The notes beneath the pieces were generated by a model. It was not told where the DNA came from. It saw only the letters and a list, made by a program, of their open reading frames with translations, and did no database searches. Below are positions 1 to 64,000 of a stretch of 64,000 nucleotides of DNA, piece by piece; the stretch's first letter is position 1; each line of letters begins with the position of its first letter. Position numbers and translations under genes: made by a program. Origin of the DNA: Aliikangiella marina (lineage in GTDB: Bacteria; Pseudomonadota; Gammaproteobacteria; Enterobacterales; Kangiellaceae); the NCBI RefSeq assembly GCF_007004765.1, contig NZ_VIKR01000006.1:124001-188000 (forward strand). Direction: 5' to 3'.

Positions 1-1152
1 CATCAGTCGCTTCGCCCCCAATTAATCGATCAACTAAAGCGAGGGCTTTTAAAAGCAGCATATCCCTATAAAGATTCGGACAAGTTTTTTGAGCAACTTA
101 ATGTTCACTATGAAGCGATTATTGCTGAATATAAACGCACTGAAGAAAAGAGAGCTTCGCAAGACATCATTCGATTAAAACCGATTGGCGCCTCCGGAAG
201 TGTATCCAATAATTCGTTTAAACATCAAGCTGTACATTCATCGAATGATGATGAAAGTTTAGAGCAATGGATTGATAGAGTTTTTGAAGCTCTACCGATT
301 GAGTCTCCAAAGCTCGCAGGACTGAATGATGTCGCGACTAAAACAAAGACTAGTACTAGCTTAGAGACTTTATCGAATTTGCAGTTGTCACCATGGTTTG
401 AATTAATGACTGAAGCACAGACAATTAGAGTAAAATTTTCAAGTTATATTCAACAAATCGATAAGTATATCTTTGTCGATGGCGCGGGTACTAAAAAGGC
501 TGAGTTTAGTAGTAGTGAATTGAATAAACTTTTTAATGAAAACCAACTTGTAGCAATCGATTCGTCTCCGGCTTTTGACCGGGCCTATCGACTAGTAACT
601 GAATCGTGGGTTACATCATTTTTAAAGGCAGAGCGGGTCAAACTTGAAGCAGAACAGAGACTAGCAAAAGAACAAGAAGCGCAGCGTAAAAAGGCGCTAG
701 AATTTGCTAAAGTGAAGCAAAAGTTAGCGCAGGCTGAACTAAAAGTCAAAGAGGCGAAAGAGAGTAGAGATAGAGTTGTGATCTCAGATAAAAATAAAGT
801 TGATTCGCAGGCTAATAAGACTTTAATAAAAGCTGATATGCTGACAGAACAAGAATACAACGATATCGTTGGCAATCTATCCAATTTGGCCATCGGAACT
901 AGGGTTGAGATTGAAATAAGTGGTCAATTCAAATTGTGCCAACTTGCCGCGAAAATCGGCGCGACAGGAAAATATATTTTTACTGATCGAACGGGTAATA
1001 AAGTTCTGCAATGTGTGGAGAAGGAACTCGTTGAAATGTTCCGAGTCGGTCGGCTTGGTTTTAAACAAAAAAGTGATATTTTTGTCGAAGGTTTAACGAC
1101 AGTTATTACCAGTATAAGAAGTTTAAAATCAGATAGAAGGATCGGCGTTTAG
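1..1152 (+). CDS. DUF1631-like protein, C-terminal part
   Basis: The reading frame is open from base 1, so the start lies outside the window and about 383 residues are visible. A coiled, charged stretch (about residues 205-255, rich in Ala, Glu, Lys and Gln) is followed by a compact C-terminal module with 'GTRVEIEI', 'CQLAAKIGATGKYIFTDRTGNK' type sequence split over a beta-rich fold. That ending resembles the PilZ-like tail of DUF1631 proteins (pattern: G-x-W/R-V-E-F ... A-x-I ... G-x-Y-x-F-x-N/D-R-x-G). The function of DUF1631 proteins is not established, and the family assignment is from memory of this tail motif. It is followed by a gap and a convergent arginine operon, so it is not part of that operon. 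Confidence 0.6.
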   Translation, partial: HQSLRPQLIDQLKRGLLKAAYPYKDSDKFFEQLNVHYEAIIAEYKRTEEKRASQDIIRLKPIGASGSVSNNSFKHQAVHSSNDDESLEQWIDRVFEALPIESPKLAGLNDVATKTKTSTSLETLSNLQLSPWFELMTEAQTIRVKFSSYIQQIDKYIFVDGAGTKKAEFSSSELNKLFNENQLVAIDSSPAFDRAYRLVTESWVTSFLKAERVKLEAEQRLAKEQEAQRKKALEFAKVKQKLAQAELKVKEAKESRDRVVISDKNKVDSQANKTLIKADMLTEQEYNDIVGNLSNLAIGTRVEIEISGQFKLCQLAAKIGATGKYIFTDRTGNKVLQCVEKELVEMFRVGRLGFKQKSDIFVEGLTTVITSIRSLKSDRRIGV

Positions 1153-1245
1153 CTTGCAATTTATGTTGTTAGCCTATGGTATTCTCCTCTCGCTAGAGTA
1201 GACAAGCCGATCGAGTTTAGGTCTAGTTGATTCTACTATTTTTTA

Positions 1246-1279
1246 TTGTCTGTTGTCTGTTGTCTGTCTTCTGTCTTTT
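1246..1279. repeat. Short 7-bp tandem repeat (TTGTCTG)
   Basis: Three exact copies of TTGTCTG are followed by degenerate copies (TCTTCTG, TCTTTT). The repeat lies in the 236-bp gap between the convergent DUF1631-like gene and argH. Nothing else recognisable is seen in the gap, and no strong terminator hairpin was found for either gene. Confidence 0.7.
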
Positions 1280-1388
1280 ACGTTTGCCCTTTCATTATAA
1301 ACTCGGTGCCTACCGTATCAAAAAAAGGTTTTGACTGCTGATAGGCTTCCGCGTATTACAAAAAGCGTCGGTTAAGCGTATCAGACGA

Positions 1389-2684
1389 TCATAACAGCTG
1401 ATTAAAACGACTTTCTAACTCGTCAAGTAATAGATTAGCACAGGCTCCAGGCGATGTTCTTTGGGTAAGTGAGTCCATTGGTAAGCGGTCAGCGAGGTTT
1501 TTCTTCAAATCGTTGGCGGATTGATAAGCTTCTCTAAACGGTATGCCCTTTATACTCTGTTCCGTAGCTAGGTCCGTTGCATACATTGGTGCATCTATCG
1601 CTTTTTCAAGGACGTCTGCTTTGAAAGACATTTCTGATACGACTTTGGAAAAAAGTTTAATTGTATCCAGCGCAACTTTTAGGCCTTTTAATAAAGGCGG
1701 TTTAGTGAGTTGCAGATCTCTTTGATATCCCGACGGTAACGATAGGATTGATTGCAGCTCAACCATCGCCCCCTGTAATGTCGCATAACTACCTCGCATT
1801 AACTCAATGAGATCCGGATTCCTTTTATTTGGCATGATAGAACTACCTGTAGTCATATTGTCTGGCAAGTTGACAAAGTTAAATTCTTGAGAGGTGAATA
1901 AAGAGAGGTCCCAACAGAATCGCCTGATATCTAGCAAACATTGCGACAATCTAAATAAGGCCTCCAGTTCGAATTTACCGCGACTATTTTGAGTATAAAT
2001 GGGATTGATTTGTAATCGAGAGAAATCGAGCTCGTTGGTTGTTAGCTCCCTGTCAAGTGGAAGGTTGACTCCATAACCGGCCGCGGTTCCTAAAGGATTC
2101 GCATCTAATAGCTGCAGACTAAATTGTAAGCTCATCAAGTTATCAATCATTGCTTCCGCGAAACCGGCAAACCACATTCCAGCAGAAGAAGGAACCGCTC
2201 GTTGTAGATGAGTGTAACCGGGCATTGGTATATCTTTTGTTAATTTTGCTTGTGCGAGGCAAGCTCTCACTGCACTGACAATATAGTCCTCTGCTTGCTT
2301 TAAGCTGTGCTTGATCAATAGTCTGGTAGCAACTGACACTTGATCATTTCTAGAGCGCCCGGTATGAATTTTTTTACCTAGATCTCCGAGTTTTTCGACT
2401 AAATAGTACTCGATAGCTGAGTGGCCATCTTCAAACTGGTTCGATAAGTGAAATACGCCTTGATTGTAGTCATGCGCTAACTCGTCGAGTGCTTGAATTA
2501 GCGAGTCAGCTTCACCCTTATCTAAGATTGTGATGGAATTAAGTCCCTTCACGTGCGCTTTACTCGCTTGAATATCAAAAAGAAAAATTTGGTTGTCGAG
2601 TAGAATGTCTTCGCCCGCCATATAGTTCATAATTTCATTGTCTACCGAAGCTTGTGATTGTTTTTGCCAAATAGGGGCCGTCAT
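1389..2684 (-). CDS. argH: Argininosuccinate lyase
   Basis: Cytosolic enzyme for the last step of arginine synthesis, splitting argininosuccinate into arginine and fumarate. It belongs to the fumarase/aspartase superfamily, whose signature is visible at residues 280-290 (TGSSIMPNKRNP). The catalytic-histidine motif GYTHLQ lies near residue 157-161, and the early HTGRSRNDQ motif lies at about 107-115. At 431 residues it is shorter than the E. coli enzyme (457) and close to the Xanthomonas type. Its ATG overlaps the argC stop by 4 bp, which indicates translational coupling as the last gene of the argF'-argG-argE'-argBA-argC-argH operon. Confidence 0.95.
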   Translation of the reverse strand: MTAPIWQKQSQASVDNEIMNYMAGEDILLDNQIFLFDIQASKAHVKGLNSITILDKGEADSLIQALDELAHDYNQGVFHLSNQFEDGHSAIEYYLVEKLGDLGKKIHTGRSRNDQVSVATRLLIKHSLKQAEDYIVSAVRACLAQAKLTKDIPMPGYTHLQRAVPSSAGMWFAGFAEAMIDNLMSLQFSLQLLDANPLGTAAGYGVNLPLDRELTTNELDFSRLQINPIYTQNSRGKFELEALFRLSQCLLDIRRFCWDLSLFTSQEFNFVNLPDNMTTGSSIMPNKRNPDLIELMRGSYATLQGAMVELQSILSLPSGYQRDLQLTKPPLLKGLKVALDTIKLFSKVVSEMSFKADVLEKAIDAPMYATDLATEQSIKGIPFREAYQSANDLKKNLADRLPMDSLTQRTSPGACANLLLDELESRFNQLL

Positions 2685-3766
2685 ACTGCTTCTCCTTTTA
2701 ATTGTGCCTGCAGATCGGCTTCAGCTAATAGTGGGTTGAACTCTTCAATCTCAATTAAACCGAAGGCAGGATTGAGTCCCAGTGCAATATTGATATTTTG
2801 GACCGCTTGACTCGCTGCGCCCTTAAGTAAGTTATCGAGTACAGAAATAATAGTAGCTCGTTTACCATCCTGCGATAACTGCAGTCCTCCGATGATACAA
2901 TTACTCGTTCTTGAAACTTGTTGAATTGTTGGAATATCGTCACAGATTTTAACGAGTGGATGCATTGCATAATAGTCTTTTAGTCGGGTTTGCAAGCTCT
3001 GATAAAATTGCTTTTTTGAAAAATTAAGTTGGATAGTCATACTGATGCCCCTAAAAAAATCGGCGACGTGCGGAGAAAAACTAACTGGTATGTTTAAATG
3101 GTGTGAAACTTCTTTTTCGTGAAGATGCTCAATACTTTTATAGGGAATAATATTGTCTTTTAAATTATGAGGATCATTGGTCGCACTAGGCTTAGTGCCT
3201 GCGCCGCTATAACCCGAAATGCCAAAACAATTAACGGGTGCAACGAGCAGATCCTTGAGAGGCTCTATCGCTAGTTGCATAGCGGTTGCGTAGCAGCCAG
3301 GGTTGCTTATTTTTATTGGTTTATCTTTGACTCCACCTTGTTTAAAGTTGTTGATCTCAGGAACCGAGTAATTCCACTCAGTATCGAACCGATAGTCTGC
3401 TGAAAGATCGATTATCACTTCAACGGTTGAATTGTTTTTAAGGTTGTCCACGAATAATTCTGCTAGACCGTTTGGTAACGCTAGAATAACTATCTCTGTG
3501 GATATATCGGCAATCTGCTCTGGCTCGAGCGCTTTAATTTCAATGGTACTTTTGGTATCCATGTGTTCATTAATACGACTACCTTGCAGCTGTCGAGAGC
3601 TTAGCCACGATAATTCTAGTAGAGGATGGTTCTCTATCAAGCGAACCAGTTCCTTACCGACATATCCGCGTACACCAAGAATACCCACCGAGTACTTCTT
3701 GTTTTTATTGCTTTGATAGTTTTTGGAAAGTGATTTAATAAGTTTTCCAAAATTAACTTTATTCAT
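2681..3766 (-). CDS. argC: N-acetyl-gamma-glutamyl-phosphate reductase
   Basis: NADPH-dependent reduction of N-acetylglutamyl phosphate to N-acetylglutamate semialdehyde, the third step of arginine synthesis. The Rossmann start GVRGYVG lies at residues 31-37 and the active-site cysteine in NPGCYATA is at residue 158. The N-terminus (about 25 residues, Lys/Asn-rich) is longer than usual before the Rossmann fold, and a later start near the KKYSVGILG segment cannot be excluded. It lies 28 bp downstream of argBA and overlaps argH by 4 bp, inside the arginine operon. Confidence 0.95.
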   Translation of the reverse strand: MNKVNFGKLIKSLSKNYQSNKNKKYSVGILGVRGYVGKELVRLIENHPLLELSWLSSRQLQGSRINEHMDTKSTIEIKALEPEQIADISTEIVILALPNGLAELFVDNLKNNSTVEVIIDLSADYRFDTEWNYSVPEINNFKQGGVKDKPIKISNPGCYATAMQLAIEPLKDLLVAPVNCFGISGYSGAGTKPSATNDPHNLKDNIIPYKSIEHLHEKEVSHHLNIPVSFSPHVADFFRGISMTIQLNFSKKQFYQSLQTRLKDYYAMHPLVKICDDIPTIQQVSRTSNCIIGGLQLSQDGKRATIISVLDNLLKGAASQAVQNINIALGLNPAFGLIEIEEFNPLLAEADLQAQLKGEAV

Positions 3767-3794
3767 TTTTAATGCCTTGAAATTTAATAAATGG

Positions 3795-5153
3795 TTAATT
3801 CAAAGTTGCTGCTTTATTATTGGCAGCATTAATACATTGTTCGATTTGCGCGAAATCATTGAGACCATACCAATAGATATTCCAGTCTTTACTCTTCATA
3901 TGACCGTGAGCTTTTTTAAAGTAAAACTGATTGATAGGATTATCGGGTTTAGCGCGCCAGTAAATAGCGGGAAGCGATTGGACCATTTTTTCCCAGACGG
4001 CTTTGCCCAAACCTTCGCCCTTTGCCGAGTCATCAACAACAAACTTATCTAAAAATGGTATTCCGTCTTCGATAGTCACAATTGCGGCAGCGCGATAGCA
4101 ATAAGTGACAAATGCTTTATGAACCTTTAACTTCTCAAAGTAGTCATTATCGAGTTGTTTTTTAAAACTACTCTCTAGTAGGGCTTTAAGTTTCTTGGTT
4201 TTTATTGTTTCAACTGATTCATGTGTCATTATTGACTCGCCGCGTCTTAGTAGCGTACCTGAACCTTTATGAGTGAACAGTTCTTTGGCTAAATGGGCCG
4301 GGGTTGTGATTGATACTGAAGCGGTAGAAGGTAGCTGACTCAGTATTTCTGCAATTTGCTTGACTTTTAGTTTCATCCCGCTGTGTAGCCAGGGCTGTGC
4401 GATAAGTTCGCTGTAATCGGTGACCAAATTAATTGAAGAGATGACTTTATTTTTCTCATTTAAAATACCACCGGTTTGAGTGAGAAAAATTATTTTATAA
4501 GGCTCGATCGCAATGGCGAGTTGGTTAGTGGCATTATCTGCGTTAACATTCAGCACTTGTCCTGTTTCTGTTTCTGCGAGCGAGGAGAGAATCGGAATTG
4601 CGCCACTCTCTATTGCTGATTTGATCGGTTCTAGGTCGATATTGTTGATTTCACCGACTAATCCTAGCTGCTCTTGTGATGATTGTTTCGCATAAAACAC
4701 GCCCGATGTAATCGAAGCTGTTTTGACACCTAAAGCTTGAAGTTTATTCGCGAGTTTGAGGTTTTGTTGGATAAATGTTTTCTTAGCAACAGATAAAACT
4801 TCAGGAGTTGTGATTCGTTGGCCATCAACAAACTCACTGGTAATCGATTTTTGAGCTAAGTTTTTAGATAACTGTGGGCCTGCGCCGTGAATCACGATAG
4901 GAAAGAGTCCTATTTGCTCAAGAAAAGCCAGAGATGAGCATAAGTTATCTAAGTCGTTATCTAATATTGCGCCACCAACTTTAATGACAGCAAAATGAGT
5001 TTTTCCGGCGTCAACAAAACGGTCAAGATATTGCTGTATTTCTTTGGGGTTTGCGAGATTAGCGAGCAACTGAATTATGGTTTCTTTTACCTTAGGCTTG
5101 AAGCTTGTTGGTGACTGAGTCGAGAGCGCTAAATTTGATTTTAATTGATTCAT
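3795..5153 (-). CDS. argBA: Bifunctional N-acetylglutamate kinase/synthase (fused ArgB-ArgA type)
   Basis: A two-domain protein of 452 residues. The N-terminal amino-acid-kinase domain (about 50-290) carries KVGGAIL and VIHGAGPQLS, the nucleotide/substrate loops of N-acetylglutamate kinase. The C-terminal part (about 300-450) is a NAT domain resembling that of vertebrate-like NAGS/K, with DSAKGEGLGKAVWEKM matching the acetyl-CoA pyrophosphate loop. The length and order match the Xanthomonas bifunctional NAGS/K (about 447 aa, known from that genus). It would therefore carry out both the first (acetyl transfer) and second (phosphorylation) steps. It lies 12 bp from argE' and 28 bp from argC in the arginine operon. 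No separate argA is seen here. Confidence 0.9.
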   Translation of the reverse strand: MNQLKSNLALSTQSPTSFKPKVKETIIQLLANLANPKEIQQYLDRFVDAGKTHFAVIKVGGAILDNDLDNLCSSLAFLEQIGLFPIVIHGAGPQLSKNLAQKSITSEFVDGQRITTPEVLSVAKKTFIQQNLKLANKLQALGVKTASITSGVFYAKQSSQEQLGLVGEINNIDLEPIKSAIESGAIPILSSLAETETGQVLNVNADNATNQLAIAIEPYKIIFLTQTGGILNEKNKVISSINLVTDYSELIAQPWLHSGMKLKVKQIAEILSQLPSTASVSITTPAHLAKELFTHKGSGTLLRRGESIMTHESVETIKTKKLKALLESSFKKQLDNDYFEKLKVHKAFVTYCYRAAAIVTIEDGIPFLDKFVVDDSAKGEGLGKAVWEKMVQSLPAIYWRAKPDNPINQFYFKKAHGHMKSKDWNIYWYGLNDFAQIEQCINAANNKAATLN

Positions 5154-5165
5154 GATAAGGACCCC

Positions 5166-6299
5166 TTAAAGTTTGAAGCTATTATCGGAAAGTTTATTCA
5201 ATATATTGATATAGCTATTTTCCACTGCTAAGAGCTGATCGAGTGCTACCCATTCATCGGCGGTATGTGCTTGTTCAATATTCCCGGGACCATAAACAAT
5301 TGCTGTCGCACCGGATTGTGAGAATAAACTTGCTTCGGTCCAAAAATTGACAGGACTAGCCGTCGATAATCCTAGTGAAGTCGAGAGCTTTTCAGCATTT
5401 CGATGCGCCTCATCAAAGTTTTGATTAGCGGCAGGAAGAGAAGGGCCGTTGAAGCCTTTTTTAATAGCAACTGGATACTGTTGCTCATCGGATAATATGC
5501 CTTTTGCCAAGAAATCGAGTAGTTCGTCTTCGCTTTGTCCTGGTAAAGGTCTAAATCCAAACTTTAAACTTGATTCAGCTGCGATCATATTCGCTTTGAT
5601 GCCGCCCGAAATCGTTCCGACATTAAAGGGAAGCCCAATCAAAGACTTAAATTGATAGTTTTGCTGATTGATCCATTCTATCGATTTAGATATCCAGCTT
5701 GCGGCACGATGGATTGCGTTATCATTATGAGCTCTTAATTCTGATGCATGACCAGGTTTGCCAGTAAAGGTTGCTTCTGCAGTTTGAATCCCACGGTGTG
5801 CGGTGATTGCCTTTGCTTGGGTTGGCTCAGCAACAACAACTTGTTTAAAACCTTTGTTTCCTGCAAGGAATGCTTTAACTGCCTCGCTTGAACCATGCTC
5901 TTCATCGGATGAAAAAAGTAGCGCAACGTCACCAGGGGCTCGATTAACAGCTGTTAGCATACACGCTGATGCACCTTTGATATCGCATGCGCCGAGACCG
6001 GTTGCTGTTTCTTGCGAAACCTCTAGCGTGAATGGATCTTTAGACCAACCATTTGTTATCGGTACCGTATCAATATGAAAGTTAAACAATAGCTGCGGTT
6101 GACCTCTTTGGGCAAGAAGACAGATGCTACCGTTTCCCGCGTCAATAAACTCAAATTGGAACCCTTCCAGATTTTTTTTAAGATAATGAAAAATTTCACT
6201 ATCCTGCGTTATTGCCTTCGGTGGGTTTTGCGTATCAAAACTAACCAGCGCAGCCAAGTGTCCAAGTGTTGTCGACAAAATATTTTGATTATTTTTCAT
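5166..6299 (-). CDS. argE': N-acetyl-L-citrulline deacetylase (ArgE-type M20 peptidase)
   Basis: M20-family zinc hydrolase of 377 residues. Metal-site motifs are FNFHIDTVP (about residues 73-81), LGACDIKGA (about 106-114) and FSSDEEHGSSEA (about 128-139, with the catalytic Glu pair). By itself the sequence fits acetylornithine deacetylase. Because it sits two genes from an N-acetylornithine carbamoyltransferase, the inferred substrate is N-acetylcitrulline, as in Xanthomonas, giving citrulline for ArgG. Its ATG overlaps the argG stop by 4 bp. The substrate choice is an inference from the operon, not from a diagnostic residue. Confidence 0.88.
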   Translation of the reverse strand: MKNNQNILSTTLGHLAALVSFDTQNPPKAITQDSEIFHYLKKNLEGFQFEFIDAGNGSICLLAQRGQPQLLFNFHIDTVPITNGWSKDPFTLEVSQETATGLGACDIKGASACMLTAVNRAPGDVALLFSSDEEHGSSEAVKAFLAGNKGFKQVVVAEPTQAKAITAHRGIQTAEATFTGKPGHASELRAHNDNAIHRAASWISKSIEWINQQNYQFKSLIGLPFNVGTISGGIKANMIAAESSLKFGFRPLPGQSEDELLDFLAKGILSDEQQYPVAIKKGFNGPSLPAANQNFDEAHRNAEKLSTSLGLSTASPVNFWTEASLFSQSGATAIVYGPGNIEQAHTADEWVALDQLLAVENSYINILNKLSDNSFKL

Positions 6300-7582
6300 G
6301 ATGCTTTCTCTACCAGTTTCGACTCGCTGGCATCAGGTTCGGCGCAGTTTACATTCGATTGGTCGATTAAATGTTGATTAGCGGCCATAGTTGAAGACTT
6401 ACCAAATAGCTTGATGAATCCTTGTGCCTCTTCGATGTTCCAATTGGCCGACTGAGCATAGATTGATTGTTTATCTTTGAGAATGTTTGGCGAGGTGATC
6501 GCTACTGCCTGTGCTTGTCCATTACTTAATAATAATGTTACTTCTCCAGAGACTTGTTTTTGCGATGAGTTTAGAAAAGCTTCAAGATCCATTTTGAGTG
6601 GGTCGTAGAAAAATCCCTCATAAACAAGTTCAGTCCATTTTTGCGCGACTTGTGTTTTAAAACGATTTTGTGCTTTTGACAGTATAGCTTGCTCAAGTGC
6701 TGTATGTGCAATGTTGAGACAATGCAATGCGGGCGCTTCAAAAACAATTCGCCCCTTTAAACCTATAGTGGTGTCGCCCGTGTAAATTCCTCTACCAATC
6801 GCCAGTTTCCCGCCAATTTGATTAAGTCGTTGAACAGCGTGTTCGCCGGTGAAGCTCTCATCGAGGCAGTTTTTATTAATCGCGACAACTTCACCGTGTA
6901 AGAATTGAATCGTCACAAATTCATCAACAGAATCAACTTGACTAGGGGGAGTTGTCAACACATAGCTCGCTTCGCCCGGTGATTGCCACTCATCGATTTC
7001 CGAACCAGAGATCGTTGCGCCCAGCAAGTTTTCATTAATTGAATACTTGCTCACTTTGTCTGATACATCGAACCCTTTTTCAATCAGATACTGCTTTTCA
7101 TATTCTCTTACTTGTTGGGTATGCTTTTGAATTTCTCTGATAGGCGAGATGATTGTATAGTCACCGAGTGACTGGACCGCCAGATCAAATCTCACCTGAT
7201 CATTACCCATCCCCGTACAACCATGAGCAAAGTATTGAGTACCTAACTGATCGCAGAGTTTTAAACACGCTTCAACGATTAAGTAACGATCAGAGCACAA
7301 TAACGGATATTGATTTTGGTACCAGTAGCCAGCCTTAACCATCGGAGTGATGACTTGTTGCCAAAGTGCTTGGCCAATATTGACCTGATGGTGTTGGATT
7401 GCACCTAAGGACAATGCTCTCTTTTCTATTTGTTGTTTATCGGTGCTCGAGATCCCGCCTGAGTCTACAAAAATGGTATGTACAACATACCCGGCTTCGA
7501 TTAGATAAGGGACACAAAAGCTGGTATCGAGTCCACCCGAGAAAGCAAGAACAATGAGTTTTTGTTGTGACGATTGATTCAT
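6296..7582 (-). CDS. argG: Argininosuccinate synthase
   Basis: ATP-dependent joining of citrulline and aspartate to argininosuccinate. The N-type ATP-pyrophosphatase P-loop AFSGGLDTS is at residues 13-21. Other conserved blocks are YFAHGCTGMGNDQVRF (about 116-131), SINENLLG (about 181-188) and GRGIYTGDTTIGLKGR (about 271-286). At 428 residues it is about 25-30 longer than the usual bacterial protein. The extra length is a polar C-terminal tail that does not resemble the family. Second gene of the arginine operon, 20 bp after argF'. Confidence 0.95.
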   Translation of the reverse strand: MNQSSQQKLIVLAFSGGLDTSFCVPYLIEAGYVVHTIFVDSGGISSTDKQQIEKRALSLGAIQHHQVNIGQALWQQVITPMVKAGYWYQNQYPLLCSDRYLIVEACLKLCDQLGTQYFAHGCTGMGNDQVRFDLAVQSLGDYTIISPIREIQKHTQQVREYEKQYLIEKGFDVSDKVSKYSINENLLGATISGSEIDEWQSPGEASYVLTTPPSQVDSVDEFVTIQFLHGEVVAINKNCLDESFTGEHAVQRLNQIGGKLAIGRGIYTGDTTIGLKGRIVFEAPALHCLNIAHTALEQAILSKAQNRFKTQVAQKWTELVYEGFFYDPLKMDLEAFLNSSQKQVSGEVTLLLSNGQAQAVAITSPNILKDKQSIYAQSANWNIEEAQGFIKLFGKSSTMAANQHLIDQSNVNCAEPDASESKLVEKAS

Positions 7583-7602
7583 GGTCTTTTCCTTAAAAAT
7601 TT

Positions 7603-8601
7603 TTAGTGTTGAATTAGTTTTTGCATTATGGCTTTTTGTACATGGAGTCGATTTTCAGCTTCGTCGATTGCGAAGCAATAATCAGCATCAAGTACGGCAT
7701 CAGTTGCTTTCACATTTCTTCTCAGTGGTAGGCAATGTGAAAACAAACCTTTTTTAGTAAGTGCCATTTTTTCTTCATCGACAATAAAGTGCTTGTATTG
7801 GTCTCGAATGGATTTTTCTGCTTCCCAGTTACCAAAGTAAGGGAGTGCGCCCCAACTTTTTGCATAAACAATTTGAGCATCTTGATAGGCTTCTTCAATA
7901 TTGTGAGTGATTTGAAAGCTACCGCCGGACGATTCTGCATTCTGTTTTGCCAGCGACAGATATCTTTCATCAAGTAAGTAACTTTCATTGGGACATAACA
8001 AAGTCACATCCATGCCAAACTTTGAAGCAATCAAAAGAGACGAGTTTGCCACGGCTGTATTGAGAGGTTTAGGGTGGTAAGTCCATGTCAGCAAATATTT
8101 CTTTTTCTTTGCTGAACCAAGCTTTTCTTGGATAGCTTGCATGTGGGCTAATTCTTGGCACGGATGAGTAATCGTCTCCATATTCACCACCGGAACAGAC
8201 GCGTACTCTGCGAAAGCTTTGATCACTTTGTCTTGTCTATCGATTTGCCAATCTTCAAATTTTGGGAAAGCTCTAATACAGATCAAATCGCAGTATCTAG
8301 AAAGTACTTTAGCAGCCTCAATGACATGTTCTTCCGCATCTCCTGTCATCTGGGTGCCAAATTCAAATTCAAGGGGCCATGCGCTTTTGCCTGGTTCTAG
8401 TACGACTGCATGGCCACCTAATTGCCAGGTGCCTAACTCAAAAGAAGTTCTAGTGCGTAAACTCGGGTTAAAAAATAGTAGCGCTACCGATTTATTGTGC
8501 AATGCCTGACTCGAAAGGCCTTGTTTAAACTGAGTCGCTAGATCGAGTAAGTCTTGTAACTCTGCCTGGCTCCAGTCTGCAGTTGTAATAAAATTTTTCA
8601 T
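7603..8601 (-). CDS. argF': N-acetylornithine carbamoyltransferase
   Basis: Transfers a carbamoyl group from carbamoyl phosphate to N-acetylornithine, forming N-acetylcitrulline. The carbamoyl-phosphate loop is SLRTRT (residues 47-52) and the HPCQE block is at 146-150. The features that separate this enzyme from ordinary ornithine transcarbamylase are all present and closely resemble Xanthomonas AOTCase: GKSAWPLEFEFG around Trp75, RAFPKFEDW, METITHPCQELAH, LTWTYHPKPLNTAVANS, and the late HCLPLRRNVKATDAV, whose Lys is carboxylated in the Xanthomonas enzyme. Length is 332 versus about 339. First structural gene of the operon, preceded by an arginine-rich leader and terminator. Confidence 0.95.
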   Translation of the reverse strand: MKNFITTADWSQAELQDLLDLATQFKQGLSSQALHNKSVALLFFNPSLRTRTSFELGTWQLGGHAVVLEPGKSAWPLEFEFGTQMTGDAEEHVIEAAKVLSRYCDLICIRAFPKFEDWQIDRQDKVIKAFAEYASVPVVNMETITHPCQELAHMQAIQEKLGSAKKKKYLLTWTYHPKPLNTAVANSSLLIASKFGMDVTLLCPNESYLLDERYLSLAKQNAESSGGSFQITHNIEEAYQDAQIVYAKSWGALPYFGNWEAEKSIRDQYKHFIVDEEKMALTKKGLFSHCLPLRRNVKATDAVLDADYCFAIDEAENRLHVQKAIMQKLIQH

Positions 8602-8645
8602 GGTTTTTCCTAAATGTTTTGAGTTCTGAAATTAAAAAAAGGCAT

Positions 8646-8674
8646 AAAAAACCCGGCGCATTGGCCGGGTTTTT
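8646..8674 (-). terminator. Rho-independent terminator/attenuator before argF'
   Basis: Read on the minus strand this is an A-run, then CCCGGC, a 6-nt loop, GCCGGG and a run of T. It sits between the leader ORF stop (8699) and the argF' ATG (8601). The hairpin can also read on the plus strand, but no plus-strand gene ends here, so its role is taken to be attenuation of the arginine operon. Confidence 0.85.
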
Positions 8675-8698
8675 AGAAGATGGTTTGTTATTTACTCA

Positions 8699-8842
8699 TC
8701 AAACACCATCGCACCCAGCCCAATAGGGACGGCGGCGACGGCGAACAACAGAAGTTTCAAGATTAACAGACACAGAAGAGCGGCTAGCAAGTTGAGCTAG
8801 TTCAATGGTTTCAATTGTTAGATGATTCAGCAATGAATTCAT
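8699..8842 (-). CDS. Arginine-rich leader peptide of the arg operon
   Basis: A 47-codon ORF directly upstream of the attenuator and argF'. It starts MNSLLNHLTIE and contains five consecutive Arg codons (CGC CGT CGC CGC CGT, minus strand, 8743 to 8729), then PYWAGCDGV and a TGA stop. The segment coding for Tyr-Trp-Ala-Gly (ATTGGGCTGGGT, 8724-8713) can pair with ACCCGGCCAAT (8670-8660) in the 5' arm of the terminator. A ribosome stalled on the Arg run would leave that antiterminator segment free. A ribosome reaching the stop would cover it and allow termination. No strong ribosome-binding site precedes the ATG. It is too short for routine gene calling and is inferred to have a regulatory, not an enzymatic, role. 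Confidence 0.8.
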   Translation of the reverse strand: MNSLLNHLTIETIELAQLASRSSVSVNLETSVVRRRRRPYWAGCDGV

Positions 8843-8879
8843 CGGTGTGTGCCATGCTATATTGGAATCGATGCGTTAT

Positions 8880-8908
8880 TAGTAACATAGGCGTTTTCAC
8901 TTTGGCAA
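8880..8908 (-). promoter_or_regulatory. Candidate sigma-70 promoter for the arg leader/operon
   Basis: On the minus strand, TTGCCA (8908-8903), a 17-bp spacer and TTACTA (8885-8880) would start transcription about 30 nt before the leader ATG. No convincing ARG-box pair (ArgR operator) is visible around it. The match is moderate and assigned by eye. Confidence 0.4.
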
Positions 8909-8990
8909 TAGTTTTTCGCTAAATTTTAGTTATATGGCTTTTTACTGTTGCAAATCAGTTGTGTTTTGGTTTGCGGGATATCTCAAAAAG

Positions 8991-9020
8991 TTGACATAAA
9001 GTACCGGATTGATCAATATT
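8991..9020 (+). promoter_or_regulatory. Candidate sigma-70 promoter for the HD-GYP gene
   Basis: TTGACA (8991-8996) is a perfect -35 box, followed after 17 bp by CAATAT (9014-9019), a moderate -10. The HD-GYP gene begins 45 bp downstream with a good Shine-Dalgarno (AAGGGAG). Confidence 0.5.
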
Positions 9021-9064
9021 TACTCAATGCATGATAAGTCAGCTGTATTGTCAAGGGAGTGACT

Positions 9065-10309
9065 ATGAGCAAATATTCCTACCTAAACCGTGTCAGAGTT
9101 GAAGTCGAGCAACTTAAAGTTGGCATGTATGTGGGAGAATTGGATAAGCCCTGGGAACAAAGCCCGTTTCTTTTTCAAGGGTTTACGATCGAAGATGAGC
9201 TGACTCTTAGCAAGCTGCGTAAAGAATGTTCACATGTATTTGTCGATTTTAAGGATGAACATGAATACGAAAACCATCTATTAGAAACCGAGCAGTCCGC
9301 AGAATCAGATTTTGCTATCGATTCTTCTCTCTCTGAAGAACTACCTAAGGCACTCAAAGTCATCAGAGAGTCTGCCCGAGAGTTGAAATTATTGATGCGC
9401 AAAATTCAACGAGGGGATAATATTCAATTATCAGAGATTGAGATATTGGTTGAGAATTGTCTCGAAAGCTTACATCGCAACAACCGCGCCCTGGTTATTC
9501 TCTGTAATATTAAACACAAAATATTCTACGCGGCAGAGCACCCGCTAAGAGTAGCGATTTTCGCAATGGCGTTTGCAAAACACTTAAAAATGAGTGAACA
9601 ACAACTCGCCGTCATGGGAGCGAGTGCAATGCTTCATGATGTTGGCAAATTTGCTATTCCTGAGCGCGTGCTCAATAAAACCGAAGCGCTGACTAAACAA
9701 GAGAAACTGATGTTGAAGCGACATCCGATTCAAAGTTACAAAATGCTCGATCAAGTCGTTGGAGTAACTGAAGCGGTAAAAGAAGTGGCTTTGTCTCATC
9801 ACGAGCGGGTTGATGGCAAAGGCTATCCCCGGAATATACCCAATGAACGAGTGTCTCGATTTGCCAAAATCGTCTCTATTATTGATACCTACGATGCGGT
9901 GACGAGCGACCGTCCTCATAAAGAAGGAAAATCGCCCAGTTACGCATTTAAAATTCTTAATAATTACAAAGGCTCAAAATTTGATGAATTTTTAGTCAGT
10001 GAATTTATCAAGTGGATGGGAGTAATGCCTGTCGGTTCGTTAGTCGAAATGGCGACGGGTGAAGTCGGCATCGTATTGAAAAACAGCAAGCGCCAAAAAC
10101 TCAGACCTAAAGTTCTACTCGTCACCGATGAACGCAAAAAGCTCGGTTTTGAGAAGGTGGTTGACTTGTCACAAATGGATCTCCATGCGAGTGGAAGAGT
10201 ATATCAAGTGAAATCAGTACTGCCTAACGCTTCGTTTGGCATTAATATCGAGCACTATTTAGATTCGCAATCTTTTGACTCACCTAAGTGGCTCAACCCA
10301 GGGACCTAA
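9065..10309 (+). CDS. HD-GYP domain protein with DUF3391 N-terminus (putative c-di-GMP phosphodiesterase)
   Basis: The N-terminal about 60 residues (RVEVEQLKVGMYVGELDKPW) match the DUF3391 module often fused to HD-GYP. The HD-GYP domain has its HD pair at about residues 191-192 (MLHDVGKFAIP) and the hallmark HHERVDGKGYP at about 245-255, so the catalytic and GYP motifs are intact. It is expected to hydrolyse cyclic di-GMP in the cytosol. A GTG codon six bases earlier is in frame, but AAGGGAG is best spaced for the ATG at 9065. It stands alone, divergent from the arginine operon. Confidence 0.9.
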   Translation: MSKYSYLNRVRVEVEQLKVGMYVGELDKPWEQSPFLFQGFTIEDELTLSKLRKECSHVFVDFKDEHEYENHLLETEQSAESDFAIDSSLSEELPKALKVIRESARELKLLMRKIQRGDNIQLSEIEILVENCLESLHRNNRALVILCNIKHKIFYAAEHPLRVAIFAMAFAKHLKMSEQQLAVMGASAMLHDVGKFAIPERVLNKTEALTKQEKLMLKRHPIQSYKMLDQVVGVTEAVKEVALSHHERVDGKGYPRNIPNERVSRFAKIVSIIDTYDAVTSDRPHKEGKSPSYAFKILNNYKGSKFDEFLVSEFIKWMGVMPVGSLVEMATGEVGIVLKNSKRQKLRPKVLLVTDERKKLGFEKVVDLSQMDLHASGRVYQVKSVLPNASFGINIEHYLDSQSFDSPKWLNPGT

Positions 10310-10520
10310 TTATCAATTACTTTATGGTGGTCGTTACCCGACTTTTTTCGTTCGGCTAACGGCTCTTTATGTCGTTAGACGTATATGCTCAGGCCATTAT
10401 CAAGACGATTCTTTTTTGGCATTCGACAAAAAATCAATATCCGATGTTTTGTGGTTTGCAAGAAAAACCAGTATGGTAAAGTCTTAATCAGTTTCCAGTT
10501 CAAAAATATAGGAATGTACC

Positions 10521-10838
10521 ATGGCTCGCTTTTTAATGGTTTATTTGGGTGGTAATCCTCCGTCTACGCCGGAGGAGGGACAAGCACACTTTAAGAAGTA
10601 TAAGGAATGGCTCGAAAGCCTTGGCGATGCTGTTGTTAGCCCAGCGAATCCGCTAAAAAATACGCATCGAGTATCGGCTGCAGGTGGCGTCAATACGGGT
10701 AGTCAATCGACGATGTCGGGCTATACTATCGTCGAAAGTGATACCATCGAAGCAGCGATTAAGATGGCTCAGTCATGTCCTTTTCTAGAGATTGGTGGCA
10801 CCATGGAAGTTTCTGAATTAGTGCCCATGTCGATGTAG
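10521..10838 (+). CDS. YCII-related (DGPF-like) domain protein
   Basis: A small 105-residue cytosolic protein with the YCII pattern MARFLMVYLGG at the start, a helical middle (EEGQAHFKKYKEWLESLGD), SGYTIVESDTIEAAIKMAQSCPFL and the ending TMEVSELVPM. This is the alpha+beta dimeric barrel seen in YCII/DGPF proteins. Their substrate is usually unknown, and none can be assigned here. It appears monocistronic: the preceding HD-GYP gene ends 211 bp upstream and the following gene is convergent. Confidence 0.75.
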   Translation: MARFLMVYLGGNPPSTPEEGQAHFKKYKEWLESLGDAVVSPANPLKNTHRVSAAGGVNTGSQSTMSGYTIVESDTIEAAIKMAQSCPFLEIGGTMEVSELVPMSM

Positions 10839-10956
10839 AACATGTCAATGTAGAGCAAGTCATTCTAGAGTAACTCTATACAAATAACGTCCAAGTAACA
10901 TTGACCGTTAGTGAGCGGATAACCGAAAGGACGCAAAGTATCCAATAATGATTCAC

Positions 10957-10982
10957 CGCCAAAACGTAATTATGCTTTGGCG
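10957..10982. terminator. Inverted repeat between convergent genes, possible terminator
   Basis: CGCCAAA (10957-10963) and TTTGGCG (10976-10982) form a 7-bp stem with a 12-nt loop downstream of the YCII gene and downstream of phhB on the other strand. No T-run follows, so the terminator role is weak. Confidence 0.3.
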
Positions 10983-11036
10983 TTCAACGTTAAAATTTGG
11001 CGTTAGTCGTTGAAAGTTTGCGATACCATTAGAGGG

Positions 11037-11375
11037 TTAACGAAACAGTTCATCTGTTTTAGCTGCACAGATAAAATCGTTCTTATGTAAGCCTTTGATC
11101 TTATGGGTCCACCAGGTAACGGTAACTTTACCCCATTCAGTGGTGAGTGCTGGGTGGTGGTTTTCCGCTTCCGCCATATCCCCGACGCGATTTGTGAAGG
11201 CGATAGCTTCAGCAAAATTTTTAAATTTATAAATTCGTTTAAGCTGCATAATATTATTTTTAACTTCAACGACCCAGTCTGGGATTTGTTTGATGAGAGT
11301 AGCCAATTCTTCTTCTGATACTTTGGGCGCGCCAGCTTGGCAGGCTTCACATTGCTGACGGGTTAATTCTGTCAT
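11037..11375 (-). CDS. phhB: Pterin-4a-carbinolamine dehydratase
   Basis: Dehydrates 4a-hydroxytetrahydropterin produced by phenylalanine hydroxylase so that the cofactor can be recycled. The active-site motif [22 protein letters not shown] is cleanly present in the middle, then [10 protein letters not shown], as in the DCoH/PhhB family (about 112 residues, normal). Two in-frame ATGs six bases apart exist; AGGA is spaced correctly for the second, so the start is placed at 11375. It lies 57 bp after phhA on the same strand, so the two probably form a phhAB operon. Confidence 0.93.
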
Positions 11376-11432
11376 TGTCATTCCTTAGTGTTGGTTTGTT
11401 AATCATTTAATGTCTAATACGTTACAGCCTGG

Positions 11433-12257
11433 TTAACAGGCTGCGTTTTCTTTTGGTAAATAATCTGATGGCTTCATCCCTAGCTTTTTCGCTTGGCTGA
11501 TTAACAATGTTAAATCGAGCTTAATAATGTTTTGCAACTCAGCTAGCGAGTCAATTATAAAGTAGTTCTTTTGTAATTGATCGATTCTGTAATGAGTGCG
11601 AAACGCATCTAAGATATCCAGCGATTGTCGGTTAGGAATGTCGCTCTCTAAGCTGTATACGGTTTCCTCTTTTGAAGATAAAATTCCTCCACCATAGACT
11701 TTTAGTCCTTGATCGGATTTTACCAATCCGAACTCAATAGTGAACCAGTATAGCCGCGCAAGCATCGCTCGTTCCTCTTTAGTCGCATTTAATCCAAGTA
11801 TGCCATAGTGCTGAGAAAAGTCAGCGTAAGCTTGATTAGTCAGTAATGGACAGTGGCCGAACAGCTCATGAAAAATATCAGGTTCTTTAATATAGTCTAA
11901 ATCTTCACGACGCCGAATAAACGTGGCGGCGGGGAATCTGCGGTTAGCCAACAGTTCGAAGAAGCGCTCAAAGCCGATGAGTGCAGGGACTCGCTCGACT
12001 TGCCAGCCTGTCATATTCTCAAGCTTATCGTTGATATCTGGCAATTGAGGAATGCTTTGGGCACCCATGTCTAGTTTGTCTATTCCTTCCAAAAACTCCG
12101 GGCACGCTCGGTCACGAACAATCTCCATTTGTCGATTATAGAGAATCTCCCAAGTACCATTCTCCTCAGGGGTATAGTCAATGTAACCGTGTTCGTCAGG
12201 AACCTTCGAAACATAAGCCTTGGGATCGGATATTGACAAATTTGCACCGGTTTTCAT
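11433..12257 (-). CDS. phhA: Phenylalanine 4-monooxygenase
   Basis: Pterin- and iron-dependent conversion of phenylalanine to tyrosine. Iron ligands are visible as His130 and His135 (DIFHELFGHCP) and Glu175 (FTIEFGLV). At 274 residues it is the short bacterial form without the regulatory ACT domain of animals. phhB follows on the same strand. A MocR-type regulator is divergently encoded, with several CTGTAC-like sites in the shared intergenic region, so local regulation of phenylalanine catabolism is likely. Confidence 0.95.
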   Translation of the reverse strand: MKTGANLSISDPKAYVSKVPDEHGYIDYTPEENGTWEILYNRQMEIVRDRACPEFLEGIDKLDMGAQSIPQLPDINDKLENMTGWQVERVPALIGFERFFELLANRRFPAATFIRRREDLDYIKEPDIFHELFGHCPLLTNQAYADFSQHYGILGLNATKEERAMLARLYWFTIEFGLVKSDQGLKVYGGGILSSKEETVYSLESDIPNRQSLDILDAFRTHYRIDQLQKNYFIIDSLAELQNIIKLDLTLLISQAKKLGMKPSDYLPKENAAC

Positions 12258-12355
12258 TTTCTTTCCTTTTTATTTGGTTTTTCACGAGAAGGATGGCAAT
12301 TGAGTGGTTAGCCCAATTCGCCAGCATGAGGATAGTTTACAGTTAGGCAGAAATA

Positions 12356-12442
12356 AGTACAGATTCAAAAAACAACAATTAAATACAGTACAGAATGGCC
12401 AGTTGTACACTGTAGTGGTAAAATCATGTAGAAACTGTACTG
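12356..12442. promoter_or_regulatory. Cluster of CTGTAC-type half-sites between phhA and the MocR regulator
   Basis: Four related motifs occur within 90 bp: AGTACAG (12356-12362), CAGTACAG (12386-12393), TTGTACAC (12403-12410) and ACTGTACTG (12434-12442). They sit between two divergent genes, one of which encodes a GntR/MocR regulator. MocR proteins commonly bind repeated sites of this kind, so this is a candidate operator for auto-control and phhAB control. Confidence 0.5.
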
Positions 12443-12534
12443 GTTTTTACTGTTTGATAAGTTAATTCGACGCTATGACCATCCAGCAATGGGACTAGCT
12501 TTAAAGGGCGACGAAAGGCTATAGGTAGAAAAAG

Positions 12535-13968
12535 GTGATTAAAACAAAAAAACTATACCAGCAAGTTGCGGATGACTTCCGGGACTTGATTGCCAATGGT
12601 GATTTTCAACCTGGCGAGAAGATTCCTTCAATAAGAAGTATCGCTAAACAGCGTAAAATCAGTATTGCGACAGTCCAACGCTCGCTCGAAGAACTTGAGT
12701 TACGAGGGTTAATAGAAGCCAAACCCAAATCGGGTTTTTATGTAAAAATGCAGGCAAATCCGCGATCTGCGGTAGAAGCAACTTTGCTGCCAATGGTGCC
12801 TAAATCGGTAGAAATACACGAATTTGCTAGCCATATTTTTCATCAATGTGATTCTCCGGATATTGTTAACTTGGGAACAACCTACCCATCGCTAAAATAT
12901 TTTCCTGAAAAATACATTCAACAATTTGCGAGCAAGGTCATTCGACACAATATCAATGATGTGGTTGAAGTTCATTTTTCCCCTGGACAAATGAAGCTGC
13001 GCCAGGTTTTATCTAAGCGATTAAATCAAATGGGCTGCCGAGTTACCGCTGACGATCTGATTATCACTAACGGTTGCTTGGAGGGCCTGTCACTTTGTCT
13101 AAGAGCCGTCGCTAAACCTGGCGATACCATTGCGATAGAGTCTCCGGGATTTGTTGGGCTGTTCCAGTTAATTGAATCGCTCGGTTATAAAGCGATTGAG
13201 ATCCCATGTCACCCGGTTGAAGGAATGAGCTTAGAAGCTTTGGAGCTGGCTCTAGAGCAATGGCCAATTAAAGCAGTGGCTTTAGTACCGACGTTTAGTA
13301 ATCCGCTTGGTACTAATATGCCGGAAAAAAATCGTATGCGACTTGTCGAGTTGTTAGCCGACAAAGAAGTACCATTGATTGAGGATGATTTACTCGGTGA
13401 CCTATCCTTTGATGGTTCGCGAACGCGGCCATGCAAAGCATTTGATAAAAAAGGTTTAGTACTTTATTGCTCTTCAGCGAGTAAAACCGTGGCTTCGGGG
13501 TTGCGCATCGGCTGGCTAGCGCCCGGTGCTTACTATAAGGAAGTTTCTTATTTTAAGACTTTCACGAATATTAGTGCGCCGAACATTACCCAGTTAACCA
13601 TCGCTGAGTTTTTTAAAAGTGGAAAATATGACCGTTACTTGCGGCAGTTCACCGGCGCTTTGGCAAAGCGAATGTACCAATTTCAGCAAGCGATCGAAAA
13701 GTATTTCCCGCAAGGAACACGAATGTCACAACCCCAAGGTGGTTGTATTCTATGGGTGGCGCTGCCGAAAAACTTCAGCGGGTTAGCTGTTTTTGAAGCG
13801 GCAATAAAGTCGGGTATTGCCATTGTTCCTGGTCAGCTTTCAAGTGCAACATCAAAGTTTGACCATTGCATTCGCTTAAACTGTGCATGTGATCCCGAGA
13901 TTGATATCGATTCAGTCATCCAAAAACTGGCGGCGATTATTGAATCAACCCAATTACAGTCCAACTAA
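12535..13968 (+). CDS. MocR-type transcriptional regulator (GntR HTH plus aminotransferase-like domain)
   Basis: Residues 1-70 form a GntR winged helix (YQQVADDFRDLIANGDFQPG, then IPSIRSIAKQRKISIATVQRSLEELELRGLI). Residues about 100-470 are a fold-type I aminotransferase-like domain with FSNPLGT at 254-260 and the PLP lysine in SSASKTVASGLRIGW (Lys317), so cofactor binding is plausible. The start is a GTG with a poor Shine-Dalgarno. It is divergent from phhAB and is probably its regulator, though other MocR proteins control pyridoxal, GABA or taurine genes. No pyridoxine or GABA genes are nearby. Confidence 0.88.
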   Translation: MIKTKKLYQQVADDFRDLIANGDFQPGEKIPSIRSIAKQRKISIATVQRSLEELELRGLIEAKPKSGFYVKMQANPRSAVEATLLPMVPKSVEIHEFASHIFHQCDSPDIVNLGTTYPSLKYFPEKYIQQFASKVIRHNINDVVEVHFSPGQMKLRQVLSKRLNQMGCRVTADDLIITNGCLEGLSLCLRAVAKPGDTIAIESPGFVGLFQLIESLGYKAIEIPCHPVEGMSLEALELALEQWPIKAVALVPTFSNPLGTNMPEKNRMRLVELLADKEVPLIEDDLLGDLSFDGSRTRPCKAFDKKGLVLYCSSASKTVASGLRIGWLAPGAYYKEVSYFKTFTNISAPNITQLTIAEFFKSGKYDRYLRQFTGALAKRMYQFQQAIEKYFPQGTRMSQPQGGCILWVALPKNFSGLAVFEAAIKSGIAIVPGQLSSATSKFDHCIRLNCACDPEIDIDSVIQKLAAIIESTQLQSN

Positions 13969-13989
13969 TTTTATTGAATATCAATTTTT

Positions 13990-14751
13990 ATGATGAATGT
14001 TTTAGAATTTACTCCTAATCGATATGGTGGTGTCTGCGTTGATTCACATCACTTGCCTAAATCTGTCGAAGCATTTGAAAGTGCTTTAGTTGAGTCATTA
14101 GCCGCTTGGGAAAAGCAGTTTAAAGTTGTCTGGATCAGTGTGTCTGCGGACAAAGCTGCTTTATTGACAGTGCTTTATCAGCATGGATTCGAAAACCATC
14201 ACTGTGACAAAGCGAAGATTATGCTGACCAAAAAGCTTCAACAGAATGCCTTAGTGCCAGAATATGCGAATCATACGATTGGCATAGGTGGTTTGGTCAT
14301 TAACGATAAACAGGAGCTGTTGACGATTAGGGAGCAGGGCCACATCAATACTCACCCGCACAATTGGAAGTTCCCCGGTGGTATGATTGATCCTTTTGAA
14401 CATATTGAAGATGCGGTTAAACGAGAGGTATTTGAAGAAACCGGTATCGAAACTGTGTTTGAAAGCTTTATTGGGTTCCGTCATCATCATATTGGTCAAT
14501 TTAAAACGTCGAATATTTATGGTGTGTGTCGATTAAAACCAATTAGCTCAAAGATTAGTATTCAGGAGAGCGAAATTTATGATGCACGCTGGTTTCCGAT
14601 AAACGATTATTTGGCGGATGAAAAAATAGGTCAATATAATAAGTTTATTTTGAGAAGCGCATTAAAGAGTCCAGGCCTTAAGAGTATCAAACTACCAGGT
14701 TACATGGAGTCGGAAGAAGAATACGAAGTATTTATCAATATAGACGAGTGA
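13990..14751 (+). CDS. Nudix hydrolase with N-terminal pre-Nudix domain
   Basis: A complete Nudix box (G-x5-E-x7-R-E-x2-E-E-x-G-x) begins with GGMIDPFEHIEDAVK and ends REVFEETGI, in about the middle of the 253-residue protein. About 95 residues precede it and resemble the NUDT6-like N-terminal domain, which carries a GNAT-like pattern (FKVVWISVSADKAALLTVLYQHGFE). The substrate (a nucleoside diphosphate derivative) cannot be read from sequence. It starts 22 bp after the MocR gene and overlaps the following acetyltransferase gene, so the three may be co-transcribed. Confidence 0.88.
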   Translation: MMNVLEFTPNRYGGVCVDSHHLPKSVEAFESALVESLAAWEKQFKVVWISVSADKAALLTVLYQHGFENHHCDKAKIMLTKKLQQNALVPEYANHTIGIGGLVINDKQELLTIREQGHINTHPHNWKFPGGMIDPFEHIEDAVKREVFEETGIETVFESFIGFRHHHIGQFKTSNIYGVCRLKPISSKISIQESEIYDARWFPINDYLADEKIGQYNKFILRSALKSPGLKSIKLPGYMESEEEYEVFINIDE

Positions 14752-15302
14752 TTGGAAATCTTAACATGCGCGAACAAGTTGAAATCCGAGAAGTGGCTGA
14801 CAACGAAAGCGATTGTCTTTTAGAGATCGCAAGAACGACATTTGTAGAGGCATTTGCTGCGCAAAATACAGCGGAGGATATGCAACAATATTTATCGGAA
14901 AAGCTTTGCTTGATGCAAATTCAAAAAGAGCTAAGTAATAAAAACAGTCGCTTTTTCTTTGCTATGTATGATAATTCGGTTATTGGTTATTTAAAGGTTA
15001 ATTTTGCGAGTGCCCAGACAGACAGTTTTGATTTCGCTAGTTTAGAGGTTGAGCGAATATACCTACTAAATGATTATCATGGTACCGGCGCTGCGAAGCT
15101 GCTCTTTAAGCAAGCCATTGGATTGGCCAGACAAAATGCATTGCCAGTAATATGGTTAGGTGTTTGGGACCAGAATCCGCGAGCCATTCGATTTTATGAA
15201 AAGCTCGGTTTTGAAGTATTCGGAAGCCACGAATTTTTGCTCGGTTCAGCAAAGCAAAACGATTTGTTAATGAAATGTAGAGTAGCGCACCTCGATAGCT
15301 AG
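14748..15302 (+). CDS. GNAT family N-acetyltransferase
   Basis: A single GNAT domain. The acetyl-CoA loop region is ERIYLLNDYHGTGAAKLLFKQAIGLAR, and the C-terminal block VIWLGVWDQNPRAIRFYEKLGFEVFGSHEFLLG is typical. The closest general type is the RimI/PhnO-like branch that acts on small amines or proteins; the substrate is unknown. The GTG at 14748 overlaps the Nudix stop. An in-frame ATG at 14766 is an equally plausible start. Confidence 0.88.
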   Translation: MIGNLNMREQVEIREVADNESDCLLEIARTTFVEAFAAQNTAEDMQQYLSEKLCLMQIQKELSNKNSRFFFAMYDNSVIGYLKVNFASAQTDSFDFASLEVERIYLLNDYHGTGAAKLLFKQAIGLARQNALPVIWLGVWDQNPRAIRFYEKLGFEVFGSHEFLLGSAKQNDLLMKCRVAHLDS

Positions 15303-15701
15303 GGGTAATGGTTAATAGTTTTGAACTAATCGCTAGTATTTACCAAATAGTTCAGAGTATTTTGTTTTTTATTATGATCAATATATTTTATCATGGGTCT
15401 TAGGGGGCAATTCGCGATCGAACTGAATTAATAGAAAAACTTCATCAAGGAGCGAGCGATTTGTTTATAAATATAAGAAAATGCTCGCAAGGCTCATTTG
15501 AGGTTCTGGTTAGAAGAATGGGCGTAAGTTTTGAGTGAAGTTATCTTATTTTCTCTCCCAACTTCGCTACTCCGGAATTCGTCGAGCGCCGCAAAATTAT
15601 TCGAATCGGTTGAAGCTAGTGTCTTTACCGGGTAACGAAAGGTCCATCACTTAGCTATACGCGATGGTATCTCCCTTAGCAAAATTAACTAAAGCTTAAA
15701 C
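15303..15701. other. 399-bp convergent intergenic region, no gene seen
   Basis: Lies between the GNAT gene and the 3' end of metH. No ORF with coding character, tRNA, riboswitch core or strong terminator was recognised. A weak CCATC/GATGG inverted repeat lies around 15643-15666. Confidence 0.6.
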
Positions 15702-18700
15702 TCAAGCATCATACCCCAAATTAGGTGCTAACCATCTCTCAGCGGTTTCAAGATCCCAACCTTTTCGTTTAGCGTAACTTTCGACTTGTTCCTTTGATAT
15801 TTTACCAACACCAAAATATTGTGATTCAGGGTGCGCAAAATACCAGCCTGATACTGCAGCCGTTGGATACATGGCAAAATTTTCTGTAATTTTCAAGCCA
15901 ATAGTTTCATCCGGATTGAGCAAATCCCAAAGTGTACCTTTCTCCGTATGATCTGGACATGCAGGATAGCCTGGAGCCGGGCGAATCCCTTGATATCGTT
16001 CTGCAATCAGTTCGTCGTTTGTAAAAGACTCATCGGCCGCATATCCCCAAAATTCTTTCCGCACTCTTTCATGCATTCTTTCTGCAAATGCTTCTGCAAG
16101 TCTATCGGCGAGAGCTTTTAATAGTATCGCTGAATAGTCGTCGTGTGCGGCTTCAAATTTCTCGACATACTCATCGATACCTATACCTGCGGTTACCGCA
16201 AAAGCGCCAATAAAATCTGTTTTCCCGGAGTCTTTAGGCGCGACAAAGTCCGCTAAAGCGTGATTGGCTTTACCGTGTCGGGTTTGTTTTTGTTGACGCA
16301 GAAAATGAAGCTTGTGTGAGACTTTTTGGCAGCTATTATCAGTATAGATTTCGATATCATCATGTTCGACACTGTTCGCATTAAAAAAGCCGATGACAGC
16401 TCTTGCTGTCAACCACTTTTCATCAACGATTTTCGTCAACATCTCTTGTGCATCGTCGAATAGCTTTCTTGCAGACTCGCCGACTAGATCGTCTTCGAGA
16501 ATATTCGGATATCGCCCAGCGAGTTCCCAACTTCTAAAAAAAGGCGTCCAATCAATGCGCTCAACCAAGTCTGATAAAGGGTAATCGTCAAAAACTTTAC
16601 TGCCAACAAAAGTTGGTTCTGGTATCTGATAACTTTGCCAGTCGATAGCTGATTTAAATTCTCTCGATTGTTCTAAACTGGTGTGCTTTATTTTCGTTTG
16701 CTTGGCTTCGCGCTCTTGGCGAAGCGTCTGGTATTCTTGTTTAATTTCTGAAACATACTCTAGCGCATGTTCGTGACTCAGTAGTTGCGTTGCCGCGGTT
16801 ACTACACGCGATGCGTCGGTAATATAGATTACCGAGTGTTCATAGTTGGGGTCGATTTTGACCGCTGTATGAATTTTAGACGTTGTCGCTCCGCCGATTA
16901 ATAACGGGATTGATAGACCTTGACGTTGCATTTCTTTCGCAACAAAAACCATTTCATCTAAAGAAGGGGTTATTAAACCTGACAAACCAATTAAATCGCA
17001 TTGCGCTTTTTTTGCTTCCTGAATGATTTTGTCACAGCTGACCATAACGCCGAGATCGATTACCTCATAACCATTACATTGCAAAACAACGCCAACAATA
17101 TTTTTACCGATATCATGAACGTCGCCTTTGACGGTTGCGAGTAAAATCTTTCCTTTAGGTTTATCATCCAACTTTAACGCTTTCTTTTCTGCTTCCATAA
17201 AAGGCTCTAGGTAAGCAACTGCTTTTTTCATCACTCGAGCTGACTTGACAACTTGAGGTAGAAACATTTTTCCAGAGCCGAAAAGATCGCCAACAATATT
17301 CATGCCGTCCATTAAAGGACCTTCAATCACATTAAGTGGGCGATCGACTGTTTGTCTTGCCGCTTCGACGTCTTCTTCGATAAACTCGGTAATGCCTTTT
17401 ACTAATGCATGTTCGATTCTTTTGTTAACCTCAGCCTCTCGCCAAGCGAGTTTTTCTTCTTGTTTTTCATCGTTTCCATCGGCGCGATATCGTTCAGCAA
17501 TGGAAACGAGCTTTTCTGTCGCGTCGTCAGATTTATTGAGGACCACATTTTCAACTGCCGTGCACAACTCTGGCTCAATCTCTGAATAGACTTCTAGCTG
17601 ACCGGCATTTACGATTCCCATATCCATGCCTGCTTTTACTGCATGATATAAAAACACGGCGTGGATTGCTTCGCGGACAGGATTGTTACCCCTAAAAGAG
17701 AAAGAGACATTAGAAACGCCGCCCGATACTAGTGCGCCTGGCAAGTTTTGTTTTATCCAGCGGGTCGCTTCAATAAAATCTACGGCGTAATTATTATGTT
17801 CTTCAATGCCCGTTGCGATCGCAAATATATTGGGATCAAAAATAATATCTGATGCCGGAAAGCCAACCTTTACAGTGAGAACATCGTATGCGCGTTGGCA
17901 AATTTCGATTTTCCTTTGAAAGCTATCCGCTTGCCCGTTTTCGTCGAATGCCATAACGATAACTGCGGCGCCGTACTTCATTGCTTTTTTGGCATGTTCA
18001 ATAAACTCAGCTTCGCCTTCCTTCAGGGAAATCGAATTGATAATCCCTTTGCCTTGAATGCACTTTAGGCCAGCTTCAATGATTTCCCACTTGCTTGAGT
18101 CGAGCATAACCGGAACTCTTGAAATGTCCGGTTCGGCGGCGATTAAATTTAAAAAACGAACCATACATGCCTTTGAATCCAGCATGCCTTCATCCATGTT
18201 TATATCAATAATTTGCGCGCCATTTTCAACCTGTTGGCGTGCGACATCTAGTGCGGCTTCCAAATCGTTTTCTTTAATTAAGCGCAGAAACTTGGCCGAC
18301 CCAGTTACATTGGTTCGTTCGCCAACATTGATAAAAAGACTATTATTGTCGATCGTTAAAGGTTCTAATCCAGACGATCGAAGGGCTGGTTTTATCGCGT
18401 TGAGCTTGCGCGGGAGTTTATTTTTGCTGATAGATTGCATTGCTTGAATATGCTCGGGCGTAGTACCACAGCAGCCGCCAACAATATTCAGCAATCCAGA
18501 ATCAGCCCACTCCGATAACTCGTTCACCATATCCTCTGGCGTTTCGTCATAACCGCCGAACTCGTTAGGTAAACCTGCATTTGGATGGGCTGAAACAAAA
18601 CAATCAGCGATGCGTGACAGTTCTGCAATATAGGGTCGTAAGTCTTTAGCGCCAAGTGCGCAATTGAGCCCAAAACTAATCGGCTTTGCATGTTGCAGAG

Positions 18701-19394
18701 AATTATAAAAAGCCTCTGTCGTTTGTCCAGTTAGCGTTCTGCCTGACTGATCGGTAATAGTCCCAGATATCATTACGGGTCGAATATTTTTCTCATTTTC
18801 GAAATATTCTTCGACGGCGTAAATTGCCGCTTTGGCATTTAACGTATCGAAGACGGTCTCGATAAGAATGATATCTGCACCACCTTCAACCAATGCTTTG
18901 GTAGATTCGTAGTATGCGATTTTAAGCTCATCAAAATCGATAGCACGGAAACCGGGGTCGTTTACATCTGGAGAAATGCTAGCTGCTTTGTTAGTCGGTC
19001 CTAAAACACCGGCAACGAAGCGAGGTTTGTCTTTAGTCGAAAATTCAACCGCGACTTGTTTCGCGATTTTCGCAGATTCAAAGTTAATCTCAGCAGACAG
19101 AGATTGCATATCATAATCAGCCATAGCAACAGTCGTTGCATTGAAAGTGTTGGTCTCAATGATGTCTGAACCGGCCTCAAGATAAGCTCGATGAATTGAT
19201 TTAATGGCCTCAGCTTGAGTGATACTAAGCAAGTCATTATTGCCTTTTAAGTCACAATGCCAATCTGCAAAACGCTCGCCGCGATAATCTTCCTCAGTAA
19301 ACTGGTAGGACTGAATCATAGTGCCCATCGCACCATCTAGAAGTAAAATTCGTTCTTCCAGTAAGAGTTTTAATTTATCACTACAATCACTCAT
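15702..19394 (-). CDS. metH: Cobalamin-dependent methionine synthase
   Basis: Transfers a methyl group from methyltetrahydrofolate to homocysteine via cobalamin. All four modules are visible in order: homocysteine domain with zinc cysteines in GLNCALG and [10 protein letters not shown]; folate domain ([14 protein letters not shown]); B12 cap/binding domain with the DVHDIG histidine that ligates cobalt; and the C-terminal reactivation domain with [14 protein letters not shown] for AdoMet. The length of about 1230 matches E. coli MetH (1227). A TTG one codon upstream is in frame, but ATG 19394 is chosen. No B12 riboswitch was recognised upstream. It is followed upstream by cysB on the same strand and forms part of a methionine/cysteine gene block. 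Confidence 0.97.
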
Positions 19395-19554
19395 CAATTT
19401 ATCATCCCAGTTTTCAGTTGCTTGTATTTCGCTTTTGATTAATTCTTGTGATCTAATTTAAGGTATTGCTTCGTATTGACTCAGTGCTTACTGCTTCGTG
19501 TTACAATGTGCTGATTAGTCAGAAACAGGTTGTAATCACTTAACCCTGATATAA

Positions 19555-20547
19555 CTAGCCATGCCACACGCGATGCATTGGTAAGTCATGTTGCTTTTGT
19601 TCTTCATTAAGTTTCTCTACCGATGCATCTTTATTGATATTTGCGTGTAACCACTCACGCGATATGTGCGGCGCAAATAATTCAATAAAGCAGTACATAT
19701 AACTGCGAAGTAACAAGTTTTTGTTGAATGCGATCCAAGTCGTACACCGCGGTAAGATTGTTTTCGCAGAATAGCCTATCAAGTCTGAATCTAATTTGGG
19801 GTTGAAGGCCATTTCTGCCACAATTCCGATCCCCATATCGTTTCTGACGTAGGTTTTTATCACATCAGCATCACGAGCCGTAAACACGATGTTGGGCTGC
19901 AAACCTTTTGCCCTCATGGCTCTCACTAGACTCGATTCGCCGACACTTGGCTCTTTGTAAGTGACTATTGGATATTTGGCAATATCCTCTATCGTCGGGT
20001 TTTTGAGGTCGCCAAGTGGGTGGCTTTGTGGAAAAATAATGACTCGATCCCAGTGATAACAAGGGATTTTTACGATATCCGGTGACAAGCTTGAGTTATC
20101 TGATGCAATAGCAAAATCGATTTGTTTTTTGTCCAGCAACTCATTCATTTGCTCAGCAGAGCCGTGCTGGATATCAATTTGAAGGTTCGGGTATCGGGCA
20201 TGGAAGCGCTTGAATATGTCTGGAAGCACATACTTTGCTTGAGTTTGAGTCGTGGCGAGACTAAAACTGCCAGTTTCTATTTTATTTTTATCTTGTGCTA
20301 GCCTCTTGATGTTTTCGACTTCTTGTAACGCGCGTCGTGCATGTTTTACGACATCTTCGCCAAGAGGAGTGAGGCCAACAAGTTGCTTGCCACTTCGTTC
20401 AAAAATTTTAAGATCGAGCTCATCTTCAAGCAGACGCAGCTGCTTGCTGATTCCAGGCTGGGAGGTATATATTTTTTCCGCAGCAGTTGTGATATTGAAG
20501 TTGTTTTCAACAATCGCTACTAAGTATTTTAATTGATGTAATTTCAT
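19555..20547 (-). CDS. cysB: CysB-type LysR regulator of sulfur assimilation
   Basis: The N-terminal HTH MKLHQLKYLVAIVENN...TSQPGISKQLRLLEDEL is nearly the CysB signature. The effector domain retains ATTQTQAKYVLP, CYHWDR, TARDADVIKTYVR and LRSYMYCFIELFAPH, all characteristic of CysB/Cbl, which respond to O-/N-acetylserine and sulfate. Twelve upstream codons (from 20583) are open, but CysB proteins begin at MKL, so the start is placed at ATG 20547, giving 330 residues. The C-terminal 30 residues, including a His-rich end, do not match E. coli CysB. It is divergent from cysG. Confidence 0.92.
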   Translation of the reverse strand: MKLHQLKYLVAIVENNFNITTAAEKIYTSQPGISKQLRLLEDELDLKIFERSGKQLVGLTPLGEDVVKHARRALQEVENIKRLAQDKNKIETGSFSLATTQTQAKYVLPDIFKRFHARYPNLQIDIQHGSAEQMNELLDKKQIDFAIASDNSSLSPDIVKIPCYHWDRVIIFPQSHPLGDLKNPTIEDIAKYPIVTYKEPSVGESSLVRAMRAKGLQPNIVFTARDADVIKTYVRNDMGIGIVAEMAFNPKLDSDLIGYSAKTILPRCTTWIAFNKNLLLRSYMYCFIELFAPHISREWLHANINKDASVEKLNEEQKQHDLPMHRVWHG

Positions 20548-20584
20548 AAGCTCAAAAAGCCCACCGATAAGGCGAGCGAACATT

Positions 20585-20633
20585 CAGATTTAACCTAAAT
20601 CTGTCAAATGGACGTCTAAACGTAAAGATGGCA
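20585..20633. promoter_or_regulatory. Inverted repeat and candidate met boxes between cysB and cysG
   Basis: CAGATTTA-ACC-TAAATCTG (20585-20603) is a perfect 8-bp inverted repeat. Directly after it come tandem 8-mers GGACGTCT (20610-20617, 7/8 to the AGACGTCT met box), AAACGTAA (5/8) and AGATGGCA (5/8). They could be bound by CysB and MetJ respectively, since both regulators are encoded nearby. Confidence 0.45.
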
Positions 20634-20823
20634 GAAATGTATCATTCTATCGGGCACTTGGCAACCAATATTCTCTTTAGTTATGAGTATAAGACCAAGA
20701 CAGCACGAATTCCTTACATTTAACTCGTATATCTATTGGTTATTTCCAAAGAGCGAACGCCTATTTCAGCTGAAAACCGAAAAATGAAATGATCCAGATA
20801 TTATCTTTAAATGGGTCAACCGC

Positions 20824-22284
20824 ATGGATTATTTGCCAATAACCGTACAAATGAAGTCGCGACATTGCCTAATAGTTGGAGGAGGCGAGGTCGCTGCGCG
20901 CAAGCTAAAGCACATGTTACACGCCGATGCGAAAGTGACTTTAGTGAGTCCGGAATACACTGATGAAGTGCTAGAAATTGCTGAAAAGCATGAAATTCGT
21001 CTCGTTCATGAGGTTTTCAGCCCTGAACATATTAATGGTTTTTACTTGGTGATCGCGGCAACGGATGATCGGATGGTCAATCGTCAAGTGAGCATTGCCG
21101 CTCAGCAGCAAAATATTTGGGTTAACGTAGTTGACGACTTAGAATTAAGCACGTTTATAATGCCTGCAGTTATTGATCGATCTCCTTTGTTGATCGCAAT
21201 TAGCAGTAGCGGCGTTGCGCCTGTTCTCGCGCGCAAGATAAGAGAAAAAATTGAGTGGTTGTTGCCTGATGCTTTAGGTAGCCTTTTGGAGCGGCTGAAA
21301 CTTCTTCGCCCAAAGGTTAAAAAAAAATTCTCTAGTTTAAAGGAGAAACGAAGTTTCTCTGAGTGGTATATCGAATCTGCAATACAAGATAGCAAAGTGC
21401 TTGAAAAAAACGAAGATAGCATTCTTGAATTTTATCAGCAGCAACACAAGCCAGAGGGAATTGTTTACCTTGTCGGGGCCGGTCCAGGTGATCCTGAGTT
21501 ACTCACGATTAAATCTTTGAAAATCATTCAGAAGGCGGATGTTGTTCTGTATGACGCGCTGGTTAGTCAGGAAATTCTGCAACGAGTAAGAAAAGATGCA
21601 ACGCTGGTACATGTGGGAAAACGTGCAAAATGTCATTATGTTCATCAGGATCAAACGAATCAAATGCTAGTTGATTACGCTCAGCAAGGACTCTCTGTTG
21701 TGCGTTTAAAAGGAGGTGATCCTTTTATTTTTGGACGCGGTGGAGAGGAACTGCAATTTTTAACACAGCATAATATTCGTTATGAAGTCGTACCCGGGAT
21801 CACTGCCGCCGCCGGGTGCGCTGCTTATTCGGGAATTCCGTTAACGCATCGCGATCATGCCCAATCAATTCGGTTTGTAACAGGGCATGAAAAAAGTTCT
21901 AAAAACTCACTCGATTGGAATAGTTTGGCACAAGCGGGCCAAACACTTGTCTTCTATATGGGCTTGATGCGTAATCAGCAAATCACTGATAGTTTGATTA
22001 AACACGGAAGAAATCCGAGCACGCCGGTCGCGCTCATTGAAAAAGGGACTACCAAAAACCAAAGAACAGTTATTGGTCAATTAAATGAATTGCCGCAGTT
22101 AGTTGAAAAATACGAGATTAAGTCACCATCGTTAATCGTTGTCGGCGAAGTCGCCGAACTTGCTAATGAGCTTGATTGGTTCAAAGATGGTGAGCTAATT
22201 TCGTCAAATAACAAAATTGTTGCAAAAAATGATTTTGGCGCAACTGAGCGTGATAATCGGTTACCATTAGTCGCAAACGTTTAA
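20824..22284 (+). CDS. cysG: Siroheme synthase (precorrin-2 dehydrogenase/ferrochelatase plus uroporphyrinogen-III methyltransferase)
   Basis: Makes siroheme for sulfite reductase. The N-terminal half (about 1-205) has the NAD-binding loop IVGGGEVAARKL and the SIRS middle block ISSSGVAPVLARKIREKIE. The C-terminal half (about 215-455) is a SUMT methyltransferase with YLVGAGPGDPELLT, VRLKGGDPFIFGRGGEE and VPGITAAAGCAAYSGIPLTHRD. The length of 486 is close to E. coli CysG (457) with an extra polar tail of about 25 residues. It is divergent from cysB and precedes a cysteine synthase gene, in keeping with sulfate assimilation. Confidence 0.95.
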   Translation: MDYLPITVQMKSRHCLIVGGGEVAARKLKHMLHADAKVTLVSPEYTDEVLEIAEKHEIRLVHEVFSPEHINGFYLVIAATDDRMVNRQVSIAAQQQNIWVNVVDDLELSTFIMPAVIDRSPLLIAISSSGVAPVLARKIREKIEWLLPDALGSLLERLKLLRPKVKKKFSSLKEKRSFSEWYIESAIQDSKVLEKNEDSILEFYQQQHKPEGIVYLVGAGPGDPELLTIKSLKIIQKADVVLYDALVSQEILQRVRKDATLVHVGKRAKCHYVHQDQTNQMLVDYAQQGLSVVRLKGGDPFIFGRGGEELQFLTQHNIRYEVVPGITAAAGCAAYSGIPLTHRDHAQSIRFVTGHEKSSKNSLDWNSLAQAGQTLVFYMGLMRNQQITDSLIKHGRNPSTPVALIEKGTTKNQRTVIGQLNELPQLVEKYEIKSPSLIVVGEVAELANELDWFKDGELISSNNKIVAKNDFGATERDNRLPLVANV

Positions 22285-22408
22285 GCGATTTTCGTTACTG
22301 AAACGATCCGGTAAACGCTCAATTAAGTAATTAATATTGATTAAACATCTGATCTGCGATGTACCTGTTTTTAAATAAATTGCTTCATTTTATAAAGGAA
22401 AATGAACT

Positions 22409-23359
22409 ATGAAATATGATTCTATTTTAGAGACAATTGGCAACACCCCAATAGTCAAGATAAACCGTCTTGCGCCGAGTCACGTCAATATGTATGTGAA
22501 AGCCGAGTATTTTAATCCGTTAGCATCGGTTAAAGATCGATTAGCGTACGCAATTATCAATGATGCGGAGAAACGGGGACGATTGAAACCTGGTCAAACG
22601 GTTGTCGAAGCGACTTCCGGTAATACCGGTATTGCTTTAGCAATGGTTTGTGCCGCCAAAGGGTATCCATTTGTTGCGGTAATGGTAGAAACGTTTTCTA
22701 TCGAACGAAGAAAAATAATGCGTGCTTTAGGCGCAAAAGTAGTTTTAACGCCTGCCGCTGAAAAAGGCTCTGGGATGGTGAGAGTTGCCGAGGAACTCGC
22801 TGAGAAAAATGGATGGTTTCTAGCGCGTCAGTTCGAGAATGCTGCAAATCCAGAGTACCACCGTAACACGACTGCACCGGAAATTTTAAGAGATTTTGCT
22901 GGAGAAAGACTCGACTATTTTGTGAGTGGCTATGGCACAGGCGGAACGATAACCGGTGTCGGTGAAGTGTTAAAAGTCGCTCGCCCTGAAATTCAAATTA
23001 TCGGCAGTGAACCGGAAGGTGCCGCTTTGTTAAATGGGAAAGATTGGGCGCCGCATAAAATTCAAGGTTGGACTCCAGATTTTATACCCGATGTTTTAAA
23101 CCGTGAAGTAATTGATAAGGTGTTGCCAGTTAATGATGAAGTCGCCAGAGATACTGCTTTATCGCTTGCGAGTAATGAAGGTATTTTTGTTGGGATATCT
23201 GCGGGTGCAACATTTGCGACAGCACTTGACGTCGCGAAATCTGCGCCGGAGGGATCAACAATTCTAGCGATGCTACCTGATACTGGAGAGCGATATCTTA
23301 GTACATTTTTGTTTGAAGATATTTCTGATGGTTCTGACGAAGATATTTGGAAGATCTAG
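22409..23359 (+). CDS. cysK: Cysteine synthase (O-acetylserine sulfhydrylase)
   Basis: PLP enzyme making cysteine from O-acetylserine and sulfide. The PLP lysine is in NPLASVKDR (Lys42), the substrate loop TSGNTG is at residues 69-74, and the phosphate-binding GYGTGGTITG and the ISAGA block are present. At 316 residues it could be CysK or CysM. The TSGNTGIALAM and VETFSIERRKIMRALGA sequences favour CysK, but this is not decisive. A clear Shine-Dalgarno (AAAGGAAAATGAACT region) precedes the ATG. It lies 124 bp after cysG and is closed by a strong bidirectional terminator. Confidence 0.9.
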   Translation: MKYDSILETIGNTPIVKINRLAPSHVNMYVKAEYFNPLASVKDRLAYAIINDAEKRGRLKPGQTVVEATSGNTGIALAMVCAAKGYPFVAVMVETFSIERRKIMRALGAKVVLTPAAEKGSGMVRVAEELAEKNGWFLARQFENAANPEYHRNTTAPEILRDFAGERLDYFVSGYGTGGTITGVGEVLKVARPEIQIIGSEPEGAALLNGKDWAPHKIQGWTPDFIPDVLNREVIDKVLPVNDEVARDTALSLASNEGIFVGISAGATFATALDVAKSAPEGSTILAMLPDTGERYLSTFLFEDISDGSDEDIWKI

Positions 23360-23380
23360 TAGAAGATGTAACGTTAAAAC

Positions 23381-23417
23381 AAAAAAACGGGAGCTTGTTA
23401 CAAGCTCCCGTTTTTTT
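23381..23417. terminator. Strong bidirectional rho-independent terminator
   Basis: ACGGGAGCTTG-TTA-CAAGCTCCCGT forms a perfect 11-bp stem flanked by an A-run and a T-run. It lies between the convergent cysK and M20 hydrolase genes and can end both transcripts. Confidence 0.95.
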
Positions 23418-23498
23418 GTTCCGATAAGCAAGTCAGAATATTACTACGATGAATTGTAATTCTGACTTGCGTTAATAGCAGGATTCGGACTGGTTTGT

Positions 23499-24821
23499 TT
23501 ACTGCTTGTTGAGTAAGAGTAACGCTGCACTCGCCATCGCTTTAACGCCTGTCTTGATTGTGGGCTCTGGATCGGGCGCGAAATCCGACGAGTGTAGGGT
23601 TGGTAGTCTTTCTGTACCGGTTTTAGCGCGCTCGAATTTACTCGACTCCACTGTTCCAAGTCTAAACATCAAGCTGGGAATTTTAGGTTCAACTTGACCG
23701 TAGCGACCAAAATCTTCGCCCACCATTTCGGGTTTTAGCGTGAAAATTTTATTTTCGCCAAATAGTTCAATAAATCGCTGCACGACATTTTCGGTCAGTT
23801 TTGGATTGTTGTATGCCGCAGGTGTTGATTCATCTAAAACATTTACCTCGGGAATTTTGTTTTCAGGTAATCCCGCTGCCAGCGCGAGGTTTTTGGTCAT
23901 TCGTCGAATCGCACTAATGATATTTTTCCTGACTTCGGTTGAATAAGAGCGCAGTGTTAATTGCATTTTTACTTCATTTGATATGATATTGTGCTGGCTT
24001 CCTCCATGTATCGAGCCAACTGTAACGACCGCTGGCTCCAAAGGTGAAGTTTCACGACTAACGATCGTTTGCAATGAATTGATAATTTGTGCCGACAGAA
24101 CGATTGGATCTTTTGTATTGTGGGGGTAAGCGCCGTGACCACCTTCGCCTTTGACGATAATATCAACAGAGTCGACATTGGCCATTGCAAAACCACTGAC
24201 TGCGCCAATAGTACCGGCTTCTAAATCGGCTGAAACATGGATCGCTAGGTTGTAGTCCGGTCGTGGAAATTTCTCAAATAAACCCTCTGCAAGCATTGCT
24301 TTCGCACCACCGCTTCTTTCTTCTGCGGGCTGACCAATCATAACTAAAGTTCCTGACCAGTTTTGTTTGTTATCGATCAGACGCCTCGCGGTTCCTGTAA
24401 AAACGGTCATGTGAATATCGTGGCCACAAGCATGCATAGTGAAGGTTGTTTTGCCTTCCCTATCTTTCATGGTTTTCTTACTTGCGTAATCTAATCCGGT
24501 GGTTTCTCTTACTGGCAGGGCATCGAGATCGGTTCGGATCATTATGGTTGGGCCGTCACCGTTTTGATAGACACCAACAACGCCATGACCACCAAAGTCA
24601 CGAGTCACGTCAAATCCAAGTTTTTCAAGCTCATCGCCAATCTTTTTGGCGGTTTCTTTTTCTTGGAATGATATCTCAGGCGTTTGGTGAAGGTGTTTAT
24701 AGAGTTTATCCAGATAGTGATAGTCTTTGTTAATTTGCTCCGATAAATCTGCGGCAGCCAATAGGTTTAGAGGCAAAAGGTTGATACTAACTAAGGCGAG
24801 TAAGAGTGTTTTTAAGCGCAT
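23499..24821 (-). CDS. Secreted M20 family amidohydrolase
   Basis: An N-terminal signal peptide (MRLKTLLLALVSINLLPLNLLAAA, about residues 1-23) targets the periplasm or beyond. The mature part is an M20D amidohydrolase of the hippurate/IAA-amino-acid hydrolase type, with TDLDALPVRETTGLDYAS, MHACGHDIHM, GQPAEERSGGAKAML and GEDFGRYG (metal-site blocks), and length 440. The substrate (N-acyl amino acid or peptide) cannot be specified. It stands alone, convergent with cysK. Confidence 0.9.
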   Translation of the reverse strand: MRLKTLLLALVSINLLPLNLLAAADLSEQINKDYHYLDKLYKHLHQTPEISFQEKETAKKIGDELEKLGFDVTRDFGGHGVVGVYQNGDGPTIMIRTDLDALPVRETTGLDYASKKTMKDREGKTTFTMHACGHDIHMTVFTGTARRLIDNKQNWSGTLVMIGQPAEERSGGAKAMLAEGLFEKFPRPDYNLAIHVSADLEAGTIGAVSGFAMANVDSVDIIVKGEGGHGAYPHNTKDPIVLSAQIINSLQTIVSRETSPLEPAVVTVGSIHGGSQHNIISNEVKMQLTLRSYSTEVRKNIISAIRRMTKNLALAAGLPENKIPEVNVLDESTPAAYNNPKLTENVVQRFIELFGENKIFTLKPEMVGEDFGRYGQVEPKIPSLMFRLGTVESSKFERAKTGTERLPTLHSSDFAPDPEPTIKTGVKAMASAALLLLNKQ

Positions 24822-25086
24822 AGATTTTTCTCGTTTTTATGATTTGTTGGTTTTTTTATCATTTTATAAGTGAAATCGTTTTCGTTATTGATAGTCAATT
24901 GCTCGCAACGAGTTGTCAGCTGTAACCAATTATTTGCTGTAAGCAATAAATCAAATAGAAATCATCTTTTATTCGTCATTTGAAATGATGATATATCAAA
25001 GCTGAGTAGCAGAGGCGGCCGAAATTGAATGAGCCGATCAACCACCTCAGAACTTTTGATTATATTGAATCGCCTAAAATAAAAAC

Positions 25087-25389
25087 TTAAGAGGCGGTTT
25101 CTTTTTCTCGCTGTTCGCGCGCCATGCGCACCGCATAGTCTTCTCTATTTTTGTCTAAATCGTCGTCGGTGGGTAGTGGCTGTCCAGTATAAGCATGTAA
25201 GAATGCTTCACATAAAAGCTCGCTATTGGTTGCGTGGCGGAGGTTTGAGACCTGCCGACGAGTTCTTTCATCAGTTAAGATTTTTAACACAGAAAAAGGA
25301 ATCGAGACGGTTATTTTCTTAACGTTATCCTTTTTTTCACCGTGTTCTACATAGGGATTTATGAATTCCCCATCCCAATCTTTAGCCAT
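25087..25389 (-). CDS. metJ: Methionine repressor MetJ
   Basis: A ribbon-helix-helix repressor that uses S-adenosylmethionine as corepressor and binds tandem AGACGTCT boxes. The core [19 protein letters not shown] followed by [25 protein letters not shown] is almost identical to E. coli MetJ, including the beta-strand that reads DNA. The C-terminal helix region ([26 protein letters not shown]) differs, as is common. An in-frame ATG two codons upstream exists; GAGG is best spaced for ATG 25389. It is divergent from metB, with met boxes in between, so it is probably autoregulated. Confidence 0.96.
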
Positions 25390-25472
25390 TTGCACCTCAA
25401 ATCTAAATAATCCTTGGTTATTTTACACCAAAATAGCCATCTATACATCTTGACAGACAGAAAAAACAATAT

Positions 25473-25504
25473 AAACTTCCAGACATATAGACGTCCAAAC
25501 GGCT
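25473..25504. promoter_or_regulatory. Tandem met boxes between metJ and metB
   Basis: Contiguous 8-mers AAACTTCC, AGACATAT, AGACGTCC and AAACGGCT (25473-25504) match the MetJ consensus AGACGTCT at roughly 5, 6, 7 and 6 of 8 positions. Four abutting boxes in the metJ-metB divergent region are the arrangement expected of a MetJ operator. Confidence 0.8.
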
Positions 25505-25607
25505 TTTTGATGTCATGAAACTTTTAAGTTTCTAAATCTCTTGAGTTGCTGTTTTGAACGGGTTTTCGCTAAAAAAATGTCAATTAAGTAGCATCGAGGT
25601 CACGACA

Positions 25608-26801
25608 ATGAGTTTCACAAATCAACACGCGCTAGACACGCTAGCAGTCCGCGCTGGTATCGAAACTGATACCCAATATGGCTCCATTACGCCGCCCCTT
25701 TATCTCTCAAGCAACTATAGCTTCGAGGGATTTGACCAACCTCGTCAATATGATTATTCGCGTTCCGGAAATCCGACTCGCGATCTCCTTGGTCAAGCGG
25801 TTGCCGAATTAGAGAAAGGGGCGGGCGGTGTCATTACCTCGAGTGGCATGTCGGCGATTTTCCTTGTTCTGCAATTGCTTAAGGCCGGAGAACGAATTTT
25901 GGTTCCACACGATTGCTATGGCGGGAGTTTTAGACTTTTTCGCTCCTTCAGAGAGCGAGGGTTGATTGAAGTTGATTTTGTCGACCAAACCGATGAGGAA
26001 GCGCTTGCGCAAGCGCTCGAAAAATCGCCTAAAATCGTTTGGATTGAGACGCCCAGCAACCCTTTACTTCGGCTTGTCGATATCCAGAAAGTGAGTCGCC
26101 AAGCAAAAGCGAAAAATGCATTAGTTGTAGTCGATAACACGTTCTTGTCACCGATTGTCCAACAGCCGATTTTGTTGGGTGCTGATGTAGTGGTCCACTC
26201 TACGACCAAGTATATCAATGGCCACTCTGATGTGGTTGGAGGTGCTGTGGTTGCGAAAGATGAATCAGTTTATGAGGATCTGAAATGGTGGGCAAATTGC
26301 ACTGGAATTACAGGCGCACCTTTCGATAGTTTGTTGACGCTGCGCGGGCTAAGAACACTGGATGTCAGAGTTAAGCGCCACAACAAAAATGCCCAGCGCG
26401 TTGCGGAGTATTTAGATGCGCATCCGCAAGTCGAGAAAGTATTTTATCCCGGGTTGGAGTCACACGAAGGACATGAAATAGCCGCCAAACAACAATCTGG
26501 ATTTGGTGCGATGATCTCATTTCGACTGATTGGTGACTTGGAATATACCAAGCGCTTTTTGAAAGGTTTGGCTGTGTTTTCTTTGGCTGAATCGCTCGGC
26601 GGGGTCGAGAGTTTAATTTGCCACCCATCGACAATGACACATGCGGCTGTCTCGCAAGCTGATCAAGAAACTGCTGGAATAACCGGAAATTTATTAAGAA
26701 TTTCAGTCGGGATTGAAAATATCGAAGATATCCTAAGCGATTTAGATGCAGGGTTTAATCAATGTCGCTTGGGTGAAGTTAAAGAAGTTTCTAACGGTTA
26801 A
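25608..26801 (+). CDS. metB: Cystathionine gamma-synthase
   Basis: Cys/Met-metabolism PLP enzyme that joins O-succinylhomoserine (or the O-acetyl ester) to cysteine. The blocks YDYSRSGNPTRDLL, SSGMSAI and VVHSTTKYINGHSDVVGG (PLP Lys at about residue 201) are intact. Length from ATG 25608 is 397 (E. coli MetB 386). The frame is open 18 codons further upstream, but GAGGTCACGACA spaces correctly to 25608. Downstream metF follows after 39 bp, giving a metBF operon controlled by the upstream met boxes. The reaction assigned rests on family resemblance and neighbours; the acyl group used is not readable. Confidence 0.92.
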   Translation: MSFTNQHALDTLAVRAGIETDTQYGSITPPLYLSSNYSFEGFDQPRQYDYSRSGNPTRDLLGQAVAELEKGAGGVITSSGMSAIFLVLQLLKAGERILVPHDCYGGSFRLFRSFRERGLIEVDFVDQTDEEALAQALEKSPKIVWIETPSNPLLRLVDIQKVSRQAKAKNALVVVDNTFLSPIVQQPILLGADVVVHSTTKYINGHSDVVGGAVVAKDESVYEDLKWWANCTGITGAPFDSLLTLRGLRTLDVRVKRHNKNAQRVAEYLDAHPQVEKVFYPGLESHEGHEIAAKQQSGFGAMISFRLIGDLEYTKRFLKGLAVFSLAESLGGVESLICHPSTMTHAAVSQADQETAGITGNLLRISVGIENIEDILSDLDAGFNQCRLGEVKEVSNG

Positions 26802-26828
26802 TTAACGGTATAATGCGGATATTCATAG

Positions 26829-27767
<939 letters not shown>

Positions 27768-28042
27768 AATTGTTCTAAGCCTGTCAACTGAATGATAGGT
27801 TGGGCTTTGTGACGACCTTAACCGATAACGATATGTATAGCTTTCAGTTATCGACAGCTTTCAGATATCGGACGTCAATGCGAGCCTAATTCGTTAAAGT
27901 TTAATCGATAAAACATCCCCCAATCACTCACAAACCTTTTATAAACTCAGGCTCATCAAAACAAGCGCAATATTTCTCGCGAATGGAGCGGTGATACTCG
28001 ACATCGAGTCGGCTTTGCATCCAGAAACATTGGCATTGAGTT
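27768..28042. other. Intergenic region after metF, no gene seen
   Basis: Contains an imperfect AAGCC..CAAC/GTTG..GGCTT hairpin (about 27776-27811) without a T-run, and otherwise no gene or RNA recognised. A 72-codon frame on the minus strand covers part of it but is judged non-coding. Confidence 0.5.
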
Positions 28043-28100
28043 CCCGTCAATATCATTGATATCCCGTTAAATATCATTGATATCCCGTTAAATATCATGA
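28043..28100. repeat. Tandem repeat, about 21-bp unit
   Basis: The unit CCCGTTAAATATCATTGATAT is repeated: a near copy at 28043-28062, an exact copy at 28063-28083 and a partial copy at 28084-28100. It lies immediately upstream of the palindromic operator region of the small regulator operon. Confidence 0.85.
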
Positions 28101-28103
28101 AAT

Positions 28104-28188
28104 CTTTACAATTTGTAAAGTAAGCTTGACTTTTGGGGTGTAGCAAAGCTATGATTACTCGTGTAAAGTTTATTTTACATTATGTAAA
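28104..28188 (+). promoter_or_regulatory. Promoter and palindromic operators of the XRE regulator operon
   Basis: CTTTACAATTTGTAAAG (28104-28120) is a perfect inverted repeat. A -35 TTGACT (28126-28131), 18-bp spacer and -10 TATGAT (28150-28155) follow. Downstream are TGTAAA (28162-28167), TTTACA (28174-28179) and TGTAAA (28183-28188), giving two further inverted pairs around the expected transcript start. The gene 33 bp further on is co-transcribed with an XRE regulator, so these are likely its autoregulatory sites. Confidence 0.7.
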
Positions 28189-28220
28189 GATAGTTTTATA
28201 TTTTTGATAGAGGTCATGTT

Positions 28221-28631
28221 ATGAGTAAAAGCCCAGACCAATTCGCAAAGCAGCAGCAAGTCAATACGGTCAGACTTGGTTTTTGGACATTTGCTTGGCT
28301 GATAAGTCAAGCGACAGCGGTTTTTGGTCCGACGTTTTTATGGCAGTCACAGTTAATTACCGGCATTGCTATCTTAATTAATCTAATTTTGGGCGGCGCA
28401 ATGATTTTTGCCAATATCCGTCACATAAAAGGTATGGACGAATTGCAGCAAAAAATTCATATGGACGCGATGGGGATTACCCTTGGTGTTGGTGTCATAG
28501 GTGGTCTGGCATATTCGACGATGGATACGACTAACTTTATTTCATCCGATGCTGAAATTTCTTACTTAGTGATTGTTATGGCATTAACCTATCTGGTTTC
28601 GATTATTGTGGGACAGGCGAGGTATAAATGA
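28221..28631 (+). CDS. Four-helix inner-membrane protein
   Basis: Unrecognised 136-residue protein with four probable membrane segments at about residues 20-40, 45-66, 83-102 and 112-131. Between the second and third is the charged loop HIKGMDELQQKIHMDAMG. It precedes and overlaps by 4 bp (ATGA) a short XRE regulator gene. This membrane-protein/HTH pairing recurs in many bacteria, but no function is known to me. The promoter and palindromes lie just upstream. Confidence 0.8.
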   Translation: MSKSPDQFAKQQQVNTVRLGFWTFAWLISQATAVFGPTFLWQSQLITGIAILINLILGGAMIFANIRHIKGMDELQQKIHMDAMGITLGVGVIGGLAYSTMDTTNFISSDAEISYLVIVMALTYLVSIIVGQARYK

Positions 28632-28828
28632 AAAATCGCTTAAAAGTCCTTAGAGCTGAGCGTGACTGGACTCAGGCTGATTTAGCGAACGCGCTACAAG
28701 TTTCTCGGCAAACTATTAACGCCATCGAAAAAGGTAAGTTTGATCCGAGTTTACCCTTGGCTTTTAAAGCAGCTCGGTTATTCAATTTAAAAATAGAGGA
28801 GATTTTTGAGGATGAGACGGAGAACTAA
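28628..28828 (+). CDS. Small XRE-family HTH regulator
   Basis: 66 residues, essentially only a helix-turn-helix: LRAERDWTQADLANALQVSRQTINAIEKGKFDPSLPLAFKAARLF. The ending KIEEIFEDETEN is typical of this short YgzD/Cro-like group. It overlaps the upstream membrane gene by 4 bp. It most likely binds the TTTACA/TGTAAA palindromes upstream and represses its own operon. Confidence 0.88.
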   Translation: MKNRLKVLRAERDWTQADLANALQVSRQTINAIEKGKFDPSLPLAFKAARLFNLKIEEIFEDETEN

Positions 28829-28829
28829 A

Positions 28830-29060
28830 ATGGGCTTAGTTATTGGTATCAGTGCATTGGCTGTTGCAGTTTTAAAGTTTGGCTCAATCAATCCTATCGC
28901 GGTTTTGACGCTAATGGTCTTAGCTATTATCGTTGTCCTGTCTATTGGCAAAGAGTCAAAATCATCGACTCCAGGCGATTTTGTTAACCAGGCCGGAGCC
29001 ATTACCGCAATTAATCAGACAAGTTCTGATTGCTCTCCAGTAACCAGCATCGACTGCTAA
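28830..29060 (+). CDS. Small membrane protein of the XRE operon
   Basis: A 76-residue protein with two hydrophobic stretches (about residues 2-18 and 22-38) and a polar C-terminus ending in a short Cys-containing tail. An earlier ATG (28812) overlaps the XRE gene, but GGAG at 28819-28822 is better spaced for 28830. Not recognised; placed in the operon because it directly abuts the XRE gene. Confidence 0.6.
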   Translation: MGLVIGISALAVAVLKFGSINPIAVLTLMVLAIIVVLSIGKESKSSTPGDFVNQAGAITAINQTSSDCSPVTSIDC

Positions 29061-29268
29061 TTTAAAAATTGAACAGTGCAGTTTCTTAAATTGTATGGGG
29101 ATTACTTAATGCTCTTGTTCACCAATTACCCAACCATCAATCGTCTTGCGATAAATCATCCTAATAGTTTGTCTGAGATTTCTTAGCTAACCCGGCTATT
29201 AATCGGTGCCAAGGCAAAATACCTCTGCTAGAATCCACCAAGAATCTTTTCGAACAACTGGATAATTC

Positions 29269-31176
29269 ATGTCATTAATTCGTGGAGACAAGTTGTCTCT
29301 CAACTATGGTCCGCAGGTGCTCCTTGATAATGCGTCTTTCGCTATCGAAGAAAGGCAAAAAGTCTGCTTGGTTGGACGTAACGGAACCGGCAAGTCGACT
29401 TTATTAAAAGTCATAAATGGCGAGGTTGCCCCCGATGATGGTATTGTCAATCGCTCAAGAAATCATCGAGTAGGCTTCCTGCCTCAAGCTTTACCTGAAA
29501 AATCCGACCTCTCGGTAAGTGCGTTTGTTGAGTCCGGACTTGCACAAGTTAAACAATGGGTAGATGACTATCAATCTTTAATTATGGAAGATCATGAATC
29601 GCCAAAGCTTGTCGATTTAGAAGAAAAAATTAATAGTCACGACGGATGGACAATTGACACTCGGGTTAAGCAAACACTCTCCAAACTAGGGCTCAATGGC
29701 GATGTGAAAATGAACGAATTGTCCGGTGGATGGCGCAGACGAGCAGCATTGGCCAAGGCGCTTGTACAAGAACCTGATTTACTGATTTTGGATGAACCTA
29801 CCAACCATCTCGATTTGAGCAGTATTCAATGGCTGGAGGAACAGTTGAAAGCATTTAAAGGTGCTTTACTTTTTGTTTCTCACGACCGTCATTTTGTTAA
29901 CCAAGTTTCTGATACGATTATGGAGCTCGACCGTGGTCATATTCGTTTCTTTCCCGGTAACTATCAAGCCTATACCGAACTCAAAGAGCAGCAGCTCAAA
30001 GAAGAGGAAAAAGTGAATTCCGAATTTGACAAAAAACTTGCTCAGGAAGAAGTCTGGATCCGGCAAGGCATCAAAGCAAGAAGAACGAGGAACGAGGGCA
30101 GAGTCAGAGCGCTCAAGAAAATGCGCCAAGAACGAGCTGAGAGACGCAACCAGGTTGGTGCAAGTAAGATTCAAGCGTCCGTAATGAACAAGGGCAGCAA
30201 AGTTGTTGCTAAGATGAAGGAGCTTCAAGTCGGCTATGATCGAGCATTAACGCTGCCGATAACTACCATTATCCAGAAAGGTGACAAGATTGGCGTGCTG
30301 GGCAATAACGGTAGCGGCAAAACCACTTTTATCAAAACATTATTAGGAGAAATAGAACCTTTCGCGGGTGAACTAGAATTGAGTGAAACGGTAGAAGTTG
30401 CCTATTTTGATCAGCTTCGTGAGTCAGTCGATTTGAATAAAACAGTTTCCGAAAATATTGGTGATGGTCGCGAATTTGTGGTCGTCGATGGCAAAGAACG
30501 ACACGTCATCAGTTATATGCAGGATTTCAATTTTACAGCGGATAATGTTCGAGCTCCGGCCAGTTCGCTGTCTGGCGGTGAAGTAAACCGGTTGTTGTTA
30601 GCAAAGCTATTTACTCGCCCAGCTAATCTATTTGTGCTCGATGAACCGACCAATGATCTCGATGTAGAAACGCTAGAAATTTTAGAGCAAATGCTGGTTG
30701 ATATTGAAGCAACTGTCATCATAATAAGTCATGATCGAGCTTTCTTAGAAAACTGCTGCTCTGAGCTATTTGTTTTTGATAATCAGTTGCCTCCGCTTTA
30801 TGAAATCGAAACCGATCAATTTCAAATAATTGAAATAGTTGGTGGCTACCAAGATTGGCTACATTATTTTGATAATGCTATGCCTAAACCTAAAAAGGTT
30901 GTACAAGACAAAAAAGGTAAGAGCAAAGCTAAACCCAAATCTGGAAAACTTTCGTATAAAGAACAGCGAGCGCTCGATGAGCTTCCGCAAAAAATAGAAG
31001 ATGTTGAATCGAGGATTGCAGAAATAGAAAATCAGATGTCGCAACCGGATTTCTATCAAGATAGAGAAAAGGCTGATAATGTTGTGAAAGACTTTGAAGA
31101 AATGCAAATTCAGTTGGCGAAAGATTATGAGCTTTGGGATGAGTTAGAAGCAAAGCGGGAAAGTTTAGAGAACTAG
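29269..31176 (+). CDS. uup: ABC-F family ATP-binding protein Uup
   Basis: Duplicated ABC cassette protein with no membrane domain, 635 residues. The first Walker A GRNGTGKS, signature LSGGWRRRAALAKAL and second Walker A GNNGSGKT, LSGGEVNRLLLAKLF are all intact, with linker EEVWIRQGIKARRTRNEGRVRAL between them. The C-terminal about 90 residues form the charged coiled-coil DNA-binding tail that defines Uup among the ABC-F proteins. Uup acts on ribosomes and/or branched DNA. It precedes an envelope protein gene by 17 bp. Confidence 0.93.
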   Translation: MSLIRGDKLSLNYGPQVLLDNASFAIEERQKVCLVGRNGTGKSTLLKVINGEVAPDDGIVNRSRNHRVGFLPQALPEKSDLSVSAFVESGLAQVKQWVDDYQSLIMEDHESPKLVDLEEKINSHDGWTIDTRVKQTLSKLGLNGDVKMNELSGGWRRRAALAKALVQEPDLLILDEPTNHLDLSSIQWLEEQLKAFKGALLFVSHDRHFVNQVSDTIMELDRGHIRFFPGNYQAYTELKEQQLKEEEKVNSEFDKKLAQEEVWIRQGIKARRTRNEGRVRALKKMRQERAERRNQVGASKIQASVMNKGSKVVAKMKELQVGYDRALTLPITTIIQKGDKIGVLGNNGSGKTTFIKTLLGEIEPFAGELELSETVEVAYFDQLRESVDLNKTVSENIGDGREFVVVDGKERHVISYMQDFNFTADNVRAPASSLSGGEVNRLLLAKLFTRPANLFVLDEPTNDLDVETLEILEQMLVDIEATVIIISHDRAFLENCCSELFVFDNQLPPLYEIETDQFQIIEIVGGYQDWLHYFDNAMPKPKKVVQDKKGKSKAKPKSGKLSYKEQRALDELPQKIEDVESRIAEIENQMSQPDFYQDREKADNVVKDFEEMQIQLAKDYELWDELEAKRESLEN

Positions 31177-31193
31177 CGTTTAAGAGGGTAAGC

Positions 31194-32294
31194 TTGAAAA
31201 CAAAATCAATAACTCTAATACTGCTTATTATCAGTCTGTTTTTAATTTTTTATCTTAAACATAGTATTAATGATGAAGCAGTCAGTAGGGGGCTGGGTTT
31301 TCAGTTAGACACAGTTGAAAACAAAGAAGTTTCTCACCGAATAATTGAAAGTGATGTTATTGCATCTGCGGATTTGCCCGCGGTTATTAAAGATCAGATA
31401 AAGCAATGTCCACCTTATGATTACAATTTGATTCACGTCGAGGCTTTGAAGGAAATTAATCCCGAAACTAAGTTTGTTGAGCTGTTAGAAGCTGAACCTT
31501 CCGAGGAATCTAGGCTCATTGAAATACTACATATGAGTAACAAAAAAGGTTTGGATTTAGTTGAAACATTAAAACAATTTATTAAAGAAAAACCGAATAA
31601 TGCGCTTGCTCGCTGGAATCTTCTTATAAGATGTTATTCATGGTCTGAAAAAATTTGCACAGACGATGAAGTTATGGAATTAGTTGAAAAAGAAAAAGAC
31701 AACGCAGCAGCGTGGCTGGTTATGGCTTCGTTTCAATTGAAGCGGGGGGATGAAAAAGCAGCCTTTAGGTCTCTTAAGGCTAGTGAAATGGCGCAACTTT
31801 TTAAAGAGTATAGAAGAGAATCCTTTGAGCTTTTGGAGATAGGATTGCCAAAAGGTCTTACACAACGGGAAAGAAATATTACGATACTTGGTATGATTTC
31901 CAGCTCGCCGACTTCTAATTTATCTGAAATAGCAAGCTTATGCCGAAAAAGTAATGCACTAGAGACTAGCTTATCGCATGTTTGCTTACGTGCTGGTGAA
32001 AGATTACTCGAAGATGCTGAGATGTTGTCTACTAAAAAATATGGAGAGGCGATTTATAGGTTCGCACATAAAGGAATTGACTATAATAAATTTAAGGAAT
32101 TGAATGCGACCAAAAAACAAGAAGACCGAGAGCTCCTTATCTCGCCAGTGCATAACTTAATGTTGTATGATGAAAAGTTGCTAGACCTGTATGTTCAGTT
32201 TTTTAAGTTTTATGGTGAAGAGAAATCTATTTCTCTCATCGAGTCTGAGGCAATAAATTTGTTCTCAAACCCTAATTATAACCCCTGTCCTTAA
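31194..32294 (+). CDS. Membrane-anchored six-cysteine envelope protein A
   Basis: Not recognised. The N-terminal hydrophobic segment (about residues 5-21) is followed by a basic/polar body, so the bulk should lie outside the inner membrane, as an anchored or secreted protein. Helical repeats around residues 95-200 (NARWNLLIRC, WLVMASFQLKRGDEKAAFRSLKASE) are reminiscent of TPR-type folds. Six cysteines are spaced as in the next gene's product, in motifs QCPPYDYN, a C-x8-C pair, a C-x16-C pair and the terminal NYNPCP. It begins with TTG preceded by AGAGGG, 17 bp after uup. Confidence 0.75.
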   Translation: MKTKSITLILLIISLFLIFYLKHSINDEAVSRGLGFQLDTVENKEVSHRIIESDVIASADLPAVIKDQIKQCPPYDYNLIHVEALKEINPETKFVELLEAEPSEESRLIEILHMSNKKGLDLVETLKQFIKEKPNNALARWNLLIRCYSWSEKICTDDEVMELVEKEKDNAAAWLVMASFQLKRGDEKAAFRSLKASEMAQLFKEYRRESFELLEIGLPKGLTQRERNITILGMISSSPTSNLSEIASLCRKSNALETSLSHVCLRAGERLLEDAEMLSTKKYGEAIYRFAHKGIDYNKFKELNATKKQEDRELLISPVHNLMLYDEKLLDLYVQFFKFYGEEKSISLIESEAINLFSNPNYNPCP

Positions 32295-32323
32295 TAGTAA
32301 GGCGAGAGATTGAGTCCGCATAG

Positions 32324-32350
32324 CCTTTGATGAATGTTCAAAGGTTTTTT
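32324..32350 (+). terminator. Rho-independent terminator
   Basis: CCTTTGA (32324-32330), a 7-nt loop, TCAAAGG (32338-32344) and six T residues. It ends the uup-31194 transcription unit and sits just before the second six-cysteine gene. Confidence 0.85.
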
Positions 32351-32370
32351 ACGATTAACAGAATTGAAGA

Positions 32371-33540
32371 ATGAAAAAATTAACCTTGTATATAAGTTTG
32401 TTTATTGTCTCAGTCACAGTGCTTATTACACTGGTTTTTGTTCACTCTGACGCACCTCGAGACTCACGTAGCTTCGTTGGTAATAAAGCTCAAAGTGCTC
32501 AGTCCGAAGCTATAAGCCGGGAAGAATCAATATCTTCAATAAATTTTTCTCATGACCTAGAGAGCGAAACTGATGCAACTCGCGTAGCATATTCGACAAG
32601 AAAGAATTCGAGCAAAAGATCACGTGAAAAACAAGTCCTAAAAATTTGCCCAGATTTTAACTGGAATGATTATTCTGGTGAAGAGTTACATCTAACAGAT
32701 AGTGAGTTACTAGAGCTAAAAGACTATAATGTCCTGGGCGATGCTGACGTCAAATTAGCTGAGTTGATTGTTAACTATAGACTTGGTCCAAGCGGTCAAA
32801 TAGAGGAATTAAGGTCACTGTTAAATGCTAATCCAAAAAATGAACTCATTGCTTGGGTATTAATGAAGTTATGTAGCAAGAAAAACTCTAACTGTAATAG
32901 CAATGAGATAAAGAAAATCACTGAGGATTTTGGCGGGAATGGCGCTATTTGGCGAGAAGCTGCCTCATACTATCTCTCTACCAAAAAGACAAAAGAAGCT
33001 TACTTGGCAATGCGAAATATCATTGATAGCGAAAGCTACAATACGTTTCGTGTCGAGGTTTATGAAATCTTAGAAAGTTATTATGCAGATGTCTTAGATG
33101 TAAGGAGAAAGCGTTTATTAGTTTCCGATAATTACCAGTACATTGATGAGAGTGAAAATCGTATTCTTTCGTATTGTGAGGGGGTGAGTAGGCATTTTAC
33201 AAGAACGCTTGAGCGATGTATCGGGGTTGGCGATAAAATTCAAAAAAGTACATCAATTTATTCTGAGCAAGTTTTTGGACAAAGAATTTTACTAAGCGCA
33301 CTTGCAAAATCTAAAGATCCAAATTATGACGTGATTAAAGCGCAGTTTGAATCAAATAGGCTAGAAAATATTGCTTACTATAAAGAAGTAAACAATCTAA
33401 TGATGTATGACGATAAACTATTTGAGCGCTACTTCGAGACGCTTAAAAAGTTCGGCGAGCGTAACGCGATTATCGAGGCGATCGAAGAAGCGAAGCGACT
33501 GTCTAAAATTTCCAACTACGATCCCTGCCCAGAGTCTTGA
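32371..33540 (+). CDS. Membrane-anchored six-cysteine envelope protein B (paralogue of A)
   Basis: 389 residues, not recognised. N-terminal hydrophobic anchor (about 4-24), then a Ser/Arg-rich linker (about 28-88), then a helical domain. It aligns by motif with the preceding protein: ICPDFNWN for QCPPYDYN, KLCSKKNSNC for IRCYSWSEKIC, a YC...C pair, LMMYDDKLFERYFETLKKFGE for LMLYDEKLLDLYVQFFKFYGE, and the ending NYDPCP. All six cysteines are kept, suggesting disulfides in the periplasm. It is a diverged tandem duplicate with its own 5' region; the next gene overlaps its stop. Confidence 0.75.
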   Translation: MKKLTLYISLFIVSVTVLITLVFVHSDAPRDSRSFVGNKAQSAQSEAISREESISSINFSHDLESETDATRVAYSTRKNSSKRSREKQVLKICPDFNWNDYSGEELHLTDSELLELKDYNVLGDADVKLAELIVNYRLGPSGQIEELRSLLNANPKNELIAWVLMKLCSKKNSNCNSNEIKKITEDFGGNGAIWREAASYYLSTKKTKEAYLAMRNIIDSESYNTFRVEVYEILESYYADVLDVRRKRLLVSDNYQYIDESENRILSYCEGVSRHFTRTLERCIGVGDKIQKSTSIYSEQVFGQRILLSALAKSKDPNYDVIKAQFESNRLENIAYYKEVNNLMMYDDKLFERYFETLKKFGERNAIIEAIEEAKRLSKISNYDPCPES

Positions 33541-33545
33541 ATCCT

Positions 33546-34325
33546 ATGTTTTGGCAAAAATCTCTACAAGTAACGCAACAAGCGATCGAAGACAATGAGC
33601 TTCACCCGATTGCAACAGAAGCCGAAACAATATTACAAGACGATATTCACTTCCAGGTTCATATTATTAATCAAAACCTACTTAAAAAAATTGATGATAA
33701 AAGAAAACGTGGCAATCCTTTTCTGCCTTACCAAAAGCCAATGTACGTCGCAGAGGCTGGCGAGAGTCATGTCTGTTTGTTAAATAAATACCCAGTTATT
33801 AATCAACATCTCTTAATCTGTACTAAAGATTATCAAGAACAAACAGCCCCTTTGACAATTGAAGACTTTAACGCCTGGTATATGGGGATGGAAGACGGTA
33901 TCTGGGGGTTTTATAATGGTGGTGTAGAAGCGGGAGCCAGTCAACCGCATCGTCACATGCAATTAGTCAAGGCGCCTTTGCCGATGGCAGCCAAACTTAA
34001 ATCAGGACAACTTGGATTTAAGCACAGAGCATTGACCTTTGAAAATTTTGATGCAAAAGCAACATATGAGTTTTACATTGATGCGCTCAATGAGTTAGAC
34101 CTTTATGATCCTTTTCGGTGTTTACCCAACAATGTGTTGTTAACTCAAGATTCTCTTGTGGTTATTCCGCGAGTCACCAACAACCAGCACGGTGTTTTCC
34201 TGAATGGATTGAACTATGGTGGTATTTTTCTATTTAGAGATCGTGACAAGCTAGATTGGGCGAAAAATTATCAATTGAGCCGTCTCATGTCAGATTGTGC
34301 GCTTTCGCTAGCAGGAAATCAGTAG
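33546..34325 (+). CDS. ATP adenylyltransferase / Ap4A phosphorylase-like protein
   Basis: HIT-superfamily nucleotidyl transferase of 259 residues. The histidine motif is ASQPHRHMQLV (about residues 135-145), and PLPYQKPMY with a MGMEDGIWGFYNGG block is typical of Ap4A phosphorylase. The family degrades diadenosine polyphosphates phosphorolytically. The codon TTG at 33537 is also in frame and overlaps the previous stop, but the ATG at 33546 is the better start. The next gene begins 5 bp after its stop. Confidence 0.85.
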   Translation: MFWQKSLQVTQQAIEDNELHPIATEAETILQDDIHFQVHIINQNLLKKIDDKRKRGNPFLPYQKPMYVAEAGESHVCLLNKYPVINQHLLICTKDYQEQTAPLTIEDFNAWYMGMEDGIWGFYNGGVEAGASQPHRHMQLVKAPLPMAAKLKSGQLGFKHRALTFENFDAKATYEFYIDALNELDLYDPFRCLPNNVLLTQDSLVVIPRVTNNQHGVFLNGLNYGGIFLFRDRDKLDWAKNYQLSRLMSDCALSLAGNQ

Positions 34326-34330
34326 TTATC

Positions 34331-34735
34331 ATGCCCTCCGGTTTAAATCATGTGACGATCGCGGTAAGTGATCTAGATAAATCACTATCTTTTTATCATC
34401 ATATCATTAGCTGTCAACCGGTCGTCAGGTGGGACAAAGGTGCCTACTTATCGCTTGGCGACCTCTGGTTATGTTTATTGGTAGACAAGCCGAGTCCAAG
34501 TTTAGATTATTCCCATATTGCTTTTTCTGTCGATCAGGCGGAGCTAGAAAAATACAACTTACTCGCAAAGCAGGGAAAGATAAAAATATGGAAAGCGAAT
34601 CAAAGTGAAGGTGGCTCGATCTATCTTTTGGATCCAGATGGGTACAAGCTAGAACTTCATTGTGGAGATTTGCAAAGCCGTCTTAATTCGCTTAAGTCTT
34701 GCCCGTATTCGGGGTTGCAATGGTTACAAGATTAA
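34331..34735 (+). CDS. fosA: FosA-type fosfomycin glutathione transferase
   Basis: A vicinal-oxygen-chelate protein of 134 residues strongly resembling FosA: MPSGLNHVTIAVSDL, RWDKGAYLSLGDLWLCL, DYSHIAFSV, IWKANQSEGGSIYLLDPDGYKLELH. Metal ligands align as His7, His62 and Glu108. Fosfomycin/potassium-site residues Thr9, Trp46, Lys88, Ser92, Glu93, Ser96, Tyr98 and Arg117 of the known enzymes are all kept. It would inactivate fosfomycin by adding glutathione to the epoxide. The frame is open 25 codons upstream, but family members start at this Met. It may share a transcript with the Ap4A phosphorylase-like gene, and looks chromosomal and ordinary in composition. Confidence 0.88.
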   Translation: MPSGLNHVTIAVSDLDKSLSFYHHIISCQPVVRWDKGAYLSLGDLWLCLLVDKPSPSLDYSHIAFSVDQAELEKYNLLAKQGKIKIWKANQSEGGSIYLLDPDGYKLELHCGDLQSRLNSLKSCPYSGLQWLQD

Positions 34736-35117
34736 ACATTGCTTTATGTTTTCGACCGAATATTGACAGGAACTCCTATCCGAATCTTATGGATTAGCAG
34801 GCATCTCTTAATATCTTGTGCAACGCAACTAAGGTACCATTCTGGTCGGTAGCGCTTACTGCAAGACAACTAGAGTTTAACCAATTGAATTGCCAATAAA
34901 AATCTTAAAATAACAAGTTTATTCCTTGCTAATTCGTATCTAAAAAATAATATGAATCAATAATTATCTCAAAAAACTATTTGAACTAAAGAATCGTAAG
35001 CGTTATAAATTTTAGTGCAGTACAGGGAAATGCTGTTAAGGAGTGTCATTGGGACATGACGGTTTACTCCTATCCTTCCGATCTATCAATGAATTAAAAA
35101 TAACCATGGGGTGACCT
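34736..35117. other. 382-bp intergenic region upstream of the CIS activator, with an inverted repeat
   Basis: No gene is seen. GGAGT-GTCAT-N6-ATGAC-N5-ACTCC (35040-35070) is a nested inverted repeat 48 bp before the activator's start. It could be an operator or an mRNA hairpin near the ribosome site. The rest is AT-rich with no recognised RNA. Confidence 0.5.
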
Positions 35118-36539
35118 TTGAAAGGAATTCAAAGACATGACCTTCAGATAGTCTTCGCTTCTTATTCTCGGCAATCTTCAAGTGAGCCGGTAGCAGAATT
35201 ATTAATTAACGCTGGCTATCATCTTAAGCGAAACTTCAAAACCGCTTACCTACAGAACAACCTAGCAGGTAATAAAGTACTTGTTGTTGATGTTGATTTA
35301 GAAACTTGTAATTCCGTTAGCTTGTTGAAATTTCTTAATCGAAAATCGCCTGAAATCCCCTGTCTTTTTGTTTTTCATTGTGGCAAAAAGGAACTCGATT
35401 CAAGCCTGCTCGAGCATTGTCGAGATTTTGTTATTTGGCCCTGTGACTCTGAGGAACTGTTATTTCGTTTACATGCATTGGTTAGTGGACAACTCGAAAA
35501 AGAACAACAACTCGCCAACTATAGACAAGGTAACGAAATGATTGGCCAGTCGGCTTCTTTTCAGAACGTACTCAAAAGAATCCGCACTTTCTCGGCGTGC
35601 GATGCTCCGGTTCTCATCGAGGGTGAAACGGGTACTGGAAAGGAGATGATTGCTAGAGCAGTGCATTATTACAGTGATCGCAAAGAGCATCCTTTTATAC
35701 CGGTAAATTGTGGTGCGTTACCCGACAATTTAATTGAAAATGAGTTATTCGGCCATGTAAAAGGCGCTTACACCGACGCTAAGACCCAATCGACGGGACT
35801 AGTGGGACAAGCTAATGGTGGAACCTTATTTCTAGATGAAATTGAATCTCTAACACCCAAGTCTCAGGTCGCTTTGATGCGTTTCTTACAAGAAAAGGAA
35901 TACAAACCGTTAGGTTCAAATGTACCACTGAAATCTGATATTAGAATCGTAACCGCGAGTAATGTTGCGATAGATAAATTAGTGGCTCAAAGATTAATGC
36001 GTCAAGATTTATTTTTTAGGTTAAATATTCTCTCTGTACAGTTACCGCCGCTTAAAGACCGGGGGGATGATATCGAGTTACTTGCCAATCATTTTTTAGT
36101 TAAATTTCAGGAACAGTACGAGTTACCTGTTAGACGCTATCATCAGAAAACTCTCGACTGGTTTAAAGCCTATCACTGGCCAGGGAATATTCGAGAGCTC
36201 GAAAATCTGGTACTAAGAGCCGTTTTGGTTTGCGATGATGAGTTTATTAGTCCACGTCATTTTTGCGACGATAATATTTATATTCAAAATCAGATTCAAC
36301 ATGCCGAAAATCAATTTGTCAGCGATGAGTTTGGAGACGCTGAGCTTTCTGTCGATGAAAGTTTTAGTGAGGCAAAATCAAGAGTGATTAATAGTTTTGA
36401 GAAGTGTTATTTAAAAAAGCTAATGCAAAAATATGCGGGTAATGTTACGCTCGCGGCTAAATTTGCCTGTAAAGAGCGAAGGGCGCTCGGTAAATTGTTA
36501 AAAAAGCATGGCATAAGCCGACAAAATTATCTTTCGTAA
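35118..36539 (+). CDS. Sigma-54-dependent transcriptional activator with degenerate receiver domain
   Basis: Three domains. Residues 1-125 have receiver topology, but the acidic pair is replaced by IVFASYSR and the conserved Lys by Trp107 (VIWPCD). Only one possible phospho-Asp (Asp58) remains, so control by phosphorylation is unlikely. Residues about 140-375 are the AAA+ domain: Walker A GETGTGKE (169-176), the sigma-54 contact loop as GAYTDA (216-221, not the usual GAFTGA), Walker B GGTLFLDE (234-241), and ELFG. The C-terminus holds a Fis-type HTH (NVTLAAKFACKERRALGKLLKKHG). It begins with TTG after GGGGTGACC. It lies directly upstream of the injection-system operon, which has a -24/-12 promoter and a candidate enhancer, so it is its likely activator. 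Confidence 0.9.
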   Translation: MKGIQRHDLQIVFASYSRQSSSEPVAELLINAGYHLKRNFKTAYLQNNLAGNKVLVVDVDLETCNSVSLLKFLNRKSPEIPCLFVFHCGKKELDSSLLEHCRDFVIWPCDSEELLFRLHALVSGQLEKEQQLANYRQGNEMIGQSASFQNVLKRIRTFSACDAPVLIEGETGTGKEMIARAVHYYSDRKEHPFIPVNCGALPDNLIENELFGHVKGAYTDAKTQSTGLVGQANGGTLFLDEIESLTPKSQVALMRFLQEKEYKPLGSNVPLKSDIRIVTASNVAIDKLVAQRLMRQDLFFRLNILSVQLPPLKDRGDDIELLANHFLVKFQEQYELPVRRYHQKTLDWFKAYHWPGNIRELENLVLRAVLVCDDEFISPRHFCDDNIYIQNQIQHAENQFVSDEFGDAELSVDESFSEAKSRVINSFEKCYLKKLMQKYAGNVTLAAKFACKERRALGKLLKKHGISRQNYLS

Positions 36540-36620
36540 AAATCAAAAAATCAAAAAATCAAAAAATCAAAAAATCAAAAAATCAAAAAATCAAAAAATC
36601 AAAAAATCAAAAAATCAAAA
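36540..36620. repeat. Ten-copy 8-bp tandem repeat (AATCAAAA)n
   Basis: From just after the activator's stop, AATCAAAA repeats exactly ten times (36541-36620), ending at AATTCAC. It is purely non-coding and lies between the activator and the injection-system promoter. Perfect repeats of this length are prone to slippage, so copy number may vary between isolates. Confidence 0.95.
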
Positions 36621-36805
36621 ATTCACTTTTTGCAATGTCATTATATGATTTTTGTTGGCACACTGAATCTGCTGCTATCAAAAAAACTTCATTATATCGA
36701 CCAATGCTCTAAATCCGCTTTATTTATCCAGGGGCACCTGACAATCATCTCTGCCAATTTTTTGCTAGAAGTTTAATCTGAGTGGGGGATTGCAAGTATC
36801 TGGGT
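36621..36805. other. AT-rich spacer between repeat and enhancer, no gene seen
   Basis: Nothing coding is seen. A TTGGCAC near 36655 resembles a -24 element but has no GC at the required 10-bp spacing. Confidence 0.5.
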
Positions 36806-36841
36806 GGGTTAAAAATAACCCGATCGGGTTAGTGGGAACCC
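36806..36841. promoter_or_regulatory. Double inverted repeat, candidate enhancer (UAS) for the sigma-54 activator
   Basis: Two copies of GGGTT-N6-AACCC (36806-36821 and 36826-36841) have a 20-bp period and a GATC in between. They lie about 105 bp upstream of the -24 element, a standard distance and phase for enhancer-binding proteins, which bind two nearby dimer sites. Confidence 0.7.
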
Positions 36842-36926
36842 GATAATTGATTGCTAAGTATTTATTATAGTTTTCTGAATTGAAGTCTTAGTTGGGCTAA
36901 GCCAGGTTTTTCCATTTTTTATTCAG

Positions 36927-36943
36927 TTGGCATGCGATCTGCT
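36927..36943 (+). promoter_or_regulatory. Sigma-54 (-24/-12) promoter of the injection-system operon
   Basis: TTGGCATG-CGAT-CTGCT matches the consensus YTGGCACG-N4-TTGCW with both invariant elements (GG at 36929-36930 and GC at 36941-36942) exactly 10 bp apart. Expected transcript start is near 36954, about 47 nt before the first ORF. Confidence 0.8.
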
Positions 36944-37000
36944 TAAGGAATATCAAATAAGTAACAAAAATAATGCAGACATCGAAATTCGACATAACGA

Positions 37001-37264
37001 ATGCCAAATAGAATGGGATACCGAAGAGTGCCGCTAGAACAACGGGATATTGTTTTAATCAAAAGGGACATTCTAAGTTACTTTAAAAGTAATCCTAATG
37101 CTGCGGATAGTGTTGAGGGTATTACTAATTTTTGGCTTGCAAGAACTCGTGTTAATTACACGCAAGAGTCTGTGCGAGAAGCGTTGGAACAATTGATCAA
37201 TGAAGGTGAGGTAGTTGCTTCAAGCAATCCTTCAGGAACATTAATTTATTCTAAGAAAAACTAA
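37001..37264 (+). CDS. Small winged-helix-like protein, first gene of the CIS operon
   Basis: 87 residues, highly charged, with the pattern EQRDIVLIKRDILSYFKSNP, ADSVEGITNFWL, TQESVREALEQLINEGEVVASSNPSGTLIYS. This order of helices and a terminal beta-hairpin is that of a winged helix. Similar short proteins occur at the start of other CIS loci, but I know of no assigned function. The Shine-Dalgarno is weak. As the first gene after the sigma-54 promoter it could be a regulator or an assembly factor. Confidence 0.65.
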   Translation: MPNRMGYRRVPLEQRDIVLIKRDILSYFKSNPNAADSVEGITNFWLARTRVNYTQESVREALEQLINEGEVVASSNPSGTLIYSKKN

Positions 37265-37368
37265 TCAACAAAAGAATAATTCGGCAGAAAGAATGCGATT
37301 AATAGGAACCTTTACAAAAAGTAAAACAGTGATATTTTCATTGAGTTTGACGAATGAGGTGGTGATAC

Positions 37369-37983
37369 ATGGCTAGCTATCACGCGGTTAATGCTGTTCT
37401 ATTAGCGCTAGAAAACTTTTTTACTGAAAGGCTGCCGAATGAGCTCACTGACGGGCCTATAAATGCCAGGGTAGAATTACTTGGAAGCTCAGACATTACC
37501 AGTCCGATTTCTGGTAATGTATTAGGGATTTATCTTCATCGACTTGAAATTGATGCGCATGGAAGAGCGAGACACTTCACGCCAACTGGAACCTCCAATG
37601 GACACAGAGTTAGCGAACTACCTGTAAATTTACATCTTTTATTAATCGCATCAGCAAGCAGCGCAACCATTGAAGCAAACCTTATGGCTTGGGCAATGAT
37701 TGAGTTAGCGAATAATAGTCAACTCGATATCTCACACCTGTCTGAAAATGACAGTGATTGGACTGAAAAAGAAATTCTAACCATTACACCAGCAGAAATG
37801 TCTAACGAAGATTTGATGCGTATTTGGGACGTATTTGAATCTGATTACACAAGTAGTGTTCCGTATATAGGTCGTACCATTCGATTGAGACTTCAAGAGC
37901 CTGAATCGATAGCTGAGCCCGTTACCACTCGAGTTTTTCCAACTGGAAAAGCTATTTCTTCAAGTGAGGAAGCCGTTTCATGA
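37369..37983 (+). CDS. CIS tail-terminator protein (DUF4255, Afp16/Pvc16-like)
   Basis: N-terminal block MASYHAVNAVLLALENFFTERLP followed by VNLHLLLIASASSATIEANLMAWAMIELAN and the ending SVPYIGRTIRLRL is the DUF4255 pattern. Family members cap the distal end of the tube/sheath and set tail length. Length 204 is normal for the N-terminal family. Good Shine-Dalgarno (GAGGTGG). It overlaps the next ORF by 4 bp. Confidence 0.85.
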   Translation: MASYHAVNAVLLALENFFTERLPNELTDGPINARVELLGSSDITSPISGNVLGIYLHRLEIDAHGRARHFTPTGTSNGHRVSELPVNLHLLLIASASSATIEANLMAWAMIELANNSQLDISHLSENDSDWTEKEILTITPAEMSNEDLMRIWDVFESDYTSSVPYIGRTIRLRLQEPESIAEPVTTRVFPTGKAISSSEEAVS

Positions 37984-38792
37984 GTAGTAATAAGCAAATT
38001 GAGTACGCCGAGGCGAATCAAGTTTCGGTATTAGAAACTAACATATTACACGCAAGTGATGTAATTTATTGGCTCAATGGGGCTAGTGGAGAGTCTGTCT
38101 CGGAAATGAGCCGTGTTGAGACTCCTTTAAATGTTTTTATTGAATCACAGCCTCGCGATCTTAAAACCTTAAGTGCGAACGGAAAATTAGCACTCTGGCG
38201 AAACCCAACACAAGATATCTACATCGGTCACGCGAATGAGGCAGATCGCGCGCGACCAGCTTTACCAAGTTTTAATTTTACTGGAGAAGTATGGGATCCA
38301 ACTCGCCGGTTTAACCCTGCTCGATTTGACTTAACTCTCGGCACTGCAAGTGGTGAATCGGTAATTTTATATCCTTCGGTTTTAGGAACTCAAAAAAGTC
38401 CAGGAGGCTTGCTCTATGGAAGGTTGGTTCGTGAGAGTAATCAATCGCCGCTTATTTGGAGTTTGTTAGAACTAGAAGTCGAAATATCAGTGAGTCAAAG
38501 TATCACCTTCAGAGCACAATCTGATTCAAACGGCGACTTCTCAATTTCACTAAAACGATTACCTCCTTTACCCGAAAGTATTACTGATTATTCCGCCACA
38601 TTAACGGTGACTGGCAATAGCAGTAACACACAAGACACCGCGCCAGATTTAGCAAGTTATACCGATTGGCAACTGGAGTCGACGGACACAACGGATTCTT
38701 TTTCTTTAAGTCTTGATTTATCTGTTGTGCCCGGAAATACCGCGAGAATAAATTCGAACGGTAAAACATATTTAGCTGCTCAGGCGGTTTAA
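37980..38792 (+). CDS. Unknown CIS operon protein with Ig-like/carboxypeptidase-regulatory-type fold
   Basis: 270 residues, no recognised family. The first half (VIYWLNGASGESVSEM...FNFTGEVWDPTRRFNPARFDLTLG) is beta-rich; the second half (LLYGRLV...ALELEVEIS and SNGDFSISLKRLPPL) has the 'gradual elaboration' pattern of carboxypeptidase-regulatory-like domains. No signal peptide is present, so it is likely to be made in the cytosol with the particle. Coupled by an ATGA overlap to the DUF4255 gene, it may be a distal-end or sheath-associated component. Confidence 0.6.
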   Translation: MSSNKQIEYAEANQVSVLETNILHASDVIYWLNGASGESVSEMSRVETPLNVFIESQPRDLKTLSANGKLALWRNPTQDIYIGHANEADRARPALPSFNFTGEVWDPTRRFNPARFDLTLGTASGESVILYPSVLGTQKSPGGLLYGRLVRESNQSPLIWSLLELEVEISVSQSITFRAQSDSNGDFSISLKRLPPLPESITDYSATLTVTGNSSNTQDTAPDLASYTDWQLESTDTTDSFSLSLDLSVVPGNTARINSNGKTYLAAQAV

Positions 38793-38919
38793 CAAATGAA
38801 TAGTACACAAATTATTAGCGATTGATTAGAAAGATGCTGAGTTAACTACCGGTGAATAATCGGAAACTTATTAAACCCAAAATGAACCGCGTCATAATGA
38901 CGTCAATTAGGAGGATGAA

Positions 38920-41127
38920 ATGCCTGAATATCTAGCACCAGGTGTGTTTGTCGAAGAAGTGAGCTTTCGCTCAAAATCAATTCAGGGAGTCGGTACAAGT
39001 ATTGCAAGTATTGTCGGTCCCACTCGAACAGGTCCGTTGCGAGGACGTCCAGAATTACTAACCAGTTTTGCAGACTATGTTCGAGTGTATGGGAGTGCTG
39101 ACGATCTGAGCCTTGGTGGAAGTGACCAGCTCAATCATACAGCGATTGCTGCGCGTGCATTTTTTCAGGGTGGGGGGACTAAACTCTATGTTTCTCGCGT
39201 AGTCGCCGGTGTTAACTCAACTGACGCTGATGGTGCTGGTAGCACCGCTTCTTTCGCAAGCCAAACCGATACCAATAATGATGTAACTTTTTCAAGTCGA
39301 TTCCCAGGTTCACAAGGAAATTTAACCTTAGAATTAAGCTGGCGAGATAGTGAGAACTTATTAAAACTAGAGACCACATCTGCGCCAGACGAGGGCGAAG
39401 TTGTATTTTTAGAAGCGTCTGGATTGACAACCGATGTGAGAGCAACGGGAATTTCGGCGCGCGTTCCTATCGGTCGATTTCCGATGTCTATCCGAGCACT
39501 AGTGAGAAGAGAAGGGGCTAACTATGTCATCGTTGATAACCGTTGTGAAATTACAGCGGACGATGCCACTGTGATGACAGGTACAGATTTAAGACCCGAT
39601 GGTGCTACCGAAGGAGATGAAGGTATTTTAGTCGCCGCAGGCTTAGTGAATAGTGTCGATACAAGCGTCACATTCACGCGCGTATATGCCAAAAATCCAA
39701 CCAGTGGTGCGCTATCTGATGGAACATCAAGTGTTTTGACTTTGTCTGGTGAAACCGATCTGTCGACTTTTACTGGTGGCGATCATTGGGGAACTATCAC
39801 TACCTTACGTGGGACCATTAACGGCGATGGAGATGAGTTTACCCTGGATGGCGGCGGGTTAAATGCTGGCGTGTTAAGTGACTTAACCTTCCCATTAGCC
39901 GCGCTTGCAGCAGAACCATCAAGTGCTGCAGGAATGATGGTGCAGAGAAATTTTGATCTCGATGTGCGAACTGGCGGTGCAAACGGCGAAGTTATTTACA
40001 GTTACGCGAATATTTCTTCAGCACCCGATGCGACCAATAGTTTACCGAGTGTTTTAGCGAGTTCACCTGCTAAGAAAGCTGATGCGCTTGCCAGTCCCGT
40101 TAGTGCAAGTTTAGACGCAGCGGCGACTGGCGATGAAATAATCGCTGCACTTTACGATATGTTTGACAGTGATGCACTTTCTCCGGCGCCGGGGAGCGTA
40201 GAAGGACCACGCTATTTGATTACCCTTGCTGGTGGTGACGACGGTGATGCGCCAGTAGCAGTTGATTACGGTGGCGAAGTAGATGAAGTAAATGGTAGCA
40301 CAGGGTTTGCCGCACTTGCCGATATTGAAGACATTGCTATCGTGATGGCTCCCGCTGCTTCCGCAGATGCCACAAATCACCAAGCAATCGTTGCAGAAAT
40401 GCAAAGTCATTGTCGTCAAATGCGCTATCGAGTTGGAATTGTTGACTCGCGCGAAGGCATGTCACTTTCAGAAGTTCGAGATTTTCGGTCGAATTTCGAT
40501 GATTCTCGACTAGCACTCTATTATCCATGGGTAACCATCGCAGATCCAACTGGTCAACGCACTACTATCAATGTTCCTCCCGCAGGGTTTATTGCCGGTG
40601 TTTATGCGAATACCGATGTACAGCGCGGGGTTCACAAAGCGCCTGCTAATGAACCTGTTGTCGGTGCGTTAGGCTTCGCACAAGATATTAACCGATTCCA
40701 ACAAGAGCTACTTAATCCAGAGGGTATTAACTGTTTACGTTCTTTTCCTGGGCGTGGACACCGCGTTTGGGGGGGACGAACACTGTCGAGCGATCCCGAA
40801 TGGAAATATTTAAACATTCGCCGATTCTTCCTTTATTTAGAACGTTCAATTGAAAAGAGTACTCAATGGGTTGTATTCGAACCGAATGGAGAGCGACTCT
40901 GGGATAACGTGCGCAGCACAGTTGAAGATTTTCTCTATAACGAATGGTTTAATGGACGATTACTCGGGCCAACGCCTAAGCATGCTTATTTTGTCCGTTG
41001 CGACCGCAGCACAATGACTCAGAACGATTTAGATAATGGTCGGTTGGTATGCGAAATCGGCGTAGCACCATTAGCACCCGCGGAGTTTGTCATTTTCCGC
41101 ATCGGCCAAAAAACTGCAGATGCATAA
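38920..41127 (+). CDS. Contractile tail sheath protein (large form)
   Basis: Main sheath: the N-terminal sheath signature PEYLAPGVFVEEVSFRSKSIQGVGTSIASIVG is followed by FADYVRVYG, and the C-terminal sheath domain contains RVWGGRTLS, YLNIRRFFLYLERSIEKSTQWVVFEPN and a handshake-type end ICEIGVAPLAPAEFVIFRIGQ. At 735 residues it is far longer than the usual 350-500 aa sheath. The extra about 300 residues are a middle insertion (roughly 110-430), rich in Asp, Gly and Thr, probably displayed on the sheath surface. It has a strong Shine-Dalgarno (AGGAGG) and is a highly expressed structural gene. Confidence 0.93.
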   Translation: MPEYLAPGVFVEEVSFRSKSIQGVGTSIASIVGPTRTGPLRGRPELLTSFADYVRVYGSADDLSLGGSDQLNHTAIAARAFFQGGGTKLYVSRVVAGVNSTDADGAGSTASFASQTDTNNDVTFSSRFPGSQGNLTLELSWRDSENLLKLETTSAPDEGEVVFLEASGLTTDVRATGISARVPIGRFPMSIRALVRREGANYVIVDNRCEITADDATVMTGTDLRPDGATEGDEGILVAAGLVNSVDTSVTFTRVYAKNPTSGALSDGTSSVLTLSGETDLSTFTGGDHWGTITTLRGTINGDGDEFTLDGGGLNAGVLSDLTFPLAALAAEPSSAAGMMVQRNFDLDVRTGGANGEVIYSYANISSAPDATNSLPSVLASSPAKKADALASPVSASLDAAATGDEIIAALYDMFDSDALSPAPGSVEGPRYLITLAGGDDGDAPVAVDYGGEVDEVNGSTGFAALADIEDIAIVMAPAASADATNHQAIVAEMQSHCRQMRYRVGIVDSREGMSLSEVRDFRSNFDDSRLALYYPWVTIADPTGQRTTINVPPAGFIAGVYANTDVQRGVHKAPANEPVVGALGFAQDINRFQQELLNPEGINCLRSFPGRGHRVWGGRTLSSDPEWKYLNIRRFFLYLERSIEKSTQWVVFEPNGERLWDNVRSTVEDFLYNEWFNGRLLGPTPKHAYFVRCDRSTMTQNDLDNGRLVCEIGVAPLAPAEFVIFRIGQKTADA

Positions 41128-41151
41128 TTCAAATTTTAGAGGAAGACGACA

Positions 41152-41613
41152 ATGGCAGAATTAAGAGAGACACCCTACAGCGTATTTAACTATTTAGTCG
41201 ATATCGGTGATGGGAGTGAAGGATCCGTTCAAGGCGGCTTTTCTGAAGTTTCAGGTTTAGTTGCCGAGGTGACTATCGCTGAATATCGCAATGGTAACGC
41301 TAAAACAAACTATGTCACCAAGATTCCGGCAATTACCAAGTCGGGTGACGTCACGTTAAAGAGAGGCGTTATCGGTGCAGACAATATCAATGCTTGGCTG
41401 GAACAAGTCCGTGCAGGAGATGTTAATGCTAAACGTAACGTCACGGTTAAGCTGACGGATGAGAATCCAACGAGTCAATCGGCGGTCGTTACATGGAAGC
41501 TTATCAACGCGATGCCGATTAAGTGGACCGGACCGACGTTGACAGCAAAAGGTGGTCAGGATGTTGCAATGGAAGAATTAGTTTTAGCGACAGAGCATGT
41601 GATTCAAGAATAA
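41152..41613 (+). CDS. Inner tube protein 1 (gp19 family)
   Basis: 153 residues. Typical tube subunit (T4 gp19/Afp1 type): YSVFNYLVDIGDG, FSEVSGLVAEVTIAEYRNG, ITKSGDVTLKRGVIG, LTDENPTSQSAVVTWKLINAMPIKWTGPTL and VAMEELVLATE. The hexameric ring stacks inside the sheath and carries cargo. It lies 24 bp after the sheath, as expected for co-translation in the structural block. Confidence 0.95.
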   Translation: MAELRETPYSVFNYLVDIGDGSEGSVQGGFSEVSGLVAEVTIAEYRNGNAKTNYVTKIPAITKSGDVTLKRGVIGADNINAWLEQVRAGDVNAKRNVTVKLTDENPTSQSAVVTWKLINAMPIKWTGPTLTAKGGQDVAMEELVLATEHVIQE

Positions 41614-41636
41614 CTTTATTCAGCTAAGGGTTACCC

Positions 41637-43115
41637 ATGAATTACTTAGGCGGTCGAATACAGATTAATCCCAGACCGGTACAAAAAGCAGCGAACCTAT
41701 TTGAGGTTGCCGCACTTGGGCATTGCCCCGGAGCGGCAAACGTCGCTGCGTTGTCTGACATGGATGAAGCGGTCGAACAAATTAAGCGGCTGGGTTTTGG
41801 GAATAGATTGGAACTAAAAATCAGTGATGGTCTTGATCTGTTTCACATTCCCGTGCCTATTCGGTCCGCCGAAGAGTTTCACTTATTATTTCCTGAGGCG
41901 AAAACCTCGAGTTCGGAATATCGATCGAACCTAGCGGGAGATAATGCGTGGTTGCCATTTATCGTTGATGATTATTTTACCAATGGTGGCGACGTACTTT
42001 GGATTATACAAGTCCCAGAAGACAATTCAGTGGATGACTTTCTGCCAAAGTTCGATGCGCCTTTGTACGATGTAGATAATCTCTATGGATTAGGTGTGGC
42101 TTTAGTTTTAAATCAAGTTGGATTGGTTTTAATGCCCGATTTAGAGCGTCTACAAATTCCAACAAATTTACCGGATATACCAGAGAAACGTCTCGATAAT
42201 CCGACGCCTCAGTTCATCCCATGCTCACAAAGAAGTGATGAACCTGACGGTGAGCGACGGTCGTCTTCTGAGATACCTAACAACGTTGATACCGCTGACT
42301 TTTTAGAGGTTATTCAACGGCTGCTTGGTTATAGCAACAAACACCGTCCAGATCTTCAGTTTTTATTATCTGTACCACTGGATTATGAGGAAACCTCTCA
42401 AAGCCCATCAATCAATGCAGAGACTCTAGAACGGTTAGATACTGTTCGCCAGCGAAGTGATGGCTACTTGTTGAGACAAATTCAATTTGTTTTTCCTTAT
42501 GTTAAAAGTGAGCAAGTCGCGTTAAGAACGAGTGCAGGTGGTCTGGCTGGTTTGATTGCAAGTTCGGTTAGTACACGAGGCCCTTGGCGTTCGGTAGCCA
42601 ATAAAAAAATAATTTATGAAGGCAAGTTGTATCCAAAAGTATCAACTCAACAGTCGATTCAATATCGAAATACACCGGGGATCGGTGTACTAAAATCATT
42701 CCGTAATCAGATTTCACTTGATGATGAAAGACTTTGTGTGCCAGCTTTACACAGAAATGATTATAACCACTTGTTAATTCAGAGCTTCGATGAACTTCGC
42801 TCGGGCGAAGTTACCCGGTTTATGAGTTATCTTGTGCGAACCCTTAAGGCGCTGGGTGAAAGTTTAATTTTTGCGGCCGATTATCGTGATCCAAGACCTC
42901 AACTACTACTCGAGAAATATTTCAGAAATCTTTATCAGCTCGGCGCACTGCGGGGACAAACGATAGAGGACGCTTTCTCAATTACTCGGGCTAGTAGTCA
43001 AGAAGCAACGATTGCTTTTGATATACAAATTGCGCCCGCGTTTCCGATCGATAAAATCGAATTGACACTACTAAACCGGCGTGGACTTTGGGTTGCGGAG
43101 GTTGCTAATGGCTGA
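41637..43115 (+). CDS. Second, divergent sheath-like protein
   Basis: 492 residues and placed between the two tube genes. The C-terminal part (PRGPWRSVANKKIIYEGKLY region, RFMSYLVRTLKALGESLIFAADYRDP, and EATIAFDIQIAPAFPIDKIELTL) resembles sheath C-terminal domains, and the N-terminus (IQINPRPVQKAANLFEVAALG) replaces the usual GVYVEE start. Likely a minor sheath (Afp3/4 position) or baseplate-to-sheath adaptor. Exact role is inferred from gene order. It overlaps the next gene by 8 bp. Confidence 0.7.
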   Translation: MNYLGGRIQINPRPVQKAANLFEVAALGHCPGAANVAALSDMDEAVEQIKRLGFGNRLELKISDGLDLFHIPVPIRSAEEFHLLFPEAKTSSSEYRSNLAGDNAWLPFIVDDYFTNGGDVLWIIQVPEDNSVDDFLPKFDAPLYDVDNLYGLGVALVLNQVGLVLMPDLERLQIPTNLPDIPEKRLDNPTPQFIPCSQRSDEPDGERRSSSEIPNNVDTADFLEVIQRLLGYSNKHRPDLQFLLSVPLDYEETSQSPSINAETLERLDTVRQRSDGYLLRQIQFVFPYVKSEQVALRTSAGGLAGLIASSVSTRGPWRSVANKKIIYEGKLYPKVSTQQSIQYRNTPGIGVLKSFRNQISLDDERLCVPALHRNDYNHLLIQSFDELRSGEVTRFMSYLVRTLKALGESLIFAADYRDPRPQLLLEKYFRNLYQLGALRGQTIEDAFSITRASSQEATIAFDIQIAPAFPIDKIELTLLNRRGLWVAEVANG

Positions 43116-43578
43116 GTTTATTCCGTTTCGTTTTGAAGTGAATTTGTATGAAGAAAATCAAGAGCAACTGTTATGTCGCGGGTTATTCAGCGAAGTTTCG
43201 GGCTTAGAAATCACTATGGAACCTCGAGCAATCCAAGTTGGTGGACAAAATTGGGGTGAAGTTCAGAGGGTTGGTCAAACGCGTTTTTCACCAATCGTTT
43301 TAAAAAGAGGCGTCACAGAACTTGATGATTTATGGAAGTGGTTTGATGCGACTACTCGAGGTTCGAATTACGGATACAGATTGCAAGGTAATATTAATAT
43401 CTTAGGCAGTGAAGTTAATGACGATGGTGAAGCGCAACCAGTAATGACATGGAATATGTCAGGAGTCTTACCAACACGATTTAAAGGTCCAGACTTATCG
43501 TCGACCGCTAATCAGGTTGCTATTGAGGAAGTGACCTTAGTACTCGAAAGCTTGACTTTAGAGAGACCTGGAGGGTAA
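43108..43578 (+). CDS. Tube protein 2 (gp19 family, Afp5-like)
   Basis: From ATG 43108, 156 residues: FIPFRFEVNLYE, LFSEVSGLEITMEPRAIQVGG, RFSPIVLKRGVTELDDLWKWF, NISGVLPTRFKGPDLS-type ending and VAIEEVTLVLE, i.e. a diverged gp19. Two tube-family genes in one locus are normal in Afp/PVC, where the second joins the tube to the hub. An earlier in-frame start (43081) would read into the preceding gene, and ATG 43108 overlaps its stop by 8 bp. Confidence 0.88.
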   Translation: MAEFIPFRFEVNLYEENQEQLLCRGLFSEVSGLEITMEPRAIQVGGQNWGEVQRVGQTRFSPIVLKRGVTELDDLWKWFDATTRGSNYGYRLQGNINILGSEVNDDGEAQPVMTWNMSGVLPTRFKGPDLSSTANQVAIEEVTLVLESLTLERPGG

Positions 43579-43581
43579 CAC

Positions 43582-44880
43582 GTGACGGCACCAGTAATCG
43601 CAAAACTTTATACTGTATCGGAACCGCTCGATCGTCCAGTTGAGGATCTCACTCAAGGACAAACTGCAGTTGAAGTCCAATTTAATCCAACTAGCTTAAA
43701 AGTGGCATTAGCTAATTCAATAAAAGATCCAGAGCAGGAAAACGCAACAAGAGCGACACAATATATTGAGAAAAGTTCTTCCACACTAACTGTTGAATTA
43801 ATCTTTGATACCTCAGACTCCTATCTTGTTCCAGATCCAGAGAACGCATCTCAGTCGCAAGATCTTAAGGACACCGACGTACGATTACTAGTTAAAAAGA
43901 TTGCTGAAAATTTTATGTATTCATCCGACGTCGGTGATGAAAGCGTTGAACCACAAAAGTGCCTATTTGCTTGGGGCGCTTTTGCTTTCGTCGGGGTAAT
44001 GGAAAGCTTAGACGAAACGCTCGATTTTTTTTCTCCAGAAGGAATTCCCTTACGCGCAACAGTTGCGCTAAAAATTACCGAGAATAGATTTCAGTTTCGT
44101 AACGAAGATGCGCAAGCAGCGGAACGGGATACTCCGACGCTTAGTAGTCCTTCGGAAAGTGTTGCGGAAGCAAACCAAGAAGGTGGCCGAAAAGATGAAG
44201 ACTGGAGAGATACCGCGATGTTCAATGGCGTTGAATCACCAAAGTCTGTAGGGAAAAGTTTATCTGTTCCGAGCGCATCCGCTTCAGCCAGTCTGAAAGC
44301 TGGTGTGTCAGCTTCAGTTGGTGCTGGAATTGCTGGCGGTTTTAGTGCGGGTCTTGGTGCTGGGTTTAGCGCTGGCGGAGGACTCGGCCTAAGCGCCGGT
44401 ATCAGTGGTGGAATCGGAGTTAGCGGCGGAATCGGAGTTAGCGGTGGAGTTGGATTGAGCGGCGGCGTAGGTCTGAGTGCTGGCGCAGGTATTAGCGGAG
44501 GCGCGGGTTTAAGCGGAGGCGTCGGTGCTGGCCTCGGAGTGAGCGGAAGCATCGGTGGAGGCATAAGTGGTGGGATCAGCGGAGGGGTTTCTGCTGGAGG
44601 CGGTTTATCAAGTTCACTCAGCGCTGGAGTTGCCGGTGGTTTGAGTACGACCGTTAATGTGACCCCGCCAGCTTTCAAATTTGGCGCTTCTTCGTCGTTA
44701 GGAACCAGTATTCCTGGTGCTTTTTCTGCAGATTTTAAAAAGGGCGGTGGCTTAAGTGCTGGAAGTCTAGTGTCAGGCGGAGCCGTTCTGAGAGCATCTG
44801 AGCCAACTTTTTCTAGTTCGACGAGTGCAAAGACGTCTTCGCAAGTATCGGTGAAAGTGACCAGTGTGGGTTTTGACTAA
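43582..44880 (+). CDS. Baseplate protein at the LysM/Afp7 position with a Gly/Ser-rich domain
   Basis: The N-terminal about 175 residues (VEVQFNPTSLKVALANSI...TLTVELIFDTSDS...CLFAWGAFAFVGVMESLDETLDFFSPEGIPLRATVALKI) match the CIS baseplate protein of the Afp7/Pvc7/gp53-like group. Instead of a C-terminal LysM module, residues about 239-354 are almost only Gly, Ser, Ala, Val, Ile and Leu, with a six-residue period of the type [VLI]-S-G-G-[VIA]-G. A polar linker (180-230) precedes it and a short ordinary tail follows. GTG start with GGAGG. The low-complexity part is encoded by 18-bp imperfect DNA repeats. Confidence 0.8.
   Translation: MTAPVIAKLYTVSEPLDRPVEDLTQGQTAVEVQFNPTSLKVALANSIKDPEQENATRATQYIEKSSSTLTVELIFDTSDSYLVPDPENASQSQDLKDTDVRLLVKKIAENFMYSSDVGDESVEPQKCLFAWGAFAFVGVMESLDETLDFFSPEGIPLRATVALKITENRFQFRNEDAQAAERDTPTLSSPSESVAEANQEGGRKDEDWRDTAMFNGVESPKSVGKSLSVPSASASASLKAGVSASVGAGIAGGFSAGLGAGFSAGGGLGLSAGISGGIGVSGGIGVSGGVGLSGGVGLSAGAGISGGAGLSGGVGAGLGVSGSIGGGISGGISGGVSAGGGLSSSLSAGVAGGLSTTVNVTPPAFKFGASSSLGTSIPGAFSADFKKGGGLSAGSLVSGGAVLRASEPTFSSSTSAKTSSQVSVKVTSVGFD
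44398..44529 (+). repeat. 18-bp imperfect repeats coding a Gly/Ser hexapeptide
   Basis: Within the Afp7-like gene, about seven hexapeptides (residues 273-316) repeat with motif [VLI]SGG[VIA]G, written by related 18-bp units such as those starting GTTAGCGGCGGAATCGGA. The wider Gly-rich stretch runs to about 44643. Confidence 0.9.
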
Positions 44881-44901
44881 TTCTAAAAGAGGGAAACCAA
44901 A

Positions 44902-45069
44902 ATGCCAGTATTTATTAATGAAGTGAATGCCGAAGTTCCCCAAGCGGTTGTGCCGGAAGTGCAGTCGCAGCCAAAAGAAGAGAGAACGTCTGTGTCTCAG
45001 CCCGAGTACGAGTTTTTAAAAACTTTAAACATTATTGAAGAAAGACGTGAACGATTGGAGTTTGACTAG
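44902..45069 (+). CDS. DUF5908-like CIS small protein (Afp6-like position)
   Basis: 55 residues: MPVFINEVNAEVPQ, a Pro/Gln/Glu-rich linker, and a charged C-terminal helix TLNIIEERRERLEFD. The MPxxINEV start and helical end are the pattern of DUF5908 proteins found between LysM and hub genes in CIS loci. GAGGG sits 8 bp before the ATG. It is too short for standard ORF lists but fills the gap between neighbours precisely. Confidence 0.75.
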   Translation: MPVFINEVNAEVPQAVVPEVQSQPKEERTSVSQPEYEFLKTLNIIEERRERLEFD

Positions 45070-45081
45070 GGGTAATAATTG

Positions 45082-46128
45082 ATGACTATAGAGTCAATCC
45101 AAAATATTCGTCCAACGATAAAGATCGACGGGGAAGAAAATGCAGACTTGCAAACTGCTTTGAAAGCCTTCGTAATCAATCTGCCGTTGAGCGGAACGTC
45201 GCATGGCGAAATAACAGCAACTAATTGGATTAACAATAGTGAAAATGGTGAATTAGGTTTTGGCTTTCAAGAAGCAGGCCTCGGTAAATCGATTGAGATT
45301 TTAATGGGAGAAGATAACCAAACGCCAATATTTTCAGGAGAAATTACTGCCGTTGAAGAGCGTTATGGTGAGGGCGGTCCACAAATAATTTTATTAGTGC
45401 AAGATAAAATTCATATCTTAGCGAGACAACGAGAGAATCGGGTCTTCGAAGAAATGTCACCGGATGATATTGTTAATGAAATAGCAAGTGAGTTGGGATT
45501 AACTGCGGATGTCAATGTTTCAACAGCCGTTGCAAACTACCACCAACTCAACGAGAGTAACCTCGCTTTTTTAATGCGAATTCTAAATAGTTTTGGCGTT
45601 GCTGTCCGGATAGAAGAAAACAATCTTCGAGTCAAAGCAGAAGAGCCTGACAGCGAACCGGTAGAATTAAGTACATCCGACAGTGCACTTAAAGTTCGCT
45701 TAATTGCCGACCTCAATCACCAACCAAGCCAGATAACGGTTAAAGGGTTTAATCCAGATAACAATGAAGTTGTGAGTCACGATGCAAGTGAGTTAGATCT
45801 ACCTGCCGATGGAAAAACAGCCAAAGACTTAGCTGATGAGTTAAGTTGGCCTGGCGAGAATATTGTTCCGCAACCATTTCCTAGAACGCAATCAGAAGCA
45901 GAGAGCCTCGCAAAAAGTCATTTCACTCGCCAGGCGAAGCGATTTATTAGCGGCGATGTCCAGTGTATGGGTGAACCCAGTTTAAAAAGTGGCAAAGAGA
46001 TAAACTTATCAGGTGTCTCAGCAAGATTTCAAGGTAAGTATCAAGTTGTTCATTGTACTCATTGTTTTAGTAATCAATCCGGTTTTGAAACGCATTTAAA
46101 AATTAATCGCCCAGATGGAGTAGGCTAA
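45082..46128 (+). CDS. Baseplate hub protein (gp27/VgrG N-terminal, phage late-control D-like)
   Basis: 348 residues. The N-terminal half (IRPTIKIDGEENADLQTALKAFVIN...ATNWINN...LGKSIEILMGEDNQTPIFSGEITAVEERYG) and the following MSPDDIVNEIASELGL, NESNLAFLMRILNSFGVAVRI blocks are those of trimeric hub proteins, which join the tube to the spike. In PVC the hub and spike are one VgrG-like polypeptide (Pvc8); here they are separate genes. ATG 45082 is preferred over an in-frame TTG one codon before. Confidence 0.88.
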   Translation: MTIESIQNIRPTIKIDGEENADLQTALKAFVINLPLSGTSHGEITATNWINNSENGELGFGFQEAGLGKSIEILMGEDNQTPIFSGEITAVEERYGEGGPQIILLVQDKIHILARQRENRVFEEMSPDDIVNEIASELGLTADVNVSTAVANYHQLNESNLAFLMRILNSFGVAVRIEENNLRVKAEEPDSEPVELSTSDSALKVRLIADLNHQPSQITVKGFNPDNNEVVSHDASELDLPADGKTAKDLADELSWPGENIVPQPFPRTQSEAESLAKSHFTRQAKRFISGDVQCMGEPSLKSGKEINLSGVSARFQGKYQVVHCTHCFSNQSGFETHLKINRPDGVG

Positions 46129-46130
46129 TC

Positions 46131-46778
46131 ATGACGACGATGAATCGACATACTCTCGGTAGTTTGCAGAGCGTGCATTTAGCACAGGTCGTTGATAATG
46201 CGGATCCTGATGCGAGAAACAAAATAAAAGTTAGGTTGCTCGCAACTGAGATGGAAATTTGGGCGAGTGTTGTTGTTCCTTCTGCCGGCGAGGGGTATGG
46301 ATTTAGTTGCCTACCAAAAATTGAAGAGACGGTCGTAATTGCATTTGTTTCACCAGAACAAGCCTGCGTATTAGGCTCAATTTGGGCAGGCGCTAATTCA
46401 GCGCCGAGTGAAGCTGACCCGCAGGAAGACCACTACTTGATTCAAACTCCCTCAGGCACCGTTTTAGAATTTGATGATCAAGATGGTCCCAAAATTGAAG
46501 TCAAGACGAGCTCTGGATACTCCATAAAAATTACTGAAGGTGAAGGGGGAGAAATCGATATAAAGCGAGGCGGCCAGAATATAAAGTTGACTTCAAGCGA
46601 TGTAAAGATTAGTGGGACAAAGGTGGTTGTTGATGCGAGTACTATTGAAATGAATGCGGCTTCAGTAAACGTAAATGCTAGCATATCCAAATTTAGCGGT
46701 GTGATACAAACAGATACTATTATCGCGACTTCAGTGGTAGGAACAACTTATACGCCTGGTGCGGGAAATATCTGGTAG
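46131..46778 (+). CDS. Spike protein (baseplate assembly protein V / VgrG OB-fold)
   Basis: 215 residues. OB-fold block LGSLQSVHLAQVVDNADPDARNKIKVRLLATEMEIWASVVVPSAGEGYGFSCLPKIEETVVIAFV followed by a beta-helical repeat region (LIQTPSGTVLEFDDQDGPKIEVKTSSGYSIKITEGEGG, ...VDASTIEMNAASVNVNAS) and the end TPGAGNIW: the needle that pierces the target membrane. Two bases from the hub stop, so the pair is translationally coupled. No PAAR-tip gene follows. Confidence 0.9.
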   Translation: MTTMNRHTLGSLQSVHLAQVVDNADPDARNKIKVRLLATEMEIWASVVVPSAGEGYGFSCLPKIEETVVIAFVSPEQACVLGSIWAGANSAPSEADPQEDHYLIQTPSGTVLEFDDQDGPKIEVKTSSGYSIKITEGEGGEIDIKRGGQNIKLTSSDVKISGTKVVVDASTIEMNAASVNVNASISKFSGVIQTDTIIATSVVGTTYTPGAGNIW

Positions 46779-46799
46779 ATAATTAGTAAGGATAGTTTT

Positions 46800-48449
46800 G
46801 TGAATGCAATAGAACATTTTCATGCAGTGACAATCAGAACGCCACACTATGGTGATCAAGCTGGTGCGCAAATTCATCGCTATTTGGTTCCTGAGTTTGT
46901 TCAACAGTTTGAAAACGACCTGAATAAAAATAGGTTAGATTCGGCTGATCTATCGGTATGGCAGGAGAAGGACCGATTTAGTAAACATGATGATAATGTC
47001 GTACTACGTTTGCCTATGCACAAAACATTTTATTTAGTAAGTTGTGAAGTTGCCTGTCAAAGACTCGGCTTACCAGCGCTAGATGAAGAAAAAATCACCT
47101 CTGCGGGTTTTGTGATTCGTAGGCTGTCAAATGGCAGAGAGTTTAGCTGGATGATTGATGAAGATGAAGCGATTGGCTGGGAGGAAACTGCCACCGGATT
47201 TCGTGATCCTGATGTCCACCGTAGAATGTGTCGTGACGGTACGCTTCACCCTAGAGAAGATGTTGCTACCTATACCGGTGAGAAAACACATCCAATGCAT
47301 CCTAAAAAAGCTTTTGATAAGTCGGGTAAACGTCGAACCGTCTTGTATGGATATATTCCCTTAGGTGGTAGCTTTGTACCAAGAAGAGAAAGTGGTGTTT
47401 CATCGTTTGAATCTGATTCGATGAACGAGTTTAAAGCTGCAGCCGCGCAACATCTCAGTTGGCCTTATGGTTTAAAAGATAGCGGAAGCAAACAGTGGAA
47501 AAGTCGCTTTACTCAACCGGTCGAGCAAGGTCAGGCATCGAAAGAGTTCTTTGAATTATTACGTTTATTAATTAACCGTTATCACCTTGGTGAGAGCGAT
47601 ATTGATGAAAATGAGGCGCTCACTGAGTTAGCCAAAAGTATCTACTTTTATTCTCACGATGACTTGATGAAGAGCTCATTTAACGATTACACCAAAGGTA
47701 ATTACGAGAACACTAAAAAGTATAGTTTGTTTGGTTGGATGGAGAGTCATTTTCAATCCGACGATAATGGTATTGTCGCCTGGATGTCCAGACAGGAAAA
47801 ATTGATTGAGGCATTTGGAGAGCTTTCAACTGATTTTGAATTTGAAAAATTGCCTGCAAAAGATAATAAGGGATTACTCAACTTTTCGCTCTATATTACA
47901 GCGAGCGAAGCGAGAGAATTTCGTACGCTGCTAGAGCAACGTGTTATTGCGAATGCGGAAGCTTTAGCACAAGAAGTACCAATTCCCAAGTTCGGCCAAA
48001 CGAAAGAAGATGTTTATCAAATTGTTCCGTTTGTCCGTGCACTCGATGACCATGATAAAGAGCGGATTTATTGGGCTGATAGCACAACAAAAACTCAGTT
48101 TTTTCGCGTTGCCGCGCCATTTGATGCAAAAGCAACTCGGCCTTCTATGATTCAAATGCCTTCATTATCGGATTTAAAAAATGGTATGGCAAAGGGGGCT
48201 AGTATGATTACGCCTCCGGATACTTTTAATTTGCTTAACGCACTGAATTTGAAGAAAGGCGCAAGTGAAGACGTATTACCCGCCGATGAACCCAGTGGGA
48301 TTGGTATACAGTGGATATGCTCATTCAGTCTACCAGTCATTACCTTAGTTGCGATGATTATTTTAATGATCATGATATCGCTGTTAAATATTATTTTCTT
48401 CTGGTTGCCTTGGGTGAAAATATGTTTGCCATTTCCCAAGTTTAAATAA
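46800..48449 (+). CDS. Unknown CIS operon protein with C-terminal membrane segments
   Basis: 549 residues, GTG start. The first about 460 residues are soluble and unrecognised (HYGDQAGAQIHRYLVPEFVQQFE, WMIDEDEAIGWEE, FDKSGKRRTVLYGYIPLGGSFVPRRE). After a polar linker the last about 50 residues are strongly hydrophobic: IQWICSFSLPVITLVAMIILMIMISLLNIIFFWLPWVKI, i.e. one or two closely spaced membrane segments, then a short basic end. I recall comparable 'C-S-F-S-x-P-x-I-T' tails in other CIS loci. Membrane insertion is inferred from hydrophobicity. It is a candidate anchor or cell-envelope partner. Confidence 0.7.
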   Translation: MNAIEHFHAVTIRTPHYGDQAGAQIHRYLVPEFVQQFENDLNKNRLDSADLSVWQEKDRFSKHDDNVVLRLPMHKTFYLVSCEVACQRLGLPALDEEKITSAGFVIRRLSNGREFSWMIDEDEAIGWEETATGFRDPDVHRRMCRDGTLHPREDVATYTGEKTHPMHPKKAFDKSGKRRTVLYGYIPLGGSFVPRRESGVSSFESDSMNEFKAAAAQHLSWPYGLKDSGSKQWKSRFTQPVEQGQASKEFFELLRLLINRYHLGESDIDENEALTELAKSIYFYSHDDLMKSSFNDYTKGNYENTKKYSLFGWMESHFQSDDNGIVAWMSRQEKLIEAFGELSTDFEFEKLPAKDNKGLLNFSLYITASEAREFRTLLEQRVIANAEALAQEVPIPKFGQTKEDVYQIVPFVRALDDHDKERIYWADSTTKTQFFRVAAPFDAKATRPSMIQMPSLSDLKNGMAKGASMITPPDTFNLLNALNLKKGASEDVLPADEPSGIGIQWICSFSLPVITLVAMIILMIMISLLNIIFFWLPWVKICLPFPKFK

Positions 48450-48490
48450 GGTTGATGATAATTTATAGAGTTTGCAGAGAGAGTTAACAA

Positions 48491-48886
48491 TTGACTAATA
48501 CAACACAACCGACAGTTATTAGCTGGCCTCTTGAAGGAATTGACGACGATGGTCGTTGGTCATATGCGAATGATGAAGAGAGTGTTCAACAAGTGATACG
48601 GAATATTTTATTAACGCGGCCAGGAGAACGACTTATGCGCTCGGATTTTGGTGCCGGCTTAATGGACTTTATTCATCAACCGAATAACCAGACGACTCGT
48701 AACTTGATGGCCAATGTCGTCAAGAAATCGATTCAACATTGGGAAACTCGAGTCAATGTTGAAAGTGTTGAGGTGTTACCGGTCCAAGGAAGTTTGACCG
48801 TGGTACAAATTTTGATTCGCTACCAAATGAGATTTACTGGTGCGATTAACCAACTGAACTTAAGCCTGGCGCTCAATCAAGTATAA
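48491..48886 (+). CDS. Baseplate wedge protein gp25-like
   Basis: 131 residues. GPW/gp25 motif visible as ISWPLEGIDDDGRWSYANDEESVQQVIRNILLTRPGERLMRSDFGAGLMDFIHQPN, with LTRPGERLMRPDFG being diagnostic; it nucleates sheath assembly on the baseplate. TTG start after GAGAGAG. Gene order gp25 then baseplate J matches Afp9-Afp11. Length is normal for the family. Confidence 0.93.
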   Translation: MTNTTQPTVISWPLEGIDDDGRWSYANDEESVQQVIRNILLTRPGERLMRSDFGAGLMDFIHQPNNQTTRNLMANVVKKSIQHWETRVNVESVEVLPVQGSLTVVQILIRYQMRFTGAINQLNLSLALNQV

Positions 48887-48944
48887 AACGCTTTAACGGC
48901 TTAATTCTAATTAAACGATTGTAACGAAAAGGGATCTAACGACT

Positions 48945-51104
48945 ATGCCATTACCGATTCCAAATTTGGATGATAGGCGATTCAAAGATTTAGTCGAAGA
49001 CGCCAAAGCAAGACTAATGACCCATGTACCTGAGCTTACTCAGATAGCACCGGGTGACCCGGCACATGCTTTTGTCGATTTATTTGCTTATTTAACAGAG
49101 TCCATTTTATTTAGAGCTAATCTCATTCCAGAAAGACAGCGTCGAGTTGTCTTAAACTTATTACAAATTCCGCTACGAAATGCCGTCGCATCGAGAGGTG
49201 TAGTTTGTATCGACTCCGGAGCACGACGCGCTTCATTACCTTCTTTTATTCCTGACGGCGCTCAGTTAAAAGCGAAAAACATACAATTCACAGGAATTGG
49301 TGAGTTACAACCAACGCCGCTGGTATTAAATGTTTCGATAAAAACCAAAGTGGCTGATGAGACACTGACTGAGATGGGAGTGACTCAGCAGGCTTTACGC
49401 GATCAATACGGCTTAAAGAACTCCGATAAGCCACTTGCTTTTGAACCCAAGTCGTTTGAGTTAGGAAACGAAACACTTGCGCTCACAAATTCGATCGATA
49501 GCCGGTTTTATTTAGCGCTTACTGTTCCCAAAACATTGCGTGTCGCGAGAGATACCGTCAGAGAAAATTTAGCAGGAGAACTAATTAATATCGCTATTGC
49601 GCCGGCGGACGACTTATTAGCGGAAGAAATCGATTCAATGTCTGACCGTGAACTGGTTTGGGAGTTGTTATCGCAAGATGAAGAAGGGAACTTACTCAAC
49701 CTGCCTCTAGACGTCGTTTACGATAGTTCACGCGGAGGCCGTCAAATTGGTGTTGTGCGTCTGAGACTTCCCGACAATGCAGACTTGTTCGATGATTTAG
49801 CCGCAACCGATCCTATGTTCGCAGGACTCGGCAATGCGCCGCCTGAACTCCCTGCGAATATTGGCGAAGGCTTAGTTGCACTTTGGATTCGATTAAGTTG
49901 CCCAGATGAACCGGATCTCTCGCTCGGCTATCTTGGCATTAACGGGTTGGAGGTCAAAGGATGCGGACAAAAAAATAATGTGGTCATTGGAGTGGGTTCC
50001 GGTAATCCTGACCAAGTTGTTAATTTGCCTGATCAGCGAATCGATAAAGAGTCACTCGTGCTTCAAGTAGAAGAGGATAACGCTTGGGTAACTTGGCAGC
50101 AAGTTGACGTTTTAGTCGGCTTAGGCGGTGAAGCAAAGGTCTATCGGCTAGATGCAAATCAAGGTGTGGTGTATTTCGGTGATGGCCTTGAAGGCGGTAA
50201 AAGACCTGCGAAAGGTAAACGCATTCGAATTGGCACCTATTTATATGGTGGTGGGGTAGAAACTAATCTACCGATAGACTCAATCAAAGAAATTTCTAAT
50301 GGTAGTCAATTAACGGTAAGACATGAGTGGCCATGTAAAGGTGGCATCGATGCAGAGTCAGTCGAACAAGCGGAAAAGCGGATACCTGAATACCTCACTC
50401 ATCGAAATCGCGCGGTTACTAAAGAAGACTTCCAATTACTCTGTATGAGCAACCCAGTAACCCCGGTGGCACTCGCCGAAGTGATAGAGGGGTTTGTACC
50501 GGGAGCGACAATCCAAGCCGCCAGACAAAACGTTCCGGGTGCCGTGTCTGTTTTTGTTTTACCGCCTAAGTATCCAGCCTTGAGGCAAACTCCTAAAGCA
50601 ACTCGAGGGCTCCTTATAAATATCTATGAATATTTAAGTCAAAGAACCTTGGTTGGTACTGAGTTGTATGTGCTCAGTCCTGAATTTGTGCCAATGGCCA
50701 CGGGGGTCATGATTGATGTCTTGGAGAGTTCGAGAGAACAAGAAATTAAACAGGCGGTACAAAACGCACTTGTACAATATTTGTGGCCTGTTTCACCAGG
50801 CGGAGTCAACAGCCAAGGCTGGGGAATGGGGGTTACGGTTGCTGCTAATGAGCTGATGACTGTTGTTTCTCGCGTCGATGGCGTTAGGGCAGTTAATGGT
50901 TTTAGTTTATTTATCAATTCAGAGGACAGTTGGACTCGCCTGCCTGAAGATGGAGAGATTATTTTGCAGCTTTATCAATTGCCCGAATTACTTGGTGTAA
51001 GCGTTGGTATTGGCGATGGTGAACCGGCATTTCCTTCAGGTATTGAGCCTGAGACTGATTCCAGTCGTTTGATTCCGGCACCGGTTATTCCGGAGGTTTG
51101 TTAG
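48945..51104 (+). CDS. Baseplate J-like wedge protein (Afp11-like)
   Basis: 719 residues. Starts MPLPIPNLDDRRFKDLVEDAKARL with DLFAYLTESILFRANLIPERQRRVVLNLLQIPLR, as in T4 gp6/baseplate J. C-terminal wedge blocks AVQNALVQYLWPVSPGG and GWGMGVTVAANELMTVVSRVDGVRAV are intact. A large insertion between carries a beta-rich subdomain around residues 290-450 (GKRIRIGTYLYGGGVETNLP). It forms the arms of the baseplate ring with the next protein, whose GTG start overlaps its stop. Confidence 0.9.
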   Translation: MPLPIPNLDDRRFKDLVEDAKARLMTHVPELTQIAPGDPAHAFVDLFAYLTESILFRANLIPERQRRVVLNLLQIPLRNAVASRGVVCIDSGARRASLPSFIPDGAQLKAKNIQFTGIGELQPTPLVLNVSIKTKVADETLTEMGVTQQALRDQYGLKNSDKPLAFEPKSFELGNETLALTNSIDSRFYLALTVPKTLRVARDTVRENLAGELINIAIAPADDLLAEEIDSMSDRELVWELLSQDEEGNLLNLPLDVVYDSSRGGRQIGVVRLRLPDNADLFDDLAATDPMFAGLGNAPPELPANIGEGLVALWIRLSCPDEPDLSLGYLGINGLEVKGCGQKNNVVIGVGSGNPDQVVNLPDQRIDKESLVLQVEEDNAWVTWQQVDVLVGLGGEAKVYRLDANQGVVYFGDGLEGGKRPAKGKRIRIGTYLYGGGVETNLPIDSIKEISNGSQLTVRHEWPCKGGIDAESVEQAEKRIPEYLTHRNRAVTKEDFQLLCMSNPVTPVALAEVIEGFVPGATIQAARQNVPGAVSVFVLPPKYPALRQTPKATRGLLINIYEYLSQRTLVGTELYVLSPEFVPMATGVMIDVLESSREQEIKQAVQNALVQYLWPVSPGGVNSQGWGMGVTVAANELMTVVSRVDGVRAVNGFSLFINSEDSWTRLPEDGEIILQLYQLPELLGVSVGIGDGEPAFPSGIEPETDSSRLIPAPVIPEVC

Positions 51105-53458
51105 TGGACGCCAATCAGCAATCTTATTTTTTGATTCGCGAAGCGGAAGAATTTTCAAACCGTTCTTCACGTATGGTTTGGGACGCCGAGCGAAAAGCAT
51201 TGGTGCTTGCTCAAAATCAAGATATTAAAATTTCGAGAATTAGCGCCATAGACGCCGTGCTCGCTTGGGAAAATTCGACACCATTAGCCATTGATGAGTT
51301 TTATCAACAAGCGCGACTCTCTTCCGATGGAAGCTACATCGAATATAATTCTGGTCGGGGGTTTCAACCTTTGATGGATGGAAATCTTCGTTTAGTCGAC
51401 GCGCCTTACGGAAATTTTACCGATATCGCCGTGGGTGGAGATGGTCGCCTTGTCGCAGGCTATTCGAATGATAGTGATCAGCATGGCTTACTAGTTTTCC
51501 AATTAGCGAAACGATGGCAGGCTGCGGTTGCGCTAGTCGAAAAACCGATTCGTGTCGCAATTGATCAGGAGAACAGAGTTTGGGCGGTGAGTGAAGCGAA
51601 CTTATTTTGCTGTGAGGGTGAACCAATTCCTCATGCTTACCAGCCTCAGGCTACTAGGTTTGAGCCGGTTGAAATAAACCCAAACCCCTTGCGTTTGATC
51701 TATCAGAAACCATTAGACGGAACTGACATACCGCTTGCGCTAAATATCGATGATCAACAGCTCGGGATATTAGTTCGCCATGGTGATGATACACAATCCA
51801 TTTTACTGGAGAATTTTAATCAACCCAGTGAAGATTTTGAGCGTTATTTAATTCAGTCAGAATATGGCTTAATGACTGATTTTGCATTTTTAACCCATTC
51901 TAAAATCGCCGGTTTAGTTCCAAGAGATCCGACAGATACTGAATATCGTCAGCGTGATTGTTTAATCGTCGCTTTAATTAGTGAAGCCAACGGTGAAAAT
52001 AGCGGTGTCGTGCTGAGAGAGCGTTACCCAATGTTATCGCAATTTTCGGCGCGATTTGTTCGTTCCGCTGATGGCATTAATCGATATCAGGCTGAGGTCT
52101 CGATTGATTCTGAACAGGCGTTGGCCGGTTATCAAGTTTATCCTCGTCAAGTACTCGCTTTGCCAAGACCTAAATATATAACCGCAGCGATGGCGAGTTT
52201 GAGCGAACAGCTAGACTCGTCACAACCTGATACAGTATGGCATCGTGTTTATCTAGAAGGTTGTATTCCAAGTGGTTGTAAAGTTACTCTGTACGTTAAA
52301 GCCTACAATAGCCCCGAAGAAAAGACGACGAGCAGATACATCGAACAACCTGATTGGATTTGGTGTAACCACCGCTCTGAACAGGCATTTGGTCAAGGTC
52401 TTGTATCCGCTAAGCCAAACTCGAGTGGTTTATTTGAAGTTTTATTGCAAAGAGATTCAGGACCGGTAAGACGGATTACGGGACGATACTTGCAAATCCG
52501 ATTAAAGCTTGAGAGTAATGGCAAGTCTACGCCAGAAATCCATGCCCTGAAAGTTTATTATCCTCGGCACTCATATCAAGAGGCTTATCTACCACAACAC
52601 TTTCATCAAGAGAATAGTGTCGACAAATCGCTCGATCATTTAAATGCGAACGGAGCCGATGTTCGTGAGAGACTTTTAGCGGCTTTTGAAGGCGTGCTTA
52701 CGCCCATTGAAAACCAAATTGTTGCGGCAGAAACAATAATTAATCCGCAAAACACACCGTTGAATAATCTTTACTGGTTAGCAGAGCTTTTTGGTCAACG
52801 AATTCAATCTCATTGGCCTGAAGATAGGCAAAGAAGCTGGATAGAAAATGCAGGGAGTATTCAGAAGTTTCGTGGAACATTATGTGGGTTAAATCAAGCA
52901 CTTGATATTGCGACTAGCGGTGGTGTTTCAAAAGGGCAAATCGTCGTTGTTGAAAATTATTTATTACGAAGGACGATGTCAACGATTTTAGGTCTTGATA
53001 TGGATGATAAACAACATCCTTTAACACTCGGAACAGGTGAAAGCGGCAACAGCATTGTTGGTGACAGTTTGTTTTTATCAGATGAACATTCAAGAGAGTT
53101 TATGGCTTTGTTTGCAGAAGAATTAGGCGATGATTCTGACCAGAAAACTGTTGATAAATTTTTTGATAAATACGCGCACCGGCTTTCAATTCTTGTCCAT
53201 GGTGATGCGCAAGCTCAGGTACAGGTTGTCAAAGAAGTATTAACAACACAGGTGCCAGCACATCTTGAATGGAAGATTATCGAAACTGATACACCTTTTG
53301 TACTTGGCCTAGCACCGCTATTGGGTATTGATACTTACTTAGAAAATGAAGTGAAAGGTCGCCCTGTTATTTTAAATGATATCTATTTAGGTAAAGAAGG
53401 ATTACTTACAAACCCTGCGGCATTTTCTCCGCAGGATATTAACGCCCGTGTTAATTAA
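51104..53458 (+). CDS. Baseplate wedge / tail protein I-like (Afp12-like)
   Basis: 784 residues from GTG 51104 (spaced 7 bp from GGAGG; the in-frame TTG at 51098 is too close). The N-terminal part (DAPYGNFTDIAVGGDGRLVAGY... PIRVAIDQENRVWAVSE) has beta-propeller-like repeats; the C-terminal part (LLAAFEGVLTPIENQIVAAETIINPQNTPLNNLYWLAELFGQRIQSHWPEDRQRSWIENAG and FRGTLCGLNQAL) is the phage tail protein domain of CIS loci. Function: completes the wedge and links it to appendages. Confidence 0.85.
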   Translation: MDANQQSYFLIREAEEFSNRSSRMVWDAERKALVLAQNQDIKISRISAIDAVLAWENSTPLAIDEFYQQARLSSDGSYIEYNSGRGFQPLMDGNLRLVDAPYGNFTDIAVGGDGRLVAGYSNDSDQHGLLVFQLAKRWQAAVALVEKPIRVAIDQENRVWAVSEANLFCCEGEPIPHAYQPQATRFEPVEINPNPLRLIYQKPLDGTDIPLALNIDDQQLGILVRHGDDTQSILLENFNQPSEDFERYLIQSEYGLMTDFAFLTHSKIAGLVPRDPTDTEYRQRDCLIVALISEANGENSGVVLRERYPMLSQFSARFVRSADGINRYQAEVSIDSEQALAGYQVYPRQVLALPRPKYITAAMASLSEQLDSSQPDTVWHRVYLEGCIPSGCKVTLYVKAYNSPEEKTTSRYIEQPDWIWCNHRSEQAFGQGLVSAKPNSSGLFEVLLQRDSGPVRRITGRYLQIRLKLESNGKSTPEIHALKVYYPRHSYQEAYLPQHFHQENSVDKSLDHLNANGADVRERLLAAFEGVLTPIENQIVAAETIINPQNTPLNNLYWLAELFGQRIQSHWPEDRQRSWIENAGSIQKFRGTLCGLNQALDIATSGGVSKGQIVVVENYLLRRTMSTILGLDMDDKQHPLTLGTGESGNSIVGDSLFLSDEHSREFMALFAEELGDDSDQKTVDKFFDKYAHRLSILVHGDAQAQVQVVKEVLTTQVPAHLEWKIIETDTPFVLGLAPLLGIDTYLENEVKGRPVILNDIYLGKEGLLTNPAAFSPQDINARVN

Positions 53459-53484
53459 CATGAGGATAATAATGAGGATCAAAC

Positions 53485-54417
53485 ATGAGTGAATCAGCTG
53501 AAGAAATTAACACACTAGAACAGGATGTTGATTTGGCCGTTCATTTAAAACGCGTTGCCTATCATGCAGGTATGATGTTGGGAATTGATGCAACTAAAGA
53601 TGAGCAAGCTTATCACCGACGTCGAGTCAATCGACTCAATTATTGGATACAAGGGTATGGCACTTTACTCGGGATGGTGGTAACCGTCTCACCAGAATCA
53701 TCCAGTGAGTCCGATCCGATTTTAACTCGGCTTATTGTTAGCCCAGGTGTTGGTATTGATGCGTTAGGTAGGGAAGTTTTAATCAACGAGGACTACTGCA
53801 TTGACCTCGGTGAGTGGCTGCGTGCACAGTCGGAGACTGATCTCCGTGAAGGCTATGATGAAGTCGAAAATCGGCTATGGCTTAAAGTCGTCGTTAGATA
53901 TCAAGATTGTGATGTCGCCAAACAACCGATAGTCGGTCGTAAGCTTAATTTGAGTACAGATGCTGTGCAGTCGAGTCGAAAAGCAGATAGCGTATTTTTA
54001 ACTATAGTGCCTGAAATTCCCCCAGAAAATGAAACAAGGTACAAGCCTTGGTCATCACACGATCCAATTGATGATGAAACGCCCGACGGTCTCAACCTTA
54101 CCGAAGAGAACTACTTAACTGCAGTTGAAGGTGCTAATGAAGAAGCGTTCCGATTATTACAATTGCACTCGAGAATGTTATTCGCGTTACAGAATAATGC
54201 GGTAAACCCGCCGATACAAATCGATCAAATAGCCGATAGTGGTTTTATTTTACTAGCGAGATTTGCTATTGAAATTAGTGACTTAAATATTATTTTAGAT
54301 GCCCAAGAAGGAGAGGCCGTAGTTAATCCGAACGATATTTATGTTAACAACTTAGTCAGGCCCTTTATCACTACCTCAAGTCAACTCGACTACTTATCAC
54401 GGACTAGCGGCGAATAG
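53485..54417 (+). CDS. CIS accessory protein with shared N-terminal module (copy 1)
   Basis: 310 residues, no known family. The N-terminal module (about 15-100) reads HLKRVAYHAGMMLGIDATKDEQAYHRRRVNRLNYWIQGYGTLLGMVV, then IVSPGVGIDALGREVLI. The same order (marker residues near the start, Q-x-Y-x2-R-R, G-x-G-x2-x-G, then V/I-SPG-V/I-x-I-x2-x-G) is found in the next two proteins. The remainder is acidic and beta/loop-rich. It has GAGGATCAAAC before its ATG. Probably a baseplate or particle-surface component located outboard of Afp12; not shown to be a fibre. Confidence 0.6.
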   Translation: MSESAEEINTLEQDVDLAVHLKRVAYHAGMMLGIDATKDEQAYHRRRVNRLNYWIQGYGTLLGMVVTVSPESSSESDPILTRLIVSPGVGIDALGREVLINEDYCIDLGEWLRAQSETDLREGYDEVENRLWLKVVVRYQDCDVAKQPIVGRKLNLSTDAVQSSRKADSVFLTIVPEIPPENETRYKPWSSHDPIDDETPDGLNLTEENYLTAVEGANEEAFRLLQLHSRMLFALQNNAVNPPIQIDQIADSGFILLARFAIEISDLNIILDAQEGEAVVNPNDIYVNNLVRPFITTSSQLDYLSRTSGE

Positions 54418-54435
54418 CCAGGAGAGGAGAAAACT

Positions 54436-56151
54436 ATGTCTTCGAACATTACCGAACGATTTGGGTTTCAACCCGCAGGTAAGCAAATCGCTTCTCGCAA
54501 AGGCTTACAGAGAGTTGCCGATGTTGACCCTCGATTAACTCGTTCACATTATTTTGACAATCGATTATTGACCGAGAAAGATCTCAATCGCGATCAACTT
54601 TATTTAGATAACCGCTTAAGAGAGGTCGGCAAAGCGCTCGGTTACGGTGTATTAAATGGACTCGAAACAGCGTTTGACTCGCTAGATGGAACAATTCAAG
54701 TTTCTCCCGGTGTGGCGATTTCTGAAGCCGGTAGAGTTTTAGAGTTAACTAAGTCACTGAGTTTAGACTTGGGCGATAGAGCTAGTCTTACTGGACTCAA
54801 TCATGGTGGTGCGAGGCGATTGAAGCGCGGATTATATGCGATTGTTGTTGAGTACTCTGAACAAGCGACTGACATAGCGGAAGTATTTCCAACTGATTTG
54901 GGTGAAACTCGAGGCTTTAATTATGACTTAGTGACAGAGGGGGTTCAGTTGTCTATTAGTCGGCTGCCCATTCCGTTTGCGCGTCAAAATAGTTTACAAA
55001 TAAGAGCTAATCTAGCCGCTCGATTTTTCGGCGACTCTGGGTTGACTGGAATCATCCCTGATGATTCAGTAGCGCTTGGCGTTATTGCAATCGCAAATGA
55101 CAGAATTCAATGGTTGGACTCAACTTTATTAAGGCAACCGTTACGTGCATCGGCTCAACCAGGTGATGCACAAATGGATCTTTACGAACAATACCAGAAT
55201 CTATTTGACGACGTAATTGCCTATCGACAAAGCGGCTCTTTATCAACGGATTTTCCAGCGAGTGAATATTTTCGATTACTTCCTCCGGTGGGCAGCCTAC
55301 CTAAATCTGCACTTGACCCAGTAACCGGGCGTCAAAGTTACTTTCCAGAAAATTATACGGTTTCGATTTCGCCGGTACGTAAGTCGGAACTTAATCTGAT
55401 TTTGCAAGAATCTATGGTGCTGCCACCACTCGATTTAGCTTTAGATGAACCGCAGGATATTGTCGTACTAGCGCCTTTGAATAATCAAGATTATGGACAT
55501 CTGGCGCAAAGACTAGAACGGCCACTCAATGTTGATAATCGAAAGTTACCGCATCTTGATTTGTTACGTTTGAGACTTTATCCGAGACGTCCAGTGCACG
55601 AGTTAAACACCGATGAAAGTGCTTGGCAGGCGATCTGGGATATTGTTGAAGAGGATGATTTAATCTTTGTACGCAGGCCGCAAAGAACCGCCGAAACCAG
55701 GGTGAGCGGAATTGTATTAGCCCAAGGTTTCTCTTTGCCCAGTACGATACCTGAGGAACCCGTTGCGAGTCCTGCGGATCAAGGCTTTTTACAAACGGAA
55801 GATTCGGTATTCTTAAATCGAGTCAATTTTGAATTATTAACTCGTATTCGTGGTGGAGCGTCAGAGGAAAGCGACCCTGCTGTTGACGATTTGCTCAATG
55901 AATTCTCTGAACAGTCACAAGTCATTCAACATGCGATGCAAATTTTATTGAGAGTCGAAAGGCAGTATGACCCATTGATTTGGCGAACAATTCTAGCCGT
56001 TGCGCGAAATGAACAAACCAATGATTTTTATGAGCAATTAACTGAAGGCCAACAAAATGATCAATCAACAAGAGAAGTAATTGTTGAGATAGGGGCTAGT
56101 TTTGGATTGGAGCCTGAGCTGGTTTCTGCTTGGTCTGATTTTGAAGAATAA
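54436..56151 (+). CDS. CIS accessory protein with shared N-terminal module (copy 2)
   Basis: 571 residues. N-terminal module (about 30-110): RSHYFDNRLLTEKDLNRDQLYLDNRLREVGKALGYGVLNGLE and IQVSPGVAISEAGRVLEL. The central part is a further soluble domain with LRLRLYPRRPVHELNTDESAWQAIWDIVEEDDLIFVRRP. The C-terminal about 100 residues are helical (SEQSQVIQHAMQILLRVERQYDPLIWRTILAV). No homology recognised outside CIS loci. 18 bp after copy 1, with GGAGAGGAG as ribosome site. Confidence 0.6.
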   Translation: MSSNITERFGFQPAGKQIASRKGLQRVADVDPRLTRSHYFDNRLLTEKDLNRDQLYLDNRLREVGKALGYGVLNGLETAFDSLDGTIQVSPGVAISEAGRVLELTKSLSLDLGDRASLTGLNHGGARRLKRGLYAIVVEYSEQATDIAEVFPTDLGETRGFNYDLVTEGVQLSISRLPIPFARQNSLQIRANLAARFFGDSGLTGIIPDDSVALGVIAIANDRIQWLDSTLLRQPLRASAQPGDAQMDLYEQYQNLFDDVIAYRQSGSLSTDFPASEYFRLLPPVGSLPKSALDPVTGRQSYFPENYTVSISPVRKSELNLILQESMVLPPLDLALDEPQDIVVLAPLNNQDYGHLAQRLERPLNVDNRKLPHLDLLRLRLYPRRPVHELNTDESAWQAIWDIVEEDDLIFVRRPQRTAETRVSGIVLAQGFSLPSTIPEEPVASPADQGFLQTEDSVFLNRVNFELLTRIRGGASEESDPAVDDLLNEFSEQSQVIQHAMQILLRVERQYDPLIWRTILAVARNEQTNDFYEQLTEGQQNDQSTREVIVEIGASFGLEPELVSAWSDFEE

Positions 56152-56234
56152 AAATTTGATTATCATTTTTAGCAATTAGATCTTTCGAAGTATAAAGCAG
56201 TCGTAGTAGGGATTTATTGCATGAAGGAAATAAT

Positions 56235-59200
56235 ATGAATCACATTATATTAACCGAACATATTGCAAGCGATCGTAAACTGGAGCGTTTAAATTTATTT
56301 GCTGGAAGGCAAATGGGTGAGGAAGAGTTTGACCGCTCTCAGGCCTATGCCGATCGTCGTATAGAACCTTTGCTAAAAAATAAGTTCGCCGGAATTGTAT
56401 CTGGACTAGAAATTCGAAGCTCATCCAATAATTTAGAAGAGGGTGTTACCGTCAGCCCAGGCATTGCCGTTGCAGGTAATGGCTTAATGTTGGGCCTTTA
56501 TTATCCATTACGAGTAACCTGGCAAACATTGCTCGAGGAATATTTGTCCGAAACCAATGCTGCAAAAGCCAATGGTGTTTTTTATTTAACGTTGCGCCGA
56601 ACGGAAGCATATGTTGATGCAGATCCGACAATATTGCCTTGTCAACGTACCGAATTTGATCCAACAAGAGATGCAACTCGAGTTGTCGTAGGCACACTGG
56701 GATTACAAAAACTCGGAATTGAACCATCAATCGTTAATTCAACGAGTCAATCGCAAATCGAAAATTGGGTCGCTGCCAACAATGTTGACGCTACGTTCCT
56801 AAACTCAATGAAAAATGAAGTACCGCTAGGCTTGCTCGCTGTGTCAGAAAACACCAGTGATAACGCAGAGGATCAGCCATTTGTTGTCAGTTGGTTTTCA
56901 CAGCCATCAGGTAACTATCGCTCGATAGCGGACAGTGGCTATCATGTTCTGTTGCAGCAAGTTAACCATGCATTTCGAAGAGCATTGCTTGGCGCCGACA
57001 GTCGCCCTGACGCTATGTCACTCATCACTTATCTTGAAGACAATTTACAACTTGATTTTTTACCGGCAGCCGGAGAATTACCAAAAGAAATTATAAGCGA
57101 TATCGACTCTCTAAATCCATCCATTGGCTGGCTGCCCGGACATCTCGGGGTTGATATGGTCGCTATTCCTGAGGATACCGCCGTTGAAATGGTAGAACGT
57201 CACTTACCTAGGCGCGTAATTGATTTAAGAGTACCCGCCAATGACCGGATTAGACTGCTGTTGGCTGTCGACGAAAAAGATTACAAAGATGATCTTCTCG
57301 ACTACCCGCAAACCGATAAGCAGCTTGAAAGTGATATGTATAAGTATTTCAAAAGAGCTTATCTCGTATGGAGCGAATGGATAACGAAATACAATCAACT
57401 GTATTTCGTGGTCGATGATGATGTTTTAGAGCCTGAGGATCTTAAAGTACTCGATTTACCTAAAAAAGTCAGTCGTCCTCAATTACCCCAAGATTTCTTC
57501 GAGCAAATTATTGAAGAATCGGAAACTGAAGTTGGGTTGACTGAATCGAACGAATATTTTTATCCCTATAGTGAAGGGCGTCCTAGTTTTCCGAGTTTTT
57601 ATCAACAATGGGGGGTAGTGACTGGTTCTGGAAGCAACATGAATGTCATGCCTCCGCCGATTACTGAGCCCGATGAAGACGGTCTGGTGATTAAATATAC
57701 TATTGCTCAACATGAATTGGAGTCACTCGATAATCAGATCAGAGCCACTAGAACTCGTTTAGAGAAGACTCGTGATTATTTATTGTTGCAACGCCAACAA
57801 CTCGATAACCAAACCGTATCAATGGCTGCATTAGCTGGCGGCGTTGCGGGGGATGGTTCGGGGTTGCAGGTTGCAAGGTGGTTACCCTTTACGCAGCTTA
57901 AAAAAATCGACGCAGATGCAAGTGAAGGCGGTGGAGAAGGCGGCGGAGGTGAAACCGGTGGTGATGGAACTGGTGGCGACGGAACTGGCGGAGAAGGTTC
58001 GGGCACCGTCAACCAGACTTACACACCGTTTATTCAAGCGATAACTCCGTCCTATATTAACTATGCGAGCAAAACTGCTGCCAGTAGTTCTGTCATTCAA
58101 AATGCCATTCAATCGACAAGTTCGAGCAAGACTACCTTATCTAAAAGCACGAGTCAGCTTTTATCAAGCAACACCCTAAAGTATGCCAATAGCAACTCTA
58201 ACTTGCTTTTCGCATCGACTCTCAGAAAAACGCCAACTATTTTGTCTACACTGCAATTCAATCTTAACAATTCTCGTTTGGATAAAATTGCCGAAGCCCC
58301 TCGGCAAGCATTAACTAAACCAGCTTTTGAAGCCAAAGAGTTTAGGTTTGGTACCCTTGAGCATGTTCGTCCGGAAATACAAGAGTATAAAAAAGCTCAC
58401 CGAGGAATGAGAGAGCTGATTACGACACTCGTCGAATTGTTTGACAAAACCGAAGCGAATTCATTGCAAAGTACATTAGAAGCATACGGTACGATCAAAG
58501 CTTTAGGTGAGCTTGAGTTACCCGCACCGGCAAGAACTCAAGAAGAGTTAGAGCAGGCAGCAGTAATTATTTACGAAGAACTATTTGCGATTAGTAAAAT
58601 TTTGACTCATCAGATTGCCTATATGGAAGGTCGTTACAATCGTATCGAAGCACTACTCGAGGGTAAACTCAGAGCTAGAATCAACAAAGAAGCTGAAATT
58701 GAAAAGCTCGCTTCTCTTATTCATAAAGCGACCCAAGAATTAGAGGGGATTGATAAACGACGTATCGAATTTTTAGGTGATTATGGGGTAACACAACGGT
58801 TAACCGATGAAGACTGGTTAGATGTTTATCATTTAACCCAAGAGCGTAGTCGTATTCTTAACCACAGTGTAAAAGGCGTGTATTTCGTCAGGGAAAGGCA
58901 AACGTCGCTCAGCAAGCCTCTGGCTGATCCACTGGCTTTGCGATACGGCCAATCTGACGATATCGTCCCTGGCTGTGATTGGGATGCCGATCCAGAGTTA
59001 CCCGAAGAATTGGAAGATTTCTTTGACACTGTTTTAGAAGTACCGATGAAGGATTGGGCTAACCTCAATGAGTTAGAACCACTTATTCCAAAACCTACGC
59101 GATTAAAATATATTTATCAAATCCGTCAAACACGGTTAGCCGATAAGCATGCGCGTAAACGAGTCACTAGCCAGTTGTCTCCTCGTTTTAATCGACCGAT

Positions 59201-59951
59201 TAAAGCGTCATTGTTTTCTGTGAGAGTCCAATCGCAATCAATATTGGAGCAAATGACCAGGATTAGTTTTCCGCTGAGAGTTAAATCAGCCAAGCAGCGC
59301 GCCAAAGAGGCTGCTCTCGTCATGTCGTTGGAAGACTTAGTGACTGGTACTCGCGGGAAGTTGCAAAACGAATCACAAAAGCTTATCAGAAGACTAGAGC
59401 AGGCGATTGACTGCCTTTTAGCAAAGCTCAATGAACTCCCGCCATCTATTCGCTTGCAATGGGCTCAGCTTGCTGAAGATGATCGGATTCGGGTGCGTAA
59501 TCCTGCTTTTTGGCCTGGATTAGAACGGGCAGAGAAGGATGACTTTAATGCGACGCGAACCGTAGCCGAACTTGTTGAGTGGTGGTTTAAACAAATGGAT
59601 TCAAAAGCTTCCGCGAATGGCAAGGCGGCGATGCGTAATATGATTCGCGCGACCCTCATTCAATCTGCGTTAGGTGACCCCAGTGAAATATTGGAAGGGC
59701 AAGTGCAAGTTCCACCAAGACTGTTAGGCATGGGGGAACCTTTGAGACTGAAACTTAATAAGCCAGTGAAACGAGGAACCATTTTACAGTTAATGGATCC
59801 TTCTCAAAGAGTCGTGGCGTTATTAAATGTTGAGGATGATGATGATAGTGGAACATTGGCACAAATCTCTAAAGTTTCGATTAAAGACGCGCGAATTGAT
59901 ACAAGCTATCGAGTAGTTGCGAGTCAATCGACCCGACAGTTACTGATTTAA
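56235..59951 (+). CDS. Very large CIS accessory protein with shared N-terminal module (copy 3)
   Basis: 1238 residues from ATG 56235 (AGGA well spaced; an earlier TTG at 56217 is in frame). N-terminal module (about 10-95): LFAGRQMGEEEFDRSQAYADRRIEPLLKNKFAGIVSGLEI, GVTVSPGIAVAGNGLML. A coiled-coil region (HELESLDNQIRATRTRLEKTRDYLLLQRQQLDNQ), then a glycine linker (GGEGGGGETGGDGTGGDGTGG type), a Ser/Thr/Ala-rich segment, and a long helical C-terminal half with heptad-like stretches (REEELEQAAVIIYEELFAISKI...). It could be an extended appendage or scaffold. Not similar to known fibres; function not assigned. Confidence 0.6.
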   Translation: MNHIILTEHIASDRKLERLNLFAGRQMGEEEFDRSQAYADRRIEPLLKNKFAGIVSGLEIRSSSNNLEEGVTVSPGIAVAGNGLMLGLYYPLRVTWQTLLEEYLSETNAAKANGVFYLTLRRTEAYVDADPTILPCQRTEFDPTRDATRVVVGTLGLQKLGIEPSIVNSTSQSQIENWVAANNVDATFLNSMKNEVPLGLLAVSENTSDNAEDQPFVVSWFSQPSGNYRSIADSGYHVLLQQVNHAFRRALLGADSRPDAMSLITYLEDNLQLDFLPAAGELPKEIISDIDSLNPSIGWLPGHLGVDMVAIPEDTAVEMVERHLPRRVIDLRVPANDRIRLLLAVDEKDYKDDLLDYPQTDKQLESDMYKYFKRAYLVWSEWITKYNQLYFVVDDDVLEPEDLKVLDLPKKVSRPQLPQDFFEQIIEESETEVGLTESNEYFYPYSEGRPSFPSFYQQWGVVTGSGSNMNVMPPPITEPDEDGLVIKYTIAQHELESLDNQIRATRTRLEKTRDYLLLQRQQLDNQTVSMAALAGGVAGDGSGLQVARWLPFTQLKKIDADASEGGGEGGGGETGGDGTGGDGTGGEGSGTVNQTYTPFIQAITPSYINYASKTAASSSVIQNAIQSTSSSKTTLSKSTSQLLSSNTLKYANSNSNLLFASTLRKTPTILSTLQFNLNNSRLDKIAEAPRQALTKPAFEAKEFRFGTLEHVRPEIQEYKKAHRGMRELITTLVELFDKTEANSLQSTLEAYGTIKALGELELPAPARTQEELEQAAVIIYEELFAISKILTHQIAYMEGRYNRIEALLEGKLRARINKEAEIEKLASLIHKATQELEGIDKRRIEFLGDYGVTQRLTDEDWLDVYHLTQERSRILNHSVKGVYFVRERQTSLSKPLADPLALRYGQSDDIVPGCDWDADPELPEELEDFFDTVLEVPMKDWANLNELEPLIPKPTRLKYIYQIRQTRLADKHARKRVTSQLSPRFNRPIKASLFSVRVQSQSILEQMTRISFPLRVKSAKQRAKEAALVMSLEDLVTGTRGKLQNESQKLIRRLEQAIDCLLAKLNELPPSIRLQWAQLAEDDRIRVRNPAFWPGLERAEKDDFNATRTVAELVEWWFKQMDSKASANGKAAMRNMIRATLIQSALGDPSEILEGQVQVPPRLLGMGEPLRLKLNKPVKRGTILQLMDPSQRVVALLNVEDDDDSGTLAQISKVSIKDARIDTSYRVVASQSTRQLLI

Positions 59952-59969
59952 TCTTCAAGGTTTAAAAAT

Positions 59970-61583
59970 ATGTACCGAGGTGATGACATCATAATTGACC
60001 AGCTGTTTGTTCGAGCAAACAAAAAGCAGGTGGCACATTGTGTAAATCAACTCGAGCTTTCAAGTTGGGATTTTAATACTCAGGGGCGTTGGATTTTTGT
60101 AAAAAGCGTTTCGGTTAAATCACCAGAAAAGCAACTTAGATTAGCTGCCAGTGAAAAATTAAAACAACTTATTTATGGGGCTAACAGTAGTTCTGATGAC
60201 AAAAGCAGTCGAGAAGTCGTTGTTTTTGATGACTTTTCCAAGCTTCTTGCGGAACTGATTGGTGATATTTATACAGGTAAATTCGGTTATTGTTGGTACT
60301 GGAAAAAATGGCATTATTTACTAAGAGAAACTAAGAATGCTGCATTAACTAGAGCTCTACACGAGAATGTCGGATGCTTACCAGAGGTATTCAATAGACT
60401 TATTGAAAAGGGGAAACTTTTAAACATTGTAGATACTTTGTCAGAAATAGAGTGCAAACAGATTCTAAACCAATTAAACAAACTATTTCCGTTATTAAGA
60501 CGAAATGGTGCAAGTAAGAATGATATCGCTAGTAAAGCAAGCGATTTTTTGTTTGCTCAAGAGTTTTTAAAGCTAGTAGAGCGCAACAGAGTAATGAAAA
60601 CACTTGTTATTGAATTTGTTAATAAATTTGATGTGCATGATGTTCGTCTTCATTTTGTGTTGTCGGTATTTCTACGGAGCGTAAATCTAAATAGAGAACC
60701 GCAGTCTATTTTATCTATGACAATCGGTTTTAAGAAACTAATATGTGAAGAAAATACTCACAATGAAAGTGAGTGTCCTAATAAAGAAGCGACAGCGCCA
60801 AATAGTGCAAGTTTAACTTCTGAACAAAAGTTCGCATCAGTAGACAGTGAAAAGCAATCTGGTTTGCAAAAACAAGTAATAGAAGATGGGACCGTTTTAA
60901 AAACTGATGGCACTTCAACTTTTAAAGAAGCGAGCAAATTACCAATAGAACAACCGGTAAAAGAATACTGGTTAAATAGTAAGGAGGCTGAGAAAGAAGT
61001 AGTATTCAGAAGCGCTTCAAAAGAGAAAGAAGCAAATAATTCTCAGGAGAGTATTAGTGAAGCAAAAAATGATGAATACAGCAGCTTCCTGATAAACACA
61101 GAAGAAAGGCCATGTTTATTGTTTGACCATGATTTTGAATCTCAAGCGGTAGGTATCTTTTATTTACTTAACTTACTAAGGTTACCAGAATGTTTAGCGC
61201 TAATCCAAGCTGAAGAAAATGACCTAAATCCTTGGTTTTTAGTTTTTGACCTAGGAAGAGTGCTTGAAGTCGAGTTTGATACTGCTATGACTAACTATTT
61301 CGAAGAACTTATTATGCTATCGAAGGACGAGTCTATCGATGAGCTTCCTCGAAAACCTTTAACAATGGCGGTTTATCAAACTCTGCTTAAGGATAAGCGC
61401 TTAAGCTCATTGATGAGACGCGATTTCTTTCAAGTTTCTGGTAGGGTAAAAGCCTCGGCTGCACACCTTGATTGCTATTTTTCCATGGATGTTATCAATC
61501 TTGACTTAAGACTAGTTGGCGCCGACGTAAATCCCGGTTGGCTACCGTGGCTGGGAAAATTGGTCAGTTTTCATTATCAATAA
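59970..61583 (+). CDS. Unknown CIS operon protein preceding the AAA+ ATPase
   Basis: 537 residues, unrecognised. Two folded parts (about 1-245 and 365-537) are linked by a Lys/Glu/Ser-rich low-complexity region (about 260-360). The first part contains LAELIGDIYTGKFGYCWYWKKWHYLLRETKNAALTRALHENVGCLPEVFNRLIEKGKLL, a helical pattern that I recall in proteins upstream of the AAA gene in other CIS loci. It ends 9 bp before the ATPase ATG, so co-translation and a joint role in assembly are plausible but not established. It does not look like the long helical tape-measure proteins. Confidence 0.6.
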   Translation: MYRGDDIIIDQLFVRANKKQVAHCVNQLELSSWDFNTQGRWIFVKSVSVKSPEKQLRLAASEKLKQLIYGANSSSDDKSSREVVVFDDFSKLLAELIGDIYTGKFGYCWYWKKWHYLLRETKNAALTRALHENVGCLPEVFNRLIEKGKLLNIVDTLSEIECKQILNQLNKLFPLLRRNGASKNDIASKASDFLFAQEFLKLVERNRVMKTLVIEFVNKFDVHDVRLHFVLSVFLRSVNLNREPQSILSMTIGFKKLICEENTHNESECPNKEATAPNSASLTSEQKFASVDSEKQSGLQKQVIEDGTVLKTDGTSTFKEASKLPIEQPVKEYWLNSKEAEKEVVFRSASKEKEANNSQESISEAKNDEYSSFLINTEERPCLLFDHDFESQAVGIFYLLNLLRLPECLALIQAEENDLNPWFLVFDLGRVLEVEFDTAMTNYFEELIMLSKDESIDELPRKPLTMAVYQTLLKDKRLSSLMRRDFFQVSGRVKASAAHLDCYFSMDVINLDLRLVGADVNPGWLPWLGKLVSFHYQ

Positions 61584-61592
61584 GGAATAAGT

Positions 61593-63581
61593 ATGGGCGA
61601 TGTAGCTGATAAATTTTATGAATCACTGCTTCAACCAGTCAAGGTTGGCCTGCTGGCTTTTATGAAATTTTCAGGAAGTCAAAACTACAAATCAAAAGGT
61701 ATTTTAGAGCAAGAACTGAAAGAAGCTTATCAGGATGCAAGTATTCCCGAATGGATTGAACTAAAAGGTTTATTCGAGTGTCAACTCAAAGAGATTCCCA
61801 AGAAACGAAGTTTAACGCCAATTGAAAAACTCATAAAGAACTATCAGTTAACGCCAAGAGATGTTTTTATGCTGACGTTAATTGGTGAGCTTGAAGACTC
61901 TATGACGCTTGGTTTATGTTTCAATGAACTTCAGTTTCCACAAAAAGGTGAGCGGCCGGCTCTTCATACGATTGCTGCAATACTGGATTACTTGTTCGAC
62001 GACGCGTCTATCGGTTCATCAATTTTAATGTTTAAAGCTCACCCTTTGATCAAAGATGCGATTTTATCAATTGAAGGTGAAGAACCAATGCCTTTCAGGC
62101 GCCTTAAAGTTAATCCTGATTTTTGGTTAAGTTTAAAGTTTACTCAGATTTCTCCTGCTTTGTGTACATTATTGTCGAGCCAATTTTTAAATCAACAGTC
62201 ACGCTACAATGAGAGTGAATCTAGAATAATTGCTAGTCTTATTGAACAAACAAACCCTGAAAAATTTTACTCTGTTGTGACTCGAGGTGAACCAGGTATT
62301 GGAAAAGCAGAGTTTGCTTATTCGTTGGCCCGTCATCTGAATTTAACTGCAGTTTGTGTGTCGTTGGAACAATGGAATCAAGACAAAAGTTTGTCACGCT
62401 TATGTCAATATTTAGATTTGTTGCCTGTTATTGCCCCCCAAATAGCACCAGGTGAGTCGATAGGAATTGATTATTATGAAAGTAACTTGGTCGTGCTACT
62501 CGGAAAAGAGGGCACGATAGAGAGTAAAAATATTCTTGAAGTAGACTTACAACTTCCATGCAGAGAAGAAAGACAGCAGTTTTGGTCTAATTCGATTAAG
62601 GATCATAAATTAACGCAAGAGTTGGCGGATACAGCGATATTGAGCGGGAAGTCGATAGCGACTATAGCTGCTCAGGCAAACCAATTTTCAGAAAAAGAAA
62701 ACCGAAAGCTCTCTTTAAATGACGTTCTCCGTTCTCGCCGCTATCAAGGCGCTGAAAAGCTAAGACTGTTAGCAGAGCCTGTTGAGCGTTTGATTAATAA
62801 AGATGATATGGTTTTCCCTGATTCAGTAAAATTATCGATCGAGCATTTACTGTTGAGAGCAAAAAAGCGACAGTCGATATTTACTCATTTGGGTAGCACG
62901 ATGAAAGCGACAGCCAACCCAGGTGTCAACGCGCTATTTGTGGGCGAAAGTGGAACCGGTAAAACGCTTGCCGCAAGTTATGTCGCCAACCAATTGGCTG
63001 CACCATTATTTAGAGTCGATTTGTCATCGGTAATGAACAAATATATTGGAGAGTCTGAGAAAAACTTATCAGAGGTTTTAACGGAAGCTGCTGCGAAAGA
63101 TGTCGTGCTGTTATTTGATGAGGCTGATGCACTATTCGGTAACAGAACTGAGGGTAAAGGAACAGGCGAGCGCTTTGCAAATATGCTTACTAACTTCTTG
63201 CTCACACGAATAGAGTCACATCCAGGTGTTGTTATTCTCACTTCGAACAGCAAAGACAGAATAGATTCAGCTTTTAACCGCAGGATTGATTTAATGGTTG
63301 AATTTCCTGTCCCTGGATTCGCCGAAAGGTTAGCACTATGGAATTGTCACTTGGGCGAATCAAATTTTGATGAATCTTTGAGTTCGAGTCTGGCGAGTCA
63401 CTGTCAGTTTGCGGGCGGACAAGTTAGAAATGCCGTATTGACTGCTGCTACCGTTGCAAAGAATGGGTCGATTAAACAAGCTGATCTCTATCAAGGTCTA
63501 AAGGTGGAGTATGAAAAAATGGGAAGAAATGTTCCGGGTAATTTTCAATATCTAGCCAATGATACAGAATCGTCTTTTTAG
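61593..63581 (+). CDS. AAA+ ATPase (Afp15/Pvc15-like)
   Basis: 662 residues with two P-loops. The N-terminal one (GEPGIGKA, 232-239) lies in a diverged module. The C-terminal one is a complete AAA+ domain: Walker A GESGTGKT (451-458), Walker B VVLLFDEADALFG (about 505-517), sensor block VVILTSNSKDRIDSAF with NRRIDLMVEFPVPG. This is the ATPase found in most eCIS clusters, thought to help assembly or cargo handling. The C-terminal domain carries helix-bundle features for ring formation. It is followed by a gap of 42 bp and another coding ORF. Confidence 0.9.
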   Translation: MGDVADKFYESLLQPVKVGLLAFMKFSGSQNYKSKGILEQELKEAYQDASIPEWIELKGLFECQLKEIPKKRSLTPIEKLIKNYQLTPRDVFMLTLIGELEDSMTLGLCFNELQFPQKGERPALHTIAAILDYLFDDASIGSSILMFKAHPLIKDAILSIEGEEPMPFRRLKVNPDFWLSLKFTQISPALCTLLSSQFLNQQSRYNESESRIIASLIEQTNPEKFYSVVTRGEPGIGKAEFAYSLARHLNLTAVCVSLEQWNQDKSLSRLCQYLDLLPVIAPQIAPGESIGIDYYESNLVVLLGKEGTIESKNILEVDLQLPCREERQQFWSNSIKDHKLTQELADTAILSGKSIATIAAQANQFSEKENRKLSLNDVLRSRRYQGAEKLRLLAEPVERLINKDDMVFPDSVKLSIEHLLLRAKKRQSIFTHLGSTMKATANPGVNALFVGESGTGKTLAASYVANQLAAPLFRVDLSSVMNKYIGESEKNLSEVLTEAAAKDVVLLFDEADALFGNRTEGKGTGERFANMLTNFLLTRIESHPGVVILTSNSKDRIDSAFNRRIDLMVEFPVPGFAERLALWNCHLGESNFDESLSSSLASHCQFAGGQVRNAVLTAATVAKNGSIKQADLYQGLKVEYEKMGRNVPGNFQYLANDTESSF

Positions 63582-63623
63582 CGACTTGCCCATGTTCTAG
63601 TTGCACAAGAATACGTATAGATT

Positions 63624-64000
63624 ATGGAGCCGTTGCAAAAAGACAAAAAGCCCAAGTTGCTGAAAAAACAGCAGCGCTCCCGTATGGTGCAGAATAAAAA
63701 AAAGACGCAGCGCGAGTCCAATCATCAAAGCAGTGATAATTTTTCGTTTCCGGAATATTTAGTTGCGCGCTCGAATTTAAGTTTAAACGCTGATGGTGGA
63801 ACTCAATCGGGATTGTCTGCGTCGGAATTATTAGAGAGTTTTCCATTAGATATTCTTTTTAATCGAAGGTTTGATTTAAATTTTGGGCAGGATACTCAAG
63901 AATTTAGTCAAACACCCATCGAGCAAGCATCAATCAGTTCGAATGATGAACCTCAATTACCGGAGCGGGTCAGAACTTCAGAGAATCAGGTTGCTGATGA
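63624..64000 (+). CDS. Partial protein following the CIS ATPase
   Basis: Starts at ATG 63624 and is open to the window end (about 125 residues visible). The N-terminus is highly basic (MEPLQKDKKPKLLKKQQRSR), followed by a Ser/Gln/Asp-rich part. Nothing diagnostic can be read. In many eCIS loci the AAA gene is followed by a DUF4157 protein or cargo, so this may be one; that is inference only. Confidence 0.55.
   Translation, partial: MEPLQKDKKPKLLKKQQRSRMVQNKKKTQRESNHQSSDNFSFPEYLVARSNLSLNADGGTQSGLSASELLESFPLDILFNRRFDLNFGQDTQEFSQTPIEQASISSNDEPQLPERVRTSENQVAD

Follow-up and report, generated by a model that had tools for sequence, protein, structure and literature searches.

How does a bacterium that lacks the arginine repressor decide when to make arginine? 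Repression by ArgR is what textbooks teach for arginine synthesis, and in relatives the pathway is controlled by this protein through ARG boxes. When the Aliikangiella marina genome was searched for ArgR (as PF01316), 0 matches were found, the E. coli positive control being matched, and the operon is not classed as ArgR-regulated. With no ArgR in the genome, the arginine genes call for some other means of control, as an earlier note on this DNA, made from the letters alone, had supposed. The window, that is, the whole stretch of 64,000 nucleotides that was analysed, carries six arginine genes which are probably co-transcribed in the order argF'-argG-argE-argB-argC-argH:

7603..8601, minus strand: argF', N-acetylornithine carbamoyltransferase (NF003384, 567 bits, cut-off 288)
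6296..7582, minus strand: argG, argininosuccinate synthase (TIGR00032 above cut-off; NF003385 594.9 bits, slightly below its cut-off of 603)
5166..6299, minus strand: argE-like deacetylase (NF006439 above cut-off; acetylcitrulline is the presumed substrate)
3795..5153, minus strand: argB, acetylglutamate kinase of the long NF003387 type (profile match)
2681..3766, minus strand: argC (TIGR01850 above cut-off)
1389..2684, minus strand: argH (TIGR00838 above cut-off)

This is the acetylornithine-carbamoyltransferase version of the pathway, known from Xanthomonas, a point that the earlier note had not made; the C-terminal part of the NF003387-type argB product is acetyltransferase-like. Elsewhere in the window, ORFs named by eye include a pterin-dehydratase-like one (11037-11381) beside a phenylalanine-hydroxylase-like one (11433-12257), and a GntR/aminotransferase-type regulator-like one (12535-13968).

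What, then, lies before argF'? The region is most probably (about 0.9) a ribosome-mediated, cis-acting attenuator of transcription with arginine specificity, as judged from comparative and computed evidence, and the analysis supports the same reading in the earlier note. Attenuators of this type are familiar from the his, trp and leu operons, in which a short leader ORF, rich in consecutive codons for the product amino acid, is followed by mutually exclusive hairpins and by a terminator placed before the first gene. The window has the layout of these systems (RF00513 Trp_leader, RF00512 Leu_leader) but differs in its amino acid, arginine. Its parts are the following:

8908-8878, minus strand: promoter-like TTGCCA - 18 nt - TACTAAT, a weak candidate seen by eye
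8842-8699, minus strand: leader peptide ORF of 47 codons, reading MNSLLNHLTIETIELAQLASRSSVSVNLETSVVRRRRRPYWAGCDGV, with RRRRR then PYWAGCDGV and the stop codon TGA at 8701-8699
8743-8729, minus strand: five consecutive Arg control codons, CGC CGT CGC CGC CGT, read from the sequence; Arg runs also occur in relatives
8743-8704, minus strand: hairpin 1:2, in which 8743-8735 (Arg codons) pairs with 8712-8704 and encloses region 2 (minimum-energy fold, for the window alone)
8720-8713, minus strand: core of region 2, GGCTGGGT, 5' strand of the antiterminator (computed fold and covariation)
8710-8705, minus strand: GATGGT, inner antiterminator stem with 8684-8679 or, alternatively, part of hairpin 1:2 (folding)
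8684-8679, minus strand: ACCATC, antiterminator partner of 8710-8705 (folding)
8670-8663, minus strand: region 3, ACCCGGCC, whose partner is region 2 or the 3' arm of the terminator (folding and covariation)
8674-8647, minus strand: intrinsic terminator (3:4) of 11 pairs with its T-run, conserved in relatives

The core of region 2 sits within 8724-8713, ATTGGGCTGGGT on the minus strand, the 5' arm of the terminator reads ACCCGGCCAAT at 8670-8660 (minus), and 45 nt separate the end of the terminator from the start of argF'. The leader ORF, its Arg run, the YWAG segment and the terminator arm had all been placed exactly by the earlier note. No minus-strand promoter was listed by a consensus scan, and no clear Shine-Dalgarno site was seen at the leader start; the promoter-like motif recurs by eye, with identical spacing, in two other loci (L004 and L012).

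The free leader RNA folds with z = -4.3, none of 200 shuffles being equally stable, and its minimum-energy fold combines the Arg-codon hairpin (8743-8735:8712-8704) with the terminator. When RNA 8730-8660 is folded, two helices appear, 8720-8713:8670-8663 (8 bp) and 8710-8705:8684-8679 (6 bp), with z = -2.75 and 2 of 200 shuffles as stable. This antiterminator is incompatible with the terminator and 1:2 helices, as in the his and trp attenuators, and both computed folds agree with the mutually exclusive pair first proposed from the letters. That proposal had paired the whole YWAG segment with the terminator arm; the core GGCTGGGT:ACCCGGCC holds, but the ATTGG:CCAAT extension needs a bulge and falls outside the minimum-energy fold. 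The elements by which an attenuator is recognised are present: an Arg-codon leader ORF, a terminator before the first gene with arg genes downstream, a 1:2 hairpin that includes the control codons (in the window alone), and an antiterminator 3' of these codons that excludes the terminator and shows compensatory changes, few of them independent. Taken singly, some of these elements are ordinary. One terminator-like site is found on the minus strand, which is not above chance alone (shuffles: mean 0.6, sd 0.8), and GC-rich DNA readily yields Arg-rich frames, so that a plain terminator with an accidental Arg-rich frame has to be weighed as an explanation; the nearest upstream gene on the leader side (9059-10309, plus strand), however, is divergent.

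As modelled, the switch would be set by the ribosome. With ample Arg-tRNA, the ribosome would pass the Arg run, reach the stop codon and cover region 2 or, alternatively, would depart and let hairpin 1:2 form; with region 2 occupied, region 3 would pair with region 4 and RNA polymerase would stop at about 8647. With scarce Arg-tRNA, the ribosome would stall on the Arg run and block hairpin 1:2, regions 2 and 3 would pair during the stall, before region 4 is made, and the antiterminator once formed would allow argF'-argG-argE-argB-argC-argH to be transcribed. Stalling, termination and the response to arginine are predictions of this model. Its computed support comes from ensemble folding, in which the RNA was left free to pair beginning 13 nt past the first base of the A-site codon. 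For a ribosome on the best Arg codon the antiterminator has a mean probability of 0.99, versus 0.25 for one on the stop codon, and the antiterminator is likelier in the stalled state in 97 of 97 leaders (repeats included). At equilibrium, the complete window RNA gives the terminator a probability of 1.00 at all five Arg codons, even when stalled, and whole leader RNA often favours the terminator as well. The antiterminator therefore has to be in place before the terminator can form, and it must be the order of synthesis that decides. In three of the four Xanthomonadales-type leaders listed singly (L031, L053 and L113) the stop-codon probability of the antiterminator is 0.62-0.76, so that ribosome masking alone does not explain the OFF state there; the fourth, L059, has 0.31.

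Is this arrangement peculiar to the window? In the window's order, argF' was found above cut-off in 18 of 295 genomes, and an Arg-rich leader with terminator precedes it in 17 of 17 loci with sufficient upstream DNA, the window included. These 18 loci, 8 further ones and 80 among the named-genome matches listed make up the 106 argF' loci read first, 98 of which have an Arg-rich leader and terminator by script (93 genomes, five of them present twice: L003/L107, L004/L048, L015/L040, L016/L042 and L034/L116). For L068 the script chose the wrong ORF, the correct leader being visible in the upstream sequence. Leader hosts include Aliikangiella, Kangiella, Rhodanobacter, Dyella, Frateuria, Luteibacter, Lysobacter, Stenotrophomonas, Pseudoxanthomonas, Tahibacter and Fulvimonas, and the predicted attenuator occurs in both Kangiellaceae and Xanthomonadales. 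The eight leaderless loci comprise two truncated at contig ends (L001, L045), four with an argD-like gene directly upstream, as seen by eye, and with ArgR in the genome (L035-L038), and two from metagenome-assembled genomes (L102, L104). In L043 the leader lies about 340 nt from argF'; the roughly 300 nt between its terminator and the gene (L043:2700-3000) hold, by eye, three near-identical TATCCTAAAAATGCCGGGAGC... units. Another metagenome-assembled genome, G672, has two copies of argF' on two contigs (L045, L047), with the leader inside the contig for one only.

Wider reading extends this distribution. The order of genome G458 is that of Rhodanobacter and Dyella (L173 and L166 share upstream DNA with L060 and L083), and argF' reaches E <= 1e-80 in 108 of its 121 genomes. 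The leader is present in 26 of 26 further loci read in families f39 and f206, and 38 of 43 loci in families f208-f216 pass a looser script, used without false-positive calibration. Among these passes, the wrong ORF was chosen in L179 (the GMTSRARR motif is present in its genome, G694) and L195, L196 and L199 are doubtful; beyond the passes, a leader is seen by eye in L193 and L210, and none in L187, L205 or L207. L211 duplicates L056. In family f217 nothing was found near argF' in the 5 loci read, the loose script giving hits 0.9-1.4 kb from the gene in 3 of them. Such distant hits are what accidental Arg-rich frames would yield, but a strict leader-plus-terminator detector, which finds 98 of 98 positives by construction, is passed by only 5 of 291 dinucleotide shuffles and by 0 of 12 ordinary OTC genes. 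In the window's own genome the arg leader scores 86.1 bits with the R1 model, among 44 matches at E <= 1; the next two matches (35.9 and 34.6 bits) are not Arg leaders, and a weaker second one is possible among the lower matches, the 3 best of the 44 having been inspected.

The switch itself varies in a telling manner. At one position, the bases of regions 3, 2 and 4 read G/C/C in 66 leaders, A/T/T in 21 and G/T/C in 6, with 0 incompatible combinations (93 leaders, 92 contigs); the G/T/C leaders would form a G-U pair in the antiterminator. The G or A of region 3 decides the pairing and regions 2 and 4 follow. On the argF' tree the region 3 base changes five times (L056 was excluded from this count, region 2 was set manually for L004, L041, L061 and L082, and all three states for L068). 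Independent changes of the switch amount to 5 row pairs on the best tree and 2 on well supported branches, and a sign test is non-significant; the independent changes being this few, the argument draws on the pattern as a whole. A second covarying position occurs in L012 and L041, and L200, L204 and L221 have CCAGG or CCGGG with CCTGG instead. Among 19 Kangiellaceae-type leaders (alignment A3; the 43-row alignment A2, with several rows one base off, was set aside), 94.7% of antiterminator cells are paired and 3 of 7 pairs are changed on both sides; for the terminator the figures are 100% and 2 of 9. These counts of doubly changed pairs were matched by 23 of 500 control shuffles for the antiterminator and by 73 of 500 for the terminator, the covariation scores by 8 of 500 and 0 of 500. 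The earlier note had named beforehand what would sink the attenuator reading, namely relatives that had lost the Arg run or the covarying pairing; both are retained, with compensatory changes. As two orders share leader, terminator and switch pairing, with such changes, a coincidental origin is scarcely credible.

Does the attenuator stand in for ArgR? Apparently so. ArgR/ARG-box control relies on a trans-acting protein that is absent from the tested leader-bearing genomes, whereas the switch predicted in the window is cis-acting. Among 61 chosen genomes, ArgR was matched in 0 of 20 further genomes with a leader read and in 4 of 4 argF' genomes without one, in these within about 5 kb of argF'. 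A divergent argF' is seen in L139, L140, L141 and L142, with an argD-like gene directly upstream and ArgR within about 5 kb. No ArgR was matched in G293, whose leader lies past the contig end, nor in 9 additional family genomes with argF' and an R1 leader match, five of which are the contigs of L039, L041, L044, L046 and L047, with leaders read. In genera g3 and g4 of the same family, ArgR was matched in 6 of 6 genomes, none with an argF' above cut-off; sister genera in the window's family retain OTC-type genes together with ArgR. In the order of G458, ArgR is found in 8 of 121 genomes, all of them f217.

Not every ArgR-less genome bears a leader, which opposes a strict link: among genomes without argF', 5 of 5 from Kangiella and 2 of 2 from f13 also lack ArgR, 0 of 5 genomes from class families f28, f34, f36, f41 and f42 have ArgR, and in G664 and G665 no argF', no R1 leader match and no ArgR were found. 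In these Kangiella genomes (G007, G032, G073, G091 and G205) the best argF' match has E 1e-10 to 1e-12, below cut-off; these bacteria are perhaps arginine auxotrophs. The genomes of the five class families suggest that other arginine controls may exist, and one may ask whether the promoter or leader in the window is the target of some arginine regulator that escaped recognition, the leader itself being secondary. We regard such protein-dependent control as very improbable, since the cis elements suffice for a complete attenuator and since the one regulator searched for, ArgR, is missing from a genome in which the search was sound by its E. coli control. For the attenuator, the argF' tree suggests a history: Kangiellaceae-type and Xanthomonadales-type leader groups adjoin, with leaderless L102 and L104 outside (a quick tree with midpoint root). 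The simplest reading is that the operon was transferred with its own switch and that ArgR was lost later. Within one family, a cis-acting RNA would then have taken the place of a repressor, which suggests how these bacteria cope without ArgR.

In Xanthomonadales the leader seems to hold more than Arg codons. Along the argF' tree, the AAGMTSRARR codons of 67 Xanthomonadales-type leaders show 3 changes at positions 1 and 2 against 94 at position 3, whereas all three positions change in the codons 13-20 places upstream of Met. As a DNA pattern, GMTSRARR occurs in 45 of the 121 genomes of the order, once each, in f39, f206, f208 and f209 (reversed control 0), and each instance lies, by eye, less than 250 nt upstream of argF' and on its strand. 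Ala, Gly, Thr and Ser are unneeded by a plain counter of Arg codons, and their conservation points to selection on the peptide. Could the leader then be mainly a nascent-peptide sensor, in which the chain in the exit tunnel, and not only the supply of Arg-tRNA, pauses the ribosome and sets the hairpins, as happens in tnaC and speFL? The conserved residues and the single pattern just upstream of argF' speak for it in the 67 leaders, but several Arg codons are retained throughout, as a plain codon counter requires, and other Xanthomonadales families have different Arg-rich leaders (loose script). What the leaders of Kangiellaceae have in common, that of the window among them, is the Arg run and, usually, an Ala-Gly after it; the remainder varies between genera, and by eye no amino-acid conservation beyond the run was seen in this lineage. 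We therefore hold the sensor to be unlikely as the main mechanism. Somewhat less doubtful, and offered tentatively, is a combined view for Xanthomonadales: AR(M/A)AAGMTSRARRP would be an arginine-related arrest peptide, read by the ribosome or, once released, trans-acting, so that arginine would be sensed by way of the peptide in addition to Arg-tRNA, and operon plus switch would have moved between Xanthomonadales and Kangiellaceae, so that ArgR could be dispensed with. The conserved peptide offers a tangible candidate for a new arrest peptide.

How does the arginine attenuator compare with what is known? T-box leaders bind tRNA directly, without a leader peptide; arginine T-box leaders share RNA-level control with the window, the direct binding of tRNA and the missing leader peptide being on the T-box side. 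Arginine T-box leaders are named in one paper (PMC1262725). According to another, the Pseudomonas aeruginosa carA leader also places a leader peptide before an arginine/pyrimidine gene but differs in being attenuated by pyrimidines, arginine acting at the transcriptional level (PMC4997734), and a survey of proteobacterial attenuators is cited in a third (PMC12508126). The mechanism is known; for its arginine specificity, that is, for an arginine attenuator before an arg operon, no description was found in the open-access literature (PMC), an earlier one being possible. Between 8400 and 9300 no Rfam family reaches its gathering score (Trp_leader 20.9 bits vs 41), and a permissive threshold gave sub-gathering matches only, so that membership in an Rfam leader family was rejected. 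If the attenuator reading is correct, a set of Gammaproteobacteria of at least two orders appears to run arginine synthesis by attenuation that is coupled to translation and goes together with the acetylornithine-carbamoyltransferase pathway, and the pattern gives a rule for annotating leader ORFs that are at present unannotated.

Leaders for other amino acids came to light in the same searches. Of ten non-arg R1 matches inspected, five showed no amino-acid leader, four are hisG-like leaders (45 to 37 bits) and one is probably of leuA type (G264). In Kangiella (L129, L130, L131 and L132), HHHHH or HHHH leaders and a GCCCCGC terminator, found with the R1 model, precede genes that by eye are hisG-like. 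Their build is that of the arg leader, from which they differ in their His codons and in the GCCCCGC terminator arm; three of the four finish with MAG-stop, their last codons containing region 2. In G053, a genome with argF', a histidine leader of this build likewise precedes a hisG-like gene. Finally, in G264 (L135) a probable leucine or branched-chain leader, LLPFLLLFWWGGI-stop, stands with a terminator before a gene that by eye is leuA-like.
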